Positions 1-57,922 of a stretch of 57,922 bases of DNA are shown here, one piece after another (within the stretch, counting starts at the first letter, position 1; the number at the start of each line of letters is the position of its first letter). Position numbers and translations under genes: made by a program. This DNA is from Clostridiales bacterium (GTDB lineage: Bacteria > Bacillota > Clostridia > Caldicoprobacterales > DTU083): the NCBI GenBank assembly GCA_012839095.1, contig DUOA01000091.1, forward strand, positions 1 through 57,922. The letters are read 5' to 3'. Under the pieces are notes generated by a model. It had not been told where the DNA came from, did not search any database, and saw nothing but the letters and a program-made list of their open reading frames with translations.

Positions 1-1389
1 CGGAACATAAGAAATGCCTTGCTGATTCTTATGAGCATTTTCCTCATGCTTACAATCTATTTTTATTATAATCTTTACATATACAGTGAAAGATGGTTTT
101 CTGATCCGAACAATGCCAGGGTCAGGGTTGATATGGTTAATCCGGATATCATTCCAGGCAGTATAATGGATCGGAACCATAAAGTATTGGTCGAAACCAA
201 ATCCTCAGCAGGACAGAATAGCACAATATATTATCGCGATTATCATAAAGACAGCAGATATGCAGCTCATATAGTGGGGTCGAGGAAATACGGAATTGGA
301 GCTGAAGTTCTTTATGTAAAGTATCTGTTGGGCTACGACAACAATTTATTCGAGCGAATCTATCAGAAGGCATTTTTAGAGCATGAGCAAGGAAACAACG
401 TAATTCTGACCATTGACATTCATCTGCAGAAGTACATATATCAGGCTATGGGTGAAGCAAAGGGCAGTGTTGTGCTGATGAATCCGAAAACAGGAGAAAT
501 TCTGGCCATGGTCAGCAAGCCTTCATTTAATCCTGCTGAAGAAAATGAAGAGCCTGCTGAAGAGAGTCTGCTGAATAAGGCTTCCTATGGCAGGTATCCT
601 CCAGGTTCTGTAATGAAGATTATCACAGCCGCTGCTGCTCTGGAGTCCACGATTGATTTAGATGATTATACAGTAAAGTGCGAGGGCATTACAGAAATAA
701 ACGGAGTGACCATCACATGCTCCGGCAGGGAGGCACATGGTGAAATAAATCTGCTTCATGCCATGGAAGTTTCCTGCAATGCCTACTTTGCCGGGCTGGC
801 ACAGGAAATAGGCTGGAAACAGCTGAAAAAGACAGGTGAAGCCTTTGGATTCAATCGGGATTTCCTCTTTTCCGATATTAAAACCACTCAAAGCCTGCTG
901 CCCCTGAACAGGCGGACAGATGCGGAGGAACTTGCCTGGTCGGGTGTGGGTCAGGGCAGAGTGCTGACCAGTCCGCTTCATATGGCTATGATTGTATCGG
1001 CTATCGCAAATGGAGGAGAAATGCCTGAGCCCAGATTGATTTATGGAATAGAACCTCGTTCAGGGAAAATTCGTCTGCAAGACAGTTCAATTCTGGCGAA
1101 TCCCATATCGGATGAGACTTCCAGGGCCATAACTGATATTATGATCAATGTGGTTGAGAATGGCACGGGAAGCCGCGCACATACCACCGGAATGCTTACA
1201 GCCGGAAAAACCGGGACTGCGGAAACAGGTTCAGACAAGAAACCCCATGCTTGGTTTGTCGGATTTGCACCTGCCGATAATCCTACCCTGGCCATATCGG
1301 TTATACTGGAAAACACTGGAGCAGGCGGAAGAAATGCAGCTCCCCTGGCAGGAAAGATTCTGAGGGAAGCAAGAAAGCTGGGTTATTGA
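1..1389 (+). CDS. Penicillin-binding protein, D,D-transpeptidase (FtsI/PbpA family), 5'-truncated by the window edge
   Basis: Cross-links peptidoglycan stem peptides on the outer face of the membrane. The frame is open from base 1, so the true start lies upstream; a hydrophobic segment encoded at about 19-75 looks like the N-terminal membrane anchor. All three transpeptidase motifs are visible: SxxK as SVMK (Ser codon 607-609) after PPG, SxN as SCN (near 770), and KTG followed by TAE (near 1207). The dimerisation domain before the catalytic domain is short, so this resembles the small PbpA type that follows FtsW/RodA genes in Clostridia and Actinobacteria more than full-length FtsI. That upstream context is outside the window. 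Enzyme class is secure; assignment to division or elongation is not. Confidence 0.9.
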   Translation, partial: RNIRNALLILMSIFLMLTIYFYYNLYIYSERWFSDPNNARVRVDMVNPDIIPGSIMDRNHKVLVETKSSAGQNSTIYYRDYHKDSRYAAHIVGSRKYGIGAEVLYVKYLLGYDNNLFERIYQKAFLEHEQGNNVILTIDIHLQKYIYQAMGEAKGSVVLMNPKTGEILAMVSKPSFNPAEENEEPAEESLLNKASYGRYPPGSVMKIITAAAALESTIDLDDYTVKCEGITEINGVTITCSGREAHGEINLLHAMEVSCNAYFAGLAQEIGWKQLKKTGEAFGFNRDFLFSDIKTTQSLLPLNRRTDAEELAWSGVGQGRVLTSPLHMAMIVSAIANGGEMPEPRLIYGIEPRSGKIRLQDSSILANPISDETSRAITDIMINVVENGTGSRAHTTGMLTAGKTGTAETGSDKKPHAWFVGFAPADNPTLAISVILENTGAGGRNAAPLAGKILREARKLGY

Positions 1390-1433
1390 CAAAAGCTGAA
1401 GGTAAGGGAATGTTTTTCTTAAGACTGTTATGA

Positions 1434-1462
1434 TTGCGAAATCTCTCAATCTTTTATACAAT
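1434..1462 (+). promoter_or_regulatory. Possible vegetative promoter before uvrC
   Basis: TTGCGA (1434-1439), a 17-base gap, then TACAAT (1457-1462), about 60 bases before the uvrC start. Both boxes depart from consensus, so this is a modest call. No SOS-box core (GAACnnnnGTTC) is present in the gap, so SOS control of uvrC is not indicated. Confidence 0.4.
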
Positions 1463-1524
1463 AATAAGTGGAATAATACTGCGTGAAAGGATATAAAGTC
1501 ACAAACCGGAAAGGATGCAGCTGA

Positions 1525-3384
1525 TTGTTTAGCGATTTGGAAACCAAGCTGAATAATCTGCCGGATAAGCCCGGCGTTTATATAATGAAGGATAAAAACG
1601 GGAAAGTCATATATATTGGTAAAGCGGTATCACTGAAAAACAGAGTCAGGCAATATTTTCGTGCTGCCGGCCATACCGGCAAGGTAGGGGCCATGGTGTC
1701 CAATGTAGCGGATTTTGAGTATATTCTGACGGATACAGAAGTAGAAGCCCTGATTCTGGAATGCAATCTCATTAAAAAGCATCGTCCGAAATACAATATT
1801 CTACTGAGGGACGACAAACACTATCCCTTTATTCAGGTAACCACAGGAGAAGAATATCCCCGGGTTCTTATGACAAGAAAAATCAAAAGGGACAACCACA
1901 GGTATTTTGGTCCTTATACCAGCGCCAGAGCAGTACGGGATACCATTGAACTAATAAAACGAATATTCCCCATCCGTTCCTGCAATCGAACGATTCAGGA
2001 GGGGCAAGAAACAGGCAGACCCTGCCTCAATTATTTCATAGGTCAGTGCTGGGGTCCTTGTCAGGGGAATGTAAGTAAAGAAGAATACCGGAAAGTTATA
2101 AATGATGTATGCCGGTTCCTTGAGGGAAAGCAGGAAGATGTGCTGAAGGATTTCCGGGCTCAAATGGCAGAAGCTGCTGAAAATCTGCAGTTTGAGAAAG
2201 CAGCTGCCCTGCGGGATAAGATTCAGGCTGTTGAAAAAATTTTGGAAAGTCAAAAAATCATGTCTACCTCCATGGAGGATCAGGATATTATGGCTTTCTA
2301 CCAGGAAGCAAATCAGACAGCTATCCAAATATTTTTCGTACGCAGCGGCAAACTTATCTCTGCCGAGCATCATGTATTGGAAGATACTGATGGCATGGAG
2401 CGCAAGGAAGTGGTCAGCGCCTATATAAAACAGTTTTACGCAAACTCTGCATTTATCCCCAAAGAAATCCTTGTACCTGACAACATTGATGATCGGCAGG
2501 CTGTTGAAAAATGGCTGAGCTCAATTAAAAGAAGCAGAGTATATATAAGATGCCCCCAAAGAGGGGAAAAATATAAGCTTATTAAATTGGCCGAGAAGAA
2601 TGCCAGAGAAGGTCTTATGACCTATAACAGAAAGGCAGAAAGGGAATATGCCCGTACTACAGGAGCTGTTCAGGAGCTGCAGGAAGCATTGAACCTGGCT
2701 GATAGACCAATCCGCATGGAAGCTTACGACATTTCCAATACCCAGGGTACCCATTCTGTAGCTTCAATGGTCGTATTCGTAGATGGCAGACCGGCAAAAA
2801 AAGAATACCGCAGGTTCAGAATTAAAAGCGTGCAAGGACCCAATGATTATGCCAGTATGGCAGAAGTTATAGAAAGACGATTCAAAAGAGGGCTGGAAGA
2901 AAGAAGGAAGCTTAAGGAAGAAGGAAAAGATTACTCCATGGGCAAATTTTCGAGCTTCCCGGACCTGATTATTATTGACGGCGGAAAAGGGCAATTGGGA
3001 GCGGCACTCTCTTCCATGGCCAAACTTGACATTGATTACATTCCAACCTTTGGTTTAGCAGAGGAGTTAAATGAGCTTTATTCCAAAGAAAACAGCGAGC
3101 CCGTGACACTTCCCAAAAACTCTAATGCTCTCCATCTTCTTCAAAGAATAAGGGACGAAGCTCATCGATTTGCTATTTCCTATCACCGCAGTCTCCGGGA
3201 TAAAAACAACCTTCATTCTGTATTACTGGATATCCCGGGTATAGGCCAGAAAAGAATGAAAAAGTTGATCAAAGAGTTCAGCTCCATAGAAGGTATTAAA
3301 AAGGCATCATTGGAGCAATTGGCTGCGGTAGAGGGTATGAATCGCAAAGCAGCGGAAGAACTGAAACGATTTCTGGGCAATTAG
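1525..3384 (+). CDS. uvrC: UvrABC excinuclease subunit C
   Basis: Makes both incisions around a lesion in nucleotide excision repair, with UvrA and UvrB. Length is 619 residues, normal for the family. The GIY-YIG nuclease domain is at about 14-95 (GVYIM, then VIYIGKA). A UvrB-binding UVR motif lies near 203-238. The RNase-H-like 5'-incision domain carries EAYDISN at 399-405 and IIIDGGKGQ near 485. A C-terminal helix-hairpin-helix (DIPGIGQKR, then AAVEGMNRKAAEEL) closes the protein. TTG at 1525 is chosen because GGAAAGGA sits about 8 bases upstream; the ATG at 1514 runs into a stop after five codons. uvrA and uvrB are not adjacent. Confidence 0.97.
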   Translation: MFSDLETKLNNLPDKPGVYIMKDKNGKVIYIGKAVSLKNRVRQYFRAAGHTGKVGAMVSNVADFEYILTDTEVEALILECNLIKKHRPKYNILLRDDKHYPFIQVTTGEEYPRVLMTRKIKRDNHRYFGPYTSARAVRDTIELIKRIFPIRSCNRTIQEGQETGRPCLNYFIGQCWGPCQGNVSKEEYRKVINDVCRFLEGKQEDVLKDFRAQMAEAAENLQFEKAAALRDKIQAVEKILESQKIMSTSMEDQDIMAFYQEANQTAIQIFFVRSGKLISAEHHVLEDTDGMERKEVVSAYIKQFYANSAFIPKEILVPDNIDDRQAVEKWLSSIKRSRVYIRCPQRGEKYKLIKLAEKNAREGLMTYNRKAEREYARTTGAVQELQEALNLADRPIRMEAYDISNTQGTHSVASMVVFVDGRPAKKEYRRFRIKSVQGPNDYASMAEVIERRFKRGLEERRKLKEEGKDYSMGKFSSFPDLIIIDGGKGQLGAALSSMAKLDIDYIPTFGLAEELNELYSKENSEPVTLPKNSNALHLLQRIRDEAHRFAISYHRSLRDKNNLHSVLLDIPGIGQKRMKKLIKEFSSIEGIKKASLEQLAAVEGMNRKAAEELKRFLGN

Positions 3385-3459
3385 ATATTTTTATAAATAC
3401 TTACTGGACAGCTTACCAGGTTGCATATATACTTATTAGAGATTGGAGGAGGAAATATA

Positions 3460-3663
3460 GTGCAAAAAAGACTTTATTTATCTGAAACCGATAAAAAAAT
3501 TTGTGGTGTATGCGGAGGCATTGGCGAGTACTTTAACATCGATTCCACACTGGTCAGGCTGGCATGGGTCGTTTTATCCCTGGCTCTTGCCGTAGGTCTG
3601 GGAGGACTGATTATCTATATCATTGCAGCCCTAATCATACCCAAAAGGCAGGAGAATATCTGA
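3460..3663 (+). CDS. PspC-domain small membrane protein
   Basis: A 67-residue protein consisting of a single PspC domain: a short basic N-terminus, the CGVCGGIGEYFNID motif, then a hydrophobic segment with IIYIIAALIIP near the C-terminus. PspC proteins are inner-membrane proteins linked to envelope-stress or toxin-antitoxin-like roles in other bacteria; stand-alone versions in Firmicutes have no fixed function. GTG at 3460 is chosen because GGAGGAGG lies 7-8 bases upstream; a longer frame from 3421 has no such site. It sits between uvrC and a HAD phosphatase, with no phage-shock genes nearby. Confidence 0.8.
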   Translation: MQKRLYLSETDKKICGVCGGIGEYFNIDSTLVRLAWVVLSLALAVGLGGLIIYIIAALIIPKRQENI

Positions 3664-3679
3664 CACTGAGGTGACTTCA

Positions 3680-4483
3680 TTGGACTATAAACTGATAGCT
3701 GTAGATCTGGACGATTCTCTGCTGGACAAGGATCTGAAAATCAGTGAAACCAACAAAAGAGCTCTATTTGCTGCCAGGAATAAAGGGGTGCAGATAACTA
3801 TAGCCACCGGACGCATGCTTGATTCTGCTATGCCATACATACGGGAACTTAACATTGACATTCCTGTCATTACCTATCAGGGTGCTTTTATCAAGGATAC
3901 CCTGTCCGGAAATACTCTCATAAAGAAATCTGTTTCCATTGAAAATGCCCGTAAGGTTATAGATATTTGCAGCAGAGAAAACCTTCATATCCAGGTTTAC
4001 ACCGAAGACAGCTATTTTTTTGAGGAGGATAATTGCTTCAGCCGTTTGTACCGCAGAATGTCGGGTATTCAGGGTGAGGCAGTCGGAGACTTGAAACGCT
4101 TTTTGAATGAAGAGCCTATCAAGCTTCTGATTATTGATGAACCGGATAATATAGCCAGATACCGGATATACTTCCAGCGCTTGCTGAGTGATGTACTGCA
4201 GGTTTACATTTCCAGGCCGAACTATCTGGAATTTACCAATATTGAAGCAACAAAAGGAAATGCACTGGCTCAGCTGGGGAGAATGCTGGGCGTTTCCAGG
4301 AAAGAAATGATTGCCATTGGCGACAGTTACAATGATATATCCATGCTGGAATATGCAGGTCTGGGGGTAGCCATGGGAAATGCACCCGACAATGTTAAGT
4401 CCCATGCAGGATTTATTACCGGCAGCAATGATGAAGACGGAGTAGCGGAGGCAGTGGAAAAGTTTGTGCTGATGGAGGAGTGA
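3680..4483 (+). CDS. Cof-type HAD-superfamily phosphatase
   Basis: Predicted cytosolic phosphatase of the Cof/YidA type, acting on sugar phosphates or similar small phosphorylated metabolites; the substrate cannot be read from sequence. Motif I is DLDDSLLDKD, with the usual T after the second Asp replaced by S. Motif II Thr is in TIATGR, and motif IV is GDSYNDISML, followed by GVAMGNA. A cap domain (about 85-195) sits between motifs II and III. The TTG at 3680 is preferred because GAGGTGA ends 5 bases upstream; the in-frame GTG at 3671 overlaps that SD and has none of its own. It ends 6 bases before hprK and shares its transcription unit. Confidence 0.85.
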   Translation: MDYKLIAVDLDDSLLDKDLKISETNKRALFAARNKGVQITIATGRMLDSAMPYIRELNIDIPVITYQGAFIKDTLSGNTLIKKSVSIENARKVIDICSRENLHIQVYTEDSYFFEEDNCFSRLYRRMSGIQGEAVGDLKRFLNEEPIKLLIIDEPDNIARYRIYFQRLLSDVLQVYISRPNYLEFTNIEATKGNALAQLGRMLGVSRKEMIAIGDSYNDISMLEYAGLGVAMGNAPDNVKSHAGFITGSNDEDGVAEAVEKFVLMEE

Positions 4484-4489
4484 TCCTGA

Positions 4490-5425
4490 ATGAGCAGTAT
4501 TTCTATTGAAGATATGATTAAGGTACTGGATATGGAAGTGGTATATAAGGGAAAATCTCTTTCCATAGATATTGAGACCAGTGATATTAATCGTCCGGGC
4601 CTTCAGTTTGCAGGCTTTTTTGATTATTTTGCAGCTGAAAGAGTACAAGTAATAGGTAAGGTGGAAATGACCTATCTCGACAGCATGGAGCCTGACATCA
4701 GGGCAGAACGCCTGGAACGCTTTTTCAGCTCCGGTATCCCCTGCGTTCTGATTTCAAGAAACATGGAGGTTCCTCAGTATCTGCTGGATGCAGCAGGCAA
4801 GTACGGTTGTCCCATTATTCGTTCCAAAAAGGTGACAACCAGCATCATACACAGAATGATCAACTATCTGGATTCAGCGCTGGCACCAAGAATAACTCGT
4901 CATGGTGTACTGGTTGACGTGTATGGAGAAGGGGTGCTGCTGATGGGGGAAAGCGGTATTGGCAAGAGCGAGACTGCACTGGAACTAATCAAACGAGGCC
5001 ACAGACTTGTAGCAGACGATGCAGTTGAGATAAAAAAGGTGGCGGAAAACCGTCTCATTGGTGATTCTCCTGATCTGATAAGGCACTTTATGGAAATCAG
5101 AGGTATTGGCATTATTGACATCAAGGCCATGTACGGGGTCGGTGCAGTTATTAACAATAAGGCAATTAATATGGTCATATATCTGGAATTCTGGGATAAC
5201 AGCAAGGAGTACGATCGTCTTGGCCTATCAGAGGATCATATGGAAATTCTTGGTGTAAAGCTCCCAAAGGTGGTTTTACCGGTACGTCCGGGAAGAAATC
5301 TGGCCATAATTGTTGAGGTAGCTGTACGTAACTGGAGGCTTAAGCAAATGGGTTACAATGCAGCCCGGGAACTGGATAATAGATTGAATTCCATGATTCA
5401 GCACAATACCATGGAACAACTTTGA
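4490..5425 (+). CDS. hprK: HPr kinase/phosphorylase
   Basis: Phosphorylates HPr on Ser46 and reverses the reaction, setting carbon catabolite repression with CcpA in Firmicutes. At 311 residues it is full length. The Walker A loop is GESGIGKS at about 154-161, preceded by the HGVLVDVYGEGVLL segment that carries the catalytic His. The family signature GIGIIDIKAMYGVGAV follows near 208, and the C-terminal KLPKVVLPVRPGRN segment is intact. GGAGGAGTG inside the end of the previous gene provides the SD. The usual Firmicute neighbour lgt is absent; instead a solute-binding protein gene follows, then murB, PHP, rapZ and whiA. The HPr gene itself is not in the window. Confidence 0.97.
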   Translation: MSSISIEDMIKVLDMEVVYKGKSLSIDIETSDINRPGLQFAGFFDYFAAERVQVIGKVEMTYLDSMEPDIRAERLERFFSSGIPCVLISRNMEVPQYLLDAAGKYGCPIIRSKKVTTSIIHRMINYLDSALAPRITRHGVLVDVYGEGVLLMGESGIGKSETALELIKRGHRLVADDAVEIKKVAENRLIGDSPDLIRHFMEIRGIGIIDIKAMYGVGAVINNKAINMVIYLEFWDNSKEYDRLGLSEDHMEILGVKLPKVVLPVRPGRNLAIIVEVAVRNWRLKQMGYNAARELDNRLNSMIQHNTMEQL

Positions 5426-5507
5426 GCTGGGATACAAGAGTCATACTTTTTTCCGGCCATCCATATAAATGGAGTAAACGGTTTTGCTGAGAAAAGGGGG
5501 GTCCCTT

Positions 5508-6737
5508 GTGAAAAAATGGAAGGTAAAGCCATTTACTCTATTTTTGATTGTTATATCTCTGCTCTTTCTGATATTCTTCCCCATTTGGATGAAATACCAT
5601 AAAAAGAACCCTCCTGCTGATGCCTTTGATATGAAGCTGCCTGAATGGTCCGGCATAATTGAACTTTGGGACATCCCTTCCGTCCAGGCCGGAAAAGACA
5701 GTCATACCCGCTGGCTTAGAAATTGTATCAACAGCTTTGAACAAAAGCATCCGGGTGTATTCATTAATTTGCGTTCCATGGATGCCGAGAGACTGGCTAT
5801 GTATTTACACGGAACCGTAAACAGGGATATTCTTCCCGATATTATTTCTTTGGGGATCTATAACCAACCGGTTCCGGAGGAATTGCTGACGGATTTATCA
5901 TGCTGGTTTGAACAAACAGAACTAAGCATCTTAAGGCAACCCGCCCTTAAACGAGTTATGTCCGACGATCGACTGATAGCTGTGCCATGGGCGATGGGTT
6001 GTTATGCACTCTATGTTAACTGTGATGCTGTTCTGCCTATGGAACAGGATCCTATGCCCGAAAAGATGAACTATCATCTTATGGATTCTATAGCGAAAGA
6101 AAATTCCGGTCAGAGACAATCCGGAAAGAAAGTAATTGATTATTATGGATTTTGTACATATAACAATACAAACAGCAAACCGTTGCTGGGTATGATTTAT
6201 CAGGAAGGTGGAAAAATAAGTAACAGTGCTGCCGGCCGTCTGTTTCAGGAATGGCTGAACAGTGAAATGAAAATCTTTCCTCCGGATTTGGCATTTATGT
6301 CCTATTCATCAGCCTTCCGATTATTCGCTTTGGAGAAACGGGCTGCCATGCTGCTGGGGGACAGTAAAGCGGTATTTGATATGCGTAAACTGCAGGAGTC
6401 GGGCAAAGGGCTGGAATACAGGATATACCCACTGCCTCTGGATGAGGAATCCACCTTTTATATGGAACAGATAGCAGCATACGGTCTGCTGACTCAGAAT
6501 AACAAAGAAAAGGAAAGGCTTTGTATTCAGTTTTTAAAAGAATTGCTGCAGGAGGAATCGCAGAGAAAACTGGCCGATATTGGCTTATTTTCAGTGTTAA
6601 AGGGTATACAATTGTATATAGAGGATGAAGAAATGAAAATGCTGGAGGATTCATTGGAGCATACAGCAATTATGCCCTATGGTATGCATGAACAGGCAGC
6701 ACAAAGTATCCGGGATACCATATTCCCTGCAGAGTGA
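5508..6737 (+). CDS. Membrane-anchored extracellular solute-binding protein (ABC family 1-like), orphan
   Basis: A 409-residue protein with a basic start (KKWKVK), one strong transmembrane segment at about 8-26, and an extracytoplasmic body. The body resembles sugar-binding lipoproteins: an early SFEQKHPGV element, a central VPWAMGCYALYVN element, and a late AAYGLLTQNNKEKE region. There is no lipobox cysteine, so it is probably held by an uncleaved signal anchor. GTG at 5508 has AGGGGGG about 6 bases upstream. No permease or ATPase gene is adjacent. It sits between hprK and murB, so a role in sensing sugars or wall fragments is an inference only. Confidence 0.75.
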   Translation: MKKWKVKPFTLFLIVISLLFLIFFPIWMKYHKKNPPADAFDMKLPEWSGIIELWDIPSVQAGKDSHTRWLRNCINSFEQKHPGVFINLRSMDAERLAMYLHGTVNRDILPDIISLGIYNQPVPEELLTDLSCWFEQTELSILRQPALKRVMSDDRLIAVPWAMGCYALYVNCDAVLPMEQDPMPEKMNYHLMDSIAKENSGQRQSGKKVIDYYGFCTYNNTNSKPLLGMIYQEGGKISNSAAGRLFQEWLNSEMKIFPPDLAFMSYSSAFRLFALEKRAAMLLGDSKAVFDMRKLQESGKGLEYRIYPLPLDEESTFYMEQIAAYGLLTQNNKEKERLCIQFLKELLQEESQRKLADIGLFSVLKGIQLYIEDEEMKMLEDSLEHTAIMPYGMHEQAAQSIRDTIFPAE

Positions 6738-6797
6738 ACAAAAAACCGCATGAATTGTATTTAAGCAAATTAACAGGTTAACAGGAGTATACATACT

Positions 6798-7712
6798 ATG
6801 AACTTGGATAAAGCTTATCAAGAACTAACCGCAATATTTAAGCCCGAGCAATTGTTAAGGCATGAAAGCATGAGCAGGCATACTTCCTTTCGTATAGGAG
6901 GACCTGTGGATTTAATGATTCAGCCTGCTGATAGTGAGCAGATAAAATTGGCTTTTGATATTCTCAAAAAATACGATATTCCTTTTATGATAATGGGGAA
7001 TGGTTCCAATCTTCTGGTAAGGGACAAGGGGATCCGCGGTGCTGTCATCAAGATAGCGGAGCGTTTCAGTCAGGCAGAGGTAAGAGACGATACCATACAT
7101 GCTCAGGCCGGGATTTTGTTGTCAGCTTTGTCCAGGTTAGCATTGATCTCCGGCTTAAGAGGCCTGGAGTTTGCAAGCGGCATTCCCGGCACTTTGGGTG
7201 GAGCAGTTGCGATGAACGCCGGTGCCTACGGCGGAGAATTGAAGGATGTTGTTCAGTGGGTTTCTGTATTGGATGAGAATGGTACCATAAACATACTGAA
7301 CAAGGAAGAACTGGCATTTGGATATCGGACCAGTATTATCCAGCATACCGGGCTTATTGTTCTGGAAGTCTTTATCGGGCTGGAGAGGGGAAATTATGAG
7401 GAATCCAGGGCTCTGATGCAGGAATTGACCAGAAGACGACAGGAAAAACAACCATTGAGTTATCCCAGCGCAGGAAGTGCATTTAAACGACCTGTTGGAT
7501 ATTATGCAGGTAAATTGATTCAGGATGCCGGATTAAAAGGAATGCGGGTGGGAAATGCTCAGATATCCGAGAAACATTCCGGTTTTATAATTAATCTGGG
7601 CAATGCCACTGCCTGTGATGTTATTGAACTTATAGAGAAGGTAAAGGCCAGGGTCAGGGAGCAAACAGGTGTGGAGCTGCACCCTGAAGTAAAAATTGTA
7701 GGGGAAGAATAA
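6798..7712 (+). CDS. murB: UDP-N-acetylenolpyruvoylglucosamine reductase
   Basis: FAD-dependent reduction of UDP-GlcNAc-enolpyruvate to UDP-MurNAc, the second committed step of peptidoglycan synthesis. The FAD-binding region has MGNGSNLLVRD (about 67-77) and GIPGTLGGAVAMNAGAYGGE. The catalytic Arg is in GYRTS, the proton-donor Ser in PSAGSAFKRP, and the C-terminal Glu in HPEVKI. Length is 304, matching the Gram-positive type II enzymes that lack the extra loop of the E. coli form. AGGAG lies about 11 bases before the ATG. It is followed 20 bases later by the PHP gene, as in many Clostridia. Confidence 0.97.
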   Translation: MNLDKAYQELTAIFKPEQLLRHESMSRHTSFRIGGPVDLMIQPADSEQIKLAFDILKKYDIPFMIMGNGSNLLVRDKGIRGAVIKIAERFSQAEVRDDTIHAQAGILLSALSRLALISGLRGLEFASGIPGTLGGAVAMNAGAYGGELKDVVQWVSVLDENGTINILNKEELAFGYRTSIIQHTGLIVLEVFIGLERGNYEESRALMQELTRRRQEKQPLSYPSAGSAFKRPVGYYAGKLIQDAGLKGMRVGNAQISEKHSGFIINLGNATACDVIELIEKVKARVREQTGVELHPEVKIVGEE

Positions 7713-7732
7713 TCAGATTACAGGAGAGTATA

Positions 7733-8482
7733 ATGTACAGACTTATTGCTGATTACCACACCCATACCCGATACAGCCACGGTAAGGGCACCATCTTGGA
7801 AAATGTAGAGGCTGCCAGAAAAAAGGGACTAAAAAAAATAGCAATTGCTGATCATGGCTTTAATCATATTGGGTTTGGCATGGCTGTTACTGATTTGCAT
7901 GCCATACGGGAGAAAATTACAAGCCTTAACAGACGTTTCTCCGATATTGAGGTTTTAATGGGCATTGAAGCCAATCTGATCAGTATGGAAGGGGACATAG
8001 ATATTCCCCCGGAATACCTTGATGAATTCGATATTATTCTTATGGGCTTTCACATTGCAGTGAAACCCGCCACAATAAGAGACGGATGGTCACTTTTCGC
8101 TAAAAATGGACTGGACAAGCTGGGGCTGGCAAACCGGGACAAAGTACGTCAGGCTAATACTGAGGCGATGATACAGGCAATTCGTCGTTATCCCATACGG
8201 ATCCTCAGCCATCCAGGTGCAAAGATCGACATTGATTCCAGAAAACTGGCCAGAGAAGCAGCTATCAACAATGTAGTGCTGGAAATCAATGCCAGCCATG
8301 GATATATGACTAGGGAATATGTTAAAATAGCATTGGAGGAAGGAGCTTATTTCGTAATAAGCAGTGATGCTCACACACCGGGGCGGGTAGGCGATTTCAA
8401 CAGGGGGATCGAAATAGCTGTGTCTGCCGGTGTGCCGGCTCATCGAATTATTAATACCATGGAAGCTATGATGCTGGACTGA
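7733..8482 (+). CDS. PHP-domain phosphoesterase (YcdX/HPPase-like)
   Basis: A 249-residue stand-alone PHP domain, a metal-dependent phosphoesterase fold. Visible metal ligands are DYHTHTRYSHG (about 5-15), ADHGFNH near 40, the IEAN element near 80, GFHIA near 105, SHPGAKID near 160 and SSDAHTPGRVGDF near 210. This spread matches YcdX-like proteins more than the HisK histidinol phosphatases. The gene lies between murB and rapZ, a conserved clostridial order; the physiological substrate is unknown. A GGAG SD lies about 8 bases before the ATG. Confidence 0.85.
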   Translation: MYRLIADYHTHTRYSHGKGTILENVEAARKKGLKKIAIADHGFNHIGFGMAVTDLHAIREKITSLNRRFSDIEVLMGIEANLISMEGDIDIPPEYLDEFDIILMGFHIAVKPATIRDGWSLFAKNGLDKLGLANRDKVRQANTEAMIQAIRRYPIRILSHPGAKIDIDSRKLAREAAINNVVLEINASHGYMTREYVKIALEEGAYFVISSDAHTPGRVGDFNRGIEIAVSAGVPAHRIINTMEAMMLD

Positions 8483-8499
8483 AAAGGAGATATCGGCCT

Positions 8500-9360
8500 A
8501 TGCGTTTTATCATTGTAACCGGTCTGTCCGGTGCCGGCAAAACACTGGTAAGTCATTACCTGGAAGATATGGGTTTCTTCTGTATTGATAACCTGCCTCC
8601 TCAGCTGATGCCAAAATTTGCAGAGCTTTGTTATCAGTCCGATGGAAAAGTAGATAAAATTGCTGTGGTGGTGGATATCCGCGGAGGCGATTTCTTCGAT
8701 GATCTGTTCGAGTGTCTGGAAATCATGCAGGAATCCGGATACACTTATGAAGTACTTTATCTTGATGCGTCCGATGAAGTACTGATCAGGAGATATAAGG
8801 AAAGCCGCCGGATACATCCATTGGTGAAAGAGGGACGGGTTATTGAAGGTATCCGCCTGGAACGTCAACGCCTGAAAAAGCTGCGGGAAACTGCTACCAA
8901 CGTGATCGATACCAGCAATCTTCAGCCCAGGCAGCTGAGAGAAATTATTCATAAACTTATTTCCGACAATGGCTCCCAGCCAAAGCTGATTATATCAATA
9001 ATTTCCTTTGGTTTTAAGCACGGAATGCCCCTTGATGCGGATATCGTACTTGATGTCCGGTTTCTGCCCAACCCCTTTTGGATCGATGGATTGAAAGAGC
9101 ACACCGGAAGAGAACCGGTAATCAAGGAATATCTGTTCATGTTTCCCGAAACACAGACATTTTTGGCCAAATTGATTGATTTGCTGGAGTTTCTCATTCC
9201 TTATTATGCCAGAGAAGGAAAGAATCAGCTGGTGATTGGGATTGGATGCACCGGCGGCGTTCATCGTTCAGTTACCATCGCGGATGCAGCAGCTGAGATG
9301 CTGCGGAAAAATGGTCGCACTGTTATCCAGGAGCACAGGGATATAAACGAAGCAAATTGA
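8500..9360 (+). CDS. rapZ: RNase adapter / nucleotide-binding protein RapZ (YvcJ)
   Basis: P-loop protein of the RapZ/YvcJ family. In E. coli it delivers sRNAs to RNase E in response to glucosamine-6-phosphate; in Bacillus YvcJ binds and hydrolyses GTP and affects competence. The Walker A loop is GLSGAGKT at residues 8-15. The C-terminal domain carries DVRFLPNPFW and GIGCTGGVHRSV, the conserved sugar/RNA-binding region. Length 286 is normal, and AAAAGGAGA precedes the ATG. The gene lies just before whiA; the gluconeogenesis factor yvcK that usually separates the two in Firmicutes is missing here. Confidence 0.96.
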   Translation: MRFIIVTGLSGAGKTLVSHYLEDMGFFCIDNLPPQLMPKFAELCYQSDGKVDKIAVVVDIRGGDFFDDLFECLEIMQESGYTYEVLYLDASDEVLIRRYKESRRIHPLVKEGRVIEGIRLERQRLKKLRETATNVIDTSNLQPRQLREIIHKLISDNGSQPKLIISIISFGFKHGMPLDADIVLDVRFLPNPFWIDGLKEHTGREPVIKEYLFMFPETQTFLAKLIDLLEFLIPYYAREGKNQLVIGIGCTGGVHRSVTIADAAAEMLRKNGRTVIQEHRDINEAN

Positions 9361-9422
9361 TTCTTTCAAGCCTGCTTTTTTAATAAACGCTCATTCAGCG
9401 ATTAAGGATGGGGGTAGTACGA

Positions 9423-10376
9423 TTGTCCTTTTCTTCCAAAGCAAAAAGTGAAATCTGCAGAATAGATCCTCGCAGATCCTGCTGCAAATCAGCAGAACTG
9501 GCAGCCTTAATCCATACCAGCGGAACCGTACAGCTGACCGGAAAGAAGAGAATAAGCCTGAAGGTAAGCACAGAAAATGCCTCTATTGCACGCCGCATTT
9601 TCATGTTAGTAAAGGATTTGTATAACATTTCTCCGGAGGTGCTGGTCCGGAAAAAGCGCCGACTGCGTAAAAATAACACCTATATTCTGCTTGTCAGTTT
9701 ATCAGAGCATTCGGAAAAAATACTGAAAGATGCCCATATTCTGATACATGATGCTGATGGCAATATGGGGATCCGTTTGGATATAAACAAAGACCTGGTA
9801 AAAAAAAGGTGCTGTAAAAGATCATACTTAAGAGGCGTATTCCTGGGAGGCGGTTCTGTCAGCGATCCGGAAAAAGCTTATCATCTTGAGTTCATTGCAC
9901 AGACCCAAAGGTATGGAGAAAGCCTCTGTCAGTTTATACAGGGATTTAACATTCACGCCAAACTGATTGAGCGGAAAAATAGCTATGTGGTATATATCAA
10001 GGAAGGAGAGCATATAGTAAATATCCTCAGCTTAATCGGTGCTCATTCAGCACTTTTGAATTTTGAAAACATTCGTATTTACAAGGACATGAGAAATAAC
10101 ATAAACAGGATCGTTAACTGCGAAACAGCCAATCTGGGCAAGACCATCAATGCAGCCATTCGTCAGATTGAAAATATTGAATATATAAGAGACAACATCG
10201 GCTTCAGCAACCTTGCACCTTCTTTAAGGGAAATAGCTGAACTCCGGGTTAACTACCCCGATGCCAGTTTAAGAGAACTTGGAGAACTGCTGTCTCCCAA
10301 GGTGGGAAAGTCGGGTATCAACCACCGGCTGAGAAAGCTGGACAAGATAGCTGAGGATCACAGGAAAAACTTTTAA
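9423..10376 (+). CDS. whiA: DNA-binding protein WhiA
   Basis: WhiA binds DNA and is needed for normal cell division and chromosome segregation in Bacillus and for sporulation genes in Streptomyces. The N-terminal part is a degenerate LAGLIDADG homing-endonuclease fold (YLRGVFLGGGSVSDPEKAYHLEF spread over about 128-150). The C-terminal part is a helix-turn-helix (PDASLRELGELL, then KSGINHRLRKL). TTG at 9423 is chosen: it gives the family-typical MSFSSKAK start and has GGGGG 8 bases upstream. The in-frame ATG at 9408 lies within that SD. Length from TTG is 317. Confidence 0.95.
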   Translation: MSFSSKAKSEICRIDPRRSCCKSAELAALIHTSGTVQLTGKKRISLKVSTENASIARRIFMLVKDLYNISPEVLVRKKRRLRKNNTYILLVSLSEHSEKILKDAHILIHDADGNMGIRLDINKDLVKKRCCKRSYLRGVFLGGGSVSDPEKAYHLEFIAQTQRYGESLCQFIQGFNIHAKLIERKNSYVVYIKEGEHIVNILSLIGAHSALLNFENIRIYKDMRNNINRIVNCETANLGKTINAAIRQIENIEYIRDNIGFSNLAPSLREIAELRVNYPDASLRELGELLSPKVGKSGINHRLRKLDKIAEDHRKNF

Positions 10377-10411
10377 ATTTCAGGAAGATGCAGTTTAAGG
10401 GGAATCCCTGG

Positions 10412-10440
10412 TAGAAAGTAAGCAATGCATATGGTATAGT
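10412..10440 (+). promoter_or_regulatory. Possible promoter before ireB
   Basis: TAGAAA (10412-10417), a 17-base gap, and TATAGT (10435-10440) with an upstream TG (extended -10, 10432-10433). The -35 box is weak, the extended -10 is good. It would start the ireB transcript about 45 bases before the ATG. Confidence 0.45.
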
Positions 10441-10489
10441 TGAATGAAAGAAGTATGGAAATTCAGGATAAAAGCGGGAGGGCGATTTT

Positions 10490-10759
10490 ATGAGCAGAGA
10501 TTTTCAGGAAACAATGAAATTCAACCTGGAAAAAGAGCCTTCAATCACTCCAAAGGAGATATTTGAGAAGGTATATAAAGCTTTGAAGGAAAAAGGATAT
10601 GATCCTGTAAGTCAATTGGTGGGATACTTCATATCCGGAGATCCGACCTACATAACCAGCCATCAAAATGCCAGAGTCCTGATTCGCCGACTGGAAAGAG
10701 ATGAGCTCCTGGAGGAGCTGGTACGGTTTTACATGGACAATCATGGATTGGATGAGTAA
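10490..10759 (+). CDS. ireB: IreB family regulatory phosphoprotein (UPF0297/DUF965)
   Basis: An 89-residue cytosolic protein. In Enterococcus IreB is phosphorylated by the PASTA kinase IreK and modulates cephalosporin resistance. The whole family profile is visible: TMKFNLEKE near the start, then [28 protein letters not shown] and [18 protein letters not shown]. Threonines near the N-terminus are the phosphosite candidates. GGGAGGG lies about 9 bases before the ATG. In most Firmicutes ireB, ruvX and a DUF1292 gene are contiguous; here an aldo/keto reductase gene is inserted after ireB. Confidence 0.95.
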
Positions 10760-10764
10760 ACCCA

Positions 10765-11709
10765 ATGAATTATAGAGCTTTGGGGAATACCGGAATAGTG
10801 GTATCCCGTATTTGTTTCGGCACCCTTACCATCAGTCCGCTTCAGAGAAACCTCTCTCTAAAAGAAGGGTGCCGTGTTCTTGACAGGGCTGTAGATCAGG
10901 GAATCAATTTTATTGATACCGCTGATCTGTACAGAACATATCCCTATATCAGAGAGGCATTGAAAAGAAAACCGGATCTGATAGTGTCTACAAAATCCTA
11001 TGCCTACGACAAAAAGACTGCTCAGGAGACCCTGACCCGCGCTTTGAAAGAAACAGGCAGAGATTATGTTGATTTGTTTCTTTTGCACGAACAGGAAGGC
11101 CCTCTCACTCTGAAGGGACATGAGGAGGCACTTCAATTTTTTTTGAGGCAGAAAGAAAAAGGCTTAATTAGAGCTGTGGGAATTTCCACCCATTTCGTAG
11201 CAGCCGTCAAAGCCGCTGCAAAGATAAGTGAGATAGATGTGATCCACCCTATACTGAATTTCAGGGGAATGGGTATAGTGGATGGAACCCTGACGGAGAT
11301 GGAACAGGCTGTTGCGACGGCTTATAAAGCCGGCAAAGGAATCTATGTCATGAAGGCTTTGGGCGGAGGCCATCTCCTGAAGAATTTTGAAAAAGCACTG
11401 GATTATATTTTAGATTTTCCTTATACTCATTCCATCGCTTTAGGCATGCAGCGGCCGGAAGAAGTGGATGCCAATGTGGAATATTTTGCAAAGCGGGATA
11501 TATCAGAGCAATTAAGAAGACAGTTGAAACAATATAAGCGAGAACTGATAGTAGAGTATTGGTGTCAGGGATGCGGGAACTGCATACAGAGATGCAATCA
11601 ATCTGCACTGCATTTGAAGGACGGTAAGGCGATGGTTGATCAAGATAAATGTGTTCTTTGCGGTTATTGCGGTACCGTTTGCAAAGAATTGGCAATTAAA
11701 GTAATATAA
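10765..11709 (+). CDS. Aldo/keto reductase with C-terminal two-[4Fe-4S] ferredoxin domain
   Basis: A 314-residue oxidoreductase. The AKR barrel occupies about 1-250; the catalytic tetrad can be placed as Asp and Tyr in FIDTADLY, Lys in VSTKSY and His in LFLLHEQ. Residues about 262-314 hold two complete ferredoxin motifs, CQGCGNCIQRC and CVLCGYCGTVC, each able to bind one [4Fe-4S] cluster. This architecture is common in anaerobes and suggests electrons from ferredoxin rather than, or together with, NADPH. The substrate is unknown. The gene starts 5 bases after ireB, with only a weak GGATGAG-type SD, so translational coupling to ireB is likely. Confidence 0.9.
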   Translation: MNYRALGNTGIVVSRICFGTLTISPLQRNLSLKEGCRVLDRAVDQGINFIDTADLYRTYPYIREALKRKPDLIVSTKSYAYDKKTAQETLTRALKETGRDYVDLFLLHEQEGPLTLKGHEEALQFFLRQKEKGLIRAVGISTHFVAAVKAAAKISEIDVIHPILNFRGMGIVDGTLTEMEQAVATAYKAGKGIYVMKALGGGHLLKNFEKALDYILDFPYTHSIALGMQRPEEVDANVEYFAKRDISEQLRRQLKQYKRELIVEYWCQGCGNCIQRCNQSALHLKDGKAMVDQDKCVLCGYCGTVCKELAIKVI

Positions 11710-11757
11710 TACATGAAGCTTTATTTGGCAGGTCATAATAGAAAGGATGACCCTGAT

Positions 11758-12183
11758 TTGAGAATTCTTGCCATGGATGTAGGAGACAAAAGAATAGGCA
11801 TGGCAGTCAGCGATGCTCTGGGATGGACTGCTCAGGGCATTGATACCCTGGAAAGGCGCAGCCATAAGTATGACATGGAATATATAAGCAAGGTTTTGGA
11901 GCAGTACAAGCCTGTCAAAATCGTAGTCGGATTACCGAAAAATATGAATGGTACTCTGGGACAGCAAAGTGAAAAAGTAAAATCATTCGTCAGTGAGCTT
12001 AAAAGGTACTTTAGCGGAGAAATTGTATACTGGGATGAACGGCTGACCACATTGTCTGCTCACCGAGCCATGCTTGAAGCCGATTTGAGCAGAAAAAAGA
12101 GAAAAAAAAGAGTTGATCAGGTGGCTGCTGTTCTGATACTTCAATCCTACCTGGACAGCCTCAGTAAAATGCAGGATAAATAA
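11758..12183 (+). CDS. ruvX: Putative pre-16S rRNA nuclease / Holliday-junction resolvase-like protein
   Basis: RuvX (YqgF) family, an RNase-H-fold nuclease implicated in 5' maturation of 16S r[17 protein letters not shown] at the N-terminus holds the first catalytic Asp; [13 protein letters not shown] and DERLTTLSA hold the remaining motifs, and [13 protein letters not shown] closes the fold. TTG at 11758 is preferred: AGGATGA lies about 8 bases upstream and the product ([12 protein letters not shown]) begins where the family begins, at 141 residues. An in-frame ATG at 11713 would add 15 non-conserved residues and has no SD. Confidence 0.95.
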
Positions 12184-12216
12184 GATTTTTATAAAATTGT
12201 ATCAGGAGGTTGCACT

Positions 12217-12486
12217 ATGAAGGAAACACCTTTAAATGTTGTAGAACTGATAGATGAGAATGACGAAATTAAATTGTTCGAATACCGCATGCCATTTTAT
12301 TATGACGGACGAGAATACATGGTTCTCACTCCCCTTGAAGAAGAGACAGAGGAGGATGGAATTGTTATACTGAGAGTGGAACAGGATGATAAAGGCGATG
12401 ATTATTATACTACCATTGATGACCTGGATGAGCTGGAAGAGGTTTTTGATGCAGTAAATCAGGTTTTTGAACAAACTCTGAACTAG
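12217..12486 (+). CDS. DUF1292 protein (YrzB-like)
   Basis: An 89-residue, strongly acidic cytosolic protein of the DUF1292 family, found next to ruvX across Firmicutes and of unknown function. Recognisable elements are VVELIDENDEIKLFEYRMPF, EYMVLTPLEE and a closing LDELEEVFDAVNQV helix. A strong AGGAGGT SD lies 8 bases before the ATG. It is the last gene of the ireB cluster; a new promoter begins directly after its stop codon. Confidence 0.9.
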   Translation: MKETPLNVVELIDENDEIKLFEYRMPFYYDGREYMVLTPLEEETEEDGIVILRVEQDDKGDDYYTTIDDLDELEEVFDAVNQVFEQTLN

Positions 12487-12490
12487 GCTA

Positions 12491-12519
12491 TTGATTCAAT
12501 AAATCAGGTATGCTATACT
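12491..12519 (+). promoter_or_regulatory. Strong promoter of the rpsB-tsf operon
   Basis: TTGATT (12491-12496), exactly 17 bases, then TATACT (12514-12519) preceded by TG (extended -10, 12511-12512). It starts 5 bases after the DUF1292 stop codon and about 105 bases before the rpsB ATG, leaving a GC-rich leader. Confidence 0.8.
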
Positions 12520-12525
12520 ACTATA

Positions 12526-12620
12526 GGTAATTACGCACCTTGTCCCGGATTTCTCGGGTGCCTGACTGACACAGGTTGCAGGGCAAAGCAGGGACAGGGG
12601 AGGAAAAACTCGAGGAGGTG
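12526..12620 (+). promoter_or_regulatory. Structured rpsB leader RNA, candidate autoregulatory element
   Basis: The leader contains GCACC paired with GGTGC around a CCCG/CGGG core (12535-12561), a CCTG/CAGG hairpin right after it, and TGTCCC (near 12541) able to pair with GGGACA (near 12591). The long-range pairing excludes the first hairpin. Ribosomal-protein operons are often controlled by such leaders, but I do not recognise a named class here. Confidence 0.4.
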
Positions 12621-12626
12621 AAAGAA

Positions 12627-13328
12627 ATGGCCGTTGTATCAATGAAGCAGTTGCTTGAAGCCGGTGTTCATTTTGGTCATCAGACACGTCGATGGAACCC
12701 AAAAATGGCTCCATATATTTTTACCGATAGAAATGGTATCTATATTATCGATCTGCAGAAAACCGTCAGAAAAATGGAAGAAGCCTATAACTTCATCCGC
12801 GATCTTTCTGCTGAGGGAAAAGAAATTCTGATGGTAGGAACCAAGAAACAGGCCCAGGAGTCGATAGAAGCAGAAGCCAAACGCTGCGGTATGTTTTATG
12901 TCACCCAGAGATGGCTGGGCGGCATGCTTACCAATTTCCATACCATACGTAAACGTATAGACCGTCTGAATGAACTGGATGAAATGGAAACCAATGGCGC
13001 TTTTGATGTACTACCTAAAAAGGAAGTAATCAAACTTCGACTGGAAAGGGATAAACTGGAAAAAAATCTGGGCGGCATTCGCGAAATGAAGCGTTTGCCC
13101 GGTGCTGTTTTCGTGGTAGACCCCCGAAAGGAACGCATAGCCATATCAGAAGCAAGGAAACTGGGTATTCCGGTGGTAGCCATAGTGGATACCAATTGCG
13201 ATCCTGATGAAGTTGATTATGTAATCCCTGGCAACGACGATGCCATACGTGCTGTCAAGCTGTTTGCTTCCAAAATTGCGGATGCGGTTCTTGAAGGCCG
13301 TCAAGGTGAGCAAATAAGTGAAGAATAA
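12627..13328 (+). CDS. rpsB: 30S ribosomal protein S2
   Basis: Component of the small ribosomal subunit, 233 residues. Hallmarks are [19 protein letters not shown] near the start, [10 protein letters not shown] near 95, and [19 protein letters not shown] near 195. ATG at 12627 has GAGGAGGTG 7 bases upstream. It is followed by a terminator-like hairpin and then tsf, the classical S2/EF-Ts order. No zinc or unusual insertions are seen. Confidence 0.98.
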
Positions 13329-13345
13329 GCCAAAAAGCAAGGAGG

Positions 13346-13388
13346 GGAAGAACGGGGGGAGACTATACCTCCATTCTTCCCTTTTTTA
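13346..13388 (+). terminator. Terminator or attenuator between rpsB and tsf
   Basis: GGGAAGAA (13346-13353) pairs with TTCTTCCC (13375-13382), with an inner GGAG/CTCC helix, followed by six T (13383-13388). tsf starts 46 bases later without a clear promoter, so partial read-through is likely and would set the S2 to EF-Ts ratio. Confidence 0.75.
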
Positions 13389-13434
13389 TGATTGACATGG
13401 CTGGATCTGAACAATAACAAAAGGAGGAATAAAT

Positions 13435-15428
<1,994 letters not shown>

Positions 15429-15432
<4 letters not shown>

Positions 15433-15650
15433 TTATTCCAGATTTTACCGGAATGGCTCCGGAAAAAGCGAATAAGCATCTGTCCGACGATTATCCTCAC
15501 ATTTCCTGTCAATTTATTATGTACGCCCGGCCTGACACAAAGAAAGCAGGGGAAACTGCCGGTATGAGATATCGTATCATAAGACAGAAATTTGTGGAAG
15601 AAAATCAACTGGAATTTATTATATCTTCATTTTACGATCCGATTGAATGA
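15429..15650 (+). CDS. Small PASTA-like protein of unknown function
   Basis: A 73-residue protein starting at a TTG that overlaps the frr stop (TTGA), with AAGGAG 10 bases upstream. It begins [17 protein letters not shown], like the opening strand and helix of a PASTA repeat (typically VPDVVGMTxxEAxxxL), and ends [20 protein letters not shown], like the closing strands. It has no signal peptide or membrane segment, which is odd for PASTA, normally an extracytoplasmic wall-binding repeat. A perfect terminator follows directly, which supports a real last gene of the rpsB unit. I do not recognise a named family; the PASTA similarity is by eye. Confidence 0.6.
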
Positions 15651-15676
15651 AAAAGCAGCGTTCAGGCTGCTTTTTC
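15649..15676 (+). terminator. Rho-independent terminator before uppS
   Basis: GAAAAAGCAGC (15649-15659) and GCTGCTTTTTC (15666-15676) form a perfect 11-bp stem with a 6-base loop; the T-run is inside the 3' arm. It overlaps the stop codon of the small gene upstream. Confidence 0.85.
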
Positions 15677-15736
15677 AAATGAGAGGGATATGATAAGCAA
15701 AAGGGGATTCGCTTAGCTTAATAAAGGAAGGATACA

Positions 15737-16537
15737 ATGAACTGGAAGAATATCTTCAAATACAAAAAAAGCAGGAATGCGGAAAGTCTGCTTGAAACTG
15801 TATTGGCACGACCGGTGCCCAGACATATCTCCATTATCATGGACGGCAATGGACGATGGGCAGAAAAACGCAATCTGCCAAGAGTCGCAGGCCATAAGCA
15901 GGGAGTCGAAGTGTTGAGGGATATTATCTCAACCTCGTCACAAATAGGAATTGCCCATTTAACACTATACGCCTTTTCAACTGAGAACTGGAAAAGACCT
16001 GAATCTGAGGTAAGAGCTCTGATGTCGCTCCTGGTGGAATTTTTGCAAAAAGAAATAAACGAGCTTCATAATAATAAGGTAAAAATTTACATGCTGGGTG
16101 ATATAAACGGTCTTCCACAGGAAGCCGCCCGAGAAGTTGAAAAGGCAATGAATCTGACAGCTGCCAATAAAGGACTTCAGGTGAATATTGCCCTTAACTA
16201 TGGCAGTCGAATGGAAATAATTAAGGCCGCAAGGAAGATAGCAAGAGAGGTTTCACAGGGAAAGCTGTCATTGGATGATATTACTGAAGAGCTGTTTTCT
16301 GAATTTCTGGAGACCCGGGGCATTCCTGATCCGGATCTGATGATACGCACCAGTGGAGAATATCGGCTGAGTAATTTTCTTTTATACCAATCGGCCTACA
16401 CAGAACTGATATTCACCGATAAGCAGGTATTTTGGCCTGACTTCAACCGTGAAAGATATCTGGAAGCAATCTATGAATACCAGAACAGAAAACGCAGATT
16501 TGGTGGAATCGACGATGTACAGGCAGGTGTTGAATAA
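15737..16537 (+). CDS. uppS: Isoprenyl transferase (undecaprenyl diphosphate synthase)
   Basis: Builds the C55 carrier lipid for wall synthesis by cis-condensation of IPP. The catalytic Asp is in SIIMDGNGRWA (about 32-42); other motifs are GHKQGVE, LTLYAFSTENWKRP and MIRTSGEYRLSNFLLYQSAYTE. Length is 266, with about 28 extra N-terminal residues before the core, as in many Clostridia. AAAGGAAGG precedes the ATG. Its stop overlaps the cdsA ATG by one base (TAATG). Confidence 0.97.
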   Translation: MNWKNIFKYKKSRNAESLLETVLARPVPRHISIIMDGNGRWAEKRNLPRVAGHKQGVEVLRDIISTSSQIGIAHLTLYAFSTENWKRPESEVRALMSLLVEFLQKEINELHNNKVKIYMLGDINGLPQEAAREVEKAMNLTAANKGLQVNIALNYGSRMEIIKAARKIAREVSQGKLSLDDITEELFSEFLETRGIPDPDLMIRTSGEYRLSNFLLYQSAYTELIFTDKQVFWPDFNRERYLEAIYEYQNRKRRFGGIDDVQAGVE

Positions 16538-17346
16538 TGTTGGCAAAGAGGGTAGCGTCCGCGGTTGTGGCAATCATTTTACTGATAGTGGTTTTATGGA
16601 TTGGCGGCTGGGTTTTTGATTTGGCTGTACTGACTTTATCATTGATAGGTATGAGGGAAATATATCGAGCATTTGAGAACAATGGAAATCATCCTCAGAA
16701 AACAGCCGGCTATCTTATAGCAGCATTATTCCATATTCAGCATTATTTATTCAGTGGCAGCTATGACTTCTTTTTTATTATGACAGCCGTGGTTTTCTTG
16801 CTGTCCGTTTTAATTTGGAAGACAAATGTGAGACCGGTAGACATAGCTGTTACAATACTGGGGGTTTTTTATCCCGGTATATTGCTGACAACTGCCGCTA
16901 TGATGAGAAAAGCTGCGATAGTACATCCTTATTACCTCTTGATCATGTCCCTGACAGCAACATATTCCACAGATACCTGCGCCTACTTCACAGGAAGGCT
17001 TTTTGGCAGGAGGAAACTGTGCCCGGCAGTCAGCCCGAAAAAAACAGTAGAAGGCAGTATAGGCGGACTTATTGGCAGCTTTATTTTTATACTGATGCTT
17101 GGATTTATTTTAAATTGGGTATACAATACACATGTGCACCCAATCCACTTTGTCTTTATCGGCCTGCTTGGAGGGATATTTTCTCAAATAGGTGACCTGA
17201 CAGCCTCTGCCATAAAGCGCTGCTGCGGTCTGAAGGATTTTGGGAATATTATGCCCGGACACGGAGGCATATTGGATCGGATCGACAGCCTGCTGTTTGT
17301 ACTGCCTATAATTTATGTTTACTCTCAATTGGTTTTAGTCGGCTAG
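16537..17346 (+). CDS. cdsA: Phosphatidate cytidylyltransferase
   Basis: Integral membrane enzyme making CDP-diacylglycerol from phosphatidate and CTP, the precursor used by PgsA (also in this window). Seven to eight hydrophobic segments are visible. The family signature runs from SPKKTVEGSIGG (about 165) to KDFGNIMPGHGGILDRIDS near the C-terminus. Length 269 is normal. It overlaps uppS by one base and is followed 14 bases later by dxr, the usual order in Firmicutes. Confidence 0.96.
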   Translation: MLAKRVASAVVAIILLIVVLWIGGWVFDLAVLTLSLIGMREIYRAFENNGNHPQKTAGYLIAALFHIQHYLFSGSYDFFFIMTAVVFLLSVLIWKTNVRPVDIAVTILGVFYPGILLTTAAMMRKAAIVHPYYLLIMSLTATYSTDTCAYFTGRLFGRRKLCPAVSPKKTVEGSIGGLIGSFIFILMLGFILNWVYNTHVHPIHFVFIGLLGGIFSQIGDLTASAIKRCCGLKDFGNIMPGHGGILDRIDSLLFVLPIIYVYSQLVLVG

Positions 17347-17360
17347 AAAGGGGTACCCTG

Positions 17361-18509
17361 GTGAAGCGAATTGTTATTCTGGGTTCCACCGGTTCCATAG
17401 GGACCCAGGCACTGGACATCCTGAGCAAGTATCCGGAGTTCAGCATTCTTGCTCTGTCAGCCAATGATAATATCGATCTGCTGGCAAAACAGGCACTACG
17501 TTTCAGGCCTGAAATAGTAGCAGTTACCAATTCATCCAAGGCTGCCAGTCTTAAGGAGAAGCTGCCGGACGATATCAAGGTAACTTCCGGGAAGGAAGCA
17601 CTTGTTGAGTTGGCAACTCTTCGAAAAGCAGATATAATATTGATATCGGTGGTTGGTATTTCCGGCTTGGAAGCAACGCTGGCTGCCATACAATCCGGCA
17701 AGGACATTGCTTTGGCAAACAAGGAAACCCTGGTGGCAGGGGGTCAGCTGGTAATGGAAGCGGCCAAGCGATCGGGCAGTAAAATACTACCGGTGGACAG
17801 CGAGCACTCTGCAATTTTTCAATGCCTGCAGGGGACCGCGGATCAAAAGGCAGTTGATAAGATTTTATTGACAGCCTCCGGAGGGCCTTTTCGCGGTTTT
17901 GACTATGAGAGCCTGAAAAAGGTTACTGTGGAAGATGCCCTTAAGCATCCCCGCTGGAGCATGGGCAGAAAAATTTCCATTGACAGTGCAACCCTTATGA
18001 ACAAAGGTCTTGAAGTTATAGAAGCAAGATGGTTGTTTGATGTAAGACCGGAGCAAATGGAAGTTCTTGTCCATCCTCAAAGCATTGTACATTCAATGGT
18101 GCAATTTGTAGACGGTTCCGTGCTGGCTCAGTTAGGAGCGACCGATATGAGACTTCCCATTCTTTATGCTTTAAGTTGGCCGAATCGTTTGCAGGCGGAT
18201 CTTCCTTTGATAGATTTTGTGAAATTGGGCAGCCTGACTTTTGAAAAACCGGACTTTGAAACATTTCCCTGCCTGCCGCTGGCTTATGAAGCCTTGAAGA
18301 TAGGGGGAACAATGCCGGCTGTATTGAATGCTGCCAATGAAACGGCAGTTGAAATGTTTCTGCAGTCTGCTATTGACTTTATTGAGATACCAAAACTGAT
18401 AGAGAAATCTATGATAGTCCATAAAACTAAATTAAACCCGACCCTGGAGGATATTCTTCAAGCCGATCAGGAAACCAGGGAGCGAATAAAGAGGGATGAA
18501 TTAATATGA
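17361..18509 (+). CDS. dxr: 1-deoxy-D-xylulose 5-phosphate reductoisomerase
   Basis: NADPH-dependent second step of the MEP pathway to isoprenoids. Motifs are LGSTGSIGTQALDI (NADPH binding, about 6-19), LANKETLVAGG (near 117), the metal-binding PVDSEHSAIFQ (near 143), SGGPF and HPRWSMGRKISIDSATLMNKGLE (spread around 200). Length 382 is normal. GTG at 17361 has AAAGGGG about 9 bases upstream. Its end overlaps rseP by 4 bases. The later MEP genes ispG and ispH, often neighbours of rseP and plsC in Clostridia, are not in this window. Confidence 0.97.
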   Translation: MKRIVILGSTGSIGTQALDILSKYPEFSILALSANDNIDLLAKQALRFRPEIVAVTNSSKAASLKEKLPDDIKVTSGKEALVELATLRKADIILISVVGISGLEATLAAIQSGKDIALANKETLVAGGQLVMEAAKRSGSKILPVDSEHSAIFQCLQGTADQKAVDKILLTASGGPFRGFDYESLKKVTVEDALKHPRWSMGRKISIDSATLMNKGLEVIEARWLFDVRPEQMEVLVHPQSIVHSMVQFVDGSVLAQLGATDMRLPILYALSWPNRLQADLPLIDFVKLGSLTFEKPDFETFPCLPLAYEALKIGGTMPAVLNAANETAVEMFLQSAIDFIEIPKLIEKSMIVHKTKLNPTLEDILQADQETRERIKRDELI

Positions 18510-19540
18510 CAACTATTTTAGTAGCGTTATTGTTTTTCAGTATCATCATCATGATACATGAGCTGGGGCATTTTCTAACAGCCAGAGCGGTAGGAATTCA
18601 TGCAGAAGAATTCTCCATTGGCATGGGTCCCAGACTGCTGAAAATACCTGGAAAAGAAACCACTTACTCTCTTAGGGCTTTACCTTTTGGAGGATATGTT
18701 CGTTTTCTTGGAGAAGACGAAACCAGTGATGATCCCAGAGCTTTCAACAATGCCAAAGTCTGGAAACGTATTCTGGTAGTTGCTTCAGGTCCTTTAATGA
18801 ACCTGCTCTTGGCTGTTCTCTTGCTTTCCGTTGCCTACCTTTCATTTGGTGTCTACGATTCGGATCTTCCTGTTATTGATAGTGTCATTGCCGGTTATCC
18901 GGCTGAACAGGCAGGACTGCAGGCCGGTGATCGTATTATTGGTATCGGGGATATTGATATAAGCACACTGGAAGATTCAGAAGCAGTTGAAAGAATTCGC
19001 GCCTTCATCAATGAAAACGGCTCGGATCCATTTACCATTACAATCCTGCGAAATGACAAAACCATGAGTTTTGATGTAATCCCCATATTAAATGAGGCAG
19101 ACAACCGTTATCAGCTTGGATTTTACTTTGCAGTCGGAACACGCAGAATCGGTTTCTTCCAGGCGTTGGGCATGTCATTTGTTCAGACCTTCCGTATTGT
19201 TGGACTTATGGTCGCAATGCTGAAAGATTTGATATTTGCAGGCAGAGGTCTTGGCGATGTGATGGGACCTGTGGGCATCGTAACTGAAATAGGACGAGCT
19301 GCTCAGGCAGGTATACAGCAATTATTGAATCTTGGGATCATTATTACAATTAACCTGGGAATAATGAATCTGATCCCTTTTCCTGCTCTGGATGGAGGAA
19401 GGCTGGTTCTTCTCATTGTGGAGGGTATAAGAAGAAAGCCCATTGACAGATACAAGGAAGGCTATTTCCACTTTATTGGCTTTGTTTTACTTATAATCCT
19501 TATGATAATCGTAACATACAAGGATATCCTGAAAATTTGA
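18506..19540 (+). CDS. rseP: Site-2 intramembrane metalloprotease RseP/RasP
   Basis: Membrane zinc protease that cleaves anti-sigma factors and remnant signal peptides within the membrane. The zinc motif HELGH (in MIHELGHFLTAR, about 16-27) is in the first transmembrane segment. A PDZ domain covers about 110-200 (AGLQAGDRIIGIGDIDIS). LDGGRL near 300 gives the third zinc ligand. Four transmembrane segments are expected. The ATG overlaps the dxr stop (ATGA). Length 344 is close to the Clostridium orthologues. Confidence 0.96.
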   Translation: MTTILVALLFFSIIIMIHELGHFLTARAVGIHAEEFSIGMGPRLLKIPGKETTYSLRALPFGGYVRFLGEDETSDDPRAFNNAKVWKRILVVASGPLMNLLLAVLLLSVAYLSFGVYDSDLPVIDSVIAGYPAEQAGLQAGDRIIGIGDIDISTLEDSEAVERIRAFINENGSDPFTITILRNDKTMSFDVIPILNEADNRYQLGFYFAVGTRRIGFFQALGMSFVQTFRIVGLMVAMLKDLIFAGRGLGDVMGPVGIVTEIGRAAQAGIQQLLNLGIIITINLGIMNLIPFPALDGGRLVLLIVEGIRRKPIDRYKEGYFHFIGFVLLIILMIIVTYKDILKI

Positions 19541-19574
19541 CATGCCACAAAAGAAAAAACAGGGGATGTAAAAA

Positions 19575-20207
19575 ATGGAATTTTCTATTATCATTCCTGC
19601 CTTTAATGAAGAAAACAACATTCCAAGAGTATTGGAAGCAGTCCATGCCCTGCAGGACCAGTGCGAGATATTGGTAGTGAATGACGGTTCTGTTGATTAC
19701 ACATCCGATGTAGTGCGCTCTTACGGCATTAGTGTACATGACCTGCCTGTTAACAGAGGTAAAGGATATGCCATGTGGGAGGGTTTACAGAACACCAGCA
19801 AAGAGGTGATAGTATTTCTGGACGCAGACCTTATCGGCCTGCAACCGGAACATGTCCTGAAGATGGTTGGGCCAATTTCAGATGACCTTGCCGATATGAC
19901 CGTGGGAATTTTTACATCAGGCAGAGGAATAACTGATTTGGCTCAAAAATTAACACCGTTTCTGTCAGGACAACGGGCCATCAGGCGCTCCATATTGGAG
20001 CATCTTGACAAAGAGGAATGGATATCCGGATATGGGATCGAGATCGCCCTGACCCGGTATGTCAGGGAACACAATTTAAGATTACTTGAGATTCCACTTG
20101 ATAATGTATCACAAACCATAAAGGAAGAAAAACTCGGCCTGGCCAAGGGAATGAAAGCACGATTGAAAATGTACTGGGAAATAGCAAAGGAAATAAACAG
20201 GGTTTGA
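19575..20207 (+). CDS. GT2-family glycosyltransferase
   Basis: A 210-residue cytosolic glycosyltransferase with the GT-A fold: IIIPAFNEENNI at the N-terminus, VVNDGSVDYTSDV, a VNRGKGYAMWEG element, and the DxD-type metal motif FLDADL near 95. SGQRAIRRS and WISGYGIEIAL follow, resembling the acceptor region of glucosyl-3-phosphoglycerate synthase-like enzymes. No transmembrane segments are seen. Donor and acceptor cannot be read from sequence. It occupies the slot between rseP and polC where Clostridia usually carry ispG. A GGGGAT SD precedes the ATG. Confidence 0.85.
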   Translation: MEFSIIIPAFNEENNIPRVLEAVHALQDQCEILVVNDGSVDYTSDVVRSYGISVHDLPVNRGKGYAMWEGLQNTSKEVIVFLDADLIGLQPEHVLKMVGPISDDLADMTVGIFTSGRGITDLAQKLTPFLSGQRAIRRSILEHLDKEEWISGYGIEIALTRYVREHNLRLLEIPLDNVSQTIKEEKLGLAKGMKARLKMYWEIAKEINRV

Positions 20208-20244
20208 TCTTAGCATGAGGTTATATATCAACAGGGGGATATGA

Positions 20245-23200
20245 ATGACTATAGGTAATACTTCCGCTTCGCAAAAGATCTTGCCGGATTTGCCTTTTGA
20301 TGAACTGGGTTTAGAGGGAATCAGGCTGAAAGTAGATAAGATACTGGTTTACAAGAAAAGTCAAATCTGGGAGATTCATATAAGCACGTCGCATTATATT
20401 TCTTATAATAAAATGAGTATGCTGCAGAAAAAGCTGCAGGATTATTTTTTTGACATAGAACAAATAAGGATACGATTAAGCAGTCAAAAGAGTCTGAATG
20501 AAATTATCCATGATTTTACTCATATCTGGAAAGATATGCAAGAGTATATAAAGGATGACATGCCTTCTGTTACCTGGCTGGACTCCAGTTCCTGTCACTG
20601 GGAAGGAAATGTGCTTAATATTTGTGTAAGTCAATCTGCAAAGCTGGACATCGCAACACATAAAGAGGTACCTCAGTGGATAGAAGAATGGTTCAGGAAT
20701 ACTTTTCTTCAAAGTATAAAGGTTAATATTTATCAGGAAGATAAAAAAGATTCTTTAGTTCCTGATACATATTTTGAAGTAAGAAAACAGGAAGAGCTGG
20801 AGCTTGTTCGACAGGCTACCATGCTCAATGCTTCCACCGAACAGAAACAAGTAAAACAGAACAGCAGCGGAGAGAATACTGTGCTTCTGGGCCGTGCAAT
20901 TAAAGATGCTCCCGTTTCCATTGATACCTTACGGGAGGATAGCGGCAGAGTGACCATAGAAGGCTGCATATTTGATATGGAGATCAGGGAACTGGGCAGA
21001 GGAAAAGTTCTCACTGATAAGGAGATAAATGAGCTTCGGGAAGGAAAAATTCTTATAACACTGGATGTTACGGATTACACCAGTTCTGTCACTGCAAAAG
21101 TCTTTCTGGATTGGAAAAAGACAAAATCACTTGCCGGCAGGCTAAGGAAAGGTAATTGGTATAAACTCAGGGGAGACTGTCAATATGACAGATACCAAAA
21201 AGAAATCGTTCTGAGACCTACTGACATAAATACAGCACAGACCAGAATAAGGATGGATAATGCCCCGAAAAAAAGAGTGGAGCTGCATTTGCATACTCAA
21301 ATGAGTGCTTTGGATGCAGTATCTTCTGTAAAATCTTTAATTGAAAGGGCTGCTTTCTGGGGACATTCAGCTGTTGCCATAACTGATCACGGGGTAGTGC
21401 AGGCTTTTCCCGAGGCCTATGCTGCAGGGAAAAAAAATGGAGTAAAGACTATATTTGGTGTAGAGGCATATCTGATAAATGACTTAAGACCAATAATTCA
21501 ATACAGCAGGGAAGATGACTTTGATCAGACCTTTGTTGCTCTGGATATTGAGACCACCGGTTTGGATTCAATTAATAATGAAATCATAGAAATCGGCGCA
21601 GTCAAAATTCAGGGAAGAAGAGTAATTGACACCTTTCACTCCTTTGTCTCTCCTGTTCATCCTATACCCCCTCACATAACTGAGTTGACCGGCATCAGGC
21701 AGGATATGACAGATGGCGCACCTGAAATAGGACAGGTTTTGCCGCAATTTTTTGCCTTTTGCGGAAATGCTGCTTTGGCTGCCCATAACGCTTCCTTTGA
21801 TCTGGGTTTTATCAGAGAAAAGGGAAGGTCCCTGGGGCTTTCCCTTAATCAGCCAATAATAGATACTTTGGCCTTATCGAGGGAGTTGCTGCCAAATTTA
21901 AAGCGCCACAAGCTGAATCTGGTTGCTGAGCATCTGGGAATTAAACTGAAGAATCACCACCGGGCAACTGATGATGCAGAAGCGGCCGGTGATATTTTGA
22001 TGAAGTTCTTTGAAATGCTGGAAGAGCAGGGAGTATATAACCTGGATGAGATAAACGGCATGTTCCGCAGCAGAAAAAATTTAAATAGACTGCAAAGCTA
22101 TCATGCTGTTTTACTGGTTAAGAATGCTGTGGGCCTGAAGAATCTGTACAGGCTGATTTCAATGTCACACCTTGAATATTATTACAGAAGGCCTCGTATA
22201 CCTAAGAGTCTGCTGGCACAGTTCCGGGAGGGCCTGCTTATCGGCTCGGGCTGTGAATCCGGTGAATTATACCGGGCTGTTATGCAGAATCTTCCTGATG
22301 AAGAAATCAAAGAAATTATTGAGTTTTATGATTACCTTGAAATTCAGCCTATTGGTAACAATCAGCATCTAATTCGTACCAGGCAGGCAGCGGATGATGA
22401 AAGTCTCAGGGAAATTAACCACCGCATCCTTCAACTGGGAAGCAAACATAACAAAAGAGTGGTGGCAACCGGAGATGTACACTTTCTGGATCCCCATGAT
22501 GAATATTTCAGGCGTATCCTTATGAGCGGCCGGAAATTCGATGATGCCGACAGCCAAGCGCCCCTGTATTACAGAACCACTGATGAAATGCTGGAGGAAT
22601 TCTCCTATTTGGGCGAGAAAATGGCTCAACAGGTTGTCATAGAAGCACCTTGCAGTATCGCTGAAGAAATAGTAGACGTGCAGCCCATCCCTGAACAGCT
22701 GTTCCCTCCGGAAATCCCGGGTGCGGAAGAGGAAATCCGCAGGATGTCTCTGGAAAAAGCCAGACAGATATATGGCAGTCCCCTGCCGGACATAGTAGAA
22801 AAGAGACTGGATAAGGAGCTAAAATCCATTATCGGTAATGGTTTTGCAGTTTTATACCTCATAGCCCACAAACTGGTTAAGAAGTCCAATCAGGACGGTT
22901 ATCTGGTAGGCTCACGAGGTTCCGTAGGTTCTTCATTTGTAGCAACCCTGACAGGTATAACTGAGGTAAATCCTCTTCCTCCTCACTATGTCTGCCCGGG
23001 CTGCAGACATTCTGACTTCAGCGTGGATACAGAAAAATTTGGATGCGGTGCGGACTTACCCGATAAAACTTGTCCCAACTGCGGCCATGAATACAAAAAG
23101 GACGGTTTTGACATACCTTTTGAGGTTTTTCTTGGGTTTAAGGGCGACAAGGTACCGGATATCGACCTAAATTTTTCAGGAGAATACCAGGCTTCAGCAC

Positions 23201-24600
23201 ACAAGTATACGGAAGAACTTTTAGGAGAAGGCCAGGTTTTCCGGGCCGGTACCATAGGTACCATAGCTGAGAAAACCGCATTTGGCTTTGTTAAGAAATA
23301 CCTGGAATCCAAGCAGGTTGTATCCACCAACGCTGAAATTAAAAGGTTGGTAGCCGGTTGCACCGGTGTTAAGCGTACAACAGGCCAACACCCGGGAGGC
23401 ATCCTGGTTGTACCTAAAAGCAAGGAAATATATGATTTTACCCCTATTCAGCATCCTGCAGATGATAAGAATTCGGGGGTTATTACATCACATTTTGATT
23501 TCCACGCAATTCACGATACGCTGGTAAAACTGGATATTCTTGGCCATGATGATCCTACTGTCATCAGGATGCTGGAGGATATTACGGGGGTGGATGCCCA
23601 GAGTATCCCATTGGGGGAATCTGCCACCATGAAACTCTTTTCCAGCACAGAACCACTGAACTTAAACCCGGAGGACATAAACAGTCCGGTCGGCACCTTT
23701 GGAGTGCCCGAATTTGGAACCAGGTTTGTTCGTCAGATGCTGATCGATACCAAACCCACTACTTTTGCAGAGCTGATTCGCATAAGCGGGCTTTCCCATG
23801 GCACCGATGTCTGGCTGAACAATGCACAGGAATTGATACGCAGCGATATTGCAACCCTTCGTGAAGTCATAAGTACCCGGGACGACATCATGATTTATTT
23901 AATCAATCGCGGACTGGAACCTACCACAGCTTTCAATATCATGGAAAATGTCCGAAAGGGGAAGGGTCTGACTCCGGAAATGGAACAGATTATGCAAGAG
24001 AATGCTGTTCCCAAATGGTATATAGATTCCTGCAAAAAAATAAAGTATATGTTTCCAAAAGCCCATGCAGCAGCTTACGTTATAATGTCATTCCGAATAG
24101 CCTGGTTTAAGGTTTATTTTCCAAAAGCTTTCTATACTGCCTATTTCACTGTCCGGGCGGATGATTTTGATGCCTCGTTGACTATGAAAGGACCGGAATC
24201 CGTTCGAAATGCCATTAAACAGCTGGATGCCAGAGGTAACGATTTATCAGCTAAGGAAAGGAATGTTTTAACCATTCTTGAAGTTGTCCTGGAAATGTAT
24301 TTGAGAAATATTTCCTTTGTGCCCATTGATCTGTATAAGTCTCATGCTGAAAGATTTCTTATTACAGAGGATGGTATCCGCCCGCCCCTGAATGCACTGC
24401 AGGGTGTAGGCGTCAACGCTGCCAGAAGCATCGTAGAAGCGAGAAATCAGGGGGAGTTTATCTCCATTGAGGACTTGAGGGATAGGTCCAGAATAACAAA
24501 AACTGCAATAGAAGCCTTAAAAGAGCAGGGTGTATTGAAAAACATGCCTGAAACAAGCCAGATTTCGTTATTTTCTCTTGCTTTTCCCTCTGATAAGTAG
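20245..24600 (+). CDS. polC: DNA polymerase III alpha subunit, PolC type
   Basis: Main replicative polymerase of low-GC Gram-positives, with built-in proofreading. It has 1451 residues. Order of domains: N-terminal domain (1-220), OB fold (about 225-335), PHP domain (HLHTQMSALD near 350, then AITDHGVVQAFPEA), and the DEDDh exonuclease inserted in PHP (ALDIETTGLD near 432; AHNASFDLGF; HRATDDAEA). Then come the polymerase core with a four-Cys zinc site (CPGC, CGAD, CPNC) and catalytic PDIDLNFSGEYQ near 972, and a helix-hairpin-helix near the C-terminus. The ATG at 20245 follows AGGGGGAT; an ATG at 20241 is in another frame and stops at once. Confidence 0.98.
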   Translation: MTIGNTSASQKILPDLPFDELGLEGIRLKVDKILVYKKSQIWEIHISTSHYISYNKMSMLQKKLQDYFFDIEQIRIRLSSQKSLNEIIHDFTHIWKDMQEYIKDDMPSVTWLDSSSCHWEGNVLNICVSQSAKLDIATHKEVPQWIEEWFRNTFLQSIKVNIYQEDKKDSLVPDTYFEVRKQEELELVRQATMLNASTEQKQVKQNSSGENTVLLGRAIKDAPVSIDTLREDSGRVTIEGCIFDMEIRELGRGKVLTDKEINELREGKILITLDVTDYTSSVTAKVFLDWKKTKSLAGRLRKGNWYKLRGDCQYDRYQKEIVLRPTDINTAQTRIRMDNAPKKRVELHLHTQMSALDAVSSVKSLIERAAFWGHSAVAITDHGVVQAFPEAYAAGKKNGVKTIFGVEAYLINDLRPIIQYSREDDFDQTFVALDIETTGLDSINNEIIEIGAVKIQGRRVIDTFHSFVSPVHPIPPHITELTGIRQDMTDGAPEIGQVLPQFFAFCGNAALAAHNASFDLGFIREKGRSLGLSLNQPIIDTLALSRELLPNLKRHKLNLVAEHLGIKLKNHHRATDDAEAAGDILMKFFEMLEEQGVYNLDEINGMFRSRKNLNRLQSYHAVLLVKNAVGLKNLYRLISMSHLEYYYRRPRIPKSLLAQFREGLLIGSGCESGELYRAVMQNLPDEEIKEIIEFYDYLEIQPIGNNQHLIRTRQAADDESLREINHRILQLGSKHNKRVVATGDVHFLDPHDEYFRRILMSGRKFDDADSQAPLYYRTTDEMLEEFSYLGEKMAQQVVIEAPCSIAEEIVDVQPIPEQLFPPEIPGAEEEIRRMSLEKARQIYGSPLPDIVEKRLDKELKSIIGNGFAVLYLIAHKLVKKSNQDGYLVGSRGSVGSSFVATLTGITEVNPLPPHYVCPGCRHSDFSVDTEKFGCGADLPDKTCPNCGHEYKKDGFDIPFEVFLGFKGDKVPDIDLNFSGEYQASAHKYTEELLGEGQVFRAGTIGTIAEKTAFGFVKKYLESKQVVSTNAEIKRLVAGCTGVKRTTGQHPGGILVVPKSKEIYDFTPIQHPADDKNSGVITSHFDFHAIHDTLVKLDILGHDDPTVIRMLEDITGVDAQSIPLGESATMKLFSSTEPLNLNPEDINSPVGTFGVPEFGTRFVRQMLIDTKPTTFAELIRISGLSHGTDVWLNNAQELIRSDIATLREVISTRDDIMIYLINRGLEPTTAFNIMENVRKGKGLTPEMEQIMQENAVPKWYIDSCKKIKYMFPKAHAAAYVIMSFRIAWFKVYFPKAFYTAYFTVRADDFDASLTMKGPESVRNAIKQLDARGNDLSAKERNVLTILEVVLEMYLRNISFVPIDLYKSHAERFLITEDGIRPPLNALQGVGVNAARSIVEARNQGEFISIEDLRDRSRITKTAIEALKEQGVLKNMPETSQISLFSLAFPSDK

Positions 24601-24606
24601 TATAAT
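24578..24606 (+). promoter_or_regulatory. Promoter of the rimP-nusA-infB operon, embedded in the end of polC
   Basis: TTGCTT (24578-24583), exactly 17 bases, then a perfect TATAAT (24601-24606). The -35 box lies in the last polC codons and the -10 box directly follows the stop codon. A start near 24613 leaves a leader of about 138 bases before rimP. Confidence 0.8.
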
Positions 24607-24636
24607 TATGTAGGTGTGAATAGTGGAAAGGTGCTG

Positions 24637-24657
24637 AGAGTGGGTTTCGCCCACTCT
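24637..24657 (+). promoter_or_regulatory. Hairpin in the rimP leader
   Basis: AGAGTGGG (24637-24644) and CCCACTCT (24650-24657) form a perfect 8-bp stem around TTTCG. The following bases (TTCATATTATT) are only moderately T-rich. It may act as a weak terminator for polC, as an attenuator in the nusA-operon leader, or both. Hairpins of this kind commonly precede rimP in Firmicutes. Confidence 0.55.
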
Positions 24658-24750
24658 TTCATATTATTCTGCGCCGATTCCCGATTCCGATAAAGAACAC
24701 TGGTTCAGGGAATAATAGGCCCATATTACTGTATTATGGAGGGAACATAC

Positions 24751-25212
24751 TTGCCGAAAATGAAGGTTGAACATATCGTAGAAGAGATGGTGCAGCCCAT
24801 ATTGGACCGGCAGCATTGCGAGTTGGTAGACATTGAATATAAAAAAGAAGGAAGCAATTGGTACTTGCGAATATACATAGATAAGGCGGGTGGTGTTACC
24901 ATCGACGACTGTCAGGCTGTCAGCGAACAAATAAGTGTTCTGCTGGATGAAAGGGATCCCATACCCCACAGCTATTTTCTGGAGGTTTCCTCTCCGGGTC
25001 TGGATCGGATTCTGAAGAAAGAATCGGATTTTGAACGTTTTTCGGGATATAAAGTGGATGTGTCTTTGTATAAGGCAAAAGAAGGCAGAAAAAAATATAC
25101 AGGAGAGCTGATTGGCTGGAAAGAAGATCAGCTTCTAATCCGCGACAAGAATAAAGTCCTGTCCTTTAAGCGGGAAGAGATTGCTGCTGTTCGACTGGCA
25201 ATAGATTTTTAG
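24751..25212 (+). CDS. rimP: Ribosome maturation factor RimP
   Basis: Assists 30S assembly around S12 and the 16S central pseudoknot. The N-terminal domain has VDIEYKKEG and a DDCQAVSEQIS element; YFLEVSSPGLDRIL near 85 is the family hallmark. The C-terminal SH3-like domain is about 95-153. TTG at 24751 is preferred because GGAGGG lies 7 bases upstream and the product starts MPKMKVEHIVEE. The in-frame ATG at 24736 contains that SD. It begins the conserved rimP-nusA-rnpM-ylxQ-infB-rbfA cluster. Confidence 0.95.
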   Translation: MPKMKVEHIVEEMVQPILDRQHCELVDIEYKKEGSNWYLRIYIDKAGGVTIDDCQAVSEQISVLLDERDPIPHSYFLEVSSPGLDRILKKESDFERFSGYKVDVSLYKAKEGRKKYTGELIGWKEDQLLIRDKNKVLSFKREEIAAVRLAIDF

Positions 25213-25254
25213 TATGGTTCCATAGCTAGCACCTATCAAGGAGGAGTAATATAC

Positions 25255-26337
25255 ATGTCTGGGGAGTTTTTAGGGGCAATAGATGAAATATGCAGGGAAA
25301 AAGGCATAGACAAAGAAATTTTATTGGAGGCCATCGAGGCAGCCTTGGTTTCTGCCTATAAAAAGAATTTTGGTTCAGCACCCAATGCCAAAGTGGTTAT
25401 TGACCGTCAAACCGGAGTCGTCAAAGTATTTGCCCAGAAAAAAGTTGTGGAGGAAGTAAAGGACGAATTTCTGGAAATAGATTATTTGGAAGCCAGACAG
25501 CTGCGCCCGGATATCAAACCCGGTGACATTCTCAACCTGGAAGTAACCCCCAGGGATTTTGGCAGAATTGCAGCCCAGAATGCAAAGCAGGTAGTGGTAC
25601 AAAGGATCCGGGAAGCTGAACGCGGCTTGATATATGAACGATTTATAGAAAAGGAAAATGAAATAGTAACAGGTTTGGTACAGCGGGTCGATAAGCGAAA
25701 TGTATACATTGATCTTGACAAAACTGAAGCGTTGCTGCCTTACGGGGAACAAATACCCGGTGAGACTTATCAGGTAAATAACCGCCTTAAGGTTTATATT
25801 ACAGAAGTAAAAAAAACCACCAAAGGCCCTCAGATTACCGTTTCACGTACTCATCCGGGCCTGGTTAAGAGGCTGTTCGAATTCGAGGTGCCTGAAATCA
25901 TCAGTGGTGAAGTGCAGATCAAGAATATATCAAGAGAAGCTGGCTCCCGGACTAAGATTTCTGTTTATTCAGATGACAACAACATCGATCCCGTTGGTTC
26001 CTGTGTAGGATACAGGGGCACCAGAGTACAAAGGATCGTAGAAGAGCTGAGAGGCGAGAAGATTGATATAATCAAGTGGAGCGATGATCCGGTGGAATAT
26101 ATCTCCAGCGCCTTGAGTCCTGCCAGAGTTACGATGGTGCGGCCCAATCCGGATGAAAAATCCGCTTTGGTTATCGTACCTGATAATCAATTGTCTCTTG
26201 CTATTGGAAAGGAAGGGCAGAATGCAAGGCTGGCTGCAAAGCTTACCGGATGGAAAATCGACATTAAGAGTCAGTCTCAGGCAATTCTCCTGCAGGAAAA
26301 CCTATCCAATAAGGAACAAGAGGGTGGTGTTCTTTGA
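25255..26337 (+). CDS. nusA: Transcription termination/antitermination protein NusA
   Basis: Binds RNA polymerase and nascent RNA to promote pausing and termination. The N-terminal polymerase-binding domain is about 1-125. The S1 domain (IVTGLVQRVDKRNVYIDL) is about 130-200. Two KH domains follow (GSCVGYRGTRVQRIVEEL near 245 and IGKEGQNARLAAKLTGW near 320). At 360 residues it lacks the acidic repeats of the E. coli protein, as expected in Firmicutes. AAGGAGGAG precedes the ATG. The stop overlaps the next start (TTGA). Confidence 0.98.
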   Translation: MSGEFLGAIDEICREKGIDKEILLEAIEAALVSAYKKNFGSAPNAKVVIDRQTGVVKVFAQKKVVEEVKDEFLEIDYLEARQLRPDIKPGDILNLEVTPRDFGRIAAQNAKQVVVQRIREAERGLIYERFIEKENEIVTGLVQRVDKRNVYIDLDKTEALLPYGEQIPGETYQVNNRLKVYITEVKKTTKGPQITVSRTHPGLVKRLFEFEVPEIISGEVQIKNISREAGSRTKISVYSDDNNIDPVGSCVGYRGTRVQRIVEELRGEKIDIIKWSDDPVEYISSALSPARVTMVRPNPDEKSALVIVPDNQLSLAIGKEGQNARLAAKLTGWKIDIKSQSQAILLQENLSNKEQEGGVL

Positions 26338-26612
26338 GAAAGAGAAAAATTCCTATGAGGATGTGCGTCGGCTGTCGTGAGATGAAACTAAAAAAAGAAT
26401 TGATCCGAGTGGTAAAAAGCCCCGACGGAGATATAGATATTGACTTGAGAGGAAAAGCTCCCGGAAGAGGCGCCTATCTATGCCCTCAAAAAACTTGTAT
26501 GGACAAGGCTGCAAAAAACAGGCTGCTGGAAAAGGCATTTGAACAAAAAATAATTCCGGAAGTATATGAAAAACTGAAATCACAGCTGAATGAGGGTGAG
26601 GTATATCTTTGA
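26334..26612 (+). CDS. rnpM: YlxR / RNase P modulator RnpM (DUF448)
   Basis: A small basic RNA-binding protein of 92 residues. The family motif MRMCVGCREMKLKKELIRVV is near the start, and GRGAYLCPQKTCMDKA near 45. In Bacillus the protein binds RNase P RNA and dampens its activity, and it also binds the 70S. TTG at 26334 overlaps the nusA stop; GAGGGTGGTG lies 6-8 bases upstream. The order nusA-rnpM-ylxQ-infB is conserved through Firmicutes. Confidence 0.94.
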   Translation: MRKRKIPMRMCVGCREMKLKKELIRVVKSPDGDIDIDLRGKAPGRGAYLCPQKTCMDKAAKNRLLEKAFEQKIIPEVYEKLKSQLNEGEVYL

Positions 26613-26928
26613 TAAGTTCTTCTCTTTGCTGGGTTTATGCCAAAAAGCAGGAAAGCTGGCATCCGGCAGCGTACAGTGCGATAAAGCAATCCGATCGGGC
26701 AAGGTTTCTCTGGTGATCGTCAGCAATGAAGCATCCGAGATGACGTTAAAACAATTTGAACATTTATGCAAAACAAAGAACACGCAATTGATTGCAGCGG
26801 GTTCCAAAGAGGAACTCGGAAGAGCTGTAGGGAAAGGAAACAGGACAGTACTGGCAGTATTGGATGAGGGATTCAAAAAAATACTGCTGAAGGAATATCA
26901 GAAAATCCAGCGCGGGGGTGACGAATAA
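26590..26928 (+). CDS. ylxQ: L7Ae-family ribosomal-type K-turn RNA-binding protein YlxQ
   Basis: A 112-residue L7Ae/L30e-fold protein. [16 protein letters not shown] opens the domain; [11 protein letters not shown] and a central helix follow, with [12 protein letters not shown] at the end. It is expected to bind kink-turn RNA; no in vivo partner is fixed. The start is uncertain: ATG 26590 overlaps rnpM by 23 bases without an SD, GTG 26596 is an alternative, and the strong GAGGGTGAGG at 26592-26601 lies inside both. The stop overlaps the infB ATG by one base. Confidence 0.92.
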
Positions 26929-29489
26929 TGGCAAAAATTAAGCTATTTGATACTACACAGGAGATCACTAAAAATATAAAGGGACTATCCAGCAAAATTG
27001 ATGAATTAAAAGCCGATATGGACAAATATTTTAATTTGCTGGCTGAATCTAAAGTAAAGGCGGAACAGCGAGCCCGCGAGCTGGAAGAAATGAGAAGACA
27101 GGAAGAATTAGCTTTAGAAAAACAGAAGCGGGAAGAAGCCAGAAAAGAGGCCGAAAGACAGGAAAAAGAAAGGCAGCAAAGGGAAAAAGAACAGCAAGCG
27201 CTGGTTCAAGCCCGTCAGGAAAAGGAATCCAAGGAAACAGCGAAACCGACTCCAGAAAAAGACAGGCAGCCGGTATCTACTGATGCCCCGGATCGGACAC
27301 CAAAAAGCAGGGAAGTGCCGGCAGCATCAAAAGGTAAGCAAGTCTTACAGGAAAAGCATCAAGTTACCAGATCCGGCACAGATGAAGAAGTTCAAAGAGT
27401 CCAGAGCCGCACGGGCAGAACTGCAGACAGACCTGCACAAACTTCTGATGTCAGGGGAGAAAGAAGGACATCGGGAGATACCCGTTCTCGCAGAGGCCGC
27501 GGTAAAGATGACATAGTAGAGAAGTTTTTGGCTCAGCCTCCTGTAATTGCAGACAAGGACAAAGGCGAGAGCATGAAAGGTTCAGGCGGCAGGCATACCG
27601 ATCAAGTAAGGGATAAAAAACGCAGAAGCAGAAAAGACGACCATTGGGAAGATTCCAATATATCAGTTTTGGACAGAAAAAGCAGAAAATCAAAAAAGGC
27701 AAAAGATTCAAAACAAGTATTGCCTCCTCCGGAAAGGAAAAAAGCCATCACCATGGGAGATATCATTACAGTTAAAGAACTTTCAGAAAAGATCGGTATC
27801 CAGGTAGCAGAAATTATTAAAAAACTTCTGAATCTGGGTATCCTGGCAACAATAAATCAGGAATTGGATTATGATACGGCCAGTCTTATCGCTTCCGAGT
27901 TCAATATAGAGTTGGAAAGAAAGTCTGTTAAAACTTATGAAGAGCAATTGGAGGACATTGATACGCAGGATTCGGAAGAAGATCTGATGAGCAGACCTCC
28001 CGTAGTAACAGTAATGGGTCATGTCGACCATGGGAAAACATCTTTGCTTGATTCAATCCGCAATGCTCATGTTACCGATGTAGAGGCCGGAGGCATAACC
28101 CAGCACATAGGTGCTTATACGGTTAATATAAAGAATAAGATCATTACTTTTCTGGATACCCCGGGTCACGAGGCATTTACCTCAATGAGGGCCAGAGGTG
28201 CTCAGGTCACCGACATAGCAGTGTTGGTGGTAGCAGCTGATGATGGTGTTATGCCTCAAACCGTGGAAGCCATCAACCATGCCAAGGCTGCCAATGTACC
28301 TATTATAGTGGCCATCAATAAGATGGATAAGCCCAGTGCCAACCCGGACAGAGTGAAACAGGAGCTTACTGAGCATGGTCTGGTAGTGGAAGAATGGGGC
28401 GGAGATACCATTGCAGTGCCGGTATCTGCTTTGAAAAAAGAAGGTATTTCAGAGTTGCTGGAAATGATCCTGCTGGTAGCTGAGATGCAGGACTTAAAAG
28501 CAAATCCCAATCGTCTGGCCAAAGGCACCATTGTAGAAGCGCAATTGGATAAGGGGCGCGGTCCTGTTGCCACTATTTTAGTACAAAACGGTACCCTTAA
28601 GGTAGGAGATTCCATTGTTGCCGGAACTGCATATGGAAGGGTTCGTGCCATGATGGATGATAAGGGAAGAAGGATGAAGGAAGCAGGCCCTTCCAAACCG
28701 GTTGAAGTATTGGGCCTTAATGATGTACCGGAGGCCGGCGATGTTATGTATGCAGTAGAGGATGACAAACTGGCCAAACAGGTCAGTGAGGAGCGTAAGA
28801 GCAAATTAAAGGCACAGCAAATAAAGACTACTGCAAAAACTTCGCTGGATGAATTGTTCAGTCAGTTGAAGGAAGGAGAAATAAAAGACCTGAACCTAAT
28901 TATAAAAGCCGATGTACAAGGGTCTGTTGAGGCCGTTCGTCAGGCACTGGAGAAACTCTCCAATGAGCAGGTAAGGGTTAGATGCATACATGGCGGCGTT
29001 GGAGGAATAACTGAATCCGATGTAATGCTTGCATCCGCTTCCAATGCCATTATTATCGGATTTAACGTAAGACCTTCCGTAAATGCAAGTGAATTGGCTG
29101 AACGGGAAGTAATAGATGTTCGTACGTATCGGGTTATTTACAATGCAATCGAAGATATTGAAGCAGCCATGAAAGGACTGCTGGATCCTGAGTTTAAAGA
29201 AGTAGTCATCGGTCATGCATCAGTCCGTGCTATATTCAGGGTTTCATCCGTAGGAACCATTGCCGGCTGTTATGTCACCGATGGCAAAATAACAAGGAAT
29301 GCCAGCGTTCGGATTGTTCGGGACGGTATCGTCATTCATGAAGGTGCTATTGAATCACTGAAAAGATTCAAGGACGATGTGCGTGAGGTGCTCTCCAATT
29401 ATGAATGTGGAATCGGATTGGAAAACTTTAACGACGTCAAAGAAGGGGACATTATTGAAGCATATGTGATGGAAGAAATAAAAAGATAA
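26928..29489 (+). CDS. infB: Translation initiation factor IF-2
   Basis: GTPase that positions fMet-tRNA on the ribosome. It has 853 residues. The first 270 are a charged, low-complexity Lys/Glu/Arg/Gln-rich segment, predicted coiled coil then disordered. An IF2_N domain follows at about 276-330 ([20 protein letters not shown]). The G domain starts with GHVDHGKT at 364-371, with [14 protein letters not shown] and SALK as later G motifs. Domain II and the C-terminal fMet-tRNA-binding domains complete the protein. A unit with rnpM and ylxQ is shown by one-base overlaps. Confidence 0.98.
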
Positions 29490-29503
29490 GAGGTTGATCT
29501 GAT

Positions 29504-29872
29504 ATGGCCCGTTATCGTATTAATCGTATCTCGGAAGAGATTCGAAAGGAAGTCAGCGATATTATTCGCAATGAGGTAAAAGATCCCCGAATTGCCGAAA
29601 TTTCTTCAGTAGTAAAAGCCGAAGTCACCGGGGATTTAAGATACGCCCGGATTTATATCAGCGTCCTGGGCAGCGAAGAACAAAGAAACAGCACTCTGGA
29701 AGGTCTTAAGAAGGCAGCAGGGTTTATTCGGCGGGAATTAGGGCATCGCCTGGACCTCAGATATACTCCTGAACTGCAATTTATATCCGACCATTCCATT
29801 GAATATAGTGTGAAAATATCCCAAAAGCTGAATGAGCTGAATTTGAATCAGGAGGACCAGAATGATAATTGA
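29504..29872 (+). CDS. rbfA: Ribosome-binding factor A
   Basis: A 122-residue 30S maturation factor with a single KH-like fold that binds near helix 1 of 16S rRNA. RINRISEEIRKEVSDII, VKDPRIAEISSVVKAEVTGDLRYARIYIS (spread over about 25-52) and RELGHRLDLRYTPELQF are family-diagnostic. It lies 14 bases after infB and overlaps nrnA by 11 bases. Confidence 0.97.
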   Translation: MARYRINRISEEIRKEVSDIIRNEVKDPRIAEISSVVKAEVTGDLRYARIYISVLGSEEQRNSTLEGLKKAAGFIRRELGHRLDLRYTPELQFISDHSIEYSVKISQKLNELNLNQEDQNDN

Positions 29873-30833
29873 CATAGTCCTCCGTGAGTTTATTCAAGCG
29901 GAGCACATTGCAATTATTACCCATATTCAGCCTGATGGTGATGCTGTCGGATCCTGCCTGGCATTGGCTGAAATCTTGAAGGAAATCGGAAAAGATGCTG
30001 ATCTGTTTTGTCAGGACAGGATTCCTGCTTCTTTGAGTTTTTTGGCAGGCACTGATCAATTTAAAAGTGAAACTGCGGGCAGGATGTCATATGATCTGGC
30101 CATAGCAGTGGATTGCAGTGATAAAGAGCGTATGGGTGCCTGCGCAGCAGTTTTTGACAATGCCGGGAATACCATTAATATTGATCACCATATCAGCAAC
30201 GTATTTTTTGCCAACATAAATCTGGTTGATTCAAATGCAGCCGCTACAGGAGAAATTATCTACCAGCTGGGCAAAGCTCGGCTGGGAAAACTGAGCAGAC
30301 AGACGGCTGAAGCCCTTTATACCGCAATCTCAACTGATACGGGCAGTTTCTGTTTCAGCAGCACCACTCCGCAATCTTACCGTATTGCGGCGGAGCTTAT
30401 GGACTGCGGAATCGATATAGAACATATTACCAACATGCTTTACAAAACCAACCGGGTAGAAAGAATGCGGCTCCTGGGCAAAGCGCTGCAGTCCCTGGAG
30501 CTTTATGAAAACAATCAAATTGCAGTGCTGACTATCACCCAGGATGATCTGATATCAACCGGTGCAATGGAGTCAGAAACGGAAAACATAGTAAACTATG
30601 CAAAGGATATAGTTGGTGTAAAAGTGGGCATCTTGCTTAAGGAAACAGCAGACGGTTCCGTTAAAGCCAGTTTTCGCTCAAATGGAGGGGTAGATGTAGG
30701 CAAACTGGCTGCTCAATTTGGAGGCGGCGGTCATCGGGCGGCTTCCGGTGCCAGTATGCAGATGAGTGTACCTGAGGCTAAGAGTGAGCTGCTTACAGCC
30801 GTTCAAACAGCACTCGGAGAGATGATTCAATGA
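29862..30833 (+). CDS. nrnA: Bifunctional oligoribonuclease / pAp phosphatase NrnA (DHH-DHHA1)
   Basis: Degrades very short RNAs and dephosphorylates 3'-phosphoadenosine-5'-phosphate; Firmicutes lacking Orn use it. The DHH domain shows HIQPDGDAVGS (about 22-32), the AVDCSDKE motif, and NIDHHISN near 107, which supply the manganese ligands. The DHHA1 substrate-binding domain ends with FGGGGHRAASGA near 290. Length 323 is typical. The SD AGGAGG is inside rbfA. The stop overlaps the truB start (ATGA). Confidence 0.96.
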   Translation: MIIDIVLREFIQAEHIAIITHIQPDGDAVGSCLALAEILKEIGKDADLFCQDRIPASLSFLAGTDQFKSETAGRMSYDLAIAVDCSDKERMGACAAVFDNAGNTINIDHHISNVFFANINLVDSNAAATGEIIYQLGKARLGKLSRQTAEALYTAISTDTGSFCFSSTTPQSYRIAAELMDCGIDIEHITNMLYKTNRVERMRLLGKALQSLELYENNQIAVLTITQDDLISTGAMESETENIVNYAKDIVGVKVGILLKETADGSVKASFRSNGGVDVGKLAAQFGGGGHRAASGASMQMSVPEAKSELLTAVQTALGEMIQ

Positions 30834-31735
30834 ACGGAATTATTAATGTTTTAAAACCACCGGGCATGACATCCAGTGATGTAGTAGTATATCTTCGCAG
30901 AAAACTCCGGATTAATAAGGCAGGTCATACCGGTACTCTGGATCCGGAAGCAGCCGGTGTTTTACCGGTCTGCCTGGGGAAAGCAACACGAGTTGCGGAC
31001 TATCTCATGCACAGAGACAAAGTTTACAGATGCTGCATTAGACTGGGTATAACCACCGATACTTCTGATCTCACCGGAACCGTACTTTCAAAAACCGATA
31101 AAATTCCTGACCTTGACAGAGTTAAGAACGCCTTATCCTTTTTTCAGGGGGAACTGGAACAAATACCGCCCATGTATTCTGCTGTCAAAGTAAAAGGAAA
31201 GAAATTATACGAATTGGCCAGGCAGGGAATAGAGATAGAGCGCAAACCCAGAAAGATTCAGATTTACAAGAACAATTTTCTTTTATTCATGCCGCCTTCC
31301 GAAATTTTGTTTGAAACCATGTGCTCCAAGGGTACATATATTCGTGCATTGTGCAGAGACATCGGGGAATACCTGGGATGCGGTGCAGTTATGTCTTATT
31401 TGATTCGTGTAAAAAGCGGAGAGTTTTCCCTGCAGGATTCCCATACCCTGGAAGAAATCGTAAAACGCCATGAAGAGGGAAAACTGGAAACTCTGCTCGT
31501 TTCCATGGAAGGTGCATTGGAACCTCTTCTGCCGTCCGTCTTTCTTGGTGAGGAATGCAGAAAGAGGATAAGTAATGGAAATCAGACAGGCACTGATCAA
31601 ATTATTCGTAAAACCGGCAATGTGATACCGGGCGAAAGCTGCCTTGTTTATTGCGGCAGCACATTTATGGGTATAGGTTATATTTCTGACAATGAAAGCC
31701 GCCAGGTAATAAGAATGAAATCTGTATTAATATGA
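30830..31735 (+). CDS. truB: tRNA pseudouridine(55) synthase
   Basis: Converts U55 to pseudouridine in the tRNA T-loop. The catalytic Asp38 is in GHTGTLDPEAAGVLPVC. Later motifs are YRCCIRLGITTDTSDLTG, IPPMYSAVKVKGKKLYELAR and the KGTYIRALCRDIG segment. A C-terminal PUA-like region extends to residue 301. GGAGAG in the end of nrnA is the SD. The truB-ribF pairing is conserved. Confidence 0.97.
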   Translation: MNGIINVLKPPGMTSSDVVVYLRRKLRINKAGHTGTLDPEAAGVLPVCLGKATRVADYLMHRDKVYRCCIRLGITTDTSDLTGTVLSKTDKIPDLDRVKNALSFFQGELEQIPPMYSAVKVKGKKLYELARQGIEIERKPRKIQIYKNNFLLFMPPSEILFETMCSKGTYIRALCRDIGEYLGCGAVMSYLIRVKSGEFSLQDSHTLEEIVKRHEEGKLETLLVSMEGALEPLLPSVFLGEECRKRISNGNQTGTDQIIRKTGNVIPGESCLVYCGSTFMGIGYISDNESRQVIRMKSVLI

Positions 31736-31742
31736 GGGAAAG

Positions 31743-32672
31743 ATGCGAGTAATATTTAACTACGACAGAAATTACAGAACCAGTCTGCCTTCCGCCATCG
31801 CACTGGGCACTTTTGATGGCATCCATACAGGACACAGAAAGCTCATGGAGGAGCTTATTCGGAAGAAGAGACAGTACGGTTTGCAAACATTGGTATATAC
31901 ATTTTTGAACCATCCTATGCAGATGCTGGCACCGGATAAGGAACCGCCCCGCATCATGCTGCTGGATGAGACAATAAGGACATTTGCAGATTTGGGCATC
32001 GATATCCTTGTACTAAATAAATTTGACGAATTTTTTCAACAGCAGTCACCGCGTGAATTTTTGGATCAACTGTATGAGAATATTCCCGTAAAAAGCATGG
32101 TTATAGGTTTCAATTTTCGATTCGGTTACAAAGGAGCCGGTGATCAGGAGTTTTTACTTCGTGAATCCAGGCTGAAGGGTTTTGATTTAGTTTGCGTTCC
32201 ATCTGTTGAACAGGATGGGGAAGTTGTCAGCAGCACCTTGATCCGAAAATTGATTATGGATGGAAAAGTGGAGGATGCTGCCAGACTCCTTGAGCAGCCA
32301 TACTGTATCCGGGGCAAAGTGATTTCAGGCTGCGGCCGTGGCAAGAATTTAGGCTTTCCAACGGCTAATCTCAGTTTTTCCAATCGTAAAGTTCTGCCCC
32401 GATGCGGAGTTTATCTGACAAAGGTAAAACTGAAAGACGGGTTCTACTGGGGATTGACCAATGTAGGAACAAACCCGACTTTTTCTCAGGGAAGTCTTCA
32501 CATAGAAACCTATATTCTGGACTTCAATGAAAACCTGTATGAACAGCCAATGGAGATTTGTTTCATTAACCGGCTGAGAGGTGAAATCAAGTATGACAAT
32601 CCATTAGACTTAGTCCATCAGATGGAACTGGACAGAATAAAGGCGAAAAAGCTGATTTACAAAAAACCCTGA
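31743..32672 (+). CDS. ribF: Bifunctional riboflavin kinase / FAD synthetase
   Basis: Phosphorylates riboflavin to FMN and adenylylates FMN to FAD. The N-terminal nucleotidyltransferase domain has LGTFDGIHTGHRKLM (GxFDGxHxGH, about 21-35) and the ISSTLIR-type element as VSSTLIRKLI near 165. The C-terminal flavokinase domain has GRGKNLGFPTANL near 200 and WGLTNVGTNPTF near 240. Length 309 is normal. It ends 115 bases before rpsO, and its last codons contain the rpsO promoter. Confidence 0.97.
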   Translation: MRVIFNYDRNYRTSLPSAIALGTFDGIHTGHRKLMEELIRKKRQYGLQTLVYTFLNHPMQMLAPDKEPPRIMLLDETIRTFADLGIDILVLNKFDEFFQQQSPREFLDQLYENIPVKSMVIGFNFRFGYKGAGDQEFLLRESRLKGFDLVCVPSVEQDGEVVSSTLIRKLIMDGKVEDAARLLEQPYCIRGKVISGCGRGKNLGFPTANLSFSNRKVLPRCGVYLTKVKLKDGFYWGLTNVGTNPTFSQGSLHIETYILDFNENLYEQPMEICFINRLRGEIKYDNPLDLVHQMELDRIKAKKLIYKKP

Positions 32673-32684
32673 TTGTGATAGAAT
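32656..32684 (+). promoter_or_regulatory. Promoter of rpsO inside the end of ribF
   Basis: TTTACA (32656-32661), exactly 17 bases, then TAGAAT (32679-32684) preceded by TG at 32676-32677 (extended -10). Transcription from about 32691 gives a leader of roughly 97 bases with a TAAAACC/GGTTTA-type stem and an AGCG/CGCT hairpin. An S15 autoregulatory leader is possible. Confidence 0.65.
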
Positions 32685-32787
32685 GTTTTTCGTAGCAAAA
32701 TGCTGCAGTAAAACCATTTTCTCGGTTTAGCGAACTCTCCGACGCTCTACTGGGATTCTGGCGATTTATAATGAGGAGGTGAAATTC

Positions 32788-33051
32788 ATGGACAAAAAGA
32801 AAAAAAATGAAATCATTGAAGCTTACAAACTCCATGATAGTGATACCGGTTCTGCCGAGGTGCAGATTGCCATTCTGACCGAGCGAATCAATCACTTGAA
32901 TGAGCATTTGAAGATTCACAAGAAAGATCACCATTCACGAAGAGGGCTTTTGATGATGGTTGGTCGCAGAAGAGGCCTGCTGAATTATTTGGCCAAAAAA
33001 AACATAAACCGTTACAGGGATATTATCGAAAAACTGAATCTAAGAAAATAA
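32788..33051 (+). CDS. rpsO: 30S ribosomal protein S15
   Basis: Primary 16S rRNA-binding protein of the platform, 87 residues from ATG 32788. [32 protein letters not shown] and [12 protein letters not shown] are universal S15 motifs. GAGGAGGTG lies 7 bases upstream; an in-frame ATG at 32779 overlaps the end of that SD and is rejected. A terminator follows, then pnp, the classical rpsO-pnp order. Confidence 0.98.
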
Positions 33052-33055
33052 GGAC

Positions 33056-33082
33056 GGAGCGGTATATCCGCTCCCTTCTTTT
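33056..33082 (+). terminator. Rho-independent terminator after rpsO
   Basis: GGAGCGG (33056-33062) pairs with CCGCTCC (33068-33074) around TATAT, followed by CTTCTTTT. Confidence 0.85.
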
Positions 33083-33120
33083 GCCGGTTTGTAATGGTAA
33101 ATTATGGTATTGCTAAATTG

Positions 33121-33198
33121 GCGATCGACTAATAACCTGTTTAATGGAAACAATAATTTTATATCAACATATTAGTTGGTATCGCATGAGATAATGCG
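33121..33198 (+). promoter_or_regulatory. Foldable leader of pnp with two mutually exclusive stems
   Basis: GCGAT plus CGACTAAT (33121-33133) pairs with ATTAGTTG, a two-base bulge and ATCGC (33171-33185). A second hairpin, CGCAT (33183-33187) with ATGCG (33194-33198), shares bases 33183-33185 with the first and ends just before the SD (AGGAGG). The pnp mRNA of E. coli is autoregulated through a leader stem; a similar role here is an inference. Confidence 0.5.
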
Positions 33199-33213
33199 AG
33201 AGGAGGTTACTAC

Positions 33214-35364
33214 TTGGAATATAAGATTTTTACAACAGAGCTGGCTGGACAAACCCTCAGCATTGAGGTAGGTAAGCTGGCAGAACAAGCCAACGGTGCT
33301 TGTACAGTACGATATGGAGATACCATGGTATTTGTGGCAGCAACTGCGTCGGATACTCCCCGGGAAGGAATTGATTTCTTTCCTTTAAGCGTAGATTTCG
33401 AGGAAAAACTCTATGCTGTCGGACGTATTCCGGGAGGATTTATTAAAAGGGAAGGCCGTCCTACTGAAAAGGCAATATTGACTTCCAGGCTCATTGACAG
33501 GCCGATAAGGCCCTTATTTCCCAAAGGTTTTCGCAATGATGTTGTCGTAGTTGCTACAGCTCTATCCATTGATCCGGAATACCCCCCTGAGGTTTTTGCC
33601 ATGATCGGATCATCCGTTGCTCTCAGCATTTCGGATATCCCCTTCGCAGGTCCTACAGGTTCAGTGGCTGTCGGCATGGTGGACGGAGAGTATATCATTA
33701 ATCCCAACAGCACACAGAGGGAAAAAAGCAGGCTGCATTTAACAGTATCCGGCACCAAGGATGCCATAATGATGGTGGAAGCAGGTGCACACGAGGTCAG
33801 CGAAAAAGAAATGCTGGAAGCCATAATGTTTGCGCATGAGTATATAAAGGAACTGGTTGACTTTCAGGAAGAAATTGTCCGCCAGTTTGGTCAGCCTAAA
33901 ATGGAGTATATAGCCTTCGAACCGGATAATGAATTGGAAGAACAGGTGCGTGTGTATGCCACCGAGAAGATCCGAATGGCTGTTCAGGCAACTGACAAAC
34001 AGGTACGGGAAGAAAACATGAAAGCTGCTACAGAAGACATATTGGCTCACTTTTCAGAAAGCTTTCCGGAAAGAGAAAAAGAAATTGAAGAAGTAATTTA
34101 CAACATCACAAAAGAAACGGTTCGCAGCAGTATACTGAATGAAGGAGTTCGCCCGGACGGCCGTTCAATGACCGAGATAAGGCCGTTATCATCAGAGGTC
34201 GGGCTTCTGCCCAGAACCCACGGCTCCGGCTTGTTCAAGCGTGGTCAGACACAGGTTCTTACGGTATGTACTTTGGGTGCTATGGGCGATGTACAGATTT
34301 TGGACGGCCTGTGGGAGGATGAGTACAAGCGTTATATCCATCATTATAATTTTCCTCCATACAGCGTAGGTGAAGCCCGCTCCTCCAGAGGACCCGGAAG
34401 AAGAGAAATCGGACATGGTCATTTGGCGGAAAGGGCTTTGGAACCGGTGATTCCATCGATAGATGATTTTCCCTACACCATACGCCTGGTATCCGAAGTA
34501 TTAAGTTCCAACGGATCCACTTCTCAGGCAAGTGTATGCGGCAGTACCCTGGCCTTAATGGATGCCGGTGTGCCGATTAAAGCGCCTGTTGCCGGTATAG
34601 CGATGGGCCTTATCAAAGATGAAGAAACCGGTAAGGTTGTTATACTTTCAGATATTCAGGGCTTAGAAGACTTTTTGGGTGATATGGACTTCAAAGTTGC
34701 CGGTACCCGGGAAGGAATTACTGCCATCCAAATGGATATCAAAATTAAGGGAATAGATCGGGAAATTCTTGAGAAAGCACTGGAACAGGCAAGAATCGGC
34801 AGGTTGTTTATACTCGATTCCATGATGCAGGTTATTTCAGAACCCAGGGAAGAATTATCTCCCTATGCACCTAAAATCATACAGACATACATCCATCCGG
34901 ATAAGATTCGTGATGTGATTGGACCCGGCGGCAAGGTAATCAACAAAATCATTGCAGATACCGGCGTAAAAATTGACATAGAAGATGACGGCCATGTTTA
35001 TATCTCATCTCCCAATCAGGAGGCTGCAGAAAAAGCTCTGGGAATCATAGAGGGAATTACCAAAGAAATTGAGGCAGGGGACGTCTATACCGGTAAAGTT
35101 GTAAGAATAATGAATTTTGGTGCGTTTGTTGAAGTTCTTCCCGGCAAGGAAGGCCTGGTTCACATCTCCAAACTGGCTCACAACAGGGTTGACAAGGTAG
35201 AAGATGTGGTTAAAGTGGGTGATGAGATTACTGTTAAGGTTACAGAAATCGACAGCCAGGGCAGAATCAATCTTTCCCACAAGGACACCATACCTCCACC
35301 GGAGAACAAAAATACAAACCAGGACAGAAGACGCGGCAGCCAAAAGCGCTTTCGCTCAAATTAA
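33214..35364 (+). CDS. pnp: Polyribonucleotide nucleotidyltransferase (PNPase)
   Basis: Phosphorolytic 3'-5' exoribonuclease of the RNA degradosome. It has 716 residues: a first RNase PH domain (1-140, [21 protein letters not shown]), an alpha-helical linker, and the catalytic second RNase PH domain (about 310-545; [25 protein letters not shown]). A KH domain ([11 protein letters not shown] near 570) and an S1 domain ([20 protein letters not shown] near 625) follow, with a short basic tail. TTG at 33214 has GAGGAGG 7-8 bases upstream. A very strong terminator follows. Confidence 0.98.
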
Positions 35365-35366
35365 GC

Positions 35367-35407
35367 AGAAAACATAAACTTTCTCAAGTTTATGTTTTCT
35401 TTATTCT
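35367..35407 (+). terminator. Rho-independent terminator after pnp
   Basis: AGAAAACATAAACT (35367-35380) and AGTTTATGTTTTCT (35387-35400) form a perfect 14-bp stem with the loop TTCTCA, followed by TTATTCTT. Confidence 0.88.
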
Positions 35408-35468
35408 TAATTCATATCTTTTTCATTATTGAATAATATTAGATGAAAAAGATATGGAGGTGAGCCCC

Positions 35469-36212
35469 GTGAAGGCAGTATTTATCCCTTTTAGGAGAAA
35501 TCAAGTCTTCCAAATGCTGGCTGTCCTGTTTCTAATCATATTGCTTATTGCTTTAGGTTCAGGTGAAACATTAACCGTGTTTAGCAGGGCAGTAAACCAG
35601 CCAATATACAAAGGAAACGAAGAAAATCCGATTATCGCATTTGAGTGCAATGTCGTATGGGGCACAGAATACATAGCTCCCATGTTGGACATCCTGAAAC
35701 AGCACGATATTCGGATTACTTTTTTTATTGGAGGAGAGTGGGCAAGGGATAACCCCCAGCTCTTAGAACGAATTGCAGATGAAGAGCACGAGATTGGAAA
35801 TCATGGCTTTTATCATAAACATCACAGTAAGCTGAATCTGGATGAAAACATAAAAGAAATCACAGAAACAGAGAAGATAATTGAATCTGTGACAGGAATA
35901 AAAACCAGTTTATTTGCACCTCCTTACGGAGAATTCAATGACATTACAATTCAGGCTGCAGATTCGCTGGGGTATCATACTATTATGTGGAGCATAGACA
36001 CCATTGACTGGCGAAGAGACGGTGCGGAAAAAATCATACACAGGGTATTGAAAAACCCTCGCAATGGAGCTCTGGTGCTGATGCATCCTACAGCTGACAC
36101 ACTGACTGCACTGCCAATTATCATAGAAAAGCTGCAAAGTCAGGGCTATCGTATAGGAACGGTTTCAGAAGCTATAGGACTTGAGAGTATGATCCCCAAT
36201 GACCCGGAATAA
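35469..36212 (+). CDS. YlxY-like polysaccharide deacetylase-family protein, with altered active-site motifs
   Basis: A 247-residue protein with an N-terminal membrane anchor (about 12-32) and an extracytoplasmic CE4/NodB fold. The position after pnp matches Bacillus ylxY. CE4 motif 1 normally ends in a catalytic/metal Asp; here the segment is FECNVVWG with Asn61 in that place. Motif 2 is kept (NHGFYH, His112 and His116). Motif 3 has Ala150 instead of Arg (FAPPYG). IDTIDW and LVLMHP are normal. It may be a weak enzyme or a binding protein; activity is doubtful. GTG at 35469 is chosen for GGAGGTGA 6 bases upstream. Confidence 0.85.
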   Translation: MKAVFIPFRRNQVFQMLAVLFLIILLIALGSGETLTVFSRAVNQPIYKGNEENPIIAFECNVVWGTEYIAPMLDILKQHDIRITFFIGGEWARDNPQLLERIADEEHEIGNHGFYHKHHSKLNLDENIKEITETEKIIESVTGIKTSLFAPPYGEFNDITIQAADSLGYHTIMWSIDTIDWRRDGAEKIIHRVLKNPRNGALVLMHPTADTLTALPIIIEKLQSQGYRIGTVSEAIGLESMIPNDPE

Positions 36213-36259
36213 AGACAGAACATAGTAACTGCGGAGTGCTAAACCGATTAAACAAATGC

Positions 36260-36289
36260 TTGATAAATGAAATTCAATAAGTCTATAAT
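36260..36289 (+). promoter_or_regulatory. Promoter of the aspartokinase gene
   Basis: TTGATA (36260-36265), 18 bases, perfect TATAAT (36284-36289). It sits about 50 bases before the ATG. The leader is too short for a lysine riboswitch. Confidence 0.7.
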
Positions 36290-36338
36290 ATACCTGTATA
36301 TCTGCATAAAGTTGCCAGGGTGAATTCGGAGGTTACCT

Positions 36339-37562
36339 ATGAGAATAGTGATACAGAAATTTGGCGGCACTTCTGTTGCCAGTCCTGAAAACAGAGAGCG
36401 GGCAGTACAAAAGATAATCCATTCCATAATGAACGGCTTCAAAACAGTTGTGGTGGTCTCAGCAATGGGAAGACGTGGTGAACCCTATGCAACAGACACC
36501 TTGTTGGAATTACTGCAGCAGGTTCACATGGATGTCCATCCAAGGGAAAAGGATATGGTTTTGTCTCTGGGTGAGACCTTGTCCTCTGCCATCATGGCAA
36601 ATACATTGAGAAGCAAAGGATATGACTCAGTAGCGGTTACGGGCTGGCAGGCCGGCATCATAACCGATCGTAATTATGGTAATGCCAATATACTGGAGGT
36701 AAAGACCGAATATCTGACGGATGTCCTTAAACAGGGAAAAATACCCATTGTAGCAGGTTTTCAGGGTATAACGGAAACCGGTGAAATTACTACCCTGGGC
36801 AGGGGCGGCAGCGATACAACAGCAGCTATACTTGGAGAAGCACTCAACGCGGAATCCATTGAAATTTATACAGATGTAGATGGAATAATGACTGCAGATC
36901 CCCGTATTGTGTCCAACGCCTCCCCAATCAGGCAAATCAGTTACTCTGAAATTTTTCAGATAGCTGACCAGGGGGCTAAGGTAATTCATCCACGAGCGGT
37001 GGAAATTGCTTCACGTTCAGATATTCCCTTACTTATTAAGAATATAATGAACGATTCTCCTGGCACTATTGTTACTGCCCGCAGTATCAAAAAGCAGCCG
37101 GTGCGAAGCAGCAATACAGACAGAATAATTACCAGCATTACTTATGTTACCGGAAGAACTCAAATAACAATAGACACAAGTCAGGGCATTGAGGAACAGA
37201 ACGATATCCTGCTTCGTCTGGCTGATAATCACATAAGTATAGATATAATCAATATATTCCCCGACAAGATGATATTTACCATAGAAGGGAATTTAACAGA
37301 TAAAGCGCTTGCTGTTATGAAGGAGAACAACTACAAATGCAAGGTTATTGAAAAATGCAGCAAGATATCAGCGGTGGGGGAGCGGATGAGAGGTGTACCG
37401 GGGGTTATGTCACGGATTATCAATGCATTGACTGCAGGTAAAATCGAAGTACTGCAGACATCCGACTCCCACATGACTATTTCCTGTCTGATTAAGGAAG
37501 AAGACACCATACCGGCAGTACTCGCTCTACACGAGGAATTTAAACTTTATATGCATGAATAA
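36339..37562 (+). CDS. dapG: Aspartate kinase (aspartokinase I, DapG-like)
   Basis: First step of the Asp pathway to diaminopimelate, lysine, threonine and methionine. The kinase core starts with VIQKFGGTSVASPENRERA (about 4-22) and includes LGRGGSDTTAAILG near 150 and EIYTDVDGIMTADPR near 172. Two ACT domains (about 265-335 and 340-405) form the allosteric half. The neighbours tepA-ylzJ-ftsK match the Bacillus dapG locus, where this isozyme feeds wall and dipicolinate synthesis; dapA and rnjB, present in Bacillus, are missing here. GGAGGT precedes the ATG. Confidence 0.95.
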   Translation: MRIVIQKFGGTSVASPENRERAVQKIIHSIMNGFKTVVVVSAMGRRGEPYATDTLLELLQQVHMDVHPREKDMVLSLGETLSSAIMANTLRSKGYDSVAVTGWQAGIITDRNYGNANILEVKTEYLTDVLKQGKIPIVAGFQGITETGEITTLGRGGSDTTAAILGEALNAESIEIYTDVDGIMTADPRIVSNASPIRQISYSEIFQIADQGAKVIHPRAVEIASRSDIPLLIKNIMNDSPGTIVTARSIKKQPVRSSNTDRIITSITYVTGRTQITIDTSQGIEEQNDILLRLADNHISIDIINIFPDKMIFTIEGNLTDKALAVMKENNYKCKVIEKCSKISAVGERMRGVPGVMSRIINALTAGKIEVLQTSDSHMTISCLIKEEDTIPAVLALHEEFKLYMHE

Positions 37563-37572
37563 AGAGCACTTC

Positions 37573-37597
37573 TGAGCCGTTGAGGCTCATTTTTTTT
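37573..37597 (+). terminator. Rho-independent terminator after dapG
   Basis: TGAGCC (37573-37578) pairs with GGCTCA (37584-37589) around GTTGA, then eight T. Confidence 0.85.
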
Positions 37598-37616
37598 GCC
37601 TGCCCGGCAATACTAA

Positions 37617-37656
37617 CATAGTTAAGTTCTCTGACGACTAGAAAAATATAACTATG
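37617..37656 (+). repeat. Perfect inverted repeat before the tepA-like gene
   Basis: CATAGTTA (37617-37624) and TAACTATG (37649-37656), separated by 24 bases, lie in the 97-base promoter region between the dapG terminator and the tepA SD. It could be an operator or an RNA stem; no factor is assigned. Confidence 0.4.
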
Positions 37657-37694
37657 AAATAATTTTATCCTTTGTTAATGGAGGTAAAGCTCAT

Positions 37695-38453
37695 ATGAAC
37701 CACAAGATAACAGATGTTCCGAATAAATCTGCCCAGGCAGGACAGCAGGGTCAGCCCAATGAGCCTGGTAAAGGGCATCATACAGCAAGTACTGCAGCCA
37801 GCATAAAAGAATATGGTGCTCCCGTTCTGCCTGCACTGTCAAAAGGAAGCAACATTCATTGTATGACCATTATTGGTCAGATTGAAGGGCATATGCTGCT
37901 GCCTCCCCATAATAAGACGACAAAATACGAGCATGTATTGCCTCAGCTGGCTGCTATTGAACAAAGCGAAGAAATTGACGGGCTGCTGTTGATCATAAAT
38001 ACTGTAGGAGGGGATGTGGAAGCAGGTCTTGCTATTGCAGAAATGATCAGCTCCATGTCAAAACCTTCTGTCTCTCTTATTCTGGGCGGAGGCCACAGTA
38101 TCGGCGTGCCATTGTCAGTATGTACAGATTATTCATATATAGCTTCTACAGCTACCATGACAATTCATCCTATCCGCATGACAGGCATGGTAGTAGGGGG
38201 TCCCCAGACATATGAGTATTTTAATAAGATGCAGGAAAGAATTTCAAACTTTATAACAAATCATGCCTCTATTACTAAGGAACGGCTGAGTGAGCTGCTG
38301 TATAACACGGGTGAGTTGGCGAATGATGTTGGTACAGTATTAATTGGCTCAGAAGCAGTAGAGAACGGGCTGATAAAAGAGGTAGGAGGACTTAAGGAGG
38401 CTCTTTCAAAACTGAAGGAACTTATCAGCAAAGCGAAGGAGAAAGAGAAATGA
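37695..38453 (+). CDS. ClpP/TepA-like serine protease family protein
   Basis: A 252-residue protein with the ClpP/crotonase fold, like Bacillus TepA (YmfB), a germination/sporulation protease that degrades small acid-soluble spore proteins. The first 60 residues are polar, Gln/Gly/Lys-rich and probably disordered. The oxyanion loop is [12 protein letters not shown]. The candidate nucleophile Ser is in [10 protein letters not shown], and the His is in [10 protein letters not shown], matching the Ser-His order of ClpP. No signal peptide is present. GGAGGTAA precedes the ATG. It overlaps ylzJ (ATGA). Confidence 0.88.
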
Positions 38454-38674
38454 TTCTGCATACCATAGTGAACCCGGAACAAGTCTGGGCTGAACACTCC
38501 CAAGCCATTGAAATACAGGAGACAGAATATAAAGGAGTACGGTTGGAGGTACTGAAAAGAGATGAAGAAACGGTGGTGATAAACCGAATTATAAGCACAG
38601 ACTTGCATGACTATCTGAATCCGAATCTCCAGCCGGGAACGATAATTGAATATACCTGGCGGTCCCGGGAATAA
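38450..38674 (+). CDS. ylzJ: YlzJ-like protein
   Basis: A 74-residue protein of the YlzJ family, always found between tepA and ftsK/spoIIIE in spore formers; function unknown. It starts [13 protein letters not shown] and contains [22 protein letters not shown] and [12 protein letters not shown]. The ATG overlaps the tepA-like stop, so translation is coupled. The terminator stem begins inside its last codons. Confidence 0.85.
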
Positions 38675-38691
38675 AAGCCCGGGACTTTTTT
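38662..38691 (+). terminator. Rho-independent terminator overlapping the ylzJ stop
   Basis: GTCCCGGG (38662-38669) pairs with CCCGGGAC (38678-38685) around AATAAAAG, then six T. Confidence 0.88.
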
Positions 38692-38701
38692 AACTGTTTT
38701 A

Positions 38702-38730
38702 TGGAAAGGCCTCATGAGAAATGGTATAAT
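38702..38730 (+). promoter_or_regulatory. Promoter of ftsK
   Basis: TGGAAA (38702-38707), 17 bases, TATAAT (38725-38730) with TG at 38722-38723 (extended -10). It leaves a leader of about 100 bases that contains nested hairpins. Confidence 0.65.
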
Positions 38731-38745
38731 GAAATGCATTGAGTT

Positions 38746-38817
38746 CATATTCGTATATTTGATATAGCTTCTTGTGTCGGAAACAGGAAGGAAAACCAGC
38801 ATCATCCGGCGAATATG
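38746..38817 (+). promoter_or_regulatory. Nested-hairpin leader of ftsK
   Basis: An outer stem CATATTCG (38746-38753) with CGAATATG (38810-38817) encloses an inner stem CTTCTTGT (38768-38775) with ACAGGAAG (38783-38790, one G-U). The outer stem ends 8 bases before the ftsK SD region. It is not a class I recognise and could be partly chance. Confidence 0.35.
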
Positions 38818-38836
38818 GAAATAGAGAGGTGGTTTT

Positions 38837-41131
38837 ATGAGAAAAAAGAGGCGAAAAACCGCAGCCTCAAAAAGAGGAGTTAAATATGAAATATCAGGCC
38901 TCCTGACTGCTTCTCTGGGGCTTTTTTTGGGGCTGACCATATACAGCCGGGGCCTCTCAGCCGGAGCAGTGGGGCTACTTATTTATCCTGTATTAAAAGG
39001 GCTTTTTGGGATAGTATCCTACATACTGCCTGTTATCATTGTTATAGCCGGCATTCTGATTGTCGCAGCACGTAGTAAGAAACTTAATCGCTCCAAGCTG
39101 GCGTTGACTGTTTTTTCTGTTTATTTTTTTCTTTGCTTTGTTCATCTTCTTTATTTCAGGCACTTTAGTGCAGAACAATTCAGCAGGTTTATAATGGATT
39201 CCTACAGAGGAGGAATGGAATCCCCGGCACTCGGAGCAGGTGCCTTCTGTGCGCCGGTTGTTTATATAGTCTACTCCCTTTTCGGCTTGCCTGGCGCTGT
39301 CATCTTTTTTATTACAGTCACTATAGTTTGTCTGCTTCTTCTGACAAACCTTTCCTTAAGGCAGCTAGGCAAGCGTATATCCAAAAGTTTGAAGCTGCAT
39401 CGCATTGCTGATGCATTAAACGATTATCGCAAAAAAAGCAGGGAAAACAGAAAAAAAGTTGTACCATCACCTGCACCGGTAGCCTTCTCGCTTCTTACTG
39501 CGGAGGCGGAGGTTGATCACACATCCTCAGCAGAGCCTGATCTGTCCGGACGGCAGCAAGATGATGATGACACTGATATTAAAATAATAGATTTTACGAC
39601 AGAAAGGGATAATGAGATAATTGCACCGACAGCACAGGAGAATGAAGCGGACAACAAGAACGGGGCTTCGATCCCTGAAATTGTTGTGCAGCAGGAATCC
39701 CTGCCCTACATGATTCCACCTATTGCTTTGTTAAAAGAGCCTGTTACAAGGAAAAACGCCGTAACAGCTGAAAAAATTGTCAAAAGAAATGCCAGGATTC
39801 TTACTGATACGCTGAACAGTTTTGGTGTTTCCGCCAAGGTGGTGCAGATTAGCCGTGGACCGGTAATTACCCGGTATGAACTGCAGCCTGCTCCAGGAGT
39901 CAAAGTCAGCCGTATTGTTAATCTTTCAGACGATATAGCACTTAATATGGCAGCTCCTGGTGTTAGGATAGAAGCGCCTATACCCGGGAAGGCTGCAGTG
40001 GGGATTGAGGTGCCGAATAAGAATGTTGCACCGGTAATTCTGAGGGAAGTATTGGAGTCTGATGACTTTTTCAATCATCCTTCCAGGCTGGCATTCGCTT
40101 TGGGAAAGGATATTGCCGGCAACAATGTCATTGCTGATATTGCCATGATGCCACATTTGCTGATTGCAGGAGCAACCGGCTCAGGCAAGAGTGTATGCAT
40201 CAATTCGCTGATAACCAGCATTCTTTATAAAGCCACACCTGACGAGGTCCGCCTGATAATGATCGATCCCAAAGTAGTGGAACTCAGCAGTTATAACGGT
40301 ATTCCCCATTTGATGATCCCTGTAGTAACTGATCCCAGAAAGGCAGCAGGAGCGCTGAACTGGGCTGTACAGGAAATGGGGACTCGTTATAAAATGTTTG
40401 CTGATAAAGGTGTTCGGGATATAGTCAGGTACAATGAGCAAATTCAGGATAATGAGAAAAAGCTGCCTCAGATAGTAGTTATTATTGATGAATTAGCCGA
40501 TCTTATGATGGTTGCACCCAGCGAGGTGGAAGACGCTATTTGCAGGCTGGCGCAGATGGCCAGAGCAGCAGGAATTCATCTGGTGATTGCTACACAGCGG
40601 CCTTCTGTAGACGTCATAACCGGTGTGATAAAGGCAAATATTCCTTCCCGAATCGCTTTTGCTGTTTCCTCCCAGACCGATTCACGAACCATCCTGGATA
40701 TGGGCGGAGCAGAAAAACTGCTGGGTAGAGGGGATATGCTCTTTTATCCTTCCGGAGCCAATAAGCCCAAAAGAGTACAGGGCGCATTTATTACTGAAGA
40801 AGAAGTAGAGGCCATAGTATCCTGTATAAAAAGTCAGAATGAAGCACCTAAGTACCAGATGGAGGTTCTGGAAGAGACTGCTGCTGATCAGGATGGACCC
40901 AACGGCAGCTTTGATGACGAATTACTGCCCGATGCCATTGAGGTAGTCATTGATGCAGGGCAGGCATCCATATCCATGATCCAACGCAGACTCAGGGTGG
41001 GTTATGCCAGGGCAGCCCGGCTGATAGACGAAATGGAAGTACGGGGGCTTGTCAGCGGCTTTGATGGCAGCAAGCCAAGAAATGTACTCATTACCAGAGA
41101 AGAGTTTGAAGAGAGCTACAGAAACAAATAA
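38837..41131 (+). CDS. ftsK: DNA translocase FtsK/SpoIIIE
   Basis: Septal ATP-driven DNA pump that clears chromosome arms at division and loads the forespore chromosome. It has 764 residues: four membrane segments in about 18-180, a variable acidic linker (about 195-290), the alpha/beta RecA-like motor with Walker A GATGSGKS near 444 and Walker [12 protein letters not shown] near 545, and a gamma winged-helix domain (about 695-764; [28 protein letters not shown] spread) that reads the orienting sequences. With tepA and ylzJ upstream this is the spoIIIE locus arrangement. GAGAGGTGG precedes the ATG. Confidence 0.96.
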
Positions 41132-41156
41132 GGAATCGAAAGGAGCATGTCTCCAA

Positions 41157-42494
41157 TTGCGAAATAAAGTAGGAATGGTCTCATTGGGATGTGTCAAAAA
41201 CCAGGTGGATGCAGAAGTGATGCTTGGCCTTCTGAATCAACATGGTTACCAAATAGTAAACACATCAGAAGAGGCTGATATTATCATAATCAACACCTGC
41301 GGATTTATCGGACCTGCCAAGGAGGAATCCATAAATGCCATTTTGGAACAGGCACAATATAAAAAGTCAGACAACCGCAAGCTCCTGGTAGTTACAGGTT
41401 GCCTCAGCCAGCGATACAGCAATGAATTGCTGAAGGAAATGCCCGAGGTGGATGCCGTTGTAGGGACCGGCAGCTATTCCCGCATAGTTGAGATACTGAA
41501 TGAAATAAAAGAAGGACAGCAAAAATCCTATCTGGGCAATCTGTCAGCCCGGGAGCAAGAAGGTCTGCCCCGTCTTCTAACTACCAACGGCCCTTCAGCT
41601 TACCTGAAGATAGCCGAAGGCTGCGATAATTGCTGTTCCTACTGCATTATACCCAAGATTAGAGGCCGGTACCGCAGCCGTTCCATTGCATCGGTGGTGA
41701 GGGAAGCAGAAGAGCTTGTCAGGAGTGGAATTCGAGAGCTGATTGTGGTTGCACAGGATGTTACCCGCTATGGTCAGGACAGCAGCGGAGAATACAACCT
41801 GGTTATGCTGCTTGATAAATTGTGCAGGATACAGGATTTAAAATGGATTCGACTGATGTATTGTTATCCTGATCGGATTTCCGATGAATTAATGGATCTG
41901 ATGGCAAAGGAAGAAAAAATCTGCAACTATCTGGATATTCCCATTCAGCATATCAATCAGCGAATTTTGTCCCGAATGAATCGTATCTCTGACAGCGATC
42001 AAATACGCCGTCTGCTCAGAACTTTGAAAGAAAGAATACCGAATGTATCCCTGCGCACCTCTCTTATAACCGGGTTTCCGGGGGAAGGAGAAGAGGAATT
42101 CCGGGAGTTGATGGAATTTGTTGAGGAAGGGCATTTCCAGCATTTGGGTGTTTTCTCCTATTCACAGGAGGAGGGTACACCGGCCGCTTCCTTTCCGGAT
42201 CAGGTGGAGGAAGCGGTAAAGGAAGAGCGGCGCCACCGTCTGCTGGCATTACAAGCCCGGGTATCAAGGCGTATCAAAAGAGCCAGGTGCGGGGAAATTT
42301 GTGATGTGCTTGTGGAGGGTTCGGACTCAAACGGTCTCTATTTTGGACGATCCCATGCAGAAGCACCGGAAATCGATGGATTGATTTATTTTTCAAGTAA
42401 ATCCGCCCTGCAAACCGGAACTTTTGTCCGTGCTGTTATTACCAAAGCTTTTGATTATGATCTATTGGGGGAAGCTTATGAATCTGGCGAATAA
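41157..42494 (+). CDS. rimO: Ribosomal protein S12 methylthiotransferase RimO
   Basis: Radical-SAM enzyme that methylthiolates an Asp of ribosomal protein S12. The N-terminal UPF0004 domain (MVSLGCVKNQVDAE, NTCGF, GCLSQRY) binds the auxiliary [4Fe-4S] cluster through three Cys. The radical-SAM cluster motif is CDNCCSYC (CxxxCxxC) near 160. A TRAM domain closes the 445 residues. TTG at 41157 is the most plausible start (AAAGGAG about 11 bases upstream); the ATG at 41175 would remove the first strand. RimO is chosen over MiaB from the SLGCVKN opening and the TRAM end. Confidence 0.94.
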   Translation: MRNKVGMVSLGCVKNQVDAEVMLGLLNQHGYQIVNTSEEADIIIINTCGFIGPAKEESINAILEQAQYKKSDNRKLLVVTGCLSQRYSNELLKEMPEVDAVVGTGSYSRIVEILNEIKEGQQKSYLGNLSAREQEGLPRLLTTNGPSAYLKIAEGCDNCCSYCIIPKIRGRYRSRSIASVVREAEELVRSGIRELIVVAQDVTRYGQDSSGEYNLVMLLDKLCRIQDLKWIRLMYCYPDRISDELMDLMAKEEKICNYLDIPIQHINQRILSRMNRISDSDQIRRLLRTLKERIPNVSLRTSLITGFPGEGEEEFRELMEFVEEGHFQHLGVFSYSQEEGTPAASFPDQVEEAVKEERRHRLLALQARVSRRIKRARCGEICDVLVEGSDSNGLYFGRSHAEAPEIDGLIYFSSKSALQTGTFVRAVITKAFDYDLLGEAYESGE

Positions 42495-43032
42495 AATTAC
42501 TATCTTACGGATCTTGTTTATTCCTCTTTTCGTTGTATTTCTGTTGGTGCCTTTTCCATACCATAATTATGCAGCGGCGCTTATATTTATAATGGCAGCA
42601 GGCACAGACAGTCTGGATGGTTATATTGCACGAAAGAGAAATGAAGTTACCAATTTTGGCAAATTCATTGACCCGCTGGCTGACAAACTTCTGGTGGCGT
42701 CTGCGCTGGTAAGTCTGGTAGAAACAGGCAAAGTACCCTCAGTAGCAGCAATAATCATCATCAGCCGTGAGTTTGTGATCACCGGCTTCAGGCTTCTGGC
42801 TGTTACGGAAGGCAAAATCATAGCAGCCAGCTGGTGGGGAAAACTTAAAACTGTGACTCAGATAGTCGCCATTGTGGCCTTGATGCTGGATAATTTCCCT
42901 TTCCGCTATATAGGTTTCCCATTTGATCAAATTGCTCTTCATCTTTCCGTTATCATCACCATTGTTTCCGGTGCGGATTATATTTACAAAAACATTGATG
43001 TATTCAGGAAGGAAAGCGGAAAGCTTAAATAG
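42478..43032 (+). CDS. pgsA: CDP-diacylglycerol-glycerol-3-phosphate 3-phosphatidyltransferase
   Basis: Integral membrane enzyme making phosphatidylglycerol phosphate from CDP-diacylglycerol. The CDP-alcohol phosphatidyltransferase motif DSLDGYIARKRN, with FGKFIDPLADK after it, supplies all the metal-binding Asp residues (about 43-70). Several membrane segments cover the 184 residues. The ATG at 42478 lies 17 bases inside the end of rimO and has GGGGGA 7 bases upstream. It uses the product of cdsA, encoded 25 kb upstream. Confidence 0.96.
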   Translation: MNLANKITILRILFIPLFVVFLLVPFPYHNYAAALIFIMAAGTDSLDGYIARKRNEVTNFGKFIDPLADKLLVASALVSLVETGKVPSVAAIIIISREFVITGFRLLAVTEGKIIAASWWGKLKTVTQIVAIVALMLDNFPFRYIGFPFDQIALHLSVIITIVSGADYIYKNIDVFRKESGKLK

Positions 43033-43064
43033 TCTGAAGTATTTTCTATACCAAGGAGGCATTT

Positions 43065-44309
43065 ATGAATGCAGAAATCATAGGAATCGGCAGTGAACTG
43101 CTCTTGGGACAGATAGCCAACACCGATGCTCAATTTCTGTCTCAGCAGTTATCCCTTTTAGGAATAGATGTATATTGGCATACAACGGTAGGAGACAATC
43201 GCCTCAGAATCCTGGAAGCCTTGCATCAGGCATCAAGGCGATCGGACATCATAATTACTACCGGTGGATTGGGTCCCACCCTGGATGACATAAGCAAGGA
43301 AACCGTAACAGAATTTCTGAAACTGGACCTTATAATCCACAAACCCAGCTTAACGCGGATTGAGGATTACTTTCGATCTCTAGGCAGAACTATGACTGAA
43401 AACAATGCAAAGCAAGCTTTGTTTCCAAGAGAAGCCATTGTTCTTCAGAATGACAATGGCACCGCTCCCGGCATGATTATAGAAAGAGATAATAAGATCT
43501 ATATTGTTCTGCCCGGTCCGCCGGCAGAGTTACAGCCCATGTTCATTAATTATGTATCTCCTTATCTTGCAGGCATATCCGGTGACGGAATCTTCTCCAA
43601 AGTCCTGCGGGTTTTTGGAATTGGTGAGTCTGCTGTAGAAGAACTCATAAAAGACTTACTCTTAAAACAGGGAAACCCCACCATTGCACCATTGGCAGGA
43701 GCAGGAGAGGTGAAACTTCGCATAACTGCAAAAGCTTCGACTTTACAGGAAGCGGCTTCACTGATACAGCCGGTGCAGACAGAGATTGAAACCCGGCTTG
43801 GAAATGCGATATACGGCTATGATGAGGATTCTATGGAAGATGTGGTGCTTAACATGCTTAGGGTTAAAGGGCTGCGGCTGGCCCTTGCTGAATCCTGCAC
43901 AGGCGGCCGTATTTCTGATTTGATTACTAATGTTCCCGGTGCTTCCGATGTGTTCCTCGAGAGCTGTACTACATATAGCAACGAAGCAAAGATTGCACGT
44001 TTGGGCGTTTCACCTGGCACACTTAGAAAATATGGAGCAGTAAGCATACAAACAGCAAGAGAGATGGCGGAAGGTATCCGAAAAACATCCGGAGCTGACA
44101 TAGGTTGCGCTGTTACAGGAATAGCGGGGCCTGGCGGCGCTACGGATCAAAAACCGGTAGGACTGGTATTTATGGCTATCTCCGATTCAAAAGGCACAGA
44201 GGTGAAAGAGTTTCGACTGGGTGGAGACCGATTACGTATTAAACAAGGATCGGCTATGCGGCTATTAAACTGGCTAAGGCTTTTTCTATTGGAACGAGCT
44301 GCTGAATGA
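43065..44309 (+). CDS. cinA: CinA: competence/damage-inducible protein with NMN amidohydrolase domain
   Basis: A 414-residue two-domain protein. The N-terminal COG1058 (molybdopterin-binding-like) domain starts MNAEIIGIGSELLLGQI and has TTGGLGPTLDD near 66, with ADP-ribose pyrophosphatase activity known in relatives. The C-terminal CinA/PncC domain has ALAESCTGGRISDLIT near 275 and AVTGIAGPGGATDQKPVG near 348; it deamidates NMN in NAD salvage. pgsA-cinA-recA is the conserved order. CAAGGAGG precedes the ATG. Confidence 0.95.
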   Translation: MNAEIIGIGSELLLGQIANTDAQFLSQQLSLLGIDVYWHTTVGDNRLRILEALHQASRRSDIIITTGGLGPTLDDISKETVTEFLKLDLIIHKPSLTRIEDYFRSLGRTMTENNAKQALFPREAIVLQNDNGTAPGMIIERDNKIYIVLPGPPAELQPMFINYVSPYLAGISGDGIFSKVLRVFGIGESAVEELIKDLLLKQGNPTIAPLAGAGEVKLRITAKASTLQEAASLIQPVQTEIETRLGNAIYGYDEDSMEDVVLNMLRVKGLRLALAESCTGGRISDLITNVPGASDVFLESCTTYSNEAKIARLGVSPGTLRKYGAVSIQTAREMAEGIRKTSGADIGCAVTGIAGPGGATDQKPVGLVFMAISDSKGTEVKEFRLGGDRLRIKQGSAMRLLNWLRLFLLERAAE

Positions 44310-44346
44310 CAAGGTGAAAAGAGTCTAAAAAGTTTCCAATATGTTG

Positions 44347-44376
44347 TTGACTAATGGAAACAGCATGGTATATAAT
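44347..44376 (+). promoter_or_regulatory. Promoter of recA
   Basis: TTGACT (44347-44352), 18 bases, TATAAT (44371-44376); a shifted TATATA box gives a 16-base spacing. The start point falls in the SOS box just downstream. Confidence 0.75.
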
Positions 44377-44382
44377 AAACTA

Positions 44383-44396
44383 AGAACAGATGTTCC
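44383..44396 (+). promoter_or_regulatory. LexA/DinR (SOS) operator of recA
   Basis: AGAACAGATGTTCC contains the exact Gram-positive SOS core GAAC-N4-GTTC (44384-44395). It overlaps the predicted transcription start, the expected place for repression. The lexA gene is not in the window. Confidence 0.88.
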
Positions 44397-44424
44397 CTTC
44401 AATCATACTTAGGGGGTAGTGAAT

Positions 44425-45444
44425 ATGGATAAGAAAAAAGCTCTTGATATTGCCTTGACGCAAATTGAAAAGCAGTTTGGAAAAGGTTCCATTATGAAGC
44501 TGGGTGAATCCCCTCGTCTTAATATCGATGTTATACCTACCGGTTCTCTGGAACTGGACATTGCACTTGGAGTAGGCGGCATTCCCCGGGGGCGGGTTAC
44601 CGAAATATTCGGGCCTGAATCCTCAGGAAAAACAACCGTAGCACTTCATGTCATAGCAGAAGCGCAAAAAGCCGGTGGTGCAGCAGCCTTTATCGATGCT
44701 GAACACGCGTTGGATCCCGTCTATGCCTCCAATTTAGGCGTCGATATCGACAACCTTCTTGTATCACAGCCCGACACGGGTGAGCAGGCTCTCGAGATAG
44801 CCGAGGCACTGGTGCGAAGCGGAGCCATAGATGTTATAGTAATCGATTCAGTAGCAGCCCTGGTACCCAAAGCTGAAATTGAAGGCGAAATGGGTGATTC
44901 CCATGTCGGCCTCCAGGCAAGGCTTATGTCCCAGGCTTTGCGCAAGCTTTCCGGCATCATAAATAAATCCAACACAGCGGCTGTATTTATCAATCAATTG
45001 AGAGAGAAGGTAGGGGTGATGTTTGGCAATCCCGAAACCACTCCGGGCGGCCGAGCACTCAAGTTCTATTCCAGTGTCCGACTGGATGTCAGAAGGATAG
45101 AAACCCTTAAACAGGGAACGGAAATGGTTGGAAACCGTACCCGGGTTAAGGTAGTAAAAAACAAAGTAGCTCCACCCTTCCGGCAGGCTGAATTTGATAT
45201 CATCTATGGTGAAGGCATATCAAGAGAAGGCTCTATTCTGGATATGGGTGTTTCCCTGGATATTATCAATAAAAGCGGGGCATGGTACTCCTATAAGGAT
45301 TCCCGCATTGGTCAGGGCCGTGAAAACGCACGGCAATTCCTGAAGGGCAATCCGGAAATAGCTGAAGAAATAGAATCCATAATTCGCAGCCGGATGTTAT
45401 CCATCCACGCCGACACAACTGAAGATACCGACACTGAAGAATAA
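44425..45444 (+). CDS. recA: Recombinase RecA
   Basis: Forms filaments on ssDNA for strand exchange and triggers LexA self-cleavage. Walker A GPESSGKT is at residues 63-70; [19 protein letters not shown] near 140 and the L2 loop [22 protein letters not shown] near 195 are intact. Length is 339 from ATG 44425, which has AGGGGGT 6 bases upstream; the in-frame GTG at 44419 directly abuts the SD and is rejected. recX, a common downstream neighbour, is absent. Confidence 0.99.
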
Positions 45445-45461
45445 ACCCATATGGGTTTTTT
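45443..45461 (+). terminator. Short terminator after recA
   Basis: AAACCC (45443-45448) pairs with GGGTTT (45453-45458) around ATAT, with a T-run (45456-45461) and TCTTCTT following. The stem is short, so the call is moderate. Confidence 0.55.
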
Positions 45462-45508
45462 CTTCTTATAATTATACCCGCGCAAGACTATTATATGATG
45501 CTATTTAC

Positions 45509-45537
45509 TTGACACACCTGCTAAAACGGTATAAAAT
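45509..45537 (+). promoter_or_regulatory. Promoter upstream of rny
   Basis: A perfect TTGACA (45509-45514), 17 bases, TAAAAT (45532-45537). It would give a leader of about 150 bases before rny. Confidence 0.75.
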
Positions 45538-45586
45538 AAGAATAAATCTCAAATGCTGATTAATTCAGTATGACTTGATTTATCAA

Positions 45587-45652
45587 AGTGTAAACTTGTA
45601 ATCTGGAATTACACTGGTTAACCGAGTAGTTCCCTTTACTCGGTTTTATTTT
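45587..45652 (+). promoter_or_regulatory. Attenuator-like leader of rny (or a small RNA with its terminator)
   Basis: A first hairpin AGTGTAA (45587-45593)/TTACACT (45609-45615) is followed by AACCGAGTA (45620-45628)/TACTCGGTT (45637-45645) with an 8-base loop, then TTATTTTG. The second is a good rho-independent terminator placed between a strong promoter and the rny SD, so most transcripts may stop at about 110 bases. Confidence 0.6.
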
Positions 45653-45695
45653 GCAGGCAAATGAAAGTCGAAGTAAGATTTAGGAGGTGTACCCC

Positions 45696-47249
45696 ATTCA
45701 ACTACAACTACCATTACAATTACTAATACTAATTGTCCTGGTAGTAGCCATTACATGTATCATCCTCGGATACTATTATCGGAAGCGGATTGCAGAAGGA
45801 AAAATATCCAGTGCAGAAGACGCCGCCAAGAAGATTGTAGAAGAAGCTGAAAAACAAGCTGAAGCAACGAAACGTGAAATCTTGCTGGAAGCAAAAGAAG
45901 AAGTCCATAAACTGCGAAGCGAATTAGAAAGAGAAAGTCGTGAACGACGCAATGAAGCCCAGAGAACAGAAAGAAGGCTTCAGCAAAAAGAAGAAAACCT
46001 TGATAAAAAGCTGGATTCCCTGGAAGCCAGAGAGGAATCCCTGAACAGGAAGCAAAAGGAAATCCAGAAGCTGCAAGAGCAGGTAGATGCTCTCCATAAG
46101 AGGCAGCTGGACGAATTGGAACGAATTTCCTGCTTAACCAGAGACGAGGCTAAACAACAGCTGTTGGAAAGTGTGGAAAGAGACATTACTCATGAGATAG
46201 CAGTCAAGTACAGAGAAATTGAGGCCAAGGCCAAGGAAGAAGCTGAAAAGAGTTCTCGAAATATCATTGCTTTGGCTATTCAAAAATTTGCTGCTGATCA
46301 TGTAGCAGAATCCACTGTTTCTGTAGTTTCTTTGCCCAATGACGAGATGAAGGGCAGAATTATCGGAAGAGAAGGGCGAAACATTCGCACCCTGGAAACG
46401 GCTACAGGCATTGACCTAATAATAGACGATACTCCGGAAGCAGTAATCTTGTCCGGATTTGACCCTATCCGCCGGGAAATTGCCCGAATTGCCCTGGAAA
46501 AACTGATCGTAGACGGCAGGATCCATCCGGCTCGCATAGAAGAGATGGTGGAAAAAGCCAAAAAAGAAGTAGAAACTCAAATACGAGAAGAGGGAGAACA
46601 GGCTGTCTTTGAAACAGGCCTGCATAATGTTCATCCCGAGCTGATAAAATTGTTGGGCAGGCTAAAATATCGTACCAGTTACGGCCAAAACGTACTGAAG
46701 CACTCCATAGAAGTAGCTCATCTGGCCGGTATTATGGCATCCGAATTGGGAGCTGACGTAAAGCTGGCAAAACGTGCCGGTTTACTCCATGATATTGGAA
46801 AAGCAGTTGATCATGAAGTTGAAGGATCCCATACACAGATTGGCGGCGATTTAGCCAAAAAATACCGTGAGCATCCCAATGTAGTAAGTGCCATAGCTGC
46901 GCATCATGGTGATATAGAAACCACAACAGTAGAGGCAGTCCTGGTTCAGGCGGCTGACGCAATTTCTGCAGCCAGGCCGGGAGCCAGAAGGGAAACATTG
47001 GAAGCTTATATTAAGAGATTGGAAAAATTAGAAGAAATTGCAAATTCCTTCGCAGGAGTGGAAAAATCCTTTGCTATACAAGCGGGAAGAGAAATCCGAA
47101 TAATCGTCAAACCTGATAAGGTGAGCGATGATCAAGCTACTCTAATGGCTAGAGATATCGTCAAGCAAGTTGAAAAAGAGCTTGAATATCCAGGACAAAT
47201 CAAAATTAATGTTATCCGCGAAACGCGGGCTGTAGAATACGCAAAATAA
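45696..47249 (+). CDS. rny: Ribonuclease Y
   Basis: Membrane-anchored endoribonuclease that starts bulk mRNA decay in Firmicutes. One transmembrane helix (about 5-22), a long coiled coil (about 35-190, [18 protein letters not shown]), a KH domain ([15 protein letters not shown] near 220) and an HD domain ([12 protein letters not shown] near 365) are in family order; total about 517 residues. The start is unusual. The SD AGGAGG (45682-45687) lies 8 bases before ATT at 45696. The only standard in-frame start, GTG 45687, overlaps the SD, and no ATG, GTG or TTG follows for more than 30 codons. An AUU start is the best reading. Confidence 0.96.
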
Positions 47250-47273
47250 GATGTGGTTTTCCACATCTTTTTT
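47248..47273 (+). terminator. Rho-independent terminator after rny
   Basis: AAGATGTGG (47248-47256) pairs with CCACATCTT (47261-47269) around TTTT; the T-run extends to 47273. Confidence 0.88.
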
Positions 47274-47282
47274 GTTATTATT

Positions 47283-47310
47283 AGAGGATTTTGCTATAGT
47301 TATGTAGAAT
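47283..47310 (+). promoter_or_regulatory. Sigma-H-type promoter of spoVS
   Basis: AGAGGATTT (47283-47291), 12 bases, GTAGAAT (47304-47310). Both boxes match the Bacillus sigma-H consensus (RnAGGAwWW and RnnGAAT) at every defined position and at its usual spacing. spoVS is a sigma-H gene in Bacillus, which supports the call. Confidence 0.8.
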
Positions 47311-47392
47311 AGTACTTATATATGTGAATTCATCGAAATAACGTCATCTTTGCATATTTGGGGTAACACAATAAATGCAGGGGGGGTCATTT

Positions 47393-47653
47393 ATGGAAGT
47401 ATTAAAGGTGTCAGCAAAATCCAATCCAAATTCGGTGGCCGGTGCTCTGGCAGGTGTATTGAGGGAGAGGGGAAGTGCTGAAATGCAAGCCATTGGAGCC
47501 GGCGCATTAAATCAGGCAGTAAAAGCAGTTGCAATTGCACGAGGCTTTGTTGCTCCCGGAGGAATCGATTTGATTTGCATTCCTGCTTTTACAGACATCA
47601 TAATAGACGGAGAAGAAAGAACTGCAATCAAACTCATTATTGAACAGAGGTAA
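47393..47653 (+). CDS. spoVS: Stage V sporulation protein S
   Basis: An 86-residue Alba-like nucleic-acid-binding protein needed for coat assembly and septum progression. LKVSAKSNPNSVAGALAGVL, AIGAGALNQAVKAVAIARG and DLICIPAFTDIIIDGEERTA are near-invariant in the family. ATG 47393 has GGGGGGT 7 bases upstream; an upstream in-frame ATG at 47375 precedes that SD. It stands alone between two terminators, following rny as in Bacillus and Clostridia. Confidence 0.97.
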   Translation: MEVLKVSAKSNPNSVAGALAGVLRERGSAEMQAIGAGALNQAVKAVAIARGFVAPGGIDLICIPAFTDIIIDGEERTAIKLIIEQR

Positions 47654-47677
47654 CCTGCCCCAGCAGGTTTTTTTTTT
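47652..47677 (+). terminator. Rho-independent terminator after spoVS
   Basis: AACCTGC (47652-47658) pairs with GCAGGTT (47663-47669) around CCCA, then a run of ten T. Confidence 0.88.
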
Positions 47678-47688
47678 GCAGCTGATTT

Positions 47689-48342
47689 CTAGTATTCTGC
47701 CATATCACATTTGAAGTGAAGAAAAATTATATTGGGACAATTACTATGATATTCCAGTCGTTTCACCTTAGCTCCCTTTCTTATGCTCTTTCCGCACTTA
47801 AGGCATATGTAATTGCTTTTATACAAAACATCTTCTTTCACGTCGACTTTCAAATTTCCATACTTGATCCAGCTTTTCCAGCCGGTTTTGCAAAGTACCA
47901 TTCGCTTTCTGTAATCTGCATATACCCATCGCAGAATCCTGTGAAAATGAAGGGGATACTTTGTATATTTAACATACTGAAGAGGCAGTCCCAGGCAGAG
48001 GGCATACTCCTGAAAAGTATGTTCTATGCGGGATTGCAGTGGTTCCAATATTTTGGCGGACCGATAAGGTATGCGTCTCTCATCAAGATATTTTCTGGCC
48101 TGATCAAACATATAGCCCCGGCAAATCTCTACCTCCTCGTCTGGTTTCCAGTTTAACCTTTCCAGCAAAGATAATACAATATGGCCGCATTTGATCAAAT
48201 AGTTCTTGCTGCGAAACAAATCTCCCCTGTAATATTCAACAGGAATATAATCGTATACGTACTCTTCCGTTTCCACTCTGATAGCGCCAATGCAGGTCCC
48301 GCCTATCAAACTGCCGCTGCCTGAATCATCGATTTGTATCAC
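47689..48342 (-). CDS. Unrecognised protein: RNase-H-like N-terminus and C-terminal Cys/His zinc-binding segment
   Basis: The only minus-strand protein gene in the window, 217 residues. I do not recognise a named family. The N-terminus, IQIDDSGSGSLIGGTCIGAI, followed by strands (EYVYDYIPVEYY), resembles the first strand and glycine loop of an RNase-H/RuvC-like fold. The middle is helical and rich in aromatic and basic residues (HFHRILRWVYADYRKRM). The end has CLKCGKSI, a basic stretch, then Cys and His residues (YHSNCPN, HFKCDM), a likely zinc knuckle. GTG at 48342 is chosen for GGAGAG 7 bases upstream; TTG at 48357 lies before that SD. Base use is like its neighbours. Confidence 0.7.
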   Translation of the reverse strand: MIQIDDSGSGSLIGGTCIGAIRVETEEYVYDYIPVEYYRGDLFRSKNYLIKCGHIVLSLLERLNWKPDEEVEICRGYMFDQARKYLDERRIPYRSAKILEPLQSRIEHTFQEYALCLGLPLQYVKYTKYPLHFHRILRWVYADYRKRMVLCKTGWKSWIKYGNLKVDVKEDVLYKSNYICLKCGKSIRKGAKVKRLEYHSNCPNIIFLHFKCDMAEY

Positions 48343-48424
48343 AGAGCCACTCTCCAATCATAATGCCATCCTGAATTTACCGACTCAATATTTATGTAAG
48401 CATTTCCGGATGTTAAAATAGTAT

Positions 48425-48454
48425 TTGTATCCAATGTCCGAACTATAATATAAT
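48425..48454 (+). promoter_or_regulatory. Promoter of surE
   Basis: TTGTAT (48425-48430), 18 bases, TATAAT (48449-48454); a second TATAAT overlaps at 48444-48449. It is about 33 bases before the surE ATG. Confidence 0.65.
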
Positions 48455-48486
48455 AGATATTGAAATTGCTGAACAAAGGAGAAAAT

Positions 48487-49263
48487 ATGAAGTTTTTAGT
48501 ATCAAACGACGATGGTATTCATGCAGAAGGAATATTGCAGCTGGCTGCCAGTCTGACAGAGCTGGGAGAAGTAACCGTGGTCGCTCCGGACAGCGAGAGA
48601 AGTGCAGCGGGACATGCCATTACAATGCACCATCCGCTTCGGGTTCGAGAAATCAAGCTGCCAGGTCTGGATGCTCAGGCCTTTGCAGTCAATGGCACCC
48701 CTGCAGATTGTGTAAAACTGGGTATAGATGAACTACTGGCAGAAAGACCGGACTTTGTTTTTACCGGAATTAACAGAGGAGCCAATCTCAGTACTGATGT
48801 TCTGTACTCCGGGACAGTATCAGCAGCGATTGAAGGTTGCATAATGGGGGTGCGCTCTGCCGCCTTTTCATTGTTAGGCGGAAAGGAAATGGATTATTCT
48901 TTTGCAGGCAAGATAGCGGCTGAAGTGGCGAAGCTTATGTCCGAAAAGGATTTTACTGCTCAGACTCTGGTTAATGTTAATATTCCCAATGTACCCAAAG
49001 AACAAATAAAAGGCATGAAGGTTACCAGGCTGGGTATCAGGCGTTATGAAAAAAATTACGAAAAAAGAAATGATCCGAGAGGCAATGCTTATTACTGGCT
49101 GACAGGCAGGCTGATACATGAGTCCTTGGACGAAGATATTGATATGGAAGCCATCAGGAACAACTATATATCAATTACCCCTCTTCATTATGACCTTACC
49201 AGCTATGAAATGCTGGAATCCTTTAGGCAATGGGGTTTCGAAAATGAGTTTTACGGGCTTTGA
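48487..49263 (+). CDS. surE: 5'/3'-nucleotidase SurE
   Basis: Metal-dependent nucleoside-5'-(or 3')-monophosphatase linked to stationary-phase survival. The metal site is in SNDDGIHAEGI (about 5-15), VAPDSERSAAGHAITMH near 40, and NGTPADCV near 76; INRGANLSTDVLYSGTVSAAIEG follows. It has 258 residues from ATG 48487, with AAAGGAG 6 bases upstream. It is divergent from the minus-strand gene before it. Confidence 0.96.
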   Translation: MKFLVSNDDGIHAEGILQLAASLTELGEVTVVAPDSERSAAGHAITMHHPLRVREIKLPGLDAQAFAVNGTPADCVKLGIDELLAERPDFVFTGINRGANLSTDVLYSGTVSAAIEGCIMGVRSAAFSLLGGKEMDYSFAGKIAAEVAKLMSEKDFTAQTLVNVNIPNVPKEQIKGMKVTRLGIRRYEKNYEKRNDPRGNAYYWLTGRLIHESLDEDIDMEAIRNNYISITPLHYDLTSYEMLESFRQWGFENEFYGL

Positions 49264-49280
49264 CTGACCCTACATGCCTC

Positions 49281-49308
49281 TTGTCAAATTTGCCTGTTGT
49301 GGTAAAAT
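49281..49308 (+). promoter_or_regulatory. Possible promoter of the RpiR-family gene
   Basis: TTGTCA (49281-49286), 16 bases, TAAAAT (49303-49308), about 35 bases before the ATG. Confidence 0.5.
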
Positions 49309-49342
49309 AATGATGAACTGTGCAGAAAAGGAGCGTTTTTCG

Positions 49343-50206
49343 ATGAACAAACAGGACCTGATTCACCGCATAGAGTCTTACTATAAGAAAATGAGCAAGG
49401 GGCAGAAGTTGATAGCGGAATACATAATGAACAATTATGATAAAGCAGCTTTTATGACAGCTGCCAGGCTTGGTGAGGTTGTAGGCGTAAGTGAATCTAC
49501 GGTAGTCCGTTTTGCAGGCGTCCTCGACTATGACGGATATCCAAAACTGCAAAAAGCACTACAGGAATTGATCCGCAACAAACTTACCACGGTTCAACGC
49601 ATCGAATTATCTTCTGAATTGGATCAGGCAGTTGTTCTTAAAAGTGTTCTTAAGGCGGACATGCAAAATATCCGTCAAACTATCGATGAAACAGACAACG
49701 AAGTCTTTAATGATGTAGTTAATAAATTTCTGCAGGCAAGGCACATCTATGTACTTGGATTGCGCAGCGCTTCTCCACTGGCACAGTTTATGGGTTATTA
49801 TCTGAACTTTGTATTTGACAATGTAAGAATAGTAACTTCTGGTGTCAGTGATATTTTTGAACAGCTGTTTCATATAGGACGGGGAGACTTGCTGATTGGA
49901 ATCAGTTTTCCCAGATATGCCAGTCGAACTATTGAGGCCATGAGATTTTCCAGAGAAAGAGGCGCACACACAGTTGCTCTTACTGACAGCATGCTGTCTC
50001 CTTTAACCGACTATGCAGACTGCACTCTTTTGGCCAGAAGTGACATGGCTTCCTTTGTTGATTCTTTAGTAGCTCCGCTCAGCCTGATCAATGCGCTCAT
50101 AGTTGCCATCGGACAAATAAAAAAAGCAGAAATCTCTTCCCGCTTTCACCAACTTGAGGATATATGGGCAGAATATCAGGTATATGTGGAAAAATACAAA
50201 GGATGA
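49343..50206 (+). CDS. MurR/RpiR-family transcriptional regulator (HTH + SIS)
   Basis: A 287-residue regulator. The N-terminal HTH_6 domain (about 1-77) has QKLIAEYIMNNYDKAAFMTAARLGEVVGVSESTVVRFA spread over it, the usual RpiR recognition region. The SIS domain (about 120-255) binds phosphosugars, with LGLRSASPLAQFMGYY near 137 and GISFPRYASRTIEAM near 185. The effector is unknown; sugar phosphates or MurNAc-6-P are typical. No sugar operon adjoins it, so its target is elsewhere. AAAGGAG precedes the ATG by 9 bases. Confidence 0.92.
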   Translation: MNKQDLIHRIESYYKKMSKGQKLIAEYIMNNYDKAAFMTAARLGEVVGVSESTVVRFAGVLDYDGYPKLQKALQELIRNKLTTVQRIELSSELDQAVVLKSVLKADMQNIRQTIDETDNEVFNDVVNKFLQARHIYVLGLRSASPLAQFMGYYLNFVFDNVRIVTSGVSDIFEQLFHIGRGDLLIGISFPRYASRTIEAMRFSRERGAHTVALTDSMLSPLTDYADCTLLARSDMASFVDSLVAPLSLINALIVAIGQIKKAEISSRFHQLEDIWAEYQVYVEKYKG

Positions 50207-50245
50207 GAATTCCTGCATCAGACGCTTAACCTGCCGGGAGGAACC

Positions 50246-50857
50246 ATGTATATTTATCTGACACGCCACGGAGAAACTATTTGGAATATTCAACGGAGAA
50301 CCCAGGGTATCCGTGATACTGAGCTTTCCGACAGAGGGATACGTCAGGCAGAAGTGCTGGCGGAGAAGCTCTCCGGTGAATCTTTCTCTCAGATATATTC
50401 CAGCACCTTGAAACGCGCTTATCATACAGCAGCTGTCATTGGGGAAAGACACAGTATTTGTCCTGTCAAAAGGAAGGAACTAAATGAAGTCAATTTCGGT
50501 GTGTGGGAGGGTCTGACCCGAAATCAGATTGAAGCTGAATATCCGGGGCAATTGGACAGACATCGAAAGGATTTTTCTTTTGAACCCCACCAGGGCGAAT
50601 CCTTATACTCTCTGCAAAACAGAATTTGTAATTTTATACAATATATTCAAGACAGACATAATGCTGATGATGAGCGGATACTGGTGGTTGCCCATTCTTA
50701 TCCTGTTCGAATGTTGATTGTGAAGTTATTGGGATTTCCCCTCAGGCACTTATGGGACTTTCAACTGGACAATACAGGGATAAGCATTATTCAATGGAAA
50801 TCCGATAGAAGGCGGCTGGTATGTCTGAATGATACCAGTCACCTGTCCGGACTATGA
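50246..50857 (+). CDS. Histidine phosphatase family protein (phosphoglycerate-mutase-like)
   Basis: A 203-residue branch-1 histidine phosphatase. The phosphorylated His is in LTRHGETIWN (RHG, about 6-13); the second His is in VVAHSYPVRML near 148. The acid residue lies in NEVNFGVWEGLTRNQIE near 80. Relatives include CobC alpha-ribazole phosphatase and broad-specificity phosphatases; with no cobalamin genes nearby the substrate is open. A weak GGGAGGA SD lies 4-10 bases before the ATG. Confidence 0.88.
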   Translation: MYIYLTRHGETIWNIQRRTQGIRDTELSDRGIRQAEVLAEKLSGESFSQIYSSTLKRAYHTAAVIGERHSICPVKRKELNEVNFGVWEGLTRNQIEAEYPGQLDRHRKDFSFEPHQGESLYSLQNRICNFIQYIQDRHNADDERILVVAHSYPVRMLIVKLLGFPLRHLWDFQLDNTGISIIQWKSDRRRLVCLNDTSHLSGL

Positions 50858-50904
50858 CTTCATATACAGTGCATGCAGCACATGTTAACCAGGAGGTATA
50901 GCTT

Positions 50905-51318
50905 ATGGAAATTCCCGGAAGCAAGGAAGCATCAAGAGCAGCATTACGCATGGCACTAACCCGGAATCGTGAGGATGAGAGGGAACTAAAAACGGAAATG
51001 CAAAAACATGGAATTCTTGCCGCTGCTGTAGATTATGGCGGAGAATTTATTCCTTCTATCACCAGGATCATTGAAAGGGCAGTGGTAGCTGCTAAAAGAG
51101 AAGGTTTGATAAAGGATTCTCATGGAGAAGAAGGTGCTGTAGCAGGAGCGGCCCGTGAAGCCTTGTCACAGATTATGCCAAAGGCTCTGGGGTTGAATGT
51201 CGGCGGTAAAATTGGGATTTCCAGAAATCAGGACCATATCTGTGTCGCCCTTTTCTTCGGAATCGGGCTCCTGCATCTGAATGAAGTTGCAATAGGGCTG
51301 GGCCATCGTGTAGTATAG
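50905..51318 (+). CDS. HutP-family RNA-binding protein, without the expected metal-binding histidines
   Basis: A 137-residue protein that aligns by eye with HutP, the Bacillus histidine-activated antiterminator. HGILAAAVDYGGEFIPS, RIIERAVVAAKREGLI, GAAREAL and a closing HICVALFFGIGLL, AIGLGHRVV follow the HutP fold. In Bacillus HutP, His73, His77 and His138 bind Mg with L-histidine; the corresponding places here appear to be Gly, Gly and Asn. So it may bind RNA but not sense histidine the same way. No hut genes are nearby. The next gene, an AroH-CMK fusion, begins 10 bases later. AGGAGGT precedes the ATG. Confidence 0.75.
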   Translation: MEIPGSKEASRAALRMALTRNREDERELKTEMQKHGILAAAVDYGGEFIPSITRIIERAVVAAKREGLIKDSHGEEGAVAGAAREALSQIMPKALGLNVGGKIGISRNQDHICVALFFGIGLLHLNEVAIGLGHRVV

Positions 51319-51328
51319 GAGAGTGGAT

Positions 51329-52342
51329 ATGAAATTTTACGCTTTAAGAGGTGCTACCACTGTTACTAAAAACGATAGAGATGAGATTTTACTGAGAACA
51401 ACAGAGCTGATCAGACAGTTATTGAATGAAAACTCATTGGATTGTAAAGATATAGTCAGTATCATCTTCACTGCCACAAAGGATATTGATGCCGTTTATC
51501 CGGCTGTGGCAGCCAGAAAAATGGGTATGACATCCGTTCCGCTGATGTGCTGCCAGGAAATGGACGTGAAAGGCAGCCTGCCCATGTGTATCCGCGTTAT
51601 GATGCATATCCAGCTGGAGGAAGAGAGAGTGTTAAGTCCTGTATATCTGGAGAAAGCAGTTGTCTTAAGACCAGACATTGCTAAACTGACCATAGCCATA
51701 GATGGGCCTGCGGGAGCCGGAAAAAGCACAGTTGCCAGGCTGCTGGCAAAAAGAATGGGTATTTTGTACCTGGATACAGGCGCCATGTATCGGGCAATGG
51801 CATTAAAGGTATTAAAACAGGGAGGGGATCCCGCCAAACCGGAAGATGTCATTCCCTTACTGGCAGATACCGATATTCAGGTTCAACACGGAAATGGTGA
51901 TCAAACCATAATGCTGGACGGACGAGATGTAACCAGCGAAATCCGGGCCAACAGCGTTTCAAATGCTGCTTCAGATGTGGCTACCATTCCTGAAGTACGC
52001 ATTAAACTGGTGGAACTCCAGCGTGGAATTGCAGAGCAAGTCTCTCTTGTCATGGATGGAAGAGACATCGGTACTCATGTGATGCCGGATGCTGCGCTTA
52101 AGGTTTTTCTTACCGCCGCACCTGAAGAAAGAGCCCGTCGCAGGTGGAAAGAATTAAAGCAGAAGGGAAATCTTAATATTGATTTTGATACTATTTTAAA
52201 TGAAATTATAAAACGGGATGAAAATGACAGCAAGAGAACATATGCCCCGCTGAAAAAAGCGGATGACGCAGTATTGATTGATACCACACAAAAATCTATA
52301 GAACAAGTAGTGGATGAGATTGAAAGCCTGCTGAAGAACTAA
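51329..52342 (+). CDS. Fusion of AroH-type chorismate mutase and cytidylate kinase
   Basis: One 337-residue frame carries two complete enzymes. Residues 1-117 are an AroH chorismate mutase: LRGATTV at the start, ATKDIDAVYPA, MCCQEMDVKGSLPMCIRVMM and VYLEKAVVLRPD hold the active-site Arg, Cys/Glu, Arg and Tyr. Residues 118-337 are CMP kinase: KLTIAIDGPAGAGKST (Walker A), DTGAMYRAMA, MDGRDIGTHV and RDENDSKR. There is no linker: the usual CMK start follows directly after the usual AroH end. ATG at 51329 has AGGAG 7 bases upstream. It links the aromatic pathway and pyrimidine nucleotide supply; plsC follows, as it follows cmk elsewhere. Confidence 0.93.
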   Translation: MKFYALRGATTVTKNDRDEILLRTTELIRQLLNENSLDCKDIVSIIFTATKDIDAVYPAVAARKMGMTSVPLMCCQEMDVKGSLPMCIRVMMHIQLEEERVLSPVYLEKAVVLRPDIAKLTIAIDGPAGAGKSTVARLLAKRMGILYLDTGAMYRAMALKVLKQGGDPAKPEDVIPLLADTDIQVQHGNGDQTIMLDGRDVTSEIRANSVSNAASDVATIPEVRIKLVELQRGIAEQVSLVMDGRDIGTHVMPDAALKVFLTAAPEERARRRWKELKQKGNLNIDFDTILNEIIKRDENDSKRTYAPLKKADDAVLIDTTQKSIEQVVDEIESLLKN

Positions 52343-52356
52343 CGGAGGAAGCGGAT

Positions 52357-52941
52357 TTGTTATACTATATTATTCGTGCTATTCTAGTGCCATTTGTCTA
52401 TCTCCTATTTTGGCCGAAGATCCAGGGTAAGGAGAATTTACCAACTGAAGGAAGTGCCATTATTTTTTCCAACCACACTTCTCTTTTTGATCCCATTGTA
52501 CTTGGCTGCCTTCTGCCCAGAAAAATCTATTTCATGGCAAAACAGGAGCTGTTCCGTATTAAGCCATTCGCACTGTTTATGAAGGGTTTGGGAGCTTTTC
52601 CGGTGAAAAGAGGTACTGCAGATATAAGCGCTGTGAAAACTGCCCTTTATACCCTCAGGAAAGGAGAGGTATTTGGTATTTTTCCGGAAGGAACACGAAG
52701 CCGGGATGGAAACATGCAGCAGTTTACCCATGGCACCGCTGCCATTGCACTAAAATCACGGGCGATTACCGTTCCGGTGGTCATAACAGGCGGATATAGA
52801 TTGTTTCGCCCGATTCAGGTAATTGTAGGTAAGCCGCTGGATTTGGAGAAGTATTATGGAAATAAATCCAATTCCGAATTGCTGGACAAAGTGTCAGAAG
52901 AAATGATGGAAGCTGTGAAATCCTTGGTCCCATTCCAATAA
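52357..52941 (+). CDS. plsC: 1-acyl-sn-glycerol-3-phosphate acyltransferase
   Basis: Membrane-associated enzyme making phosphatidic acid, the substrate for CdsA. HX4D motif NHTSLFD is at 39-45 (His40, Asp45); the phosphate-binding FPEGTRS is near 108, and VPVVITGGYRLF follows. One N-terminal hydrophobic segment (about 5-20) is visible. Length 194 is the compact form. TTG at 52357 has GGAGGAAG 8 bases upstream. In many Clostridia ispH comes next; here a 383-base gap follows. Confidence 0.94.
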   Translation: MLYYIIRAILVPFVYLLFWPKIQGKENLPTEGSAIIFSNHTSLFDPIVLGCLLPRKIYFMAKQELFRIKPFALFMKGLGAFPVKRGTADISAVKTALYTLRKGEVFGIFPEGTRSRDGNMQQFTHGTAAIALKSRAITVPVVITGGYRLFRPIQVIVGKPLDLEKYYGNKSNSELLDKVSEEMMEAVKSLVPFQ

Positions 52942-53324
52942 AGGGCTGGAAAATAGTTAAATCCTGATTTCCTTGGTTTAAATTTTATTTAAAAGAAGGA
53001 TTTAGTCATATAATATCGAAAAAGTATAATATTAAGTTATAGATGTGATTCCTGTTTTCATGATCTATCATGAATTCGAATGTTCCTAGTTATTTAAGAA
53101 ACAAGTATTTCGCTTTTGATTTATTTAGGGGGGCTTATATCGCGGATCTGATATAATCTATTGTTATTTTCATAGGAAATATAAAAAAGAAATAATATGT
53201 AATTATAGGAAATTCGATCATCACAGGGGCACATCAATAGTGGAATATACAATCGATGTTGAATTCATTCCCTACAGATATTCAACAGGTCAGATTGCAT
53301 GGATTTTAAGGAGGTACTAATTCA
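52942..53324 (+). other. Long AT-rich gap between plsC and the S1-protein gene
   Basis: No protein gene is seen. The gap holds a possible hairpin AAATCCT/AGGATTT with an inner TTTAAA pair (about 52960-53003), three TATAAT boxes (53009, 53025 and 53152; the last with an upstream TG), two copies of ATAGGAAAT about 37 bases apart (near 53171 and 53211), and the S1 leader hairpin. It probably contains the S1 promoter and a long leader. ispH often occupies this position in relatives. Confidence 0.6.
53257..53287 (+). promoter_or_regulatory. Hairpin just before the S1-protein start
   Basis: TGTTGAAT (53257-53264) and ATTCAACA (53280-53287) form a perfect 8-bp stem with a 15-base loop, 20 bases before the SD AAGGAGGT. 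Autoregulation by S1 binding is a possibility, not shown. Confidence 0.4.
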
Positions 53325-54869
53325 ATGAGCGATATGAAGGATGAAATCATGGAAAAAGATATAGCTGAAACTGCTGTTACACAGCAGGAAGAAGCAGTTT
53401 CGTCCGTGAATGAAGAAAACCAGGCGGCTGTTGATCCGTTGGAGCAAGCTGCCTCTGCTGCCAATGAACAGGAAGAAAATACCGGATCCGTAAGCGAGCA
53501 AGAGCAAGTTGCTGCTGAATCCACCGACGACAAAGAAGAACCTGAAGCAGCACAGGAAGAAGAAGCTGCTCCCGTTATCGAAACAGCCGCTGCTGATGAT
53601 TCAGGAGAGTCAGATGAACCAGACGAAGCAAGTGAGCCGGAAGCGGCAGTCGAACCGGGAGAGCCGGATGAACCTGATTCTGAGAAATCAGATGAATTAC
53701 AAAAAACAGAAGAAGAAGCAAAAGAAGAAACCATGGATGATTTTGATATTGTATCCTTGCATCCCGGACAAATCGTAAAGGGAAAAATTCTCCGGGTTAC
53801 AGAAGATGAGATAATCGTAAATGTCGGATACAAGTCCGATGGAGTTGTTGCCAGAAACGATATCATGCTGGAAGAGGACAAGCCTCTCCCTGAAGTATTT
53901 CATGAAGGCGATGACATTGAGGTGGAAGTAAAAAAAGTGAATGATGGTGAAGGCAACGTTATACTCTCGCAGAAAAATGTAGTCAGGCATCAGGCATGGA
54001 AAGCAATCGAAGAAGCATTCCGAAATAAACAGGAACTAACCGGTATCTGCAAGGAAGTTGTAAAAGGCGGTGTTCTGGCTAATATCAAAGGTTTTTCTGC
54101 ATTTGTTCCCGCTTCACAATTGTCTCTTCGCTACGTAGCCGATCTTACCTCTTTTGTTGGTCAGCGGCTTCGGTTACAGATACTAGAAATAGACAAAAAG
54201 CGAAATAGGGTAGTGGCATCACAAAGGGCTGTTCTGGAGGCAGAAGAAGCTCTGAAAAGACAGCAGGTATGGGACAATATTAAGGAAGGGCAGCTCATAA
54301 GCGGTGAAGTCAAGCGTCTTACCAATTTCGGTGCCTTTGTGGATATTGGTGGTGTTGACGGTCTGATCCACATTTCCGATCTATCCTGGGGTCATATCAA
54401 GAGCCCGAAACAAGTTGTTACTGAAGGGCAGCAGGTTGAAGTTCTGGTACTGTCCGTTGATAAGGAAAACAACAGAATCTCGCTGGGCTACAAGCAAACC
54501 TTGCCTCATCCATGGGACAACATAGAAGAGAAATACCCCGTAGGACAAATCTTCCAGGGAAAAGTGGTACGAATCACCACATTCGGGGCATTTGTTGAAT
54601 TAGAACCGGGAGTAGACGGCTTGGTTCACATCTCCCAAATCTCCGACAAACGGGTAGACAAAGTGGAGGATGTCCTTAAGACCGGTGATATGGTTTCCGT
54701 CAAGGTGCTCAATGTCAAACCTGATGACAAAAGGATTAGTCTCAGCATAAGAGAGGCATTGGAGAAGCCAGAGAAGAAACAGCAGGAGCAGCGGGAAACC
54801 CCTTTTGTAAAAGAGGATATGACTGTTTCCCTGGGCGACTTCTTTCCTGAACTAAATGAAAAAGAGTAA
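53325..54869 (+). CDS. rpsA: 30S ribosomal protein S1-like, four S1 repeats with a long acidic N-terminus
   Basis: A 514-residue RNA-binding protein. S1 repeats lie at about 146-215, 235-300, 322-390 and 407-475. The third and fourth are canonical ([41 protein letters not shown]). The first 140 residues are very rich in Glu, Asp, Ala and Ser with no hydrophobic stretch, so disordered. Typical clostridial S1-like proteins are about 380-400 residues or fused to IspH; here the acidic tail stands where IspH would be. AAGGAGG precedes the ATG by 9 bases, and the strong terminator shows a single-gene unit. Confidence 0.93.
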
Positions 54870-54892
54870 TTTAATCATTGACTGAATGATTC

Positions 54893-54922
54893 AAAAAACC
54901 GAAGCTTAAGCTTCGGTTTTTT
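54893..54922 (+). terminator. Rho-independent terminator after the S1 gene
   Basis: A fully palindromic 30-base element, AAAAAACCGAAGCTT (54893-54907) with AAGCTTCGGTTTTTT (54908-54922). It can work in both directions. Confidence 0.92.
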
Positions 54923-54991
54923 AGTATAAATCTACGTTTTCCGGGAAAAATAAATTCAACCTCACAAAATACAGTGAGACCCCTTTATTCG

Positions 54992-55020
54992 GCCGTGTTA
55001 CAAGCACGGCTTATTTTTAT
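54992..55020 (+). terminator. Second terminator-like hairpin before spoVAC
   Basis: GCCGTG (54992-54997) pairs with CACGGC (55005-55010) around TTACAAG, then TTATTTTTAT. A small CTCAC/GTGAG hairpin lies just upstream (54961-54978). With the S1 terminator already 70 bases upstream, it either backs it up or ends a small RNA. Confidence 0.55.
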
Positions 55021-55051
55021 ATACTACCCTGATTTACTGTTTTTGTATTGC

Positions 55052-55081
55052 TGCATTATTTGAGACATGAAAGACATACTA
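55052..55081 (+). promoter_or_regulatory. Sigma-G-like promoter of spoVAC-spoVAD-spoVAE
   Basis: TGCATT (55052-55057), 17 bases, CATACTA (55075-55081). The -10 box is a perfect forespore sigma-G motif and the -35 box has one mismatch. The spoVA operon is a sigma-G unit in Bacillus. Confidence 0.65.
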
Positions 55082-55113
55082 AAAAAGAGATGCTTACAGA
55101 AAGAGTGAGTATA

Positions 55114-55584
55114 ATGCCTAAAAAGAAAAAGAATACGCCAATTCAGAAGGATTATCAGATTTTGGCCAAAAAATTAGAGCCCAAGAGAAATGTAGCACTG
55201 AACGTAATAAGGGCCTTTTTTACAGGAGGAATAATCTGTACTGTGTCTCAACTACTGCAGAACATTTTCATTCTCTACTTCGGATTTGATGAATCACAGG
55301 CAGGCAACCCTGCTATTGCTGTCTTGATTATGTTGTCTGCTTTACTGACAGGACTCGGAGTGTATGATCATATTGCTCAATGGGCCGGAGCCGGTATATC
55401 AGTACCCATTACAGGATTTGCCAACAGCATTGCTTCTGCAGCCATAGAACATCGCAGTGAAGGCTATGTTCTCGGTGTTGGCGGTAACATGTTCAAAATA
55501 GCAGGGCCCGTTATTGTCTTCGGTACCTTTTCTGCCTTTGTAACAGCAATTATAAAAATACTGTTAAAAGCGATGGGAGGATAA
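55114..55584 (+). CDS. spoVAC: Stage V sporulation protein AC
   Basis: Spore inner-membrane protein of the SpoVA channel that loads and releases Ca-dipicolinate; in Bacillus SpoVAC acts as a mechanosensitive channel. It has 156 residues: a basic N-terminus (KKKKNTPIQKDYQILAKKLEPKRN), then four to five membrane segments with AFFTGGIICTVSQ, MLSALLTGLGVYDHIAQWAGAG and PITGFANSIASAAIEHRSEG. ATG 55114 fits a transcript starting near 55089; ATG 55090 would be leaderless. SpoVAD follows after one base. Confidence 0.95.
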   Translation: MPKKKKNTPIQKDYQILAKKLEPKRNVALNVIRAFFTGGIICTVSQLLQNIFILYFGFDESQAGNPAIAVLIMLSALLTGLGVYDHIAQWAGAGISVPITGFANSIASAAIEHRSEGYVLGVGGNMFKIAGPVIVFGTFSAFVTAIIKILLKAMGG

Positions 55585-55585
55585 T

Positions 55586-56593
55586 ATGCTTGTAGGTCGA
55601 CAGTCCTGGAGATTTGATACAAGACCGGTGATTCTGTCATCTGCTGTTGTTGGCGGCCCTTTTGAAGCGCAATGCCCCTTAGCGGATGATTTTGACTATT
55701 TTCACGATGATCTCTGGCTTCAACAGGACAGCTTCGAAAAAGCAGAGGTAAAACTGCTGGAGCATGCCTGTGAAAAGGCATTGGAGAAGGCAGGACTAAA
55801 AAGCCAGGATATAAACTTTCTCTTAAGCGGCGACTTGGACAACCAGATAACCTCCAGCAGTTTTGCTGCCAGGGGGCTGAAAATTCCTTATCTGGGATTA
55901 TTCGGAGCCTGCTCCACATCCATGGAGGGCCTGGCATTGGCCAGCAAAATTATAGATAATGACGGAGCCAACTATGTTATGGCTGCTACAGCCAGTCATA
56001 ATGCAGCAGCAGAGAAGCAGTTCAGGTATCCTACCGAATATGGAGCGCAAAAACCGCCAACCGCTCAATGGACGGTTACAGGTGCAGGAGCAGTAATTCT
56101 TGGCCGGGAAGGAAAGGGGCCGCGAATTATTTCCGCTACAATAGGCAAGGTAGTTGATTTGGGTATATCTGATCCCTTCAATATGGGCGCAGCCATGGCT
56201 CCGGCTGCAGTTGATACAATTGAAGTCCATTTGAATGAAATGAATTTGGAATCGGATTATTATGATTTGATTGCAACCGGAGATCTGGGTTTCACAGGCT
56301 ATTCCATTGCATGTGAACTGATGCAGAAAAGGGGGATCAAGATGGATAACAATCGTTATACTGATTGCGGCATCCTGATCTACGGTAACGATCCCAAAGT
56401 ATTCTCCGGTGCAAGCGGCTGTGCATGCAGTGCTGCTGTAACTTACGGGCATTTTTTCAATCGTATGAAACGCGGCGAGTTAAAAAGAATCCTGATAGCC
56501 GCAACAGGAGCTTTACTGTCTCCCATGTCTTATCAGCAAAAGGAAAGTATTCCCTGTATTGCACATGCCGTGTCTATTGAGTATATTCAGTAA
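55586..56593 (+). CDS. spoVAD: Stage V sporulation protein AD
   Basis: Thiolase-fold protein on the outer side of the spore inner membrane; it binds dipicolinic acid directly in Bacillus. Length 335 is normal. SGDLDNQITSSSFAARGL near 80, GLFGACSTSMEGLALAS near 110, GAQKPPTAQWTVTGAGA near 155 and the GATGALLSPMSYQQ-type end (AATGALLSPMSYQQKESIP) are family-typical. No signal peptide is seen, as in relatives. The AGGATA at the end of spoVAC serves as a weak SD. Confidence 0.96.
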   Translation: MLVGRQSWRFDTRPVILSSAVVGGPFEAQCPLADDFDYFHDDLWLQQDSFEKAEVKLLEHACEKALEKAGLKSQDINFLLSGDLDNQITSSSFAARGLKIPYLGLFGACSTSMEGLALASKIIDNDGANYVMAATASHNAAAEKQFRYPTEYGAQKPPTAQWTVTGAGAVILGREGKGPRIISATIGKVVDLGISDPFNMGAAMAPAAVDTIEVHLNEMNLESDYYDLIATGDLGFTGYSIACELMQKRGIKMDNNRYTDCGILIYGNDPKVFSGASGCACSAAVTYGHFFNRMKRGELKRILIAATGALLSPMSYQQKESIPCIAHAVSIEYIQ

Positions 56594-56605
56594 AGGAGTC
56601 ATGTT

Positions 56606-56959
56606 ATGGAAAAATTTTTCTGGGCTTTTCTCATAGGTGGAATTATTTGTGCAATCGGTCAAATTTTGATGGATGTTTTCAGAATGACACCTGCCCATAC
56701 CATGACAACCCTGGTAGTAACCGGAACTGTTCTGGGCGGCCTGGGATGGTATGAACCATTGATAAAACTTGCCGGTGCAGGAGCGACAACTCCTATCAGC
56801 AGCTTTGGCAACGCATTGTTCAAAGGTGCAATGGCAGAAAGTGAATTACACGGCCTGATAGGTGTTCTGACCGGTATCTTCGAGGTAACAAGTGCAGGTA
56901 TATCTGCAGCTATAGTATTCGGCTTTATCGCCTCGCTTGTGTTTAAACCTAAAGGATAA
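56606..56959 (+). CDS. spoVAE: Stage V sporulation protein AE
   Basis: A 117-residue membrane protein, third SpoVA channel subunit, corresponding to Bacillus SpoVAEb. FLIGGIICAIGQILMD, GTVLGGLGWYEPLIKLAGAGATTPISSFG and FKGAMAESELHGLIGVLTG (spread over the protein) mirror SpoVAC, to which it is related by fold. AAAGGAG lies 8 bases before the ATG. spoVAA, AB and AF are not present, the usual minimal clostridial set. Confidence 0.95.
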   Translation: MEKFFWAFLIGGIICAIGQILMDVFRMTPAHTMTTLVVTGTVLGGLGWYEPLIKLAGAGATTPISSFGNALFKGAMAESELHGLIGVLTGIFEVTSAGISAAIVFGFIASLVFKPKG

Positions 56960-57061
56960 TGATTCTATCATAAAGAATTTTGTAGACTTCTGAAAATTCA
57001 TCAGATAAAAGCAGAACGGGTTATAACAATGTTTTTATTATCTATCTATAAATTATCAAAC

Positions 57062-57092
57062 AAAAAACTGTTGACTAAATCAACAGTTTTTT
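57062..57092. terminator. Bidirectional terminator between spoVAE and the tRNA operon
   Basis: AAAAAACTGTTGA (57062-57074) and TCAACAGTTTTTT (57080-57092) form a perfect 13-bp stem around CTAAA, with T-runs on both strands. It ends the spoVA unit on plus and the tRNA unit on minus. Confidence 0.9.
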
Positions 57093-57094
57093 GT

Positions 57095-57180
57095 TGGTGG
57101 GGGAGGGCGGATTCGAACCACCGAAAGCTGAGCTAACAGATTTACAGTCTGCCCCCTTTGGCCAACTCGGGAACTCCCCC
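57095..57180 (-). tRNA. tRNA-Tyr (GTA)
   Basis: On the minus strand the acceptor GGGGGAG pairs with CTCCCCC; the anticodon stem-loop CAGACTGTAAATCTG gives GTA. A long variable arm marks it as a class II tRNA, as bacterial tRNA-Tyr is. The CCA end is encoded (57095-57097). Confidence 0.93.
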
Positions 57181-57307
57181 ACATGGATATAAAATTGGAT
57201 ATCAGACGCCTAAAAGCGTTTTCAGAGTTCAGATACCGGACTTAGGCAACACTCAGGTCAGCATTACGCAAATTTGACTTCGGATTTCCGGCTTCTGACT
57301 TCATAAA

Positions 57308-57383
57308 TGGTGCCTCGGGGCGGAATCGAACCACCGACACGTAGATTTTCAGTCTACTGCTCTACCGACTGAGCTACCGAGGC
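57308..57383 (-). tRNA. tRNA-Phe (GAA)
   Basis: Minus strand: acceptor GCCTCGG with CCGAGGC, D-arm AGCTCAGTCGGTAGAGC, anticodon loop CTGAAAA giving GAA, T-arm with GGTTCGATTCC. CCA is encoded. A 127-base spacer of unclear content separates it from tRNA-Tyr. Confidence 0.95.
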
Positions 57384-57388
57384 AAAGA

Positions 57389-57465
57389 TGGTGGGCCTTC
57401 AGGGACTCGAACCCCGGACCGACCGGTTATGAGCCGGTTGCTCTAACCAACTGAGCTAAAGGCCC
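57389..57465 (-). tRNA. tRNA with CAT anticodon: Met (elongator) or Ile2
   Basis: Minus strand: acceptor GGGCCTT with AAGGCCC, anticodon loop CTCATAA giving CAT, CCA encoded. It has C4-G69 and C5-G68 pairs, which TilS uses to recognise tRNA-Ile2, and its 5' half resembles Bacillus tRNA-Ile(CAU). Clostridial elongator tRNA-Met can look similar, so identity is left open. The sequence does not look like an initiator tRNA (1-72 is a G-C pair). Confidence 0.9.
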
Positions 57466-57475
57466 TCAGTAAAAA

Positions 57476-57550
57476 TGGTGACCCCTAGGGGATTCGAACC
57501 CCTGTTACCGCCGTGAAAGGGCGGTGTCTTAACCACTTGACCAAGGGGCC
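57476..57550 (-). tRNA. tRNA-Glu (TTC)
   Basis: Minus strand: acceptor GGCCCCT with AGGGGTC (one G-U), anticodon loop CTTTCAC giving TTC, T-arm AGGGGTTCGAATCCCCT, CCA encoded. Confidence 0.95.
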
Positions 57551-57554
57551 ACGC

Positions 57555-57631
57555 TGGTCGGGGCGACAGGATTCGAACCTGCGACCCCCTGGTCCCAAAC
57601 CAGGTGCGCTACCAAACTGCGCCACACCCCG
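57555..57631 (-). tRNA. tRNA-Pro (TGG)
   Basis: Minus strand: acceptor CGGGGTG with CGCCCCG, D-arm GGCGCAGTTTGGTAGCGC, anticodon loop TTTGGGA giving TGG, T-arm with GGTTCGAATCC, CCA encoded. It is the first gene of the operon. Confidence 0.95.
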
Positions 57632-57664
57632 CGGGAACGTTCTGTTTTTTGAACGGCGTATACT

Positions 57665-57693
57665 AATATACATCATTTACACGGTACTGTCAA
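57665..57693 (-). promoter_or_regulatory. Promoter of the tRNA operon
   Basis: On the minus strand a perfect TTGACA (57693-57688), exactly 17 bases, then TATATT (57670-57665), 33 bases before tRNA-Pro. It drives Pro-Glu-CAU-Phe-Tyr. Confidence 0.85.
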
Positions 57694-57703
57694 TATGAAA
57701 ATT

Positions 57704-57727
57704 AAAAAAGGGATATACTTTCCCTTT
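57704..57727 (-). terminator. Minus-strand terminator upstream of the tRNA promoter
   Basis: AAAGGGA (57707-57713) pairs with TCCCTTT (57721-57727); read on the minus strand the stem is followed by six T. It implies leftward transcription arriving from beyond about 57730. Confidence 0.6.
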
Positions 57728-57796
57728 AGTTAATTGAAAAAGTAACTTCCACCCCTTGAAGCGTCAACGGTAGAAATTACTCTTACAAATCTGGAG

Positions 57797-57910
57797 GTGG
57801 AACTTAATCTTGCAAAAATAAGCATGTACGATCAACAACTAATGAAATTAGATGAACCAAAGTTTGGAGTCTGTCAAGGGCGAGCGAAGCGAGTTCATCT
57901 TGACCCTTGA
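57797..57910 (+). pseudogene. Short broken reading frame, possible remnant
   Basis: A GTG-started frame of 37 codons (VELNLAKISMYDQQLMKLDE, then 17 more) ends inside the inverted repeat at 57868-57916, as if a longer gene were cut by it. It has no well-placed SD: GGAGG overlaps the GTG. The first part reads like a normal protein and the last part is the repeat translated. Low confidence. Confidence 0.2.
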
Positions 57911-57916
57911 CAGACT
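57868..57916. repeat. Perfect 13-bp inverted repeat with a mirror-symmetric core
   Basis: AGTCTGTCAAGGG (57868-57880) and CCCTTGACAGACT (57904-57916) are exact reverse complements. Between them is CGAGCGAAGCGAG, a mirror repeat, and a second copy of CTTGAC. This looks like a REP-type or miniature transposable element, or the end of an insertion sequence, at the edge of the window. Confidence 0.7.
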
Positions 57917-57922
57917 ATTAGA

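Follow-up and report, generated by a model that had tools for sequence, protein, structure and literature searches.

A conserved, unnamed gene family of Clostridia with a predicted divergent RNase H-like domain, a putatively rearranged active site, and a zinc-type tail

Introduction

The best described relatives in structure of the protein analyzed here are the type 2 and type 3 RNases H, in which an Asp-Glu-x-Gly-x-Gly motif supplies the first two catalytic acids and a GRG/GXG loop that touches the ribose 2'-OH through its backbone (PMC3025331, PMC4132731). In T. maritima RNase H2 the Asp-Glu pair corresponds to D18 and E19, and loss of the strand-4 aspartate through the D107N substitution abolishes activity (PMC3025331). 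The RNase H-like core is also found in retroviral integrases, which use a D-D-E site, and in several uncharacterized bacterial families, such as YkuK/DUF458 and the domains of unknown function newly listed as RNase H-like in a published survey (PMC3985635). In the passages of that survey that were searched, none of the families carries the motif reported here, and the protein matches none of their Pfam models.

The gene lies on a 57,922-nucleotide stretch (hereafter, the window) that constitutes contig DUOA01000091.1 of a Clostridiales bacterium assembly (GCA_012839095.1). With RNase H2 (RNase HII, rnhB; PF01351), its product shares a predicted RNase H fold with a helical extension, the position of an acidic pair at the end of strand 1, and the G-x-G loop, but it presents Asp instead of Glu as the second acid, no Arg in the loop, Cys at the predicted place of the strand-4 Asp, a variable fourth acid, and an added zinc-type domain. 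Neither the protein nor its relatives match PF01351, whereas a search of the genome with this model recovers a separate, normal rnhB gene elsewhere. With RNase H3 (RNase HIII, rnhC) it has in common a GXG rather than a GRG loop (PMC4132731) and, as in some RNases H3, a Ser following the loop; RNase H3 is moreover the best structural match of the short subfamily described below (4py5, Z 9.5). It differs from RNase H3 in lacking a separate N-terminal substrate-binding domain and in the same active-site substitutions that set it apart from RNase H2. The retroviral integrase core shares with it the RNase H-like core, a first Asp in register, and a Glu in the helix that follows strand 5, but the strand-4 Asp is missing from our protein, the structural match is shorter, and there is no mobile-element context.

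Results

Gene Structure and Genomic Context

The lone minus-strand gene pointed out in a preliminary description of the window is a real open reading frame with exactly the extent then given, comprising 217 codons and a stop (Table 1). Substitutions with respect to four close orthologues fall mostly at third codon positions (e.g., 32/27/114 at positions 1/2/3 against L002), and this excess points to purifying selection on the minus-strand frame. A possible TTG start at 48357 was rejected, since it overlaps the GGAGAG site and finds no support in most orthologues, whose sequences open with M-I-Q-I-D-D. The gene is present in a single copy in its own genome.

Table 1. Coordinates of the gene, its upstream signals, and the predicted features of its product within the window.
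Feature	Positions	Strand	Basis and remarks
CDS, 217 aa	47689..48342	-	GTG start at 48342, stop 47689-47691; orthologue starts, codon-position bias
Likely ribosome-binding site GGAGAG	48350..48355	-	7 nt before GTG; sequence
Promoter-like element ATA-N16-CAAATACTA (= HATR-N18-NATACTA)	48419..48446	-	Conserved upstream of orthologues
Predicted RNase H-like domain, residues 1-168	47839..48342	-	b1 b2 b3 - a - b4 - a - b5 - a - helical extension; AF2 model, structure comparison (aligned 1-164 to 1-168)
D5-D6, end of strand 1	48325..48330	-	In register with RNase H2/H3 Asp-Glu catalytic pair
G8-S9-G10	48313..48321	-	Putative counterpart of GRG/GXG loop reading ribose 2'-OH; alignments, PMC3025331, PMC4132731
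Cys74, end of strand 4	48121..48123	-	Predicted site of catalytic Asp in RNase H2/H3; invariant in three subfamilies
Glu107, helix after strand 5	48022..48024	-	Invariant in three subfamilies
Lys152	47887..47889	-	Invariant in three subfamilies
C-terminal zinc-type domain	47692..47838	-	C180, C183, H209, C212 = 47803-47805, 47794-47796, 47716-47718, 47707-47709

Profile matches to the neighboring genes (SpoVS, E 9e-39; SurE, E 7e-64) bear out the reported position between spoVS and surE. The statement that no other antisense gene occurs in the 57 kb is likewise borne out, in so far as proteins are concerned: among open reading frames of at least 60 aa, the window contains four others on the minus strand (63-91 aa), none of which matches Pfam. 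Two of them are the opposite strand of a plus-strand, frr-like frame at 14878-15432 (the name frr was read by eye), and another overlaps a minus-strand tRNA cluster. This cluster, at the end of the window (57095-57631, minus strand), comprises five tRNA genes (Tyr, Phe, Met, Glu, and Pro). Elsewhere in the window, a 1.3 kb stretch (41131-42424) holds only one small minus-strand open reading frame (84 aa), without a Pfam match.

Adjacency to spoVS is confined to the nearest relatives of the gene; in other genomes the neighbors are oadA, rpiR-type, iorAB-type, DAK-type, or peptidase genes (names assigned by eye). The flanking genes are conserved, the gene itself shows no sign of mobility, and no relatives were found in the viral contigs and phages searched, so that a viral or phage origin was discarded. 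In subfamily 1, defined below, the closest sizeable genes to the left and right are both on the opposite strand in 37 of 38 neighborhoods by our recount, despite the differing neighbors; the pattern was noted for the gene at 47689-48342 and for loci L071-L102.

Family Distribution

The preliminary description had been unable to assign the protein to a family, and profile searches lead to the same outcome. The protein has no match in Pfam or NCBIfam, its relatives have none at or above the cut-off, with all three subfamilies absent from both collections, a PHROGs search returned a single chance-level match (E 0.068), and a sequence profile search of the PDB gave no meaningful match. Searching with the window protein (E < 0.001; full-length matches at no less than 44% identity), relatives were identified in 46 of the 291 genomes sampled from its class, while a 34-row profile, remote members included, matched 37 of the 398 genomes in a sample of the phylum. 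Genomes normally carry one member. The family is conserved across spore-forming Clostridia, and is unnamed in Pfam and NCBIfam.

Three subfamilies can be distinguished among the relatives from the class and phylum samples; identity with the short-form reference is 21-32%. Subfamily 1, which includes the window protein, spans about 212-217 aa and combines IDDAGSGSL with one zinc motif. Subfamily 2, found in 9 of the 29 genomes of one sampled class, is shorter (about 175 aa), bears IDDAGGGC, and has no zinc motif. Subfamily 3 (L198-L217), present in 40 of the 113 genomes of another sampled class, is a separate unclassified family of about 280 aa with [VI]EDAGGGC and two Cys/His clusters.

Predicted Fold

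AlphaFold2 models were obtained for the window protein, with the orthologue alignment (pLDDT 90.8), and separately for the short subfamily 2, with a 39-row alignment (pLDDT 92.5). In both models the secondary-structure elements follow one another as E E E H E H E H, in agreement with the RNase H-like superfamily, where a three-stranded antiparallel sheet gives way to alternating helices and strands and strands 4 and 5 are parallel. When VIA-align was run on the Foldseek candidates, the A. fulgidus RNase HII ranked first for the window model (Z 11.5, rmsd 3.4, 153 residues), and the best 19 rows were all type 2/3 RNases H; the first other row was a retroviral integrase (Z 8.2). The alignments with RNase HII/HIII span 153-161 residues, vs. 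about 116 for the integrases. Foldseek by itself places retroviral integrases on top for the window model (E about 1e-4). With VIA-align, the short model matches RNase H3 first, but integrases follow from Z 8.2, within about 1.3 Z, and hence this result alone places the short subfamily only in the superfamily. RuvC and other resolvases are absent among the structural matches listed.

At the sequence level there is no significant match to RNase HII (profile probability at most 13%), although a profile alignment with 28 RNase HII proteins, at a weak 13% probability, recovers the same first motif in the same register. These models make us highly confident that the window protein adopts an RNase H-like fold, and strongly predict that it is closest in structure to the type 2/3 RNases H. 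Profile search and structure prediction had been proposed earlier as the means of checking the RNase H-type first strand perceived in the sequence; no unrelated fold ranks on top, and in the structure comparison D5 and D6 align with the catalytic Asp-Glu of RNase H2/H3. Because two of the four catalytic acids differ, the protein represents a divergent RNase H-like branch, and not an RNase H2 or H3.

Active-Site and Zinc-Type Residues

The first motif of the window protein, IQIDDSGSGSLIGGT, is nearly invariant, with D5, D6, G8, S9, G10, and S11 present in 34 of 34 orthologues, and IDDAGSGSL is in register with the Asp-Glu-x-Gly-x-Gly motif of RNase H2/H3. In the structure alignment, residue 1 of the model pairs with residue 2 of the A. 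fulgidus enzyme and residue 14 of the T. maritima enzyme, and these range starts, provided that the first six residues align ungapped, place D5 and D6 on T. maritima D18 and E19. The chain starts give this placement on the catalytic pair for the type 2/3 RNases H of known numbering. Among 39 superfamily members, position 5 is Asp (24) or Glu (15), and position 6 is Asp in all. The strand-1 pair is hence acidic at both positions (Asp-Asp, or Glu-Asp in subfamily 3) but differs from the canonical Asp-Glu, and the glycines that would form the G-x-G loop, G8 and G10, are invariant in 39/39. Residues invariant across all three subfamilies include D6, G8, G10, C74, E107, W139, and K152.

The remainder of the site departs from that of the known enzymes. 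Strand 4 (residues 71-74) ends in Cys74 in all 39 members, and not in the Asp of RNase H2/H3. Secondary structure, strand position, and spacing suggest that Cys74 is the equivalent of the strand-4 catalytic Asp; its distance to position 100 is 26 residues, equal to that between Asp180 and Glu206 in the T. ammonificans RNase H3. Position 100, which would host the fourth acid, is variable in the 34 orthologues (D in 19, E in 8, G in 5, and N in 2). The DSK loop that stabilizes the scissile phosphate in RNase H2/H3 is absent from both family alignments (A1 and A2).

At the C-terminus, the CxxC...HxxC arrangement formed by C180, C183, H209, and C212 is invariant in the 34 orthologues, and is found in all 30 tail-bearing members among the 39 of the superfamily; judging from this pattern, the tail domain presumably binds zinc. 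The preliminary description, which had noted a CxxC followed by later Cys/His residues, had made its proposal contingent on the conservation of the acidic residues and the cysteines in homologues, and the first-strand acids and all four putative ligands are indeed conserved. The nuclease reading that it drew from the first strand fares less uniformly: it is favored by the first-strand acids and by the predicted fold, but is rendered uncertain by the replacement of the strand-4 catalytic Asp with an invariant Cys.

Upstream Element and Relation to Sporulation

The top enriched hexamer upstream of the family genes is ATACTA, present in 26 of 61 sequences vs. 2 expected from neighbor genes. HATR precedes this box by exactly 18 nt in 22 of 54 cases, vs. 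0.9 expected and 1-9 at other spacings, counts to which five near relatives that share a divergent surE promoter may contribute. With this strict spacing, HATR-N18-NATACTA precedes subfamily-1 genes whose surroundings are otherwise unrelated, and it is absent upstream of subfamilies 2 and 3. The conserved sequence points to a dedicated promoter for subfamily-1 genes. It also fits the B. subtilis sigma-G consensus, making it a sporulation-type promoter on paper. In the carrier genomes, however, its frequency upstream of SASP (3/27), gpr (1/20), and spoIVA (0/20) genes is at background level, and the sigma-G assignment was accordingly dropped. A genome-wide search revealed no excess of the element over a backwards control.

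Across the 291 genomes sampled from the class, spoIVA occurs in 43 of 46 carriers and in 165 of the 245 genomes without the gene (Fisher 1.3e-4, with no account taken of phylogeny). The majority of genomes with spoIVA nonetheless lack the gene, including one of the same family (G098). Since most potential spore formers do without it, the gene is not a general sporulation requirement. The possible sporulation role suggested earlier drew on the location beside sporulation genes, and spoVS adjoins the gene only in its nearest relatives.

Discussion

The explanation that we favor, with moderate confidence, is that the window gene encodes a cytosolic two-domain nucleic-acid protein, made up of a divergent RNase H-like domain with a rearranged site and a zinc tail, and that this clostridial gene stands alone on the chromosome, has a promoter of its own, and is inherited vertically. 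On the basis of the models, the protein is probably an unconventional nucleic-acid binder or nuclease, and nucleic-acid binding in itself appears likely. As motif similarity to RNase H2/H3 suggests, the G-x-G loop and the adjacent Asp pair would grip the nucleic-acid backbone, possibly at the ribose 2'-OH, and the region of the Asp pair would bind a divalent metal. The other metal ligands would be rearranged, with Cys74 replacing the strand-4 Asp and Glu107 perhaps assuming a ligand role akin to that of the third acid of DDE integrases, while the CxxC...HxxC domain would carry a structural zinc and likely help hold the substrate. The most likely action would be the recognition, and possibly the cleavage, of an RNA-containing or structured duplex. 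The fact that the organism keeps its own RNase HII suggests for the protein a function other than the usual removal of ribonucleotides. A bolder version of this proposal, that the family constitutes a new class of metal-dependent RNase H-like nucleases in which an invariant Cys stands for the strand-4 Asp (D/E-D...C...E), acting on RNA-containing DNA in a clostridial developmental stage, strikes us as quite unlikely.

Catalysis may have been lost in this family, as the inactivity of the T. maritima D107N mutant (PMC3025331) implies, and the protein could be a catalytically dead RNase H-like protein with a binding or scaffold function, in which the conserved acids and Cys are structural or metal-binding only. 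The occurrence of Cys at the predicted place of the strand-4 Asp throughout the family, together with that of Gly or Asn in some members at the fourth acid position, agrees with this possibility, which we regard as rather unlikely although deserving of attention: D6, C74, E107, and K152 are invariant across subfamilies at 21-32% identity, and such invariance suggests a working site rather than decay. The ranking of retroviral integrases by Foldseek, together with the location of E107 in the helix that holds the Glu of integrases, raises the prospect that the protein uses a D-D-E site (D5, D6, and E107), either as a structure-specific DNA nuclease or as a domesticated relative of integrases/transposases, and is not a relative of RNase H2/H3. 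We deem this improbable, because full-length structural alignment of the window protein favors RNase HII/HIII by about 3 Z and with greater coverage, the DDAGxG motif is RNase H2/H3-like, and the gene shows no sign of mobility. As to timing, a role specific to sporulation or to the spore, with spore nucleic acid as the target in the forespore or the mother cell, would be compatible with the two-domain explanation that we favor, and could draw on the spoIVA enrichment, the adjoining spoVS of the closest relatives, and the sporulation sigma-factor type of the element on paper. We consider it unlikely, in view of the many spoIVA genomes without the gene (G098 among them), the background frequency of the element before SASP, gpr, and spoIVA genes in the carriers, its lack of excess over the backwards control genome-wide, and its absence in subfamilies 2 and 3.

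An unnamed and widely conserved family of Clostridia can now be assigned a predicted fold and a likely active site, and divided into three subfamilies. If active, its members would be RNase H-like enzymes without the strand-4 Asp that T. maritima RNase H2 needs, providing a test of the limits to which a two-metal site can be rebuilt; if inactive, they would be conserved nucleic-acid readers. In either case, the site residues are few and easily mutated. One unannotated relative, with 50.7% identity, was also encountered in the Geosporobacter ferrireducens plasmid record NZ_CP017270.1, where it lies in two pieces at 22665-23257 (L218:4001-4593), in a stretch for which the gene table gives only a 2-oxoacid oxidoreductase gene.

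Follow-up and report, generated by a model that had tools for sequence, protein, structure and literature searches.

HutP is the textbook RNA antiterminator gated by an amino acid and a metal, and in Bacillus the hutP gene stands before its target genes. The GTIGAPxKG loop of the canonical protein is presumably the one that contacts RNA. TRAP (MtrB) of Bacillus subtilis, the second system with which comparison is made below, has binding to NAG repeats as its defining feature. Repeats of this type are also bound by hexameric HutP, in the hut leader, provided that the protein carries histidine and Mg (PMC7430163). The locus described here encodes a HutP homologue with a different set of residues at the histidine/metal site, and it lies in front of an aroH-cmk fusion in the window (the whole stretch of 57,922 nucleotides that was analysed, from a Clostridiales bacterium).

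HutP family, fold and gene neighbours

The hutP-like gene occupies positions 50905–51318 of the forward strand (ATG at 50905, TAG at 51316–51318), is preceded by a Shine–Dalgarno sequence (AGGAGG, 50891–50896) and encodes a protein of 137 aa. This is a true HutP-superfamily protein. It matches the Pfam HutP family PF09021 with 168 bits (E 1.5e-49; curated cutoff 25 bits), a higher score than the 111 bits of B. subtilis HutP itself. A template-free, single-chain AlphaFold2 model (mean pLDDT 92.2, pTM 0.88) gave HutP as all ten of its best Foldseek matches and was aligned to 1VEA by VIA-align with a Z of 17.0 and an rmsd of 2.2 over 127 residues, the next-best fold, SpoIIAB, reaching a Z of 7.0. 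The protein therefore shares with HutP of B. subtilis (PDB 1VEA, 1WMQ, 1WPV, 4H4L) both its Pfam family and its whole-length fold (Z 15–17), although identity between the two is 24%. No NCBIfam model matches the window protein, and PDB sequence searches with either this protein or the clade profile did not find HutP; as direct sequence comparison with the solved HutP fails, it is the Pfam profile together with the fold on which the assignment depends.

The gene is part of a run on the forward strand. Its first member is probably the gene for an RpiR/MurR-family regulator (HTH_6 plus SIS by Pfam; 49340–50206), upstream of which there is a promoter-like site (49281–49308), and a histidine-phosphatase (phosphoglycerate mutase-like) gene follows (50246–50857; PF00300, E 2.9e-60). 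Downstream of the hutP-like gene, after a gap of 10 bp, comes a gene for a fusion of AroH (chorismate mutase type I) with CMP kinase (51329–52342, ATG at 51329; PF07736, E 5.7e-43; PF02224, E 1.3e-76) and then one for a PlsC-type acyltransferase (52357–52941; PF01553, E 1.3e-31). The Shine–Dalgarno sequence of aroH-cmk (AGGAG, 51317–51321) overlaps the hutP-like stop codon, so that in the window there is no room for an attenuator between the two genes, and no coding-strand terminator was found between them there. An earlier note on this DNA had described the open reading frame as a HutP-family protein of HutP fold next to an AroH-CMK gene, and on all of these points, coordinates included, its description agrees with the profile search, the overlaid structure and the sequence.

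The substituted site and the clade that carries it

Members of five HutP branches were aligned with B. subtilis HutP, its sequence taken from the PDB, using the common GxG and the C-terminus as anchors. His73, His77 and His138 of B. subtilis HutP align with Gly77 (codon 51133–51135), Gly81 (codon 51145–51147) and Glu127 (codon 51283–51285, placed by the C-terminal GxG) of the window protein. The earlier note, which had reported Gly, Gly and Asn in place of the three metal-binding histidines, was thus right that all three are absent and right about both glycines, but the residue equivalent to His138 is Glu127 and the asparagine (Asn126, the preceding codon) lies one residue earlier. Gly77 and Gly81 are invariant in all 111 clade sequences aligned and position 127 is acidic in every one (Glu in 109, Asp in two), from which it follows that the substitution is a fixed trait of the clade and not local decay. 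The alignment also shows that two segments common to canonical members, LRTVG and GTIGAPxKG, are replaced by shorter loops in the window clade.

Also invariant across the 111 sequences are His73, Glu85, Gln89, Lys93, Lys102, His111, His134 and Arg135. Invariant polar residues in such number (those just listed, Gln89 aside) might be expected if the clade were an enzyme re-using the HutP fold, but HutP is the sole strong fold match and no enzyme family is matched in Pfam or NCBIfam, which makes this the least probable of the explanations considered.

The window protein is a member of a conserved clade and no oddity of a single genome. A match to PF09021 was present in 257 of 398 genomes sampled evenly across the phylum, most of the strong matches being of the window-clade type, and this clade (B), which is monophyletic, is the commonest HutP-family branch in the sample. 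When the weaker matches were read as well, five branches could be distinguished (canonical A, the window clade B, C, D and a CBS-CBS-HutP fusion, E), which the tree separates as supported or near-supported groups; support for B is 100/98, while the order among the branches is unsure, the branches being long. Branches C, D and E match PF09021 as B does and differ at the histidines: C keeps all three, D only the last, and E none, with two CBS domains added and ispF as neighbour. The Gly-Gly-acid set is confined to B and is missing from C, D and E. At the same loci the median identity of the hutP-like protein is 69%, against 44.5% for AroH, 53% for Cmk, 42% for PlsC and 44% for the S1 gene, so the clade is under strong constraint.

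Some further features of the other branches were recorded. The fusions of branch E, of about 260–280 aa and with all three metal histidines missing (L131, 1066–1893; L138, L139, L140), adjoin ispF and in some cases gltX or murA. The proteins that retain the three histidines (IHAxxHA ... NHE/NHR; L116, L118, L128, L129) are from genomes in which HutH is present, though not adjoining, and at L128 and L129 CaiB-like genes come next. Those with the last histidine only (VDHE; L120, L121, L123, L127) have varied neighbours.

The earlier note had seen no hut genes near the locus, and this extends to the genome: a search for HutH (PF00221) found no match in the whole of the window's assembly, which is 96% complete. 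HutH is present in two of 23 clade-B genomes, compared with all eight canonical HutP genomes (of which G010 also has a partial clade-B copy and G314 was assigned to its branch from score and family, its sequence being unread) and all four branch C genomes (of which G166 also has a divergent clade-B-like copy). The window clade is thus uncoupled from histidine use: where B. subtilis HutP has a hut gene context, the window protein has aroH as neighbour and a genome without histidine ammonia-lyase.

The main rival to the explanation favoured below is that the protein acts in trans as a general factor in Clostridia-type cells, such as a global regulator that binds RNA or one linked to sporulation, and stands beside aroH-cmk through an inherited gene order that has no meaning for its function. 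We consider this unlikely, but as a serious contender. The very wide occurrence of PF09021 matches speaks for it, as does a conservation exceeding that of the neighbouring genes. SpoIVA, which was found in 336 of the 398 genomes, is also present in most clade-B genomes when the lists are compared by hand; on the other side, clade B occurs without SpoIVA in several genomes (e.g. G081, G227, G363) and the correlation with sporulation is confounded by phylogeny. A strict link to sporulation is therefore unsupported.

An origin in a mobile element was also considered and set aside. There was no match in plasmids, and the one relative from a phage record (MT839154.1, positions 1126–1539, 55% identical to the hutP-like protein) is in a 4.5-kb unannotated ‘Bacteriophage sp.’ entry from human faeces that is probably bacterial DNA.

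Recurrent pairing with aroH

Conservation of the pair, which the earlier note had proposed as a check, was borne out. An aroH gene, either fused to cmk or free, follows on the same strand within 400 bp in 110 of 144 loci, and among the matches listed for both proteins the two genes are adjacent in 78 of 92 genomes, with gaps of 17–143 bp, a count in which genomes with two AroH copies may score as non-adjacent. Two type I AroH genes each were seen in G048, G087 and G122; in G087 (L023) one copy adjoins the hutP-like gene and the other lies elsewhere. Several of the pairs head runs of aromatic genes. In Moorella (L057) the order is hutP-like, aroH, trpE, trpG, trpD, trpC, trpF; the run in Desulfotruncus (L045) includes genes for prephenate dehydrogenase and EPSP synthase; and in Syntrophomonas (L053) a DAHP synthase gene is near the hutP-like gene. 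As trp or aro operons begin with the pair in several genomes, an effector from the aromatic pathway is reasonable. Searches of open-access papers brought up no account of a HutP-like protein from Clostridia or from a locus with aroH, which is indicative only, the subscription literature lying mostly outside the search.

Other arrangements exist. At L147 the hutP-like gene is divergent from, and head-to-head with, aroH-cmk, so that the pair survives rearrangement, a point against mere inheritance of gene order around a general factor. At some loci the hutP-like gene stands immediately before cmk with aroH missing, and at a few it stands by itself, its neighbour often being a convergent DinB-like gene; both the stand-alone copies and the persistence beside cmk after AroH loss are what a general factor would lead one to expect. 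Eight clade genomes that were checked lack any type I AroH (G434, G402, G441, G422, G437, G359, G428, G140), which means that AroH is not needed for retention of the hutP-like protein, and strict dependence on AroH was accordingly rejected. In some genomes that do have AroH the hutP-like gene is far from it.

These exceptions bear on a further explanation, namely that the protein binds no nucleic acid and serves AroH (or the AroH-CMP kinase fusion) as a protein partner or an allosteric subunit, its HutP-type hexamer docking AroH trimers and tuning chorismate mutase. The tight, recurrent adjacency to aroH, whether fused or free, the overlap of Shine–Dalgarno sequence and stop codon in the window, and a conservation higher than that of the enzymes, as might suit a protein with several interfaces, are all consistent with it. 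However, the protein is kept in genomes without AroH, its gene can be distant from aroH where AroH is present, and AroH, at 44.5% against 69%, is too variable for a tight partner. We regard such a role as rather improbable.

Search for RNA targets and the proposed effector switch

Screening for NAG-repeat sites, likewise suggested in the earlier note, gave no support for them. In hutP-aroH spacers longer than 50 nt there were 181 NAG triplets compared with 178.4 in dinucleotide shuffles, and in hutP leaders 1168 compared with 1164.8, so that neither set has an excess. The longer hutP-aroH spacers have no terminator hairpin in common, and at 12 loci no Rfam element was found beside the hutP-like gene, the sole Rfam match being a group II intron 3.3 kb upstream at L052. 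An enriched motif upstream of the Syntrophomonas hutP, TATAGTAAAAT, was dropped, since it appears to encode the C-terminal end of the product of the gene before (NQSIVMxGKIIVK-stop). It is hence very unlikely that the protein is still an antiterminator of the HutP kind, acting on the operon in which it lies and binding NAG repeats in response to a new ligand, as the precedent of HutP, with histidine and Mg leading to NAG binding in the hut leader (PMC7430163), would suggest. The clade gene likewise stands before other genes, as does its Bacillus counterpart, but NAG triplets are not enriched, no conserved terminator or Rfam element accompanies the gene and the GTIGAPxKG loop is shortened. As these searches were of nearby sites, they leave room for RNA-level control of a distant target in trans.

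We favour, tentatively and with less than even confidence, an effector-gated, probably hexameric and probably RNA-binding regulator of the chorismate (aromatic amino-acid) branch with a remodelled Gly-Gly-acid site. The fold, the history of the family and a pocket that is both remodelled and fixed argue for an effector-gated regulator, and the company of aroH, trp and aro genes argues for the chorismate branch, either as the target or as the pathway that supplies the effector. In such a mechanism, the invariant Gly-Gly-acid arrangement having replaced the histidine/Mg effector site in this HutP homologue, the remodelled pocket would bind a small ligand, which may derive from the chorismate branch, and the protein, presumably retaining RNA binding and the hexameric state, would regulate the chorismate branch encoded by its neighbours. 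That the window clade protein is a switch for a signal other than histidine is probable. For a regulator of the chorismate branch there are the adjacency to aroH, the divergent pair kept at L147, the trp and aro genes downstream and the clade support of 100/98; the eight AroH-less genomes, the lone loci, the 10-bp gap, the lack of a terminator and the lack of NAG enrichment count against it. If the protein is indeed an oligomeric effector-gated regulator of this branch then TRAP would be its functional analogue, although the fold and family of TRAP are different and the NAG-repeat binding of TRAP has no counterpart in the spacers and leaders of the window clade.

Should the commonest HutP branch have dropped the site and yet kept the fold and a very conserved sequence, the family would be a general ligand-switch scaffold, and Clostridia-type bacteria would have a core regulator that still awaits study; for its ligand, the pairing with aroH gives a lead that can be followed directly by experiment. 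A bolder proposal, which we think improbable, is that the main HutP branch is a near-ubiquitous regulator of Clostridia-type bacteria whose metal-free pocket takes a chorismate-branch metabolite, and that it exerts post-transcriptional control of aromatic amino acids in place of TRAP or T-boxes. The window genome has 11 T-boxes, of which ten reach the cutoff; those with readable neighbours adjoin tRNA-synthetase genes, and none of them is obviously by aro or trp genes.

Follow-up and report, generated by a model that had tools for sequence, protein, structure and literature searches.

Genome context of the locus

The window, i.e. the whole stretch of 57,922 nt that was analysed (contig DUOA01000091.1), belongs to the draft genome of a Clostridiales bacterium (2.7 Mb in 169 contigs, 96% complete) and carries an in-frame fusion of an AroH-type chorismate mutase gene with a cytidylate kinase gene (Table 1). 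The gene order is HutP family, aroH-cmk, plsC-like acyltransferase and S1-domain protein, with 10 nt separating the hutP stop from the ATG of the fused gene and 14 nt separating the fused gene from plsC. A gene neighbourhood tyrA-aroF-cmk-rpsA is described in a passage of PMC1173090, and the order seen here, aroH-cmk-plsC-S1, may be related to it. The scan for promoters and terminators gave results close to the level of shuffled sequence, and the Rfam search returned nothing over the gathering scores except five tRNAs near 57 kb, which form a gene cluster at 57098-57631 on the minus strand.

Table 1. Features at and around the fused gene (positions in the window)
Feature	Position	Strand	Remarks
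HutP-family gene, directly 5' of the fusion	50905..51318	+	PF09021
Shine-Dalgarno-like AGGAGAG 5' of the ATG	51317..51323	+	Read from sequence; overlaps the hutP stop
Fused aroH-cmk gene	51329..52342	+	337 aa plus stop; both domains over curated cut-offs
AroH-type chorismate mutase domain (PF07736)	51341..51679	+
GGAGG and, 8 nt on, in-frame GTG (codon 101)	51616..51631	+	Possible internal start; not kept in family relatives
Junction, Ala-Lys (two residues) between the AroH core end and the first CMK strand	51680..51685	+	Without start codon
CMP kinase domain (PF02224)	51692..52333	+	Walker A at residues 126-133
plsC-like acyltransferase, directly 3' of the fusion	52357..52941	+	PF01553
S1-domain protein (rpsA-like)	53325..54869	+	PF00575, four stretches

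The AroH half of the fusion is the sole PF07736 match in the source genome and the CMK half the sole PF02224 match over the cut-off. No match to PF01817 (AroQ) was found in this 96% complete draft, and a prephenate dehydratase is present. No further CMK or chorismate mutase that would make either half redundant was found, the other PF02224 match reaching only 20 bits over profile positions 3-36, below the cut-off. An annotation by best hit, which would label the protein '(d)CMP kinase', would leave unrecorded the sole chorismate mutase detected in this genome. Seventy-two plasmid records matched the protein, none of them spanning 80% of it.

Domain composition and predicted structure

The frame runs through its 337 residues with zero internal stops. 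Two Pfam domains were assigned, CM_1 (PF07736; residues 5-117, profile 3-116 of 116, 146.5 bits against a cut-off of 27) and Cytidylate_kin (PF02224; residues 122-335, profile 1-209 of 211, 257.4 bits against a cut-off of 26). The NCBIfam models TIGR01796 (AroH; 125.9 bits, cut-off 82) and TIGR00017 ((d)CMP kinase; 252.6 bits, cut-off 135.55) were both matched over their full length. Pfam and NCBIfam together place CMK at about residues 119-335. The complete CMP kinase that the preliminary description placed in the same frame is therefore there, and so is its Walker A motif, expected at about residue 126 and read as GPAGAGKS.

On the AroH side, R7, R63, C74, E77, R89, Y106 and R114 of the fused chain align with residues 7, 63, 75, 78, 90, 108 and 116 of Bacillus subtilis AroH (Arg7, Arg63, Cys75, Glu78, Arg90, Tyr108 and Arg116), which we take to be the active-site residues of that enzyme; all of the Arg, Cys/Glu, Arg and Tyr segments noted earlier are thus present. 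The earlier wording of a complete AroH holds for the Pfam core but not for the C-terminal end, as residues 120-127 of the B. subtilis chain (127 residues) have no counterpart in the fused protein. In the CMK half, next to the Walker A motif, the Arg and Asp residues that bind substrate in CMP kinases (R155, R224, R245, D246, R296 and R303) were invariant in a 14-row alignment.

The junction reads LRPDI-AK-LTIAIDG. As had been stated, no ATG, GTG or TTG is kept there, the nearest in-frame start on the 5' side being the GTG at 51629, 54-57 nt before the first CMK residues.

An AlphaFold2 model of the monomer (alignment of 42 rows) has both folds, with a mean pLDDT of 94.9 and a pTM of 0.78; its lowest block mean pLDDT, 80, falls at residues 111-120. 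By target length, the AroH half of the model matched 1com_C with a TM score of 0.92 and the CMK half matched 2cmk with one of 0.90. B. subtilis AroH is described as a homotrimer in a passage of PMC4865297 and, by analogy, the AroH half should probably still trimerise, so that one particle would combine three AroH sites with as many tethered CMP kinases.

The fusion in the family and order

Among the 61 genomes of the relative set, 30 had an AroH match. In the family of the source genome the fusion was found in all 9 genomes with such a match (its own included), and 4 further genomes had no match. The linker in these family fusions is 2-3 residues long, and the eight other family genomes share the frame at 63-74% identity. 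In the four relatives compared at the DNA level no indel occurs across the junction, and of the variable positions among the 63 columns around it, 19 are third positions of codons, 7 are first positions and 4 are second positions.

In the order, AroH was detected in 23 of 30 genomes, being fused to CMK in 13, encoded separately from it in 9, and joined but interrupted by a TGA inside AroH in 1 (G026). The last locus (L015), whose frame is otherwise joined to CMK and which may represent decay or an assembly error, was left out of the trees and of the fused and split counts. The domain edges of the nine split genomes lie 34-49 nt apart, the aroH stop being located 10 nt past the compared AroH end in seven genomes of family group f2 and 46-52 nt past it in two of f4. 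In one split locus (L005:942-1354, G053) the gap between aroH and cmk contains a 93-nt unit repeated 4.4 times in tandem, with 97% matches.

Recurrence of the fusion in the class and beyond

In the class sample, 87 of 391 genomes had AroH and 84 of these loci were usable, those of G136, G157 and G180 being excluded as short fragments or contig edges. Every one of the 84 has cmk 3' of aroH, in the same orientation and within 1.1 kb; 66 loci have two genes and 18 are fused in frame, the fusions falling in nine family groups (f1, f3, f4, f13, f15, f34, f69, f76 and f79). The two genes are thus otherwise separate neighbours, as the preliminary description held, but the fusion does not stand alone as implied there, since fused frames occur in these nine groups and in one genome outside the class. 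In genus g101, four of the sampled genomes are fused and one is split. When the split loci of class and order are pooled (68 in all), the AroH and CMK domain edges lie 14 to 1086 nt apart, with four spacings above 200 nt.

Outside the class, at least one fusion was found among the matches listed (G644). In the phylum, cmk lies near aroH in 4 of 30 loci, these being the best-scoring 30 of 289 genomes with a match, taken with flanks of about 1.5 kb or in some cases less, so that adjacency outside the class is only thinly covered. The fusions among 80 named loci are those of Anaerotalea alkaliphila and seven Clostridia MAGs, and 59 of the 80 have no aroH in the available flank. Two other AroH-containing frames were also observed: 1) L217:1686-3515 (+) (G611) joins AroH to a class I/II aminotransferase (PF00155), a plausible pathway partner, in one frame of 610 residues. 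2) L218:1497-2381 (+) (G653) joins a type II dehydroquinase (PF01220) to AroH in one open frame, a shikimate-pathway fusion.

A tree of concatenated AroH and CMK domains was built from 119 loci, drawn from the relatives, the class sample, the named records and, in a few cases, the phylum; L178, a repeat of L115, was dropped. Of the 119 loci 34 are fused, a proportion that is not a frequency given this composition. In this tree, made by a 'quick' method with SH-aLRT support alone, there are at least 11 changes between fused and split, which could be fusions or fissions, and 9 of them are forced by starred branches; the split arrangement is the commoner one. For the fused label, only 4 changes are forced by starred branches in a tree of CMK alone, whose 33 rows come mostly from the order. 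One f4 genome (G015) groups with split f2 genomes in the 33-row tree and with split f4 genomes in the 119-locus tree. The linkers of the fused frames range from 2 to 32 residues, a spread that also speaks for separate events, and the fused state apparently arose on several occasions among related bacteria. Two fused frames (L040 and L175) have an ATG and a Shine-Dalgarno-like word at the junction itself, which is what young fusions would show.

The plsC gene on the other side of cmk served as a control. In 95 of the 119 loci a plsC homologue with the orientation of cmk starts between -16 and +203 nt from the cmk stop, and the AroH and CMK domain edges of the split pairs are a median of 64 nt apart, the two distances, one from the stop and one between domain edges, being not quite the same measure. 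No cmk-plsC fusion was found in the 119 loci: 116 CMK frames are complete, and none extends more than 14 residues past the domain. The control is imperfect, since many of the cmk and plsC genes overlap in different reading frames and PlsC is a membrane-bound enzyme. Since plsC is so close to cmk yet was not seen fused to it, proximity alone seems insufficient to explain the recurrence of aroH-cmk, and structural tolerance or selection must matter as well. The constant order of the two genes together with their recurrent fusion amounts to a natural experiment, with replicates, on the conditions under which adjacent genes fuse.

Conservation and absence of the AroH half

R7, R63, R89, Y106 and R114 of AroH, and D125, K132, S133, R155, R224, R245 and D246 of CMK, are invariant in all 34 fused rows. 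The other two aligned AroH residues vary. Among the 34 fused rows, 29 have Glu at position E77 and 18 have Cys at position C74, and among the 85 split rows the numbers are 75 and 65; to judge from these substitutions, some AroH halves may work differently.

CMK without an AroH match was found in G007 (one contig) and G011 of the family and in G023 of the order. In the CMK tree, G007 and G011 nest inside the fused family clade (97/94) and G023 groups with fused f3 genomes (99/96), a placement that makes loss from a fused ancestor the simpler reading. In G023 (L222:2606-3394 (+)) the sequence LEETVLLKPDL stands in frame before CMK and resembles the AroH C-terminus by eye (E 0.59); an AroQ match, but none to the dehydratase, was found in this genome. 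Prephenate dehydratase is present in 22 of the 23 AroH-bearing genomes of the order (the exception is G009, which is fused), and no match to it was found in G007, G011 or G023. The comparison of 22 of 23 with 0 of 3 gives a hypergeometric probability of 0.0015, with G007 and G011 belonging to one genus, so that the three stand for two events. Both AroH and a full CMK are missing from four further genomes (G003, G005, G020 and G024), perhaps because of assembly gaps, and three of the four have the dehydratase. The pattern fits an AroH half that works and is tied to its pathway, with a CMK half able to stand alone.

Proposed function and origin of the fused protein

We consider it probable, at roughly three chances in four, that the gene encodes a modular bifunctional enzyme of a type made repeatedly from a conserved gene pair. 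The N-terminal half would convert chorismate to prephenate as the only chorismate mutase found in the genome, and the C-terminal half would phosphorylate CMP and dCMP as the only full CMP kinase found there. We infer that the direction was fusion rather than fission, i.e. that the aroH stop and the spacer before cmk were lost within the conserved aroH-cmk-plsC order. Such losses would have been kept repeatedly, probably since the C-terminal tail of AroH and the N-terminus of CMK tolerate joining; B. subtilis AroH tolerates C-terminal truncation. In the assembled protein three CMP kinases would hang from the C-termini of an AroH trimer. The two activities are probably independent of each other, and the likeliest benefit, if any, would be a fixed stoichiometry and shared translation.

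The preliminary description had raised a coupling of aromatic synthesis to CMP recycling. In such a case the AroH trimer would scaffold the CMP kinase, or aromatic status and CMP/CTP supply would signal to each other, and AroH-CMK would be a recurrently selected functional pair linking the supply of aromatic amino acids to that of CTP and dCTP. This would explain both the constant position of aroH upstream of cmk (84 of 84 class loci) and the repeated fusion, with 34 aroH-cmk fusions against no cmk-plsC fusion in the same 119 loci even though plsC is near in 95. We regard it as unlikely, however, since two genes are kept in 66 of the 84 class loci, CMK persists alone where AroH is absent (three relatives), the linkers vary in length from 2 to 32 residues, and the plsC control is weakened by the out-of-frame overlaps; to our knowledge, the chorismate mutase and CMP kinase reactions share no metabolite and have no metabolic link.

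The gene might also yield partly two proteins, if the internal GTG at 51629, lying 8 nt behind GGAGG, also gave rise to a separate CMP kinase that bears a short AroH end. An in-frame start with a Shine-Dalgarno-like word at most 90 nt before CMK is present in 10 of the 34 fused loci, including the junction ATG of L040 and L175, but absent from the other 24, which makes such a second product rather improbable. A conserved internal start was rejected: the places differ among the fused loci, just two of the 9 family loci have such a start, the one in the window (at -54) and L023 (at -21), and the GGAGG-GTG pair is not kept in four aligned relatives.

That the AroH half is a catalytically dead remnant, serving as a leader or an oligomerisation tag for the CMP kinase, is very improbable. 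The cmk loci of G007, G011 and G023 (the last with its tail-like stretch) that lack AroH, and the TGA inside AroH of G026, would agree with such decay, but the five AroH residues R7, R63, R89, Y106 and R114 are kept in 34 of 34 fused rows, no other chorismate mutase was found in the genome, and AroH presence tracks prephenate dehydratase in the order. That two adjacent genes were joined artificially in assembly or sequencing, for which the draft state (169 contigs) and the adjoining genes of relatives might speak, is practically out of the question because eight other family genomes have the same junction, with the same frame and a 2-3 residue linker, and because third codon positions vary most across it.

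Comparison with known systems

A literature search, made largely without full texts, found no description of an AroH-CMK fusion, in line with the earlier statement that none was known. Passages of PMC11450739 list a PanC/CMK fusion and passages of PMC9695335 a CMK/Der fusion; the AroH-CMK fusion is absent from the passages of these two papers and of PMC9655631. Chorismate mutase appears in the abstracts of PMC12202928 and PMC10520331 as one half of bifunctional chains with other shikimate-pathway enzymes. The partners in those fusions act in aromatic synthesis, whereas the partner here belongs to pyrimidine nucleotide metabolism.

With monofunctional AroH of the B. subtilis type (TIGR01796; PDB 1com and 1xho), in which the active sites lie between the subunits of a homotrimer, the fused protein shares the whole domain, the fold and the aligned site residues, but it lacks the free C-terminal tail, having a CMP kinase attached instead. 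Likewise, the whole domain of (d)CMP kinase (TIGR00017; PDB 2cmk and 1q3t) is common to both, but the fused CMK has no start of its own and carries AroH on its N-terminus. Bifunctional AroA/cytidylate kinase (NF008816), PanC/CMK (NF010004) and CMK/Der (NF007071) also combine a CMP kinase with another enzyme in one chain. The whole-protein NCBIfam scores for these three are all far below the cut-offs (190.5 against 943, 259.2 against 524 and 185 against 953, respectively), and the NF008816 match is limited to profile positions 435-651 of 662, leaving the EPSP synthase half unmatched. NF008816 has an aromatic-pathway enzyme on the N-terminal side of CMK, as does aroH-cmk, the partner being AroA there and AroH here. 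CMK fusions are therefore a kind already catalogued in NCBIfam (AroA-CMK, PanC-CMK and CMK-Der), of which the fusion with AroH as the partner is a variant.
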